Below, piece by piece: positions 1-26,664 of a stretch of DNA of 26,664 nt; position 1 is the stretch's first letter, and each line of letters starts with the position of its first letter. The notes under the pieces are model-generated. The model was not told the origin of the DNA. It worked only from the letters and a program-made list of their open reading frames with translations, and did not search any database. The DNA lies in the IMG/VR virus record IMGVR_UViG_3300045120_000403, positions 1-26,664 of that record, one strand, 5' to 3'. The stretch comes from a virus. The position numbers and the translations under genes are program-made.

Positions 1-1
1 G

Positions 2-193
2 CGCACAATCAAGTTGCGATTGAAAGAACTGCGCTCACTGATCGATGGCAGCAGCGATCCTGCGGTACATCGGATCGCCTACGCGATGGAGCACGCGATT
101 CGTTGGGCTACGCTTGATACTACCGGATGGGAAAGGCCCGCACAAACAGCCTTGGATTTGGCTGCAATATTGCGAAAGGAATTAAACGAATGA
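2..193 (+). CDS. Hypothetical phage protein, 5' end outside window
   Basis: An open frame enters the window at base 2 and ends at TGA 191-193, giving the last 63 residues of a protein whose start lies upstream. The visible part is mostly helical and charged, with Leu/Arg/Glu-rich stretches at both ends. Its stop overlaps the ATG of the next gene (190-192) in an ATGA arrangement, so the two are probably translationally coupled. I recognise no family. It belongs to a rightward set of small genes that probably represents an early or regulatory region. Confidence 0.6.
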   Translation, partial: RTIKLRLKELRSLIDGSSDPAVHRIAYAMEHAIRWATLDTTGWERPAQTALDLAAILRKELNE

Positions 194-387
194 GCGCCGA
201 CCGGAACGGCATCGCGCACAAGGGCGAGTGGTTTGCCGTGCGCCGTGCCGATGGGCGCCTGAGCGGGAGAATGTTCCGCTGCCCCTGCCGCGCGGCAGAG
301 CACGCCATGCGCGGCTACCGCGTCGCGTGGTGGCCGGATTTGGTCGGGCGCGGGATACGCATTGTGGCTGTGATGGAGGAAAAATGA
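190..387 (+). CDS. Small basic hypothetical protein (65 aa)
   Basis: This 65-residue protein starts at ATG 190, which overlaps the previous stop. An in-frame ATG at 127 lies inside the upstream gene and is less likely. The protein is rich in Arg, Trp and Gly, has one closely spaced Cys pair (FRCPCRAAEHA), and no membrane segment. Its stop overlaps the next ATG (384-387, ATGA). Small proteins of this type are common among early genes of tailed phages; no specific function can be assigned. Confidence 0.65.
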   Translation: MSADRNGIAHKGEWFAVRRADGRLSGRMFRCPCRAAEHAMRGYRVAWWPDLVGRGIRIVAVMEEK

Positions 388-1037
388 GCGCCGAGCCAAC
401 GCTTGCGGAGCAACTGCGCGAAATGATTGTTCCTCCTGCCTGCGTTGAGTTGATCGAGCAGGCTGCCGTCCGCCTGGACGATCTTGAGCGCCAGATTGCA
501 AAGGTGCAGTACTGGCGCGACCGTCATTGCCGTGAGAGCGAACAGCACGCACAGCGTTCTGGCGAAAACTGGAAAGCGTGGAAGGCCGCAGAGCGCCAGC
601 TTGCGACTGTGGCGCAGGAAGAATGCGAAAGGTGCGCAACGATATGCGAGGAACAGAATAAATTTACACCATGGCAGGATAAAGAGCATTACAAAATGGC
701 TGCGCAGTGCGCATACGCCATTCGCGCCCTCACCCCGCACGCTGGCGAAGAACCGGAGGCCGCGCAGGCAGTCGCCAACGAATCGGAAAGTGCGACGGAA
801 CGGCGTACCCCGACGATTACTACCGAACCTGCGCCTGCCTCCGGCCCCGACGGCGAAGATTGTACCGGTGAACCGGACGAGCAGTTTATTGAAGCAATTA
901 TGGTTGAAAAGTCTGAACTGAATCGCCTGCGCACCGTCGCCGAGGCGGCAAAGACGTTCATCCATTCAGAAGGCCGGGAGAACATCGTTGCCGCCGAACT
1001 GGCGCTGGTGAATGCTATTGAGCAGAGCTATTCGTGA
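384..1037 (+). CDS. Hypothetical early phage protein with helical N- and C-terminal parts (217 aa)
   Basis: The start at ATG 384 is preceded by GAGGA and overlaps the previous stop, which favours it over an in-frame ATG at 228. Residues 1-80 are charged and likely helical or coiled-coil. Residues 80-120 hold a Cys/Glu-rich helix with ERCATICEEQN and TPWQDKEHY, a pattern I associate with uncharacterised early proteins of Burkholderia-type phages. Residues 125-165 are a Pro/Glu/Thr-rich linker, followed by a final helical segment. The gene ends only 4 bases from the stop of the convergent lysis block. Function unknown. Confidence 0.7.
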   Translation: MSAEPTLAEQLREMIVPPACVELIEQAAVRLDDLERQIAKVQYWRDRHCRESEQHAQRSGENWKAWKAAERQLATVAQEECERCATICEEQNKFTPWQDKEHYKMAAQCAYAIRALTPHAGEEPEAAQAVANESESATERRTPTITTEPAPASGPDGEDCTGEPDEQFIEAIMVEKSELNRLRTVAEAAKTFIHSEGRENIVAAELALVNAIEQSYS

Positions 1038-1041
1038 GCGA

Positions 1042-1482
1042 TCAGGCGAGCGCCCGCTGAACGCCGTCATTTATCACGTCAAAGTGGTACGAATTTCTTC
1101 CGTTCTCTTGCCGAATAATTCCGATAACCAGCGCCGACATAACCTTTGGGTCGGTGACATCGATGGCCTGATCCGGCATGAATCCGGTCGTATTCGCAAC
1201 GGCGTGGATGTATGCGTCGGTGTCATTCTCGCCCGGCGGCGCCCATCTGGAGACGATTTCCCGCACCGTATCGATGTCACGCGGACTGTCCTGCGGGTAG
1301 ACTCTGGAGTAGGTGAGCAACGTCCTCGCTAACGCCCTGATACCCCATACCGCACTTGTGAACACGACGAAGCGTGCATCGGTGGATTGGTCGTTATTCT
1401 GCCCTTTCCAGATCGTGCCGCGCGTGCGCTCGATACCGCCAGGATTATTGATCCGCTCTTCTCGGGTAGGCTTGTCGTTCAC
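1042..1482 (-). CDS. Phage lytic/virion protein, endolysin candidate ('structural protein P5'-like)
   Basis: This 146-residue protein carries the conserved features of a family often annotated as phage structural protein P5 or virion protein: an N-terminal NNPGGIE motif, FTSAVWGIRALARTL around residues 40-55, SRWAPPGENDTDAYI around 83-97, and a C-terminal IIRQENG. It is the last gene of the leftward block, directly after a lipoprotein and a holin-type region, so a cell-wall-degrading role is the most likely reading. No classical lysozyme or amidase motif is visible, so the enzymatic role is inferred from position. The start codon is GTG, overlapping the upstream TGA by 4 bases (GTGA), with AGAGG a few bases upstream. 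Confidence 0.65.
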   Translation of the reverse strand: MNDKPTREERINNPGGIERTRGTIWKGQNNDQSTDARFVVFTSAVWGIRALARTLLTYSRVYPQDSPRDIDTVREIVSRWAPPGENDTDAYIHAVANTTGFMPDQAIDVTDPKVMSALVIGIIRQENGRNSYHFDVINDGVQRALA

Positions 1483-1691
1483 GCGGTCTTCGCCTCTTCC
1501 GCCCGCCGCCGGGCGATTGCCAAAACCTGCTCGGCCCTCGCTACGTCGTCATCCTGCGCGAGCGCCAGAATCTCGGCTTCGCTGAGGTCGCGGCCCTCGG
1601 CCTTGGCTTTGGCAAGCGCGGCAGAATACGCGGCAGCCCGGTCAACCAAGCCTAGGATGATCTGGAGTGCCAGTATCTCGCCCGGACCCAT
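1479..1691 (-). CDS. Small helical phage protein of lysis region (70 aa)
   Basis: A 70-residue Ala/Glu-rich, probably all-helical protein. It starts at ATG 1691, sharing a base with the upstream TAA (TAATG), with AGGCGG as ribosome-binding site. A moderately hydrophobic first 20 residues (ILALQIILGLV) may associate with the membrane, and the rest resembles small proteins seen beside phage lipoprotein and endolysin genes. No known domain. The tight overlaps on both sides put it in the lysis operon. Confidence 0.65.
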   Translation of the reverse strand: MGPGEILALQIILGLVDRAAAYSAALAKAKAEGRDLSEAEILALAQDDDVARAEQVLAIARRRAEEAKTA

Positions 1692-2089
1692 TATTGCCGC
1701 CTGGAGGTTAGGTATGCTTCAAGCGCGACCAGCGTAGCATTGACCGCCGTCAGTTTCCCATCGGCGGCATTCAGGTCGATCTTGCTCATGGTCGCTGCGA
1801 GGTCGAGACCGGCCTTGGCTGCATCGTTCGCAGCCATTACGTTCTCTCCGTCCTGGGAACTGATCTTGTTCGCGTCCATCAGCGTGACCGATGCGCGCCG
1901 GATGGCGGTATTCAGGGTAAGCGCCGCGCCGAGTTTCTTGTTGAATGTGTCCAGATCAGGCGCCAACAGCACGCTGCCGAGCGGGTTTGTTCCTGCCGCG
2001 CAGCCCCCGAACTGCGGCACGGCGACGGCGAGCGCGGCGGCGAGGCAAACCGCTGCGAGGATTGACCAGACTTGGCGCACGATAGGCAT
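1691..2089 (-). CDS. Phage lipoprotein-like exported protein (132 aa)
   Basis: The N-terminus has Arg5, a long hydrophobic stretch (residues 8-24) and FGGC at 27-30, consistent with a signal peptide and a possible lipobox Cys30. The mature part is helical and Ala-rich, containing ASVTLMDANKISSQDGENV, a pattern typical of small exported proteins in phage lysis regions. GGAGAAATCA precedes ATG 2089. It may sit in the inner leaflet of the outer membrane or in the periplasm and help in lysis, as outer-membrane spanins do, but it is longer than typical Rz1 proteins and not Pro-rich, so a spanin role is unproven. Confidence 0.65.
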   Translation of the reverse strand: MPIVRQVWSILAAVCLAAALAVAVPQFGGCAAGTNPLGSVLLAPDLDTFNKKLGAALTLNTAIRRASVTLMDANKISSQDGENVMAANDAAKAGLDLAATMSKIDLNAADGKLTAVNATLVALEAYLTSRRQ

Positions 2090-2101
2090 TGATTTCTCCG
2101 G

Positions 2102-2203
2102 TTAGTGTTCAGCGAGCATGACGAGCAGAGCGACGAACAGCAGCGCGGCGATCACGGCCATGCCGATGTCCGCCCACTTGATGTACCCATTCTGCCTCAA
2201 CAT
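2102..2203 (-). CDS. Single-span membrane micro-protein (33 aa)
   Basis: A 33-codon frame from ATG 2203 to TAA 2102-2104. The sequence has a short polar N-terminus (MLRQNGYIKWAD) followed by about 18 hydrophobic residues and a short AEH tail, a typical one-span membrane protein. It fills the gap between the lipoprotein gene and another micro-protein of identical length. No strong ribosome-binding site is visible. It could be a holin, antiholin or lysis regulator; that is inference from topology and position. Confidence 0.5.
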   Translation of the reverse strand: MLRQNGYIKWADIGMAVIAALLFVALLVMLAEH

Positions 2204-2222
2204 ACAAGGAATTCTTGTCGGT

Positions 2223-2324
2223 TCAGCATTTCAAAAACTTGCAAAGCAGCATGACCGCGCCGGCCACGAGCGCGTAGGCGGCGACGGCGATTGCCATGTT
2301 CTCAAGCGTCAAGCTCACAGGCAT
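2223..2324 (-). CDS. Single-span membrane micro-protein (33 aa, possible 24-aa form)
   Basis: From ATG 2324 to TGA 2223-2225 the frame encodes 33 residues, with one hydrophobic span (AIAVAAYALVAGAVMLLC) and a basic C-terminus (KFLKC). It overlaps the end of the upstream 86-residue gene by 23 bases. A second in-frame ATG at 2297 lies 4 bases after the upstream stop (2302) and would give a 24-residue protein with the same span; which start is used cannot be decided. Two starts around a membrane span recall dual-start holin systems, but that is only an analogy. Confidence 0.45.
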   Translation of the reverse strand: MPVSLTLENMAIAVAAYALVAGAVMLLCKFLKC

Positions 2325-2562
2325 CCTCTTTTTCTACGTTCGCCGCGGGCGGGTCGATACGTACCAGCCATGATTCAGGAACCACGCCCCAACTGCCGAT
2401 GTATATCCACACGTGGATACCCTTTGTGACATAACCGCAAAAGCAAGTTGATACTGGGTACGACTGCACTTCGCCAGCAATGCCGGTCCATCCTATGTGC
2501 TTGCGACCGCCTGCGCAGCAAGCCCATACGAGTTGGACCAAATCTCCTTGACGAATCTGCAT
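2302..2562 (-). CDS. Hypothetical phage protein, beta-rich with Cys pairs (86 aa)
   Basis: The 86-residue product begins MQIRQGDLVQLVWACC and has alternating hydrophobic residues suggesting a small beta-barrel (SH3-like), several Trp, and cysteines at CC (residues 15-16) and CFC (40-42). The C-terminus is acidic. It starts 2 bases after the stop of the 73-residue gene upstream. Small barrel-like proteins like this occur in many phages without assigned function. Confidence 0.6.
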   Translation of the reverse strand: MQIRQGDLVQLVWACCAGGRKHIGWTGIAGEVQSYPVSTCFCGYVTKGIHVWIYIGSWGVVPESWLVRIDPPAANVEKEDACELDA

Positions 2563-2564
2563 CG

Positions 2565-2786
2565 CTAGAAAGTCTTTCCGTTCCAGACGATAGGAATCTC
2601 GGTGTTTTTGCCGCGCGCCAGTCGAGCCGAGTGAATCATGTCCTCGACATTGCGATACCGGTATGTGCGTCCGATCACAACGTCCTGCCCATCTTTCGTC
2701 TTTCCCACAATGCTGAAAATGAACCCGCCGCCGCTCTCGAAGCAGAAGTAGCGGTCAATGCTGACGGGGCGCGGATTTGCGGACAT
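2565..2786 (-). CDS. Hypothetical phage protein (73 aa)
   Basis: A short soluble protein with a probable mixed alpha/beta fold: FCFESGGGFIFSIVGKTKDG in the first half suggests a beta hairpin, followed by a helix containing NVEDMIHSARLARGK. It lies 9 bases downstream of the holin-like gene and 2 bases before the 86-residue gene, so it is part of the late leftward operon. I do not recognise the family. Confidence 0.6.
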   Translation of the reverse strand: MSANPRPVSIDRYFCFESGGGFIFSIVGKTKDGQDVVIGRTYRYRNVEDMIHSARLARGKNTEIPIVWNGKTF

Positions 2787-2795
2787 GCGCGCATT

Positions 2796-3131
2796 TTAAT
2801 GGCCTGAGAGCGGATTGGGGAGAGCGTCTGGAAGCGTTGGGGCGATGATCGCAATGAGCTTCGGCGCGTCGTCAGGCGTGACAAGCGGCGTAGCCCCGCT
2901 GGTTCTGTCTGCGGCGACGATCCCGACATTGACGGCCTGGGCGAGCTTGTGCTTGACCTGGAGTTTATCCCAAACGCTCCAGCCATACGCCGCGATGAAT
3001 ACCACGGCGCCCGCAATCTGAATCTGCGTCTGTTCATCGAAATGGTGCGCGAGGTCGATCCCGGTGGCGCCAGCGAGATAGAGCAGCGCACGCACGGCGG
3101 CAAACAATTGAAGCTTTGCCGATTCATCCAT
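2796..3131 (-). CDS. Holin-like protein (Pam3-gp28-like)
   Basis: The start is set at ATG 3131, which overlaps the upstream stop (TGATG); a TTG one codon earlier is possible. The 111-residue protein has a hydrophobic segment near residues 8-27 (LFAAVRALLYLAGATGID), a short polar turn, and a second segment at 38-52 (IAGAVVFIAAYGWSVWDK), followed by a long polar tail. The pattern, with WSVWDK after the second span, resembles the small two-span holins annotated as Pam3-gp28-like. Such proteins make inner-membrane pores that time lysis. Its position beside the endolysin candidate and lipoprotein fits. Confidence 0.65.
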   Translation of the reverse strand: MDESAKLQLFAAVRALLYLAGATGIDLAHHFDEQTQIQIAGAVVFIAAYGWSVWDKLQVKHKLAQAVNVGIVAADRTSGATPLVTPDDAPKLIAIIAPTLPDALPNPLSGH

Positions 3132-3442
3132 CAACGCGCCCGCCTCGCCGCCGCCAGATCGTCACGAAGCTCTTTTACCGTTTCGATCAAAAATTTGTGC
3201 TCAGCGGAAAATCCGATGATAGCGCTTTTAAGATCGTTGGCATTGTCTTTGGCCTTGTCCATTTGTTCCTTCAACACGAGCACCTGAGCAGCCTGCGCAT
3301 CTTGCGATTTCTTGATGTCTGCAATAGCGTCGATCTTTCCGAAAACGCCAGTAACGCCTGCCACCACAAAGCCCAAAATCGTCGTCGTCATCGCCATAAC
3401 GGCGGTGCGTACAATTTCCCCGCGGAGCCCAGGCATGTCCAT
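3131..3442 (-). CDS. Membrane-anchored coiled-coil protein of the lysis region
   Basis: A 103-residue protein with one membrane span at about residues 13-34 (VMAMTTTILGFVVAGVTGVF), then a long charged helix to the end (KKSQDAQAAQVLVLKEQMDK and on) that should form a coiled coil. This layout matches inner-membrane spanins (Rz type) and XhlA-like holin partners, but no sequence motif separates them. It is directly upstream of the holin-like gene, with overlapping stop and start. A lysis role is inferred from topology and neighbours. Confidence 0.6.
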   Translation of the reverse strand: MDMPGLRGEIVRTAVMAMTTTILGFVVAGVTGVFGKIDAIADIKKSQDAQAAQVLVLKEQMDKAKDNANDLKSAIIGFSAEHKFLIETVKELRDDLAAARRAR

Positions 3443-3443
3443 G

Positions 3444-3551
3444 CTATTGCGCGTAGTGCAAGCGCAGAAACCAGACTAATGCCGTGAATATCAGCGTGAC
3501 GACAAGGGCGAACCAGTCGCGCGGCGAGGTATAGAGGAAGCGGCGCGGCAT
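3444..3551 (-). CDS. Single-span membrane micro-protein (35 aa)
   Basis: The frame from ATG 3551 to TAG 3444-3446 encodes MPRRFLYTSPRDWF, then about 15 hydrophobic residues and a short basic end. An in-frame ATG at 3566 would add five residues. ATG 3551 shares one base with the stop of the upstream tail gene (TGATG), and the stop falls 2 bases before the ATG of the coiled-coil protein, so the frame exactly fills the gap between two genes. It is probably a small inner-membrane protein of the lysis region. Confidence 0.55.
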   Translation of the reverse strand: MPRRFLYTSPRDWFALVVTLIFTALVWFLRLHYAQ

Positions 3552-4390
3552 CAAAATGCCGTGCATTGAAAGAGCAGAACAGACCCTGCGGTAAAATTAC
3601 CAGCGGCCAAGGACGTATAGTTCGTAAACGAAACTGACGTAGTTGTGGATGAATCTTGTCTAGTCATATGTGGAGTGCCGTTAAGATTTTGGCAGCTACA
3701 AACCCACCCATTAGGCGCGGCCGGCATAGTGAACGCACCTTGACTCCCTGGCGTGGTCCCCACTGTCACCCTGAACGCCGCCGTGTTGTTAGCAAGAATC
3801 GCAGGCCCGGTTCCGAACCCGCTCGCAATCGTCGGATTCGTGCCGCTGATTATCAGGTTCCCTGCATCATCATTGAAAGATGTAGCAGTAAAACTGCCTA
3901 CGACATCGGCGCCACTACCAAATGATCCTCTGCCGCTAGCTTGTAAAACGGTGAAACCTGTGCCGGTAGTAGCACTTAGAATCTGAAAGTTGTCAGCAAA
4001 ACCAGACCGATTGTATAGGGTCCATTTAGTAATACCATTGTTCTGCAAAACGTAGCCAGTTTGATCTGCTGTACTATTAGAAATAAAAGCATTGCCAGAG
4101 GCAGTGGAAGTGACGGCGCCGGTGGCAGTAACAGTAGTGAAGCTACCGGCAAGCGTGCCACCAGTGATTTGCGCGGTTGTTGCGAGCGTGCCACTGGTCG
4201 GAAGGGTGATCGCAGTCGGCGCGGTGATCGTCAGAGTCGTCAGGAAGTTTCCGACCGTGGTCAAAGGGCCGGCCACGGTGACAATGCTCGTATTCGGATT
4301 TGCTTTGCCCGTGCCGCCGCCAAACGGACTGACGGGCGCACCGACCGCGACAGAGGCGAAAAGAGCGAGCGCGGCGAGAATCATTCTCAT
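3551..4390 (-). CDS. Secreted-type tail appendage protein (279 aa)
   Basis: The first 17 residues (MRMILAALALFASVAVG) look like a cleavable Sec signal peptide, unusual for a virion protein. The rest is low in charge and rich in Thr, Gly, Ser and Asn, with short repeats such as TSGTLATTAQITGGTLAGSF that resemble the beta-rich shafts of phage tail fibres. The C-terminal 60 residues have a more globular pattern with two Cys in WVCSCQ. A good AAGGA site precedes ATG 4390. It follows the tail fibre gene and precedes the lysis genes. A fibre or appendage role is likely; the signal peptide raises an alternative, an exported protein acting at the cell surface. Confidence 0.55.
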   Translation of the reverse strand: MRMILAALALFASVAVGAPVSPFGGGTGKANPNTSIVTVAGPLTTVGNFLTTLTITAPTAITLPTSGTLATTAQITGGTLAGSFTTVTATGAVTSTASGNAFISNSTADQTGYVLQNNGITKWTLYNRSGFADNFQILSATTGTGFTVLQASGRGSFGSGADVVGSFTATSFNDDAGNLIISGTNPTIASGFGTGPAILANNTAAFRVTVGTTPGSQGAFTMPAAPNGWVCSCQNLNGTPHMTRQDSSTTTSVSFTNYTSLAAGNFTAGSVLLFQCTAF

Positions 4391-4398
4391 GGCAATCC

Positions 4399-5235
4399 TT
4401 AGAAGCGGTAAAAAGCACTCAGCAAGTCGCCAGTTTGAGGCGTGCTCGCTGCTAGAAATGTGATGATATTGCCGACGAGATTGAAATCGACGCCCACAAA
4501 AAAGGGCGGCCCATCGCGGTGGAAAATGCGCAGACTTGCGGCTGGACTCGGCGTATGAGCAAGCGAGAATACCACATTGCCGACTGCTCCAACGCCGTTA
4601 ATCACGCCTACCGGCACTTCCCCATCGGCAAATCTCGGGAATGCGGGCAGCGACGTATTGATAACCGATATGAATCCGTAGGCAACTGAGGATAGGCCCA
4701 CATCAAGCACGCCTGCGTCGTTGACTACCGTTACCGTAGTCACGCCAGCGCCAAACACGCTCCCGACGATGGTGCTGTAAATCGTGCCGCCCGCGTTCGT
4801 CGTCTTGACCCTGCGCTGCAATTGGAAAATGGAGGTCTGATCGCCCGGAACCGTGAACGACGTGGCCGAAGCGAATGTAGGCGTCAGGCCGGAATCGACC
4901 CATTCGGATGCGACCACGTTCGAGGAGGGGGCGCCTGGGACGTTATCGATGGTGAAAATCGGTGAGCTAGGAGGGTCGGTGTCGCCGGCGGGGGCATAAA
5001 TTATTTTGTAGGTCTGGGTCGCTGAAAACCAGAGATCGTTCGGCGTTTGGCCGAGAGCATTAAGCGTAATAGGATTCGGATTTGGCACAGTGCCGGTAGA
5101 GTCGGCAAACGTTGTCTGCTTCGTCCCGACGCTTCCTCCCACGTAAAAAAAAAGTAAATTCCCAACAGCGGGCAAGCCGTTGGCAAGTTCAAACTGAGGG
5201 CGAACACCTAGAGGGCTTGGATTTACGGAAGGCAT
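4399..5235 (-). CDS. Tail fibre / tail appendage protein
   Basis: The 278-residue protein has the common phage tail-fibre N-terminal pattern: QFELANGLPAVGNLLFFYVG, TFADSTGTVPNPNPITLNALG and YKIIYAPAGDTDPPSSPIFT. In many podoviruses this domain attaches a fibre or spike to the virion. The remainder is beta-rich and Gly/Val/Phe-rich, ending in SAFYRF. It is much shorter than tailspikes with a receptor-degrading domain, so it may be an adaptor or short fibre working with the next gene. GGAG precedes ATG 5235. The upstream neighbours are the ejection proteins, as expected for a tail fibre. Confidence 0.7.
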   Translation of the reverse strand: MPSVNPSPLGVRPQFELANGLPAVGNLLFFYVGGSVGTKQTTFADSTGTVPNPNPITLNALGQTPNDLWFSATQTYKIIYAPAGDTDPPSSPIFTIDNVPGAPSSNVVASEWVDSGLTPTFASATSFTVPGDQTSIFQLQRRVKTTNAGGTIYSTIVGSVFGAGVTTVTVVNDAGVLDVGLSSVAYGFISVINTSLPAFPRFADGEVPVGVINGVGAVGNVVFSLAHTPSPAASLRIFHRDGPPFFVGVDFNLVGNIITFLAASTPQTGDLLSAFYRF

Positions 5236-5252
5236 CGTGTTATTCTCCGTTT

Positions 5253-5393
5253 ATGTCGTTTGCGCTGGCATCGTTTCTCAGACCGTTCGCGCTATTCTTC
5301 ATCCTGGCGTGCGTGCTCTTGCCTATTCGATTCGCCGTTATCAAGTGGTTTCCCGAAGGACGCATCAAGCGTCTACTGCTGCTGCGCGTGTAG
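5253..5393 (+). CDS. Small opposite-strand membrane protein (46 aa)
   Basis: On the + strand, ATG 5253 to TAG 5391-5393 encodes a 46-residue protein: a short N-terminus with Arg10, a hydrophobic span (PFALFFILACVLLPIRFAVI), then a basic amphipathic tail (KWFPEGRIKRLLLLRV). It fills the gap between two minus-strand genes and overlaps only the last 21 bases of the 641-residue gene. Third codon positions are mostly G/C, as in the other genes. The layout resembles small membrane proteins I have seen in Burkholderia-type phages. No clear ribosome-binding site is visible. An independently expressed moron, for example for superinfection exclusion, is possible but unproven. Confidence 0.55.
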   Translation: MSFALASFLRPFALFFILACVLLPIRFAVIKWFPEGRIKRLLLLRV

Positions 5394-7298
5394 GAGCGCA
5401 GTCAGCGCCGGACTCATTGCCGCACCGCCGCGCGCAATCAGCGCGAGGAAGCGTTCATTGCCGGGTTGCTGCGCTAATGCCATCAACTCGCCCGCCTTTG
5501 CCGGATCGCGCATGAGAGCCGCGAGTTGCGCCGACATTTCCACATTTGCGCGACCGTAGAGCGCATCGGCGCCGCGCGCGGCAATGTTTCCGCCTACCTG
5601 CGCTGCGCCAAGATTGCGCAGCCACGTCGGCACGCCAGCGGCATCGATGAAGTTGGAATAGGCGAGCTTCTTGACCGTATCCGAGCCTGCGGTTCCGGCC
5701 GAGTTCGTTGCAGTCACGGAGCGTTGCAAATCCTGTTTCACCGCATTCAGCCGGTTCAGTTGCGCATTCGTCAGCGTGCCCTCAAGCGTCGCCTTGTTGA
5801 ACCCGGTCGCGCTTGCCGCGGTCTTGTCGGTCAAGTTGTTGATGTACTTGCCCGCTTCCAGCGTTCCGGTGACTTTGTTCGTTCCGCGGTCAAGTAGCGC
5901 CTGCGCGACTTCCATCTGGTTTATCGGCTTGCTCATGAGCGCGAATGTCGCGTTCGCTTTCGCATAGGCCGGGCTCAAGTCCTCGATCGTGGACATCAGA
6001 TCGCCCTTGAACTGCGCAACGGCACGCTCGGTCTCTTTGCCGATGCCGGTCTGCTTGGCGCCCGAAAGGATATCGTCCACGCCTTTTTTGATCCAGTGCA
6101 GGCCGTTGATGGAACCCGCCGGCCCCATCGCTTCGCCATTGACGCGGGCGAGTTCTTTCGCTTTTTCCAGTACGCCCGCCGGCATCCGTTCCAGCAGATT
6201 CTCAATCTGCGGCTGCATGGCGATCGCCATCTGCTTGTCAACGCCTTGCGCGCGGGCTGCGGCGTAGAGCCGATCCGCCATTACCGAGCGCTGCAATTCG
6301 GCCGCTTCCCGGTTTCCAGACGTGCCGGCAATGGCCTCAACCTCGGCAATCCGGGCTGCATTCTGCGCTTTACGCTGCGCCCCGATCTCAACCGCAGCTG
6401 TTGGCTCTATTGCCGTTGCCGTGCGCTCTAGCGAGGCAATGCCAGCATTACCGGACGCTTGCCCGACCGTAGGCATGGAGCCCGGCACAATCTCCCCTGC
6501 GACGGTCCTGGCAGCCTGCCCAGGCGCGGGAGGTCCGACGTAGGGCGCTCCAGCGGCACTCAGGCGCGCGGCAGCTTCGGGCGCATCGGCGCCGGCCACC
6601 CGGTTCAGCAAGCGGCCCATGATCGCCTCTCGCCCTTTGGCGTACAACGGTTCAGCCGCAGCCGAGGCAGCCTTGAAGGCCCCGACAGCGGCCGGTGCAA
6701 CGGCCGAGGCGCCGGCGCCAAGGCCGATATTGGCAATTGTCTCGCCTGTTCCGGTCGAAGGCTGCGCCGCGCCCATGCCTGCCCCGACGGCACCAGCGCC
6801 GGCAATCGTGCGCGGGGCGAGCAATGCACCGCCGGCCAGTTCTGCAACCGGCGCCGCCAGCGCGCGACCGGCGACTTTAAGCGCCCCGCCCGGCAGAAGC
6901 ATCATGCCGATATTCCCGGCCACATCCCCGATGAAACCGCCCGCCGTGTTCATCAGCGGCGCATCACGTGCGCGCGTTTCGGCGACTTGCTGGCGCATTT
7001 CCTCAACTTGGGAAAGAGGCTGCCCAGTAATCAATCCGCCCAATGTTTGCTTGCGCGGCGAGAGCAGATCAGCCGCGCCGGCGCCAATCTGCGCAAGCCC
7101 GGTGCCAGTGTCGGAAATTGCCTTGCCGACTCCGATCAGCAAATTCCGGCCGAATGAATTGCCCTCGGTCGGATCGTAACTTTGCGCCGGCTCAGCCTTT
7201 GCCGCCTGATATGCCTTCGCCACTGTGTCAAACTCAGGCGTGCCCTTTTTCGCCTGATTCTGGACGATCCAAGCGGCGTACTCGTCAGCCGTTGCCAT
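5373..7298 (-). CDS. Large internal virion / DNA ejection protein (641 aa)
   Basis: The N-terminus MATADEYAAWIVQNQAKKGT followed by FDTVAKAYQAAKA is a motif seen at the start of many podovirus internal virion proteins. Residues 90-220 are Ala/Gly-rich, with hydrophobic stretches of the kind seen in membrane-penetrating ejection proteins, and the rest is long helical, Ala-rich sequence. It is the third of three large genes in the place of the P22 ejection genes 7, 20 and 16. It starts at ATG 7298, sharing a base with the upstream stop (TAATG). In P22 such proteins leave the head and form a conduit for DNA across the cell envelope. No transglycosylase motif is visible. Confidence 0.7.
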   Translation of the reverse strand: MATADEYAAWIVQNQAKKGTPEFDTVAKAYQAAKAEPAQSYDPTEGNSFGRNLLIGVGKAISDTGTGLAQIGAGAADLLSPRKQTLGGLITGQPLSQVEEMRQQVAETRARDAPLMNTAGGFIGDVAGNIGMMLLPGGALKVAGRALAAPVAELAGGALLAPRTIAGAGAVGAGMGAAQPSTGTGETIANIGLGAGASAVAPAAVGAFKAASAAAEPLYAKGREAIMGRLLNRVAGADAPEAAARLSAAGAPYVGPPAPGQAARTVAGEIVPGSMPTVGQASGNAGIASLERTATAIEPTAAVEIGAQRKAQNAARIAEVEAIAGTSGNREAAELQRSVMADRLYAAARAQGVDKQMAIAMQPQIENLLERMPAGVLEKAKELARVNGEAMGPAGSINGLHWIKKGVDDILSGAKQTGIGKETERAVAQFKGDLMSTIEDLSPAYAKANATFALMSKPINQMEVAQALLDRGTNKVTGTLEAGKYINNLTDKTAASATGFNKATLEGTLTNAQLNRLNAVKQDLQRSVTATNSAGTAGSDTVKKLAYSNFIDAAGVPTWLRNLGAAQVGGNIAARGADALYGRANVEMSAQLAALMRDPAKAGELMALAQQPGNERFLALIARGGAAMSPALTALLHAQQQ

Positions 7299-8737
7299 TA
7301 TTGGCCCCCGAGGATTGCATCGGCCTGCGAGCGGATATTGGCGGACGCGGCAGCCGCGTTGCTATGCCCCTCCAGCAGCGCCCGCGCGTTGGGCGAAAGG
7401 AAGGTATTGCGGAAATCCTGCTTGCCGCCGGCCGCTGTGTATTGACCTTCCAATCCTTGCAATTGCCCGACCATTTGACCCTTGTAGGTTTCGATGACGC
7501 CTTTGAGCAATTTCGGACTGTTTGCCTTGTCGAGGACCGATTGGGCTTTGTCCCTATCCCCACCGGTGCCCCCGGCGCCGATAATGGCCTTGACGATCTC
7601 GTCCCCGACGATCTGCTTGGCGGCGTCGAAGTTCGTCGGTGCCGTGGAGGTGCCGAGTTGCGTCTTGACGAAGTTTCCGATCTTATTGACCAACTTCACG
7701 TCCCCTGTCCCCATGGCATCGATCAGTGCGCCGAGCTGGTCAAGGTGCGTCAGCGCGACGTTGAACGATTTGACCTGTTGACCTTGCTTGCCGGTGCCGA
7801 AATCCTTTTCCGTCTTCTGGCGCGTGGCAAATGCCGTTGGGTCATACGCTTTGCCTTGTTCCATTCCAAGCTGCGCCACGCGCCCCATGATCGCCTGCCC
7901 CGCCGGGCGCGCAAGAGCAAAGCCGCCGAGCGGAGGCAGATCGCCTTTGTAGATTGCTTGCGCCGTGCTTTCCACTACCGCCGGATCGCCCTCGGTCGCC
8001 TGATTGTGGCGTATCGTTTCCGCAAGGTGCGCGCGACCGAGCGCGTTGCTCTGGATTTCGCCAGGTGTCGCCGTGCGCGGCGTGCTGCTCAGCACCGTGG
8101 GCGCACCGCCAAGCCCAGGCGTCGCTGTCAATTGCTCCGTTCCGCCGAGATTCTGGCTTGTGATGTGCGGCTTGTTCAGTTCCGCGTATTTCGCCCCGCC
8201 GAGCGTGATGTGCTGCACCCATTGGCCGAAGGTCTGCGGATCGTTCGGGATGCGCGCAAGGTGATCCTCCAAGGTGCCACTCATGGCGAGCCGAGGCGCC
8301 AAAATCGGATTGTTGAAGCCTGCCGTAATCAACTGCGCGGCTTGCTGCGGATTGCTCACACTGCCCCAGGCATTTCGGTACGCCGCGTCCGCCTTATCGC
8401 TTGTTTCCTGCTGAATCTTCGGTATTTCGGCCTGATTTTTTCCGATGGTAGATTGGTGCATTAGATTTTCAAGTTCGGCCTTCCTGAATGCCAAACCTTG
8501 CACCGGGTCAATGCCCATCACATCGGCGGAACTTGCGTTCGGGTTGCCTGAAAAGAGTGCGGCAATGCGCCGCTCGGCATCGGCTTTGCGCGTCGCCTCG
8601 CTGATCTGCAAGCCCTGCAAATCTTGCTGGCCGAGCAGCGTTCGGATGGTTAGTGCCTTCGAATACTGCTCAACCGGGTCGGGAAGATTCAGCTTCGGTT
8701 GCTGGACGCCGAGGATGATGGAACTGTCAAGGCCCAT
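7298..8737 (-). CDS. Internal virion / DNA ejection protein (479 aa)
   Basis: I place the start at ATG 8737 (MGLDSSIILGVQQPKLNLPD), 4 bases after the upstream stop and preceded by GGGTGA; the longer reading begins inside the neighbouring gene and adds an unlikely polar leader. The protein is helical and Gln/Ala-rich, with DPVEQYSKALTIRTLLGQQD and QISEATRKADAERRIAALF near the N-terminus and many charged helices after. Such N-terminal patterns are typical of podovirus internal proteins located after the p32-like protein. It is probably packed in the head and released at infection. Confidence 0.7.
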   Translation of the reverse strand: MGLDSSIILGVQQPKLNLPDPVEQYSKALTIRTLLGQQDLQGLQISEATRKADAERRIAALFSGNPNASSADVMGIDPVQGLAFRKAELENLMHQSTIGKNQAEIPKIQQETSDKADAAYRNAWGSVSNPQQAAQLITAGFNNPILAPRLAMSGTLEDHLARIPNDPQTFGQWVQHITLGGAKYAELNKPHITSQNLGGTEQLTATPGLGGAPTVLSSTPRTATPGEIQSNALGRAHLAETIRHNQATEGDPAVVESTAQAIYKGDLPPLGGFALARPAGQAIMGRVAQLGMEQGKAYDPTAFATRQKTEKDFGTGKQGQQVKSFNVALTHLDQLGALIDAMGTGDVKLVNKIGNFVKTQLGTSTAPTNFDAAKQIVGDEIVKAIIGAGGTGGDRDKAQSVLDKANSPKLLKGVIETYKGQMVGQLQGLEGQYTAAGGKQDFRNTFLSPNARALLEGHSNAAAASANIRSQADAILGGQ

Positions 8738-8741
8738 GGAA

Positions 8742-10331
8742 TCACCCGTTTGCGAAGTATGTCGGCTGCCGCTGCCCAAGAAGCGCCTGCAGCGTTGCGT
8801 TGCTGCTGAAATTGTTCGCCAGCGAGTTGATGTTGCCCGCGGCGCCGGTCACTGCGTTCGCCCCGCCGACGATGCCCGCCGAACGCGCCGAGCCCTGATC
8901 GGTGAGCAATCCGCTGATATTGTTCGTCGCGTTCTGTCCGGCCGCTGCTACCTGCCCAACTGCGGTCTGGCCGGTCCCAGAAACCCCGCTCAGCCGGTTG
9001 AACGTGTTCCCCTGCGTGGTTTGGAACCGGTTGAAGGCGTCATTCGCCTTGGTCGAGCCGTAATCGTTCCCGAACTGCGTCAAAGCCTTCAAGGTCGCGC
9101 CAGAATCGTAATTCCCGCCCGCGATCGCCCGCGCGTTGATCGCCTTTGTGCCCTGATCGAGGCCGAATTGGAGCCCGGAGTTGTACACAGGATCCGCGTT
9201 CAAGTCCGCCGAGGTGAAGGGCTTGGTCAGCGAGCCCGCGTCCGTCCCGGTGTAGCCCGGCGCCGTGCCGAGCAATTGCGACAGGCGCGCATTGGCCGCT
9301 GTGCCCGTAGCAAGGAATGGCGCGTTGTTCGCCTGCGTCACGTCGAATTGCCGGCGCTGCTCGGCGATCGCGGCCTGCGCGGCCTGGAGTTGCGCATCGG
9401 CTGCCTTGCTGCTGGCATTGCTCGCATTCGCGCCGGCCAGAAGGCTCGCCAATGCCCCGCTGGCTGGAATGCCGAGCGTCAAATAGTCGCCCGGTGTGCC
9501 GGTGCCGTTGACGATGCGGTTCAGCGCGTCGCCCGCGCTGGAAGTGTTCCCGACTCTTGCCGGTAAGCCACTCGCCTCCACCGCCGCTGGAACGCCAGCG
9601 CCTGCCGTTCCAGCCCCCGCGCCAGAGAATCCGGCCGCAGTTTCGCCCGCTGCCGTGCCCCCGGCGCCAGCGGCTTGTCCGGTGAGCAGCATTTCGTCTG
9701 TAATTCCGCTGCCGAGCGCGGCCCCGGCGCCTGCGCCAAACCCGACGCCCGTGGCGGTAGGAATCGGCGCAAACGCCGCCCCGGTTCCGGGCGCCCCGGC
9801 GCCGAACGCCGCATCTTCGCCGGCAAGCGTCGAACCATAGTCTGCCAGCGTGGTTGAGGCCCCGCCGCCCGCTGTGCCCGCGCCGGCCGCCCCGATCGCG
9901 GCCGCCGCCGCCGGCAGGAACGCCGAACCTGCAGCGAGCCCGCCAAGGATGCCGCCAAGGCCGGGGCCAAAAAAACTCCCTCCGTGACTTCCTGCCAGTA
10001 CAGCTTGCCATTCTGGCGTAGGCTTGGATCGATCTATGCCATTATCGACCTGCACCGCCTGACCATTCCCGCCGGGCGCCCAAGCAGGTTGACCAGCAGG
10101 AGGCGAACCAATACTAATTTCCCCCGTTGAGTCATTAACATAAACCGCCTGCCCGTTGTCACTCGCTGCATTGGCTTGAGCACTACTAGACACCTTATTC
10201 ACAATATCAGGAGAGAAGTGGTATCCAGTGTTTGCGATAATCCACCTGCCAACAGGAGCGGGCTGTTGCAACCCGCCCATCGTCGCCGAAGGTTGCGGAT
10301 TGGTCAGTGCGCTGAATGTGTTTGCAGCCAT
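8742..10331 (-). CDS. DNA transfer protein p32-like ejection protein (529 aa)
   Basis: The C-terminal half contains the recognisable block of phage DNA transfer protein p32: QAAIAEQRRQFDVTQANNAP, DPVYNSGLQFGLDQGTKAIN, GGNYDSGATLKALTQFGNDY, and GSARSAGIVGGANAVTGAAG. The middle (about residues 120-300) is very rich in Gly and Ala and hydrophobic in parts, and the N-terminal 100 residues differ and are rich in Asn, Gln and Pro. This family is found in BcepC6B- and BPP-1-type podoviruses as a virion protein involved in DNA delivery. It is the first of three large ejection-type genes. Confidence 0.75.
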   Translation of the reverse strand: MAANTFSALTNPQPSATMGGLQQPAPVGRWIIANTGYHFSPDIVNKVSSSAQANAASDNGQAVYVNDSTGEISIGSPPAGQPAWAPGGNGQAVQVDNGIDRSKPTPEWQAVLAGSHGGSFFGPGLGGILGGLAAGSAFLPAAAAAIGAAGAGTAGGGASTTLADYGSTLAGEDAAFGAGAPGTGAAFAPIPTATGVGFGAGAGAALGSGITDEMLLTGQAAGAGGTAAGETAAGFSGAGAGTAGAGVPAAVEASGLPARVGNTSSAGDALNRIVNGTGTPGDYLTLGIPASGALASLLAGANASNASSKAADAQLQAAQAAIAEQRRQFDVTQANNAPFLATGTAANARLSQLLGTAPGYTGTDAGSLTKPFTSADLNADPVYNSGLQFGLDQGTKAINARAIAGGNYDSGATLKALTQFGNDYGSTKANDAFNRFQTTQGNTFNRLSGVSGTGQTAVGQVAAAGQNATNNISGLLTDQGSARSAGIVGGANAVTGAAGNINSLANNFSSNATLQALLGQRQPTYFANG

Positions 10332-10340
10332 GATGTGTCC

Positions 10341-10613
10341 CTATGCCGGGATGCCGTCCGCCGTAACCCAGACCGTAGGCGTCAGCGATGCTATCCAAAT
10401 CGGTTTGCCGATCGTGACGTCGTAGAAAATTCGCCCGATCCAAAGCAGCTTGACCGGGCGCTGCGCCGTAGTCCCACTCTGCACCATGGCATTGCAGATC
10501 AAAAATACCGCGCCGAACCAATTGCGCCACGATGGATTGACCGCGAGCATGGAACCGTCATCATCCAATCGATCGACTGGAGTTTCGGGGGGCGCGTTGA
10601 TTAGCGCGGCCAT
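10341..10613 (-). CDS. Small virion protein with GTTAQRP/WIGR motif (90 aa)
   Basis: The start is ATG 10613, overlapping the upstream stop (TGATG); a longer frame back to 10718 lies within the gp10-like gene. The second half has SGTTAQRPVKLLWIGRIFYD followed by TIGKPIWI and WVTADGIPA, a motif common in phage tail fibres and neck-associated proteins, where it folds as a small beta unit. The first 40 residues contain NPSWRNWFGAVFLICNA, probably an amphipathic helix. It lies between gp10-like and ejection proteins, so a minor tail or neck structural role is likely. Confidence 0.65.
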   Translation of the reverse strand: MAALINAPPETPVDRLDDDGSMLAVNPSWRNWFGAVFLICNAMVQSGTTAQRPVKLLWIGRIFYDVTIGKPIWIASLTPTVWVTADGIPA

Positions 10614-12034
10614 CAGTCGCTTTCCGGGTTGAGCGTCGCGCTGACGACGACGAACGGCACAGGGTCCGTGCATGTAATTTTGAAAACAAAACTGCGCGCC
10701 GTGCCAAGCCTGCGCCATTCAACGCGCGTGCGAAATTGCCCGATCGCCCCCATCGTCTTCCACATCTGCGCGCCCCAGGTCTTGCCGTTGTCGCGCGATA
10801 CGGATAGGCCAATCTGCGGATTCGACCCCTGCCCGGTTGCCGTGCCGTTGCCAACTTCCATATCGACGCGCAAACAATCTGCCTGCAAATACTCCAAGCC
10901 CGGATTTGCAACCGTCTCGCTGACGATCTCGCGCTCGATCGACGCGCCGTTGTCTGTGAGTGCATTGCAATCCAAGCGATGCAGGCGGCCGGTCGAGAAA
11001 TCGCCCACGATCTGCTGGCCAAGCAACGTGAAGCCGAATTCGGCCAGATGCCGCGCAATGCCGAAGCTCTTGACCTTCGACCATTGCCCCGGATTCTGCG
11101 AGCCGTCGTAGAGCCACGATGCCGGCACGCTCGGGAAGTTGATCTGGTACATCGGGTGCCCGTTGCACATGTAGGAAAGTGCGCTTGCATCCGTCGTCAC
11201 GGCATACTGGTTGATGACGAAATCCATATCCTGAGACGAGATTTTTTCTGGCAGGTAGCCGTTCATCTTCCCGATCATCACTTGGCCCATTCTGTTTTGG
11301 ACCAACATGCAGAACGTATTGTCGAAGCGCGCGATGCTGTAGCGCGCGGCCAGGCCCCATTCGTTCGCGGTGCCCTGCAACTGCGAGAACGGGAAATCCG
11401 CGGTGCCCGAGTTGCCCCAGAATTCCGTGACGAGATAGCCCGGCAGAATCAATTGCCCATTGCTCGCATAGGCGCGCACGATTTGATCCGGGCTCACTTC
11501 GGCGTTCGCAAAGTTGAGCGCATCCCACGAAAGGCCATCGTCAATGTCAGAGACCTGGAAGCGGCTGGAGTCCTGAATGCTGACGACGAAGCGGCGCCCC
11601 AGATAGGTGACAGTCGCCGGATTCGCCGGGAAATCAGGGTCCGCAATCTGCGCGAATGCATGCGTCACGGTGTTGTAGATATAGCCCGCGGTGCCGTCCA
11701 CGATCATGACCTGCACCGTGTTATGCGACATGCCGATGCGGCCTTGAGTCGTCAGCAACATGCCGCGCACCGTCGCCACGCCAACATTATTCACTTCGTA
11801 CAGGTTGCCGAGATGAACGACGAAACACACGTCCAATTCCTCGAATGCGATGCCGCCGCGAACAGGCATCGGGCCGAAGTCAGCGAATAGGCGCAGGCCT
11901 GGCGTGGAAAAAGCGACAAGGATGCTCTTTTCGCCTTGCGGTCTGGACTCTACCGCTAGGTTTTGGATGCTGTTCGCGGTTACAAAATTCGAGCGCGCGA
12001 GTTGGCCTAAGCCTAGAAGCGGGATGCGAGGCAC
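10613..12034 (-). CDS. P22 gp10-like packaged-DNA stabilisation (tail hub) protein
   Basis: I choose GTG 12034 as start. It begins VPRIPLLGLGQLARSNFVTA, close in style to the P22 gp10 N-terminus, lies one base after the upstream stop, and has a consensus AGGAG (12043-12047) with 8-base spacing. The resulting 473 residues match the P22 gp10 size of about 472. Conserved features are SPDQIVRAYASNGQLILPGY near residue 195, TEFWGNSGTADFPFSQLQGT, WLYDGSQNPGQWSKVKSFG and LSVSRDNGKTWG. In P22 gp10 closes the portal-gp4 channel and binds the tailspikes. It follows the gp4-like gene, as in P22. An in-frame ATG at 12094 would add 20 residues inside the upstream gene. Confidence 0.75.
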   Translation of the reverse strand: MPRIPLLGLGQLARSNFVTANSIQNLAVESRPQGEKSILVAFSTPGLRLFADFGPMPVRGGIAFEELDVCFVVHLGNLYEVNNVGVATVRGMLLTTQGRIGMSHNTVQVMIVDGTAGYIYNTVTHAFAQIADPDFPANPATVTYLGRRFVVSIQDSSRFQVSDIDDGLSWDALNFANAEVSPDQIVRAYASNGQLILPGYLVTEFWGNSGTADFPFSQLQGTANEWGLAARYSIARFDNTFCMLVQNRMGQVMIGKMNGYLPEKISSQDMDFVINQYAVTTDASALSYMCNGHPMYQINFPSVPASWLYDGSQNPGQWSKVKSFGIARHLAEFGFTLLGQQIVGDFSTGRLHRLDCNALTDNGASIEREIVSETVANPGLEYLQADCLRVDMEVGNGTATGQGSNPQIGLSVSRDNGKTWGAQMWKTMGAIGQFRTRVEWRRLGTARSFVFKITCTDPVPFVVVSATLNPESD

Positions 12035-12035
12035 G

Positions 12036-12755
12036 TTATCCGCTCCTGCCGTTGTACCATCCGTACCTAGAGCCAAGCCCGACGATCGCCGCATCCAATT
12101 GCAGCACGCGCGGCTTGCGATTTGATCGTTTCACGATGCCGATGGATTCTGCCGCGTGCGCGACTACATCGGGAAAACTCGTCAGTTTCTTCCCGAACAT
12201 TGGGGCTAAGCGCAGCGCCAGGTTATAGACGAACGCATCCGAATAACCAGGAGGGAATGAAATCGTAGTCCCGACCGCCGCAACCTGCGTCAGCAGCCGA
12301 TCAATCGAAAACGTGATCGGAACAATCGCGTCAGGAACCGGCCACAGCGTCACCGATGCGGCCGGGAAATCGTTGATGAAGAGGTAACGAAGCGGGAACT
12401 GGCCGGGCTGAGTCTTTACTCCTACCATGTTGTATTCTGCCTGCGTCATCATGGTGCAAGCGAACGTGGCGCCGTTGATGACGGTGTACGCGGGCTCCCA
12501 GATGCGCTGTGGACGATCAGTGTTCCACGTGGATCCGGGGCCGATGGGATACGTCGCTAAATTGGCGACGCTGTTGAAGGTCTGATTGGCCGTGCCGTAG
12601 ACCGCGAGATTTTGCGCGCTCCAGCTATCCAAAAGCTGGTTGAACTTGCGGAGGCAGTCGGACGTCTCGTCAAAAGTGAGCGTCTGATCCGTGCCGAGGG
12701 AACTTGTTAACCCAAGCGCATCCTCGATGTACTGGAGAGCAGTAGCGCTCGGCAT
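12036..12755 (-). CDS. P22 gp4-like head-to-tail connector / tail accessory factor (239 aa)
   Basis: The N-terminus (LQYIEDALGLTSSLGTDQTL, then CLRKFNQLLDSWSAQNL) and the YSDAFVYNLALRLAPMFG motif around 190 fit the family of tail accessory factors that bind below the portal, as P22 gp4 does. P22 gp4 is shorter (about 166 residues); this 239-residue form matches the BPP-1-like relatives. It prepares the portal for gp10. ATG 12755 has no strong ribosome-binding site but is the first possible start, because an in-frame TGA lies just upstream. Confidence 0.65.
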   Translation of the reverse strand: MPSATALQYIEDALGLTSSLGTDQTLTFDETSDCLRKFNQLLDSWSAQNLAVYGTANQTFNSVANLATYPIGPGSTWNTDRPQRIWEPAYTVINGATFACTMMTQAEYNMVGVKTQPGQFPLRYLFINDFPAASVTLWPVPDAIVPITFSIDRLLTQVAAVGTTISFPPGYSDAFVYNLALRLAPMFGKKLTSFPDVVAHAAESIGIVKRSNRKPRVLQLDAAIVGLGSRYGWYNGRSG

Positions 12756-12774
12756 CGGAAATCATAGCGCGAGG

Positions 12775-13158
12775 TTACACGCCGCCTTGATTCGGGAAGA
12801 GGCACCAATCGCAAACGGTCGCCGCGGTCGCGTTGGCCGTGCAGAAGATCGTGAACGAACCCGCAGCCGTAACGATTCGCTCCACCCTTAGAGCGGTTCC
12901 ATCTGCCGCCGCTTGCCCCACGTAGGCGAGCACGCGACTGCTCGGCGTGCATTTGTCTGTCGTGACGACAACGGACGCGGCGCCAATGGGCACTGTCACG
13001 CTGCCCGCGTTGTAAGTAGAGGCCACAGCGCCGCCAGTAGCCGGCCCCGCGTTCGTCACCGCGAGCCCTTGCGCAATGAGCGCGGCTTCCGTGTCTGCCG
13101 GCAGTTCAATGATGGTGCCGGAAATGTACCCGCCATAGGCCCTGTTAAGCAGAATCAT
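12775..13158 (-). CDS. Capsid-adjacent beta-domain structural protein (127 aa)
   Basis: It begins MILLNRAYGGYISGTIIELP, followed by TEAALIAQGLA, a motif also present in the next-upstream gene product. Residues 50-127 form a beta-rich domain with SVTVPIGAASVVVTTDKCTP, VLAYVGQAAADGTALRV and SFTIFCTANATAATVCDWCL, a pattern known from head decoration or fibre proteins. It lies two genes after the coat protein. AAGGA precedes ATG 13158. A decoration, fibre or head-completion role is likely but unproven; four Cys in the C-terminal half are unusual. Confidence 0.6.
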   Translation of the reverse strand: MILLNRAYGGYISGTIIELPADTEAALIAQGLAVTNAGPATGGAVASTYNAGSVTVPIGAASVVVTTDKCTPSSRVLAYVGQAAADGTALRVERIVTAAGSFTIFCTANATAATVCDWCLFPNQGGV

Positions 13159-13188
13159 AATGCGTTCCTTTTCGTTGTCAGTTGCCGC

Positions 13189-13632
13189 TTAGGCGTGGTT
13201 CTCGGCTTTTTCCGCTGCGACTCGATCCTTTTCGGCCTTCACATCGGCCGCATGCGCCGCGACAGGATCAATAGCGATCGTTGCAATTGAGCCCGGATTG
13301 TGGTGCTTGTCGTCGATCACCGCGTCGATCCACGCGACAAGATCGGTCAAGTGCGCGCCGATTGCGTCGATGTCGCTTTTCGATCCGCGCGCCAGTTGAT
13401 TGCGTAGGGATACGACGTGCGCGCGCAACGCGCCGAGTGATTCGGGAACAGTGAGCGGCTTCGGCGGCGGTAGCGGAACAGCCTTGCGCTCAGGCGCCGG
13501 CATACCCGGAGGCTGCGGCGGCGCGACGGAGGCGATTTGTTTTCCGACCAGATCGGACTCCTTCGACTCGGGCAGCGTGAGCAGCGTTCCCACTGCGTAG
13601 CCGTCGTACTCTTTGAGCAACTTGATTGACAT
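13189..13632 (-). CDS. Capsid-adjacent protein with shared N-terminal motif (147 aa)
   Basis: It starts MSIKLLKEYDGYAVGTLLTL, matching the N-terminal motif of the following gene product (K/N-R/E-Y-x-G-Y-x-x-G-T). A Pro-rich linker (PPQPPGMPAPERKAVPLPPP) separates this from a helical C-terminal part rich in Ala, Lys and Glu. The gene directly follows the coat gene with AAGGA before ATG 13632. It may be a minor capsid component that binds the shell by its N-terminal motif, while its helical tail binds another partner. No function is established. Confidence 0.6.
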   Translation of the reverse strand: MSIKLLKEYDGYAVGTLLTLPESKESDLVGKQIASVAPPQPPGMPAPERKAVPLPPPKPLTVPESLGALRAHVVSLRNQLARGSKSDIDAIGAHLTDLVAWIDAVIDDKHHNPGSIATIAIDPVAAHAADVKAEKDRVAAEKAENHA

Positions 13633-13652
13633 GACGCGAGTCCTTTAGACGG

Positions 13653-14867
13653 TTACGGGATGGTGAGGTACTTGACACTGAGCTCGGGATATGTCGCCGC
13701 GTAACCAAAGAGCACATCAATCCGCATGTTGGCGATATCCTGCGCGCCATCGAAGTACTCCAGCACGCGCAAACGGAATCCCTCATCGGATACCTGCTTC
13801 ACAGACATTACGCCATTGGCCGGTGGTTCCCACATTGGCACCATGGCCAGCGTGAACGCATCCTGATGGTACCCGATATTCGTGCTGTACGCCGTGCTCG
13901 CGGCCCCGAGAATCACGAACGGCTGCGCCGTAGTCGGTGAAGCCGTGACATTTTGGAACGGTCCCGAGGTCACGATTGCCGGACTGATCGGCAGCGATAC
14001 TGCGCCCTGCGCCACGTCCGCCGTAATCACGAAATTGGCGAGCGCACCCGTTGACGTGCGCGACTGCGGGTTGACCGCGAAAACGCCAGGCAGCGTGATC
14101 GTGGTGCCGCGTGTGATCGTGCCAGCGCCGGTTGCCGCCACCGTGATTGTCGATCCGACCTGATTAGCGCCGTTGATGTTGGACGCGGTGCCAGCGCCGT
14201 TCGTATGCACATCGACGTTCTGATCCATAGCGGGATGGATGCCGAAGCTGTCCTGCATGTAACCGGTGCGGTATTGGCCTGAGATTTTTTCGGGCATGTT
14301 GAATAGGCCCGCGAAGCCTTGAATCATGGCGCCGTTTAGCGCCGGATTCATCACGATATTGCGGTTGCCATCCTTCACGGGCGCCGCCATTTCGTCCAAC
14401 CGCTGATTGATCGACGTGAGCGCGTTGATTGCGAGCGCCTGCGTCGTCGGCAGTGCGCCCGTTGGATTCAGCGTGTTGAATGTTGAGAAGTGCGCGAGCT
14501 GCAAGCCCTGGCGGTCGATTTCGTTCGCAACCGGCGCCATCGCAGCACGCACCTTTTTCTCGAACTGCGTGAGCGACAGCGTGCGCTCGAACGAGTTGAA
14601 GAAAATATCGCAGCCGCCCTGCGAGACCGTCAGCGGAATTGTCGTTTCCACCGTGGTCTGGGGCGCCGCCACTCTGCCCGCGCGGTAGGTATAGCGCGGC
14701 GGACGCTTGATGTTGATCGTTGCGCCCGGCGCGTAGCCGCGACTCATGTTCGATGCATATTCGTCCTCATAGTCGCGGTTGACCGCAGCGGCAAAGGACA
14801 GCATGTTTTTCAGGACGGCGAGCGCCTCTTTCGCCACCAGAGACGATGTGACAAGAACGTTGGACAT
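13653..14867 (-). CDS. Major capsid protein (P22 coat-type)
   Basis: The 404-residue product has the P22-type coat hallmarks: an N-terminal TSSLVAKEALAVLKNMLSFA segment, then MSRGYAPGATINIKRPPRYT and PLTVSQGGCDIFFNSFERTL, and C-terminal LAMVPMWEPPANGVMSVKQV and DIANMRIDVLFGYAATYPEL. A domain rich in Gly, Ala and Thr around residues 215-300 (ANQVGSTITVAATGAGTITR) corresponds to the extra I-domain region of this family. The HK97 fold is therefore expected. P22 coat is about 430 residues. It is preceded by a good GGAAGGA site (ATG 14867) and follows the scaffold gene, as expected for assembly of a procapsid. Confidence 0.85.
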   Translation of the reverse strand: MSNVLVTSSLVAKEALAVLKNMLSFAAAVNRDYEDEYASNMSRGYAPGATINIKRPPRYTYRAGRVAAPQTTVETTIPLTVSQGGCDIFFNSFERTLSLTQFEKKVRAAMAPVANEIDRQGLQLAHFSTFNTLNPTGALPTTQALAINALTSINQRLDEMAAPVKDGNRNIVMNPALNGAMIQGFAGLFNMPEKISGQYRTGYMQDSFGIHPAMDQNVDVHTNGAGTASNINGANQVGSTITVAATGAGTITRGTTITLPGVFAVNPQSRTSTGALANFVITADVAQGAVSLPISPAIVTSGPFQNVTASPTTAQPFVILGAASTAYSTNIGYHQDAFTLAMVPMWEPPANGVMSVKQVSDEGFRLRVLEYFDGAQDIANMRIDVLFGYAATYPELSVKYLTIP

Positions 14868-14959
14868 CTTGCGATTCCTTCCAGCGACGCCTCGCGGCGG
14901 TAGCCTTACTCACGTTTTAGCGCGGAGGTCGCATCCCTGCGATGCCCCGCGCCCCTATT

Positions 14960-15835
14960 TCATCTTCGCGCCCATCGCGCGCCTTGCTTCGCGCGTAGCG
15001 CTTCGTACTCTTTCTGGCTCATATCCCCGGAGAGTTCCCTGGAGATGCTGCGCCCGCCGTTCAACGGCGAGGGCGGCGCCGGTGCGTTCGTTCCTTTCTT
15101 CCCGGCAGGACTCGCCAGACTGGTTTCCAGCTTCCCGAGTTCGGCCACTTGCCGCAGCGGAGAGAGGTCCGTAATCCGCTCGGCCACGTCAGGGTTTTTC
15201 GCAAGATGATGCAGGAGCGCAGGCCCGACTTCGGATTCCACGATCGCCCTTCGCGCGGCGCCGGAGAGGTCGGGTAGCCCTTCCTCAACGTACGCGGAGA
15301 CGACACTCGCGTAATCCTTCTGCTGCGCCTGGAATACGGTTTCCCGCGCCTGCCAGTCGGCGGCGAGCTTTTGCGTGCTCGCTACCTCGCGGCCTTGCTG
15401 CTCTGCTTGCTGGCGTGCCTGGCGTTCGCTCTGGAGGCTTTGATTTGCCACCTGCGCCGCGTCGTACCTTGTAACGGCGCGCAAGTAGGTTTCGTAGTCT
15501 TCGAATTGCTCGCGCTTCGGTTCGCCTGTTTCCTGCGCTGGCCGAGACTGCGCTTCGAGCCGCTGGTTCTGCTCTCGGAGTAGCCTGACTTCGGTTTCGG
15601 CTGCGACGCGGGCTGTTCTCTGCCGGTCTAGCCTACGCTGGAATGCGGACTGCTTCCGAGCTTCCTGCTGCTCGGTAGTCTCTGCTGCGTTTTGCGCGAG
15701 GTCTTCCGTCGTGGCGGGTGCGCCGGCTTGGTCTTCGGCGCCGGGGGCCGGTAGGGCTGCGCCGCTAGATGACGCAGCGTCGGCATTTTGCCCAGATTCA
15801 GCGCCAGTTGTCAATCCCGGTGCATTTTCCATCAT
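14960..15835 (-). CDS. Scaffolding protein (P22 gp8-like)
   Basis: The 291-residue product is highly helical, with an N-terminal Ala/Gly/Thr-rich linker region, a long charged coil (about residues 58-170, with ARKQSAFQRRLDRQRTARVA and RLLREQNQRLEAQ), and a basic C-terminal end that includes SQKEYEALRAKQGARWARR, similar to the helix-turn-helix coat-binding tail of P22 scaffold. It lies immediately before the coat gene, as in P22. AGGAGG precedes ATG 15835. It is expected to direct procapsid assembly and then exit the shell. Confidence 0.8.
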   Translation of the reverse strand: MMENAPGLTTGAESGQNADAASSSGAALPAPGAEDQAGAPATTEDLAQNAAETTEQQEARKQSAFQRRLDRQRTARVAAETEVRLLREQNQRLEAQSRPAQETGEPKREQFEDYETYLRAVTRYDAAQVANQSLQSERQARQQAEQQGREVASTQKLAADWQARETVFQAQQKDYASVVSAYVEEGLPDLSGAARRAIVESEVGPALLHHLAKNPDVAERITDLSPLRQVAELGKLETSLASPAGKKGTNAPAPPSPLNGGRSISRELSGDMSQKEYEALRAKQGARWARR

Positions 15836-15852
15836 TTCCTCCTACGTCAAAT

Positions 15853-15897
15853 TCAGCGGCGTGAGCACCAGCGCCGCGTTCGCTTGCGTTTCGTCAT
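15853..15897 (-). CDS. Possible 14-residue highly basic peptide
   Basis: Between the SGNH hydrolase and scaffold genes, ATG 15895-15897 overlaps the hydrolase stop (ATGA) and runs to TGA 15853, encoding MTKRKRTRRWCSRR. Nine of fourteen residues are Lys or Arg, and the frame ends 17 bases before the scaffold start. The overlap and position fit translational coupling. It may equally be chance, since short frames are common. No known peptide of this type can be named. Confidence 0.25.
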   Translation of the reverse strand: MTKRKRTRRWCSRR

Positions 15898-16517
15898 GGT
15901 ATCGACAGCGCGGCAGTTTTGGCGAGCACAGCGACTACGCCGTACCCAATGCCAGTTAAATGAACTTGATCTGCAACAAAATAGGTTGCGTTGGTAGACG
16001 CCCCAGGTGCTCCGATATTCGCATTCAGCCCGGTGTCGCATAGCGCATCGGCGAATGTCGCCCAATTCGCCCGTATGTTTGTGTTCACTGTCTGCCTATC
16101 GGTCTCGAATGATCCTGGAATGCCAGCGTCTGACCGCGGCAGCAACGTGAATGCGACTACTTTCCAGCCAGCCGTTTTTCGCGTCTGACAGTATGCAGAG
16201 AAACTTGCGTAAACTTGCGCAGCGGTCAAACCGCCAAGAGCTAAATCATTGGTTCCTCCCCACGCACCAAGGATGTGTTTCGTATGCCCGTCTGCTATGA
16301 GTGGGTCTATATTGGCTGGAGCGTTGGTTATCATGCCGCCAGTGAACTGCCCGGATACGCCGAAATTTCTAACCATCCACTGGTTCGTCATGGAGAAGAG
16401 AAATTGCGTCACGTAGTCACGGTTTGCGCCTGCGCTGATGCCCAAGGTCAAACTGTCTCCGTCTCCGACATACAGGAAAGGCCCGTAATCAGGAATCGTC
16501 ATGGAAGCGAGTGACAT
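15894..16517 (-). CDS. SGNH/GDSL-family hydrolase in virion gene block
   Basis: The 207-residue protein has the SGNH blocks in order: GDSLTLG with catalytic Ser22; NFGVSGQ with Gly53 or Gly56 as the oxyanion-hole residue; GGTND with Asn90; and DQVHLTGIG with Asp183 and His186. The active-site set is complete, so it is probably an active esterase, for example removing O-acetyl groups from host surface glycan. It has no signal peptide and lies between a lectin-like virion gene and the scaffold gene. Its start is directly after the upstream stop (TAAATG), with AGG just before. A virion-associated carbohydrate esterase or a lysogenic conversion enzyme are the main alternatives. Confidence 0.8.
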   Translation of the reverse strand: MSLASMTIPDYGPFLYVGDGDSLTLGISAGANRDYVTQFLFSMTNQWMVRNFGVSGQFTGGMITNAPANIDPLIADGHTKHILGAWGGTNDLALGGLTAAQVYASFSAYCQTRKTAGWKVVAFTLLPRSDAGIPGSFETDRQTVNTNIRANWATFADALCDTGLNANIGAPGASTNATYFVADQVHLTGIGYGVVAVLAKTAALSIP

Positions 16518-17717
16518 TTAGATTACCTGTTGCAAGAACAATTGTACGTTTTTAATGGTGCCGTTCCACTGAAATGAAGCACCAGTGACATGCCCGATGC
16601 CAATGCTGCCCGCTGCAAGAGTTCCAGCCGCGCCAACAGCGGGCGGGAGACCGTCTCCAGTAATCATCACCCCCGCCGGACCCCACGAGGATGCGCGCTT
16701 TCTCACATCGATACTCATGTCTGACATACCGTTCTTGGTCACTGAAGCAGTAGCACTAAGGGATAGCGCGGTGCTGCCAACCAATCCAGACTCATATAGC
16801 ATAAAGGCAAAACCGGAAGTGCTAACCGCCACGCAGTTCGTGGCGGCGATTGTCCAGTTAGAAAAAAGTTCCGCGTAACACGCACCTTGTGAAAGATTAA
16901 GATTTCCTGCTTGCGGAAAACTCAGTGTATCTGCCGCCCTTGCCGCGCCGGCAGATACCATAGGAGAGCTTGCAAATTGATTTGCGGTCAGAGGCTCAAA
17001 CTGATTGAAATCCGCCTCGATCACGTCGCCAGCGCTGCCCATGACGATACCGTATGCAACGTTGAGGATAGATGCGTTCAGTTGCACTCGCGTCTTAGTG
17101 ACGCTGTTGATTTGCGCAGTCACGTCGAGTGTCGTCGCGCCCTGCTCAATCACGATTGTTCCGCTGCCTGATACCCTGCGCAGGAATACGCCGTAGGTGC
17201 GCGCCGACGCCGCCGCAACGAGCGTTTGCAGGATCGTGCCGCCTGGGGCCGTTGCGGTCAGCGTGGTACAGGCGTTCGGCACGCCGTCGATGCCGGTCGC
17301 TGTTTTCGCGGCCGTAATGCCGATCTTGACCCATGAGGCGTCTGTCATGTCCCGAATGGCCGCTGTTGGCGTAACAAGCTGCACGCCTGCAAGTTCGCTC
17401 AAGTAACCGCCATACGCGCCTGCCGCTGTATTCGCGCCAAGGTAGCTTGATCGAGCGATACCTGTTGCGACTTGCCCCCATAACCCGCTTGCGAGCTTTG
17501 TCCACGCGACGGAAGCGCGGGTGAATGTCGGCGTTGCAGAGCCTAGAGCAATTACCGGAATGGTATTGACGATGCCATTGCCGAGATCATCTAAAAGCAG
17601 CAAGAACGACGGCGAACCAGCGCCGCCAGCGCCGCCAGCTTCAGAATCGCTCAGCCGCGTGAATATCTCGCCACGGCGATCCGATGCAATGAATTCCTTT
17701 GGAAAACCAGCGCGCAT
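16518..17717 (-). CDS. Lectin-like virion/appendage protein (399 aa)
   Basis: The sequence is Ala/Gly/Ser/Thr-rich and beta-dominated. It contains TPTFTRASVAWTKLASGLWG, SYLGANTAAGAYGGYLSELA and TTLTATAPGGTILQTLV, followed by FNQFEPLTANQF, and an end with GIGHVTGASFQWNGTIKNVQ. This order occurs in phage structural proteins with concanavalin-type lectin domains. The first 35 residues are polar and end in a flexible GGAGGAG linker. Such proteins bind host-surface sugar or are part of a virion appendage. Its ATG shares a base with the stop of the preceding gene. Pairing with the SGNH esterase suggests a combined glycan-binding and deacetylating unit; this is inference. Confidence 0.6.
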   Translation of the reverse strand: MRAGFPKEFIASDRRGEIFTRLSDSEAGGAGGAGSPSFLLLLDDLGNGIVNTIPVIALGSATPTFTRASVAWTKLASGLWGQVATGIARSSYLGANTAAGAYGGYLSELAGVQLVTPTAAIRDMTDASWVKIGITAAKTATGIDGVPNACTTLTATAPGGTILQTLVAAASARTYGVFLRRVSGSGTIVIEQGATTLDVTAQINSVTKTRVQLNASILNVAYGIVMGSAGDVIEADFNQFEPLTANQFASSPMVSAGAARAADTLSFPQAGNLNLSQGACYAELFSNWTIAATNCVAVSTSGFAFMLYESGLVGSTALSLSATASVTKNGMSDMSIDVRKRASSWGPAGVMITGDGLPPAVGAAGTLAAGSIGIGHVTGASFQWNGTIKNVQLFLQQVI

Positions 17718-18022
17718 TACGAATACCAGGCCGCCGTGAGCAGTCCGCCTGCGATCGAAATAACGCTCAAAGTTTGAACGCCGTACAGCTCATACCCGAT
17801 CGGGTTCAACTCGCTCGCGGTGCCGTCGGTCACGTCGGCGGGCACGGTTGCGACTGTGTTCTTGACTGCGGCAAAGTCCGACGTAGCCGAGAGAATCACG
17901 CAATTGGCGCCGGCAGGCGGCGTCAGCGTTTCGGCGACACCTGCAGCAAGCGAACGCGAGGTGATGAAGTCAGAAGGCGGGCGAAGGATGTACTGGCGCA
18001 GAAAGTTAGGCAGTTTGACCAT
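17717..18022 (-). CDS. Small phage virion protein (101 aa)
   Basis: The product MVKLPNFLRQYILRPPSDFI continues with LAAGVAETLTPPAGANCVIL, DVTDGTASELNPIG, and ends in SIAGGLLTAAWYS. This set of motifs is seen in small virion proteins of podoviruses, with an extended beta-sandwich pattern, and is unrelated to any enzyme. It begins 11 bases downstream of the acb2-like gene and ends on the ATG of the lectin-like gene. A structural role, such as a head or fibre component, is likely but not directly shown. Confidence 0.6.
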   Translation of the reverse strand: MVKLPNFLRQYILRPPSDFITSRSLAAGVAETLTPPAGANCVILSATSDFAAVKNTVATVPADVTDGTASELNPIGYELYGVQTLSVISIAGGLLTAAWYS

Positions 18023-18033
18023 TGGAGTTTCCG

Positions 18034-18258
18034 TTAGAAAAATTCAGGCTTGGCGATTGCGCGAGTGAGCGCCATAAGGCCGGTTTGTAGGTCGGTCGCG
18101 CCGATGCTCACCCAACGCTGATCAAAGGCCGCGTTGGTGCGCATCTTGACAACAAGTTCCCCTAATTCCTTACCTTTTTCCTTGACCATGTTCATCGCAT
18201 CAATATCTTCTTGTGCGAGTTCGCGGTAGCCGCTGATCTTGCGATGCTGATTTTCCAT
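18034..18258 (-). CDS. acb2: Acb2/Tad1-family protein: probable anti-CBASS cyclic-nucleotide sponge
   Basis: The 74-residue protein reads HRKISGYRELAQEDIDAMN near the start and RWVSIGATDLQTGLMALTRA at residues 48-67, the signature of the Acb2/Tad1 hairpin domain. In the family this is a helical protein that assembles into a hexamer and sequesters signalling cyclic dinucleotides or trinucleotides, blocking CBASS immunity. Tyr11 and Lys26, positions I recall as ligand-contacting in the studied Acb2, are both present. ATG 18258 overlaps the upstream stop (TAATG) behind GGAGGGG. It lies between the portal and capsid genes, so it may be made late, or from an internal promoter not seen here. Activity is not shown by the sequence alone. 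Confidence 0.8.
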   Translation of the reverse strand: MENQHRKISGYRELAQEDIDAMNMVKEKGKELGELVVKMRTNAAFDQRWVSIGATDLQTGLMALTRAIAKPEFF

Positions 18259-18470
18259 TACCCCTCCTTGACTGCGTGAATTTCATCTTTGATTTCGTTG
18301 GCCGTTCTGTCGAGTTCCCACGCAACGTCAACGCTCATGCCGCGCTCGCCCCGCTTCAAGCCGAGTGCAGCGGCGAATACCTCGACAACACCCATCTGAG
18401 CTTGCAAGATTTCGTTTTGTCGGCGCAAGTCACGAATCTCCGCGCTTGCACGTTTCAACAAATCTTTCAT
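18258..18470 (-). CDS. Conserved small phage protein upstream of acb2-like gene (70 aa)
   Basis: The start is ATG 18470 (MKDLLKRASAEIRDLRRQNE), preceded by a strong AGGGGGG site; an in-frame TTG six codons earlier is less likely. Residues 1-30 form a charged helix, then AQMGVVEVFAAALGLKRG and GMSVDVAWELDRTANEIKDE. Similar small proteins with the same ending (VEVFAAALG, DVAWEL) occur in several phage genomes, but I know of no function. It ends on the acb2-like ATG, so the two are translationally linked. Confidence 0.65.
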   Translation of the reverse strand: MKDLLKRASAEIRDLRRQNEILQAQMGVVEVFAAALGLKRGERGMSVDVAWELDRTANEIKDEIHAVKEG

Positions 18471-18500
18471 TGTTTCCCCCCTTTTCAAGTTTCAGTTTCA

Positions 18501-20870
18501 TCACGGCGCTGCGGGTTTGCCGCCATTCGGTTTCGCCTTCGCCGTTTTGTCCGCAACAGCGAGCTTCGACCCCGCCATGATTTCGGCGACGCGGATTTTC
18601 GTGTGCGCTTCAAGCGTGGCCTTCCACGCCTCGAATGCTTCGCCTTTCTCGCCATTCAGCCCCTCGGCGGCGGCGTTCGCGGCGTCAATTTCGATTTGCT
18701 GCTGCTGCTGAAGCAGCGTCGCCTGCGCCGTCATGTGCGCAGTCTCTGCCTCCTGCGCCGCCTTGCGCGCATTGTGCGGCACGGCGATCGCCTCGGCCTG
18801 GGCACGCAGCAAGTCCGCCTGCGCCGTCATTGTCTTGGCCTTCGCTTCCTCGATTGCCGCGGCGAGCTTCATGCGCTCGGCCTCTTGACGCTGCGGTTCA
18901 AGCTGCTGCTCATTCAGCACTTGCTGCTGCTTCATTGCGTTCAACTGCTGGCCCGCAATATCTGCCTTCTTTAGCGTCTCCTGCGCCTGTTGCAATTGCT
19001 CTTGCATCTGGGCAATCATCTGCCCGGCTTGAGCGGCTGGTATCGGCCCCTGCGGCGTCTGAATCACGGGTTCGTCTGGTTCGCCCTTCTGCGGCCCGCG
19101 GATCTGCGGCGGGATGGTCTTGGCGATGCGCTCGGCCATTTCGTCGGCGCCGGGCCAGTCTTGATTCTTCACGTACAGATCGCCTATCACGTTCCACAAG
19201 CCCGGATTCTTCGCCATGTTCTCGGCCATGCCGTCAGCGGCCTCCTGGCGCAACGTGCTGTAGCTCGGCCCGCTCGACACCGTCGTGTCGTACTCCCCGC
19301 CGGTCATATCGTTCAGGATTCGCGTGATCGCTTGCCCGGTCTGGTCCTGCTCAACTTGCGGCGTGTTGATGGGCGCATGCCCGATCGTGCCGTCTTCGTT
19401 CATGATCTTGGCGACGCCCTGCCAGTCGTAGTAGTACGGGATCATGTAGTTGAGGCAGCGCGCGGCTTGCCTGATCGCCCTCATCAATCCATCCATGTAA
19501 TGAAATGACGCCATTTCCCCCTGGCTCTGCTGGCGCTGCTCCTGGATGCCGGATTTCGCCGTGCCTGCCGCACCAAGTCGCCCCTGGAATGTGCCTGTAA
19601 AAACTCCGGTTGTTTGTTTTACATTGTCGCCAGCGTGCATAGCGAGCGCGAGGAACCCGACTGGAATATCCGCCATCGGCTGGCGCTGCGGCGCTGGAAC
19701 AATATGCCCGTCAACCGTGGTCGGCTTGTAGAGCACGTACGGCAGAATTGAGCTCGCCACGGCGCCCCATTCGTCCTCGTGGCCTTCCTCTTGCCCTTCT
19801 GCCATCACCCACGGCGATTTGCTGCGCGCGGACACTTCCTCCGTTGCCACGGTCATGAACACGTTATAGCTTTGCGCCGGCCCCTTCGCATTGCGAATCA
19901 TCCCGCTGCGCGTGACTTTGCCTTCGATGTCGATTTCGTCGCCATACACGCAAAAGACCGGAATCCACTTGCACTTGATCTCGGTCTTTTCCAGAATATC
20001 GACGGCGGTAATTTTGTGCCACATCACCTTGCAGCGAGTGCCCGGCCGCTCTTTCTCGATCGTCACACCCGGCGGCAACTCAAGCAAGTCGTTCTTGAAA
20101 CCGCTCTCGCCATTCGATAGCAGCACCACCGTCGCGGCCGTCTTTTCGATCCGGTAATACTCGCAGATCAGCACGTTGTCCAAGCTGCCCCACGCGCTAT
20201 AACCGCTTGCGCCGTTGAATAGCGACGCATCGCATGCTTTTGCTTTCGGAAACTGCCGCTTGAATTCCTTGCGATCGATCAGCGACTCGATGAAGCACCA
20301 TTGCATGCCGCTGCCGTCTGGTTCCGTATTCAGCGGATCGATCTTCACGCTGAGCGCATTGCGGATGCGCTTGAAGCACAGCTTTTGATTGAATGTTTTG
20401 TCATCGTAGTATTCCGGCACAAGGCGGAAGTATCCGAAGCCGATTCCAGCCGCGCTGTTCACCGCTGTGTCATAAGCGGCATCGGCATTCGACTCATACT
20501 CGATGTGCCGGATCATGCCTTGGCGCACCTTCGCGGTGTCGTCATCGGCTGAGTCGCCGACAGGATGAACCTTGATGCTCGGCGTATTCTGCCGCTGATC
20601 GTTCGTGACTTGATGCAGGTACGTGGGCAGCGAATTGACCGTAATCATCGGCCGGCGCGCAATCGTGCGCTGCTGCACCGCAATCGGGTCCCACTGGTTC
20701 GTTCCGCCTTTCAGGAAAAGCAGATCGTCGCGCGCGTCTACGCGGTTCTCGCTCTCGGCGGCTTCGGCGATGGCGTAGCGTTCGCGCGCCTCATTGAGGA
20801 TGTCACTGTCCGACTGCTCGCCTGCATCCGGCAAATCTTCGGCGTCGGGTTCGTTTGTACTATAGGCCAT
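18501..20870 (-). CDS. Portal protein (P22 gp1-like)
   Basis: The 789-residue protein matches P22-type portals: YAIAEAAESENRVDARDDLL near the N-terminus, RPMITVNSLPTYLHQVTNDQ about 73-92, AVNSAAGIGFGYFRLVPEYY about 135-154, and a long C-terminal helical barrel (from about residue 600) with QMQEQLQQAQETLKKADIA and many Gln, Ala and Glu residues. P22 portal is 725 residues, so this length is typical. The dodecamer forms the DNA entry vertex and the docking site for terminase, then gp4. It overlaps the end of the GNAT-like gene by 11 bases. Confidence 0.85.
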   Translation of the reverse strand: MAYSTNEPDAEDLPDAGEQSDSDILNEARERYAIAEAAESENRVDARDDLLFLKGGTNQWDPIAVQQRTIARRPMITVNSLPTYLHQVTNDQRQNTPSIKVHPVGDSADDDTAKVRQGMIRHIEYESNADAAYDTAVNSAAGIGFGYFRLVPEYYDDKTFNQKLCFKRIRNALSVKIDPLNTEPDGSGMQWCFIESLIDRKEFKRQFPKAKACDASLFNGASGYSAWGSLDNVLICEYYRIEKTAATVVLLSNGESGFKNDLLELPPGVTIEKERPGTRCKVMWHKITAVDILEKTEIKCKWIPVFCVYGDEIDIEGKVTRSGMIRNAKGPAQSYNVFMTVATEEVSARSKSPWVMAEGQEEGHEDEWGAVASSILPYVLYKPTTVDGHIVPAPQRQPMADIPVGFLALAMHAGDNVKQTTGVFTGTFQGRLGAAGTAKSGIQEQRQQSQGEMASFHYMDGLMRAIRQAARCLNYMIPYYYDWQGVAKIMNEDGTIGHAPINTPQVEQDQTGQAITRILNDMTGGEYDTTVSSGPSYSTLRQEAADGMAENMAKNPGLWNVIGDLYVKNQDWPGADEMAERIAKTIPPQIRGPQKGEPDEPVIQTPQGPIPAAQAGQMIAQMQEQLQQAQETLKKADIAGQQLNAMKQQQVLNEQQLEPQRQEAERMKLAAAIEEAKAKTMTAQADLLRAQAEAIAVPHNARKAAQEAETAHMTAQATLLQQQQQIEIDAANAAAEGLNGEKGEAFEAWKATLEAHTKIRVAEIMAGSKLAVADKTAKAKPNGGKPAAP

Positions 20871-21201
20871 GCGCGATTCTCACTACACGCTCGGGCCGCC
20901 GAGCTAGCAGCACGCACGGCTGCTGTTGGATCGGAACGAAGCGGAATTTAGCGTAGAACTTGAGCAACTGAACCACGCTCAGGCCGTCCGCGAAAGGCTC
21001 CGGCTTTACGATCAGCGCGAGTTCAGCTTCGTCTGCTTCGCGGCAAGTTTTCCACAAGAGCGCCGTTGCTTCGCCCCTTCCTTGATCCTTCGATTGCACG
21101 GAGACGAGTTCGCGGGTTTTCTCCCAGTACTCAACTGGCAATGACTCGGCGATCGCCACCCGCAGAGACGCCGATTTGTGCGTTCTTTTTCCAGGTTGCA
21201 T
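20860..21201 (-). CDS. GNAT-like short acetyltransferase-type protein (113 aa)
   Basis: I start it at ATG 21201, 3 bases past the large-terminase stop; a TTG two codons upstream also reads in frame. The product contains QSKDQGRGEATALLWKTCRE around residues 38-57, which resembles the GNAT acetyl-CoA loop (normally R/Q-x-x-G-x-G/A) and helix, and a C-terminal LLKFYAKFRFVPIQ with ALLxR-like end, matching the FYxxxGF signature except that Gly is replaced by Arg. It is shorter than normal GNAT proteins (about 140-180), so it may be an abbreviated enzyme or an inactive relative. Its position between terminase and portal is seen in some podoviruses. Confidence 0.5.
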   Translation of the reverse strand: MQPGKRTHKSASLRVAIAESLPVEYWEKTRELVSVQSKDQGRGEATALLWKTCREADEAELALIVKPEPFADGLSVVQLLKFYAKFRFVPIQQQPCVLLARRPERVVRIAHGL

Positions 21202-21203
21202 AC

Positions 21204-22589
21204 TCAACTCATCCAGCCACCGCCAATGATGGCGCGCTGCTCAAGCGGCTTTTTCTTCACGCTCTGATTCGGAAATGGCATCCTGCCGCGCGCTAGATAC
21301 CGCTTTGCGTCCGCAGTGTGCGAAGTCCAATCGTGCAGCGGCGCGTCTTCGAATCGTTGCAGCTTTTCATCCCATTTGCGCCTGTATTGACGCAGCGCGT
21401 CGAGCGCCCGGTCCATGCGTTCCTTTGCCTGTTCCATCGTTTCCTCTGCAAACGGCAGCGGCTCCGCATTCCACTCGCACAGAGGCAGCAATTGCCGCAC
21501 CGCCTGAATCCCGTCGTCAACCGCATCGCGTTGCAGGATGCGCACTTTTACCCCGAGACTTTGCATGGTCTTCCGGCGCGTCGTTCCTGTCCCAAGTTCG
21601 CTATTGTCACCATCATGCGGCCAGATGTGATCGGCGTACACATACGGCATTTCGGCGAGCTTCTTCGCGTACCAATCGAGTCCGACGCCTGAACCTTCAA
21701 TCACGTTTATCAAGCGCACGCGACCGGAAGACGGCTGCTGAAAAAACCAAATCACTGTGCTGTCGCCGATGCCCAAATCCCAGGCGGTGCCAACAGGCAG
21801 ATTCGGAATGTGAGGGAACAAGCCAATGCGTCCTTCGCGTTCGGCGCGCGACATCAATTCGCCATAGTACGCTCCGGGTAATGCTGCATCGAAGTCGCAG
21901 TAGTACTCCTGCGCTACAATTGCGTCCGCCTCTTTTTTCCCGCGCTCTGCGGTCAACTCGCGGCGTTCGCGGTCGATAATTTCTTTCGAGATTACATTCG
22001 TTTGCTCAACAGTAAGAATCTGCCCAAACCAATCTTTATCCTCCATTGCGAATGTAACGAGTTTGGCGAAGTGGTTGCGTCCGCGCGGGGTGGAAATGAA
22101 CAGCGCCCATCCACCGTTCTCCGCAAGAATCGGGCGCAGCAATGCCCATGCAGACGGATCGGCAAGCGCATACTCGCTGAATACCACACCTACCGGCGGA
22201 GAACCGAGCAGAGAATTGAAATTGTCCGAGCCAACAACTTGCCACGTTGATCCGCCGCGCAAGCGGATAAACATATCCTGCTCTCTCCGCTGCTCGCAAA
22301 TTTCGTCCGGGAAAGCATCATCAATGCGGCGCCTGCTGGTCCTCGGATTTACAGCATCCCAGATCGCCTTACGCGCCTGATTCGCAGCAGGCAGCATGTG
22401 CCAGTAAGAGCCAATGCGCTGCATCGCGGAACATGCGGCCCAATGCAGCGCGATATCATCCTTGCCGCTGCGTCGATGCCATGCGAGCGCAATGCGCTTA
22501 ACGCCGGATTCAAGCGCGGTCCACGCCGGCAGTTGATAGTGGCGGGGCCGCCAATCGTGCGCAGGCAAACGAATGCAGTTATCTTCCAT
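21204..22589 (-). CDS. Terminase large subunit (DNA packaging ATPase/nuclease)
   Basis: Residues 38-44 (HRRSGKD) form the Walker A region with Lys43; SPPVGVVFSEY (130-140, Glu139) is the Walker B region; and STPRG at 166-170 is the coupling motif. The C-terminal RNase H-like nuclease is marked by AWDLGIGDST (Asp271), INVIEGSG (Glu298) and WPHDGD (Asp326). The 461 residues are a normal length. It cuts and pumps DNA into the procapsid through the portal. Walker A carries Asp after the Lys rather than Ser/Thr, a variant I associate with a terminase subgroup including BPP-1-like phages. ATG 22589 overlaps the small-subunit end by 11 bases. Confidence 0.9.
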   Translation of the reverse strand: MEDNCIRLPAHDWRPRHYQLPAWTALESGVKRIALAWHRRSGKDDIALHWAACSAMQRIGSYWHMLPAANQARKAIWDAVNPRTSRRRIDDAFPDEICEQRREQDMFIRLRGGSTWQVVGSDNFNSLLGSPPVGVVFSEYALADPSAWALLRPILAENGGWALFISTPRGRNHFAKLVTFAMEDKDWFGQILTVEQTNVISKEIIDRERRELTAERGKKEADAIVAQEYYCDFDAALPGAYYGELMSRAEREGRIGLFPHIPNLPVGTAWDLGIGDSTVIWFFQQPSSGRVRLINVIEGSGVGLDWYAKKLAEMPYVYADHIWPHDGDNSELGTGTTRRKTMQSLGVKVRILQRDAVDDGIQAVRQLLPLCEWNAEPLPFAEETMEQAKERMDRALDALRQYRRKWDEKLQRFEDAPLHDWTSHTADAKRYLARGRMPFPNQSVKKKPLEQRAIIGGGWMS

Positions 22590-22872
22590 CAGCCTGGTCC
22601 AGTACGTCGCTAAACTTCAAGATTTGCACGGTAAGCGGCCCACCGTCTAAACCTGAAATCGCCTGCGGCACCTTCCCATCCAGGCGCTCGGCAAGCATCT
22701 GCGTCGCCCACGGCACGCCGGCCGAGGCGAGAATCAGAAGTTTGTCCGCGGCTTGGCGCACGCGCTCGCCGTCATCCTGCGCGATGCACCGATATAGCGC
22801 CTCAAGGAAAATAGCACCGCGCTTGCGATCGTTGTTGTTTTTATTACCGGCTGGAGCGCCGCGCTTCGCCAT
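22579..22872 (-). CDS. Terminase small subunit candidate
   Basis: The 97-residue product begins with a basic, Asn-rich MAKRGAPAGNKNNNDRKRGA, a pattern typical of DNA-binding N-termini in phage small proteins of this type, followed by a helical segment (FLEALYRCIAQDDGERVRQA) and ERLDGKVPQAISGLDGGPLT. This resembles DUF5681-type terminase-associated proteins. It directly precedes the large subunit and is first in the packaging operon, which supports a pac-site recognition role. It lacks a clear helix-turn-helix, so the assignment depends on context. It lies just downstream of the promoter and dyad described separately. Confidence 0.65.
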   Translation of the reverse strand: MAKRGAPAGNKNNNDRKRGAIFLEALYRCIAQDDGERVRQAADKLLILASAGVPWATQMLAERLDGKVPQAISGLDGGPLTVQILKFSDVLDQADGR

Positions 22873-22881
22873 TTGCGCTAA

Positions 22882-22899
22882 CTTTCAATGACTTGAAAG
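22882..22899 (-). promoter_or_regulatory. Perfect 7-bp dyad at the packaging-operon start
   Basis: CTTTCAATGACTTGAAAG is an exact inverted repeat of CTTTCAA separated by TGAC. It lies 10 bases before the small-terminase ATG and at the expected transcription start of the promoter at 22905-22933. It could be an operator for a dimeric regulator, or a small hairpin at the 5' end of the late mRNA. It also partly covers the translation start area, so it could affect ribosome access. Confidence 0.45.
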
Positions 22900-22904
22900 A
22901 GCTC

Positions 22905-22933
22905 ACACTACGCGCAGCGCCGGATTATGTCAA
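22905..22933 (-). promoter_or_regulatory. Candidate sigma70 promoter of the late/packaging operon
   Basis: On the minus strand, an exact -35 TTGACA (22928-22933) is followed after 17 bases by TAGTGT (22905-22910), a weak -10. Transcription would begin near 22898, just upstream of the small-terminase gene at 22872. The -35 is perfect and the spacing ideal, but the -10 matches only three of six bases, suggesting weak or activator-dependent expression. No other promoter of equal quality was seen in the packaging region. Confidence 0.45.
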
Positions 22934-22936
22934 ATT

Positions 22937-22950
22937 CCCCCTGCCGGGGG
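22937..22950 (-). terminator. Short GC hairpin before the packaging promoter
   Basis: CCCCC GGCA GGGGG on the minus strand is a perfect 5-bp GC stem with a 4-base loop. It is followed by AATTT and then the -35 element. It may stop leftward transcription from the upstream metabolism genes just before the late promoter, but the T-run is short, so termination efficiency is doubtful. Together with the surrounding non-coding stretch 22873-23059 it is the main regulatory gap of the leftward block. Confidence 0.35.
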
Positions 22951-23059
22951 ATGCGCTGTGACGGCTGCGAGCGAGGGAGGTGCGGCGGTGAACCACTATG
23001 GCCGCAGGCGGAAATTTTGGTCCGATGGGTGAATATTATTCCGAAACTATTCCGCTGCG

Positions 23060-23539
23060 TCAAGAGAACATCGACATCCTGCCGCTTTCAACCACGCCAT
23101 TGAGTTTTATTTCGCCCCGCACCATCTTGCGCGGCGGACCTTCCTCGATCGGATTGATGACGCAGTGTTCCTCATCGCGCGAGTAGAGCATGATGACGAT
23201 GCCGCTTATAGCCTTCGGATTGCCTTCGAGACCTTTCTTGCTCATCGATTCTTCCTCGGCGCGTGACGCCGGCCTTGCTACCCACGATTCACACACGAAA
23301 ATGCCGATGTCGAGTACGCGCTTGGAGAGCAGCACGTTTATCATGTTGCGCGCGGCGACGATATCCCCCTTTTTCTCGTTCGGGCACAGGATCGGTGTCA
23401 TCAGGCCGTACTTCCCGGCGCCCGCGATCTTCGCGCCGAACACGATAGGCGCATGCTGCTGACCGGTACCGACGATCACTCCGGCCGCGAGTTGCGTAAC
23501 GCCAAGCAGCGCGCGGAAGTCCTCGATTGTCACGTCCAT
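23060..23539 (-). CDS. Conserved hypothetical phage protein (159 aa)
   Basis: ATG 23539 (MDVTIEDFRALLGVTQLAAG) shares a base with the upstream stop (TAATG); the longer reading lies in the Cys-rich neighbour. The protein has VIVGTGQQHAPIVFGAKIAG, ILCPNEKKGDIVAARNMIN and WVARPASRAEEESMSKKGLE, then a beta-rich end. It is soluble, alpha/beta, with no motif I can name. It is the last gene before the packaging promoter region, so it belongs to the metabolism block. Confidence 0.6.
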   Translation of the reverse strand: MDVTIEDFRALLGVTQLAAGVIVGTGQQHAPIVFGAKIAGAGKYGLMTPILCPNEKKGDIVAARNMINVLLSKRVLDIGIFVCESWVARPASRAEEESMSKKGLEGNPKAISGIVIMLYSRDEEHCVINPIEEGPPRKMVRGEIKLNGVVESGRMSMFS

Positions 23540-23778
23540 TATTCGTCCTCCGCGGCGCCTTTCTGGTACGGGCGCAAACGCCAAAGCGGGCAGGTCACCA
23601 CGGTGCAGTTCGCCACCTCGACCCGTTCCCAGTTGCAGCAGTCCAGGCACTTCGCCTTGATGATCTGCCTCGGGCTCCCTTCGCCAGCCAAAGCCCGGCG
23701 CAAACCCCCTTGCAGGGAAACAGGAGCACGCTGAACATGCGCTTCCCTGCGTTCATCCGCGGTCGGAACGGGCTTCAT
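23539..23778 (-). CDS. Small zinc-binding phage protein (79 aa)
   Basis: The second half has IKAKCLDCCNWERVEVANCT and VTCPLWRLRPYQ, a four-plus Cys cluster (CxxCC, C, C) and the CPLWRLRPY ending of a widespread small phage protein family. The Cys pattern suggests one zinc-binding knuckle. The N-terminal half is basic and polar, with no membrane segment. It overlaps the previous gene (ATGA) and shares a base with the next, so it is in one operon. Nucleic-acid binding is plausible but not established. Confidence 0.65.
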   Translation of the reverse strand: MKPVPTADERREAHVQRAPVSLQGGLRRALAGEGSPRQIIKAKCLDCCNWERVEVANCTVVTCPLWRLRPYQKGAAEDE

Positions 23779-24299
23779 TCCCCGGCCCCGCTGGCCGGAC
23801 CAAAAACAGGCTTCAACGTGGGGTAGGTCGGATTTTCCGCGTTCTGTCCAAAATCCGCTCCAGGGATGCGACTTGTAGGTAAGGCGCTCGCTTCCCGATC
23901 CAGTTTCTCGGCCAGCAAAACAGCCGCCACGGCAAACCCCTCGATTTCCGCCACGGAACTAGCCCGCCAAACTTGCCGCAAAAACCGATAGTTGATCCCA
24001 TCCCACGCCGTCATGAAGTCGCCCCACTCGGTGATTTCAGCCGGGGTCACCACGTACCGGTGCCTCGACAGCAGACGATTGACCCGCCTCTTCGTCGATT
24101 CCAGTTGTGCCGCCACGGCGCGGGCTTGCACCAGTTCCGATTCGGCGCACAGCCCCAGGAATATCAGCGTATCCAGCGCAAAACTCAACGTCCGGTAATA
24201 CGCGACCGGAAGCGGCTCGACTATCTCCCGCTTGCGCAGCGCAATCCACTGATATGCGTCTGAATCAACACAGCATTTCTCGTTTATGTCCAGCATCAT
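23775..24299 (-). CDS. Hypothetical protein (174 aa)
   Basis: Starts at ATG 24299 behind GGGAG; a second ATG is adjacent at 24296. The product is mostly helical (MMLDINEKCCVDSDAYQWIA, then YRTLSFALDTLIFLGLC, and RRVNRLLSRHRYVVTPAEIT), followed by a central helical region with WGDFMTAWDGINYRFLR and a disordered end rich in Pro, Gly and Asn. No known motif was seen. It overlaps the next gene by 4 bases. A 175-base gap containing a candidate extended -10 precedes it. Confidence 0.6.
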   Translation of the reverse strand: MMLDINEKCCVDSDAYQWIALRKREIVEPLPVAYYRTLSFALDTLIFLGLCAESELVQARAVAAQLESTKRRVNRLLSRHRYVVTPAEITEWGDFMTAWDGINYRFLRQVWRASSVAEIEGFAVAAVLLAEKLDREASALPTSRIPGADFGQNAENPTYPTLKPVFGPASGAGE

Positions 24300-24391
24300 G
24301 ATGGGCTCCCAATAGCGTTGGATGGATGGTGCTGGCTGCGCGGGTGATTGGGCACCTCGCAGTTACCCCTGTCCCCAGGACCAGCCTTCGA

Positions 24392-24400
24392 ATCATAGCA
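24392..24400 (-). promoter_or_regulatory. Candidate extended -10 promoter after the HNH-like gene
   Basis: On the minus strand TGCTATGAT (24392-24400) is a TGnTATnAT extended -10 element in the 175-base gap between the HNH-like gene and the 174-residue gene. A matching -35 is not evident, as is normal for extended -10 promoters. Transcription would start near 24385 and read leftward into the genes at 24299-23060. The rest of the gap contains a small inverted CCTG/CAGG element and no other gene that I can support. Confidence 0.35.
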
Positions 24401-24474
24401 TTATTCGCAGCTCCAAACCTAAGTCTGCCGCTTCAAATCCGTTCGCAGCAGCTCGCCGACGAGGGTGAAGTCGG

Positions 24475-24564
24475 TCAAACCGGCAGTTCCAGTATTTTCG
24501 CCTGCGGCATGGCGAGCGCAGGATTCGCTGGCTTACCCTCGGCTGTCAAGGCCACAGCGAGCGC
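24475..24564 (-). repeat. Displaced original 3' end of the ruvC-like gene, fused to the HNH-like frame
   Basis: The last 29 codons of the HNH-like gene (residues 176-204) begin ALAVALTAEGKP and end ELPV. The last 30 residues of the neighbouring RuvC-like protein (143-172; codons 25089-25178) begin ALAVALCAEGKL and end ELPF. The HNH-side copy is GC-rich like the rest of the phage, whereas the RuvC-side copy uses AT-rich codons. This pattern indicates that the GC-rich tail is the original end of the ruvC-like gene, cut off by an insertion. Confidence 0.7.
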
Positions 24565-25089
24565 ACGATAAAAATTTACCACCTTCTCCAACTCCTGGAT
24601 GGTCGCATCGCTCTTGATCGTATTCGCGCGAAAACTGATAACGATGATGTTTCCGGGAATGTAACCAAGCTCTGGTTTGATGCGGTCAATGGTTGGTGAC
24701 TGCGGTCCGCACTTCCCATCTCCTACGGTAAGCTCGACACCCAACACCGGACAGTAGGTTGGAACAATCACATCTGATTCAGAAATGGTGAAAGGTAGAT
24801 TATTTTCCTTTGCACGCGAACGCGCTCCCATCCATAAATGCTTGGCTATCCTCTTTCGACGATCGGATTTTCCCTTGATTGAAACAGCGGCCCTATTCTC
24901 TCGGTAGTAAGCTGCCGCTCTTTCTCTCGCAACCACCGGATTTTCTTTGTAGTTGGACCGTATGCAAGCTCGGCATCTAGCTGTTAAACGTTTATGCGCT
25001 GTTCCGTCTTTCCACGAGAATTCCAGTGGAGGCTTAGCAATGCCGCATTGTTTGCATACGCGACCATTCGTGTAGTCGAGCTTTCTCAA
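24475..25089 (-). CDS. HNH/homing-endonuclease-like protein fused to a displaced ruvC tail (204 aa)
   Basis: The N-terminus has a Cys4 zinc site (VCKQCG at 11-16, RCRAC at 38-42), a basic linker, and a nuclease-type core: TYCPVLGVEL (111-120), then SPTIDRIKPELGYIPGNIIV (131-150) and ISFRANTIKSDATIQEL (151-167). This SxxDR...GYxxGN...RAN pattern is typical of phage HNH-type endonuclease relatives, although a canonical HNH histidine pair is not obvious. The start is TTG 25089, overlapping the ruvC-like stop. Codons are AT-rich up to residue 175 and GC-rich after it, where the tail resembles the ruvC end. Probably a homing-type nuclease that targets a ruvC-like gene. Confidence 0.7.
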   Translation of the reverse strand: MRKLDYTNGRVCKQCGIAKPPLEFSWKDGTAHKRLTARCRACIRSNYKENPVVARERAAAYYRENRAAVSIKGKSDRRKRIAKHLWMGARSRAKENNLPFTISESDVIVPTYCPVLGVELTVGDGKCGPQSPTIDRIKPELGYIPGNIIVISFRANTIKSDATIQELEKVVNFYRALAVALTAEGKPANPALAMPQAKILELPV

Positions 25090-25199
25090 AACGGAAGTTC
25101 CGAAGATTCTTTTTTGGGTAACTTAACGAATGTCTCTGGCACAAGTTTCCCTTCTGCACATAGAGCTACAGCTAAAGCTGACCATCTGTCACTTTTAAT
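24565..25199 (-). mobile_element. Homing-endonuclease insertion that replaced the ruvC 3' end
   Basis: The AT-rich segment from about 25199 (ruvC codon 136) to 24565 (HNH codon 175) covers the new ruvC-like tail and nearly all of the HNH-like gene. It differs from the GC-rich DNA on both sides. It disrupts the ruvC-like gene at the conserved GIKSDxWSALAVA motif but supplies a homologous replacement end, so the gene stays functional. Boundaries are estimates from codon composition and alignment; no intron structure is needed to explain the layout. Confidence 0.6.
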
Positions 25200-25604
25200 C
25201 CCCCAAAGAGGTCCGGGCTCGGCTTTGCGGCCTATCGCCGCAGGCTGCCCGCCGTATCGGTCGATAATCGCGGCGCGAATGTTCGAGTCCCCGGCTTTGG
25301 CTGAACCGCAATGGAATATCTTCACCTGCCGCCGGTAGATCAGCACCACCTTGCCGCCACGATTCTGCCATGCCTCGGCAAAGCGCCCTATCCACTTCGC
25401 CGTCTCGAATGTCTCGCGCCCGACTGCCATCCCGCGCGCCTCAATGTCCTCGATCGCAAGCAAGTCGTGAACAGCATCGCAATAGCTGCGCAACCGCACA
25501 AGCAAACCATCATTCGGCAGCTTATCGTGCATGCCGATAACGCCGTCAGACTCCAGCGCAATGATTGCGCTCTCCGTCGTACCGGGATCCAGGCCCAAAA
25601 TCAT
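25086..25604 (-). CDS. RuvC-like Holliday-junction resolvase
   Basis: I place the start at ATG 25604 (MILGLDPGTTESA), which overlaps the upstream stop (ATGA); the longer frame runs through the preceding Zn-protein. The 172-residue product has the RuvC pattern: Asp6 in GLDPGT, an acidic IEDIEA block (51-56), a conserved SAKAGDSNIRAAIIDRYGG (101-119), and the C-terminal GIKSDRWSALAVA (135-147) with Asp139. It likely cleaves branched DNA during packaging or recombination. It is unusual in that the last ~37 codons are AT-rich and appear to come from a foreign homologue brought in by the adjacent insertion. Confidence 0.8.
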   Translation of the reverse strand: MILGLDPGTTESAIIALESDGVIGMHDKLPNDGLLVRLRSYCDAVHDLLAIEDIEARGMAVGRETFETAKWIGRFAEAWQNRGGKVVLIYRRQVKIFHCGSAKAGDSNIRAAIIDRYGGQPAAIGRKAEPGPLWGIKSDRWSALAVALCAEGKLVPETFVKLPKKESSELPF

Positions 25605-25792
25605 GCCGCCGCCTTCCGCGGTCGCCCAACCTTGCGCCCGGCCTGCGTCTTGCCCACGCGCACCCGATGCTCGCGGACGATTCTGGCCATGCAATCCCGG
25701 CAGTACGGCATGCGCCCATCCTTCGTGCTCCTGTTGTCGCCGAACGCGCGGCCGGGCAGTTTGGCTTGGCAGCCCGGGCACCACTTCTTCAC
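25601..25792 (-). CDS. Small zinc-finger protein (63 aa)
   Basis: The 63-residue product begins MKKWCPGCQAKLPGRAFGDN and has a second pair in MPYCRDCMARIVREH, so CxxC...CxxC spaced by about 24 residues, a likely single zinc ribbon. The C-terminal tail is basic (GKTQAGRKVGRPRKAAA) and probably contacts DNA or RNA. It overlaps the methyltransferase end and the ruvC-like start (ATGA at both edges), so these genes are coupled. No specific function is known. Confidence 0.65.
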   Translation of the reverse strand: MKKWCPGCQAKLPGRAFGDNRSTKDGRMPYCRDCMARIVREHRVRVGKTQAGRKVGRPRKAAA

Positions 25793-26664
25793 GCCGCTTC
25801 CTCGGCGCCTGGCTCATCCTTTTCCAAGCAGGCGAACAAGTCAGGCGTCGCCATTTCACGCGCAGCCATCTCGCAGTACGCAATCGCATCGATGAAGTAG
25901 CGCGCGCTCAACTCGATGCCGATGCCGCGACGCTTCAACTTGATCGCCCGGAATATGGAAGTACCCAATCCGCTGAAGGGGTCCAGCACAGTTTCCCCCT
26001 CCATGCTCCATTGTGCAATCGCGCGATCGGCCAAATCGAACTGCATCGGGCACAAGTGCATTTCGCGCCCCGCCGCCGACTGAGCGCCATTCAGTGTGAG
26101 CATGCGCGTGATGTCCGTCCACACATCCGGATGCCACGACTGCGGCTGCAACAACATGAACGTGACCGGCAGCGTGCCTTTCGCTTCCATCGCCTCGCCG
26201 AGTTTTACATGATGCTCGAAGTCGTACACGTCGCGCAGCGAGAAATCGCGGAACAGTTTGAAAATCTGCGCGTGGTCCAGTTGCTCAAGCTCCGAGGGCA
26301 TCAACAGCCGGTTGCCGGAACTGCGCGTGAAGCCGTGCGCGTCGATCTGCCAGCGCGAACGCGAATAGCCAGTGCCTTGCTTCATCGGCTTGTTTCGATC
26401 GAAAGGAATCACGTTGCCTTCGGCATCCAAACTCAGCGGCTTAGGCTTCACTACCGGCACATCGGCGTAGCTGTTCATGCGGTCCGTCGGCGGCTTGCGA
26501 AAGAGCAGCAGATATTCCGGCATCCCGACGCCCATCTTCGTGCCATCCTTGCATTGTTCCGACCAGCCGAGGCGATACGTTTGATTATTTTCGCGCACCA
26601 CGTCGGTGACGATCGTTTTCATCCCCATGTAGCCGAAGCCGTGCTTGACGAAGTTCGCAATCGT
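25789..26664 (-). CDS. DNA methyltransferase, beta-type arrangement, 5' end outside window
   Basis: The frame remains open to the window edge (26664), so the true start lies beyond; ATG 26628 is probably internal. Visible motifs are VLDPFSGLGTSIFRAIKLKR (SAM-binding motif I region) near the C-terminus, followed by GIGIELSARYFIDAIAYCE. The catalytic DPPY-type motif is not seen in the visible part, as expected if it lies upstream, which fits a beta-class order with motif I last. Conserved stretches such as YRLGWSEQCKDGTKMGVGM and YSRSRWQIDAHGFTRSSGNR match large phage methyltransferase proteins, some of which carry an N-terminal helicase. It probably protects phage DNA from host restriction. 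Confidence 0.8.
   Translation of the reverse strand, partial: TIANFVKHGFGYMGMKTIVTDVVRENNQTYRLGWSEQCKDGTKMGVGMPEYLLLFRKPPTDRMNSYADVPVVKPKPLSLDAEGNVIPFDRNKPMKQGTGYSRSRWQIDAHGFTRSSGNRLLMPSELEQLDHAQIFKLFRDFSLRDVYDFEHHVKLGEAMEAKGTLPVTFMLLQPQSWHPDVWTDITRMLTLNGAQSAAGREMHLCPMQFDLADRAIAQWSMEGETVLDPFSGLGTSIFRAIKLKRRGIGIELSARYFIDAIAYCEMAAREMATPDLFACLEKDEPGAEEAA

Follow-up and report, generated by a model that had tools for sequence, protein, structure and literature searches.

The window analysed here, a stretch of viral DNA of 26,664 nucleotides, encodes a 74-residue protein that, judged by its sequence and predicted fold, is a member of the known Acb2 family. This protein very probably acts as a short-hairpin sponge for CBASS signals, carried in an exchangeable slot and made with the head proteins. 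The new part of the finding is the exchange of Acb2 and Lockin, the second a Thoeris-type sponge, at a fixed site behind the portal gene.

Coding status and genomic context of acb2

The sequence-only reading had claimed an open reading frame at 18034-18258 and had named no strand. The frame is present on the minus strand, with its ATG at 18258, a stop codon ending at 18034 and 74 codons in all; on the plus strand of the same interval, stops interrupt reading and there is no open frame. The motif reported for the protein, DLQTGLMALTRA, was found at residues 56-67, and Y11 and K26 are also present. The closest relatives of the 74-residue protein are encoded on contigs L004 and L005 (85% and 82% of residues identical, respectively). 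The numbers of nucleotide differences at codon positions 1, 2 and 3 were 8, 6 and 32 in the comparison with L004 and 11, 11 and 39 in that with L005. Since these differences are biased towards third positions, acb2 is a coding gene under purifying selection.

All genes around acb2 run on the minus strand (Table 1). The location between portal and scaffold genes given by the sequence-only reading was correct, but acb2 is not adjacent to the scaffold gene, as orf101, orf399 and a GDSL lipase-like gene intervene. Similarly, the start of acb2 does overlap, as had been described, but with the stop of orf70 and by one base (TAATG). No family above cut-off was detected for orf70, searches of phages, viral contigs and the fetched loci gave no relative, and the idea that it is a widespread partner of Acb2 was rejected because no relative was found in these searches. 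A promoter and terminator scan near the cassette gave nothing usefully above shuffled sequences and revealed no convincing promoter specific to acb2.

Table 1 Features around the acb2 gene in the window
Feature	Position	Strand	Evidence or remark
Terminase	21204-22589	-	Upstream of portal
P22-like portal, upstream boundary of slot	18501-20870	-	PF16510 4.4e-153
Putative exchangeable slot: orf70, acb2 and last portal codons	18033-18525	-	Junction sequences, shared boundaries
orf70, 70 aa, same cassette as acb2	18258-18470	-	Coiled-coil-like by eye; TAATG overlap with acb2
Shine-Dalgarno-like AAGGAGGGG of acb2	18261-18269	-	Sequence, just upstream of acb2 start
acb2-family gene, 74 aa (MENQHRKISGYRELAQEDIDAMNMVKEKGKELGELVVKMRTNAAFDQRWVSIGATDLQTGLMALTRAIAKPEFF)	18034-18258	-	PF24729 1.4e-16; phrog_717 1.2e-20; PDB 8h2j 2.1e-18; AF2 pLDDT 89; Foldseek best 8h2j
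orf101, downstream boundary of slot	17717-18022	-	95-99% conserved in sisters
orf399 and GDSL lipase-like gene, further variable cargo	15894-17717	-	GDSL PF13472 4.2e-8; gap content varies in relatives
Head scaffolding protein	14960-15835	-	phrog_8865 1.2e-41
P22-like major head (coat) protein	13653-14867	-	PF11651 1.3e-32; phrog_283 6.8e-63

Two observations concern neighboring genes. The terminase is 89% identical to that at L064:1887-3239, whereas the adjoining portals are only 34% identical, which points to a recent exchange of packaging genes. In L097:6001-7499, homologs of orf101 (95%) and orf399 (60%) adjoin a tail-gene-like ORF; the corresponding region of the window (15894-18022) is perhaps a mobile adsorption-like module.

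Family and fold

The sequence-only reading had assigned the protein to an Acb2/Tad1 family and proposed an HMM search as a check. This search matched PF24729 (Acb2_Tad1_hairpin) with an E value of 1.4e-16 and 60.8 bits, the curated cut-off of the family being 27 bits. The protein also matched PHROG 717 above cut-off and the sequence of the solved Acb2 8h2j (Table 1), while the PADLOC and NCBIfam models gave no match. Jenson et al. drew on PHROG 717 to collect homologs of T4 Vs.4 (PMC10097602). An AlphaFold model, for which 76 aligned sequences were used, shows a hairpin of two helices (residues 16-41 and 47-69; mean pLDDT 89). With this model as a Foldseek query, the best solved structures were 8h2j and 8h2x (probability 1.0), followed by T4 Vs.4 (7uq2).

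The Acb2 part of the assignment is thus borne out by three sequence libraries, the fold and the conservation of ligand residues (see below), and the Tad1 part is not. Tad1 shares the helical hairpin of PF24729 and has in addition an antiparallel N-terminal beta-sheet domain (PMC12043709). That domain is missing here: the model of the 74-residue protein contains no strand, the chain is too short to accommodate one, and the frame upstream belongs to another ORF. Tad1 identity was therefore ruled out.

Ligand-contact residues and hairpin length

T4 Vs.4 contacts cGAMP through Y8, K23 and R79 (PMC10097602), and these align to Y11, K26 and R66 of the 74-residue protein. Across 76 relatives, Y11, R12, L14, M62, R66, A69, P71 and F74 are invariant and K26 is nearly so (at least 90% of the sequences). 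At the positions of the T4 contacts H11 and F82, the protein has L14 and A69 instead. F82 is also absent from the solved PaP2 Acb2, and from the alignment both residues look T4-specific; hence, they were not treated as defining Acb2.

The protein resembles PaP2 Acb2 (p26; 8h2j, 8h2x) in its 53% identity over the aligned length, its N-terminal motif, the numbering of Y11 and K26, the motif in the C-terminal helix, the terminal Phe and the best fold match. It differs in the hairpin tip, which is 19 residues shorter (74 versus 93 residues), and in location, as the PaP2 gene ends a replication block and does not follow a portal gene. T4 Vs.4 shares the aligned Tyr, Lys and Arg contacts, the second fold match and PHROG 717, but is only 28% identical, and its gene adjoins the tk/vs/regB genes, away from head genes. 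The 74-residue form was the commonest among the fetched relatives; to our knowledge, no member as short as this has been tested.

Variation of the site among sister phages

A search with the portal protein identified sister contigs whose portals are 92-98% identical to that of the window. None of them, whether searched whole or at the site, encodes acb2. In L086 and L093 the slot is empty, with orf101 directly following the end of the portal gene. In L084 and L085, one gene of 96 codons occupies the slot between portal and orf101. The portals of these four contigs are 96-98% identical to that of the window. In L087, L088 and their relatives, the whole block from orf101 to the GDSL lipase-like gene is missing. 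According to the junction sequences of the sister contigs, on which the slot boundaries rest, the shared sequence stops at 18526 on the left and resumes at 18032 on the right, so that the insert of the window comprises approximately 493 bases, made up of orf70, acb2 and the terminal part of the portal tail. The insert genes have a G+C content of 51-53%, versus 59-60% for the portal, orf101 and coat genes, which is consistent with a recent gain of the cassette.

By sequence and model, the 96-residue proteins of L084 and L085 are homologs of Lockin. The L084 protein (12411-12701) matched the PDB entry 9p8l with E values of 1.1e-21 (phmmer, single sequence) and 8.5e-34 (profile), and its model (pLDDT 90) matched the same entry in Foldseek (1.4e-7, probability 1.0, approximately 50% identity). 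There was no significant match to Pfam or PHROG. The title of 9p8l is 'Structure of Lockin in complex with 3'cADPR', and by analogy with its homolog the L084 protein may bind 3'cADPR, a signal of Thoeris (PMC13232231). Although found in the identical slot of sister phages, the Lockin homologs have an unrelated, beta-rich fold, and Lockin is directed at a Thoeris signal rather than at CBASS signals. No Lockin was detected elsewhere in L086 or L093, and no Lockin or Tad2 was found in the window as a second sponge. In L088, a Lockin gene lies at 5638-5925, approximately 4 kb upstream of the portal. Relatives of Lockin are encoded on 130 matched IMG/VR stretches, and a search of 50,697 phage isolate records gave zero matches to the family.

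The spot behind the portal, which the sequence-only reading had missed, thus looks from these junctions like an exchangeable slot for anti-immunity cargo. It appears to exchange sponges for nucleotide signals, because near-identical phages have it empty, with a Lockin homolog or with Acb2, and because the contig L262 (described below) carries both. It should be noted that the gap between portal and scaffold genes in this phage group (relatives of window positions 15836-18500) measures between about 60 bases and 6 kb, and that most of its cargo looks like decoration, spike or lipase genes, not sponges.

Sponge genes at other portal junctions

L262, unrelated to the phage of the window by the searches made, encodes in order a terminase-like ORF, a portal (phrog_12082, 3.4e-155), a 58-aa ORF, Lockin, a 120-aa ORF, Acb2, a putative scaffold and a major head protein (phrog_9953, 6.6e-108). 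In L064 and L066 the portal gene is followed by Acb2, and the next gene in L066 is that of the scaffold. Acb2 also lies just behind a portal or portal-type connector in L004, L026 and L061, and Lockin lies downstream of one in L251, L237, L294 and L247. On the Klebsiella plasmid NZ_CP103584 (L298:1983-2746), a gene of the DUF2829 family (the Tad2 family, PF11195) overlaps the start of an acb2 homolog by four bases. Sponge genes thus pair up and recur at portal junctions.

A location next to head genes is recurrent for Acb2 and not a rule. Among 111 dereplicated Acb2 loci, the nearest sizeable neighbor is in some cases a portal, terminase or head-tail gene, but many loci lie beside endolysin or replication genes, and single-strand-binding-like genes also occur as neighbors; a general tie of Acb2 to head genes was therefore rejected. 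The location of acb2 within a virion gene block, pointed out by the sequence-only reading, is real but has a precedent in Beetrevirus PM105. There, the head operon includes an Acb2 homolog, located one gene after the major head protein; it differs in having a longer hairpin (108 aa) and in belonging to another type of phage and another slot.

Some small ORFs near these genes deserve mention. The 58-aa and 120-aa ORFs beside Lockin and Acb2 (L262:4790-7030) are candidates for further anti-defense genes. In the podovirus-like contig L004, three small ORFs (63, 97 and 67 aa; 3699-4393) follow Acb2 and precede a putative scaffold.

Proposed function and alternative readings

Known relatives of the protein are hexamers, and both Vs.4 and PaP2 Acb2 bind cyclic nucleotides at protomer interfaces. 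The small all-helical protein of the window would likewise assemble into a multimer and sequester cyclic dinucleotides, and probably trinucleotides, of CBASS at its protomer interfaces, so that CBASS effectors would stay off. The acb2 and orf70 genes would have been gained as one cassette at the position immediately following the portal gene. This position belongs to a co-directional block of head genes, and the scan gave no convincing promoter for acb2 alone; the sponge is therefore probably co-expressed with the head proteins.

The alternative with most weight, although we regard it as rather unlikely, is that the Acb2 fold was kept while its specificity drifted, for example towards cyclic trinucleotides only, other nucleotide signals or the cyclic nucleotides of other defenses. 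Published Acb2 homologs do differ in ligand spectrum (PMC12043709), and the protein of the window has a shortened hairpin tip and has lost the stacking F82 and the contact H11. Nevertheless, the core dinucleotide contacts Y11, K26 and R66 are retained, and PaP2 Acb2, which also has no F82, was solved with 3',3'-cGAMP.

Two further readings would deny the protein a role as a sponge in this host. It is improbable that the gene is decayed or unexpressed cargo, a passing insertion without function: the absence of the cassette from all near sisters in which the site is spanned does make it recent and optional, but its frame is intact, its ribosome-binding site is good, the third-position bias is evident and the ligand residues are invariant. 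Still harder to maintain is the view that it is a virion or assembly protein that merely resembles Acb2. The place between portal and scaffold genes and the recurrence near portals in other phages would fit such a protein; on the other hand, the gene is dispensable in sisters with 94-98% identical portals, the family elsewhere adjoins lysis, replication or T4 tk/vs/regB genes, and the identity to proven Acb2 is strong. A sponge for CBASS signals is thus the reading that we retain.

Host

A betaproteobacterial host is plausible because the coat and portal proteins resemble those of Rhodoferax phage P26218 (67% and 50% identity, respectively), and a near-identity DNA search against phage isolates gave no match, so that the host is not fixed by any isolate relative. 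In P26218 and in EBPR podovirus 1, the portal gene adjoins the scaffold gene without cargo. The proposal that this phage would add a new host group to the range of the sponge did not hold, as Acb2 genes are already present in betaproteobacterial genomes, namely those of Nitrosospira, Nitrosovibrio, Azonexus, Aromatoleum, Ideonella, Rubrivivax and Alcaligenaceae. Acb2 was found in 7 of the 399 genomes sampled from the order of the Nitrosospira genome. Our literature search found no paper naming both Acb2 and betaproteobacteria.

Discussion

Finding a known sponge gene in a further environmental phage is unremarkable, and the added value here lies in the exchange. Among near-identical phages, one and the same site is either empty or occupied by a sponge of the CBASS type or of the Thoeris type, and both sponges occur side by side in an unrelated phage. 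This suggests that phages exchange small cassettes that protect against different nucleotide alarm systems. The slot is, in addition, a place to look for unknown anti-defense genes.

The location in the head operon also bears on timing. Thoeris is triggered by phage capsid proteins (PMC12578639) and CBASS by terminase-derived RNA (PMC10686824) and, according to work cited in PMC12409349, by a prohead protease. With these as published triggers, a sponge gene located in the head operon would be expressed along with the trigger. This fit in timing is one that we infer, and the head-operon position makes the question of when the sponge is made a testable one.

Tentatively, and as a possibility that we rate somewhat below even, the gap behind the portal in many podovirus-like phages may be a recurrent, head-controlled docking site for sponges that bind immune nucleotide signals (Acb2, Lockin and perhaps unknown ones, orf70 for instance), which would be made with the head and terminase triggers of CBASS and Thoeris. 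If so, the unannotated small genes found in such slots would be good candidates for new anti-signaling proteins.
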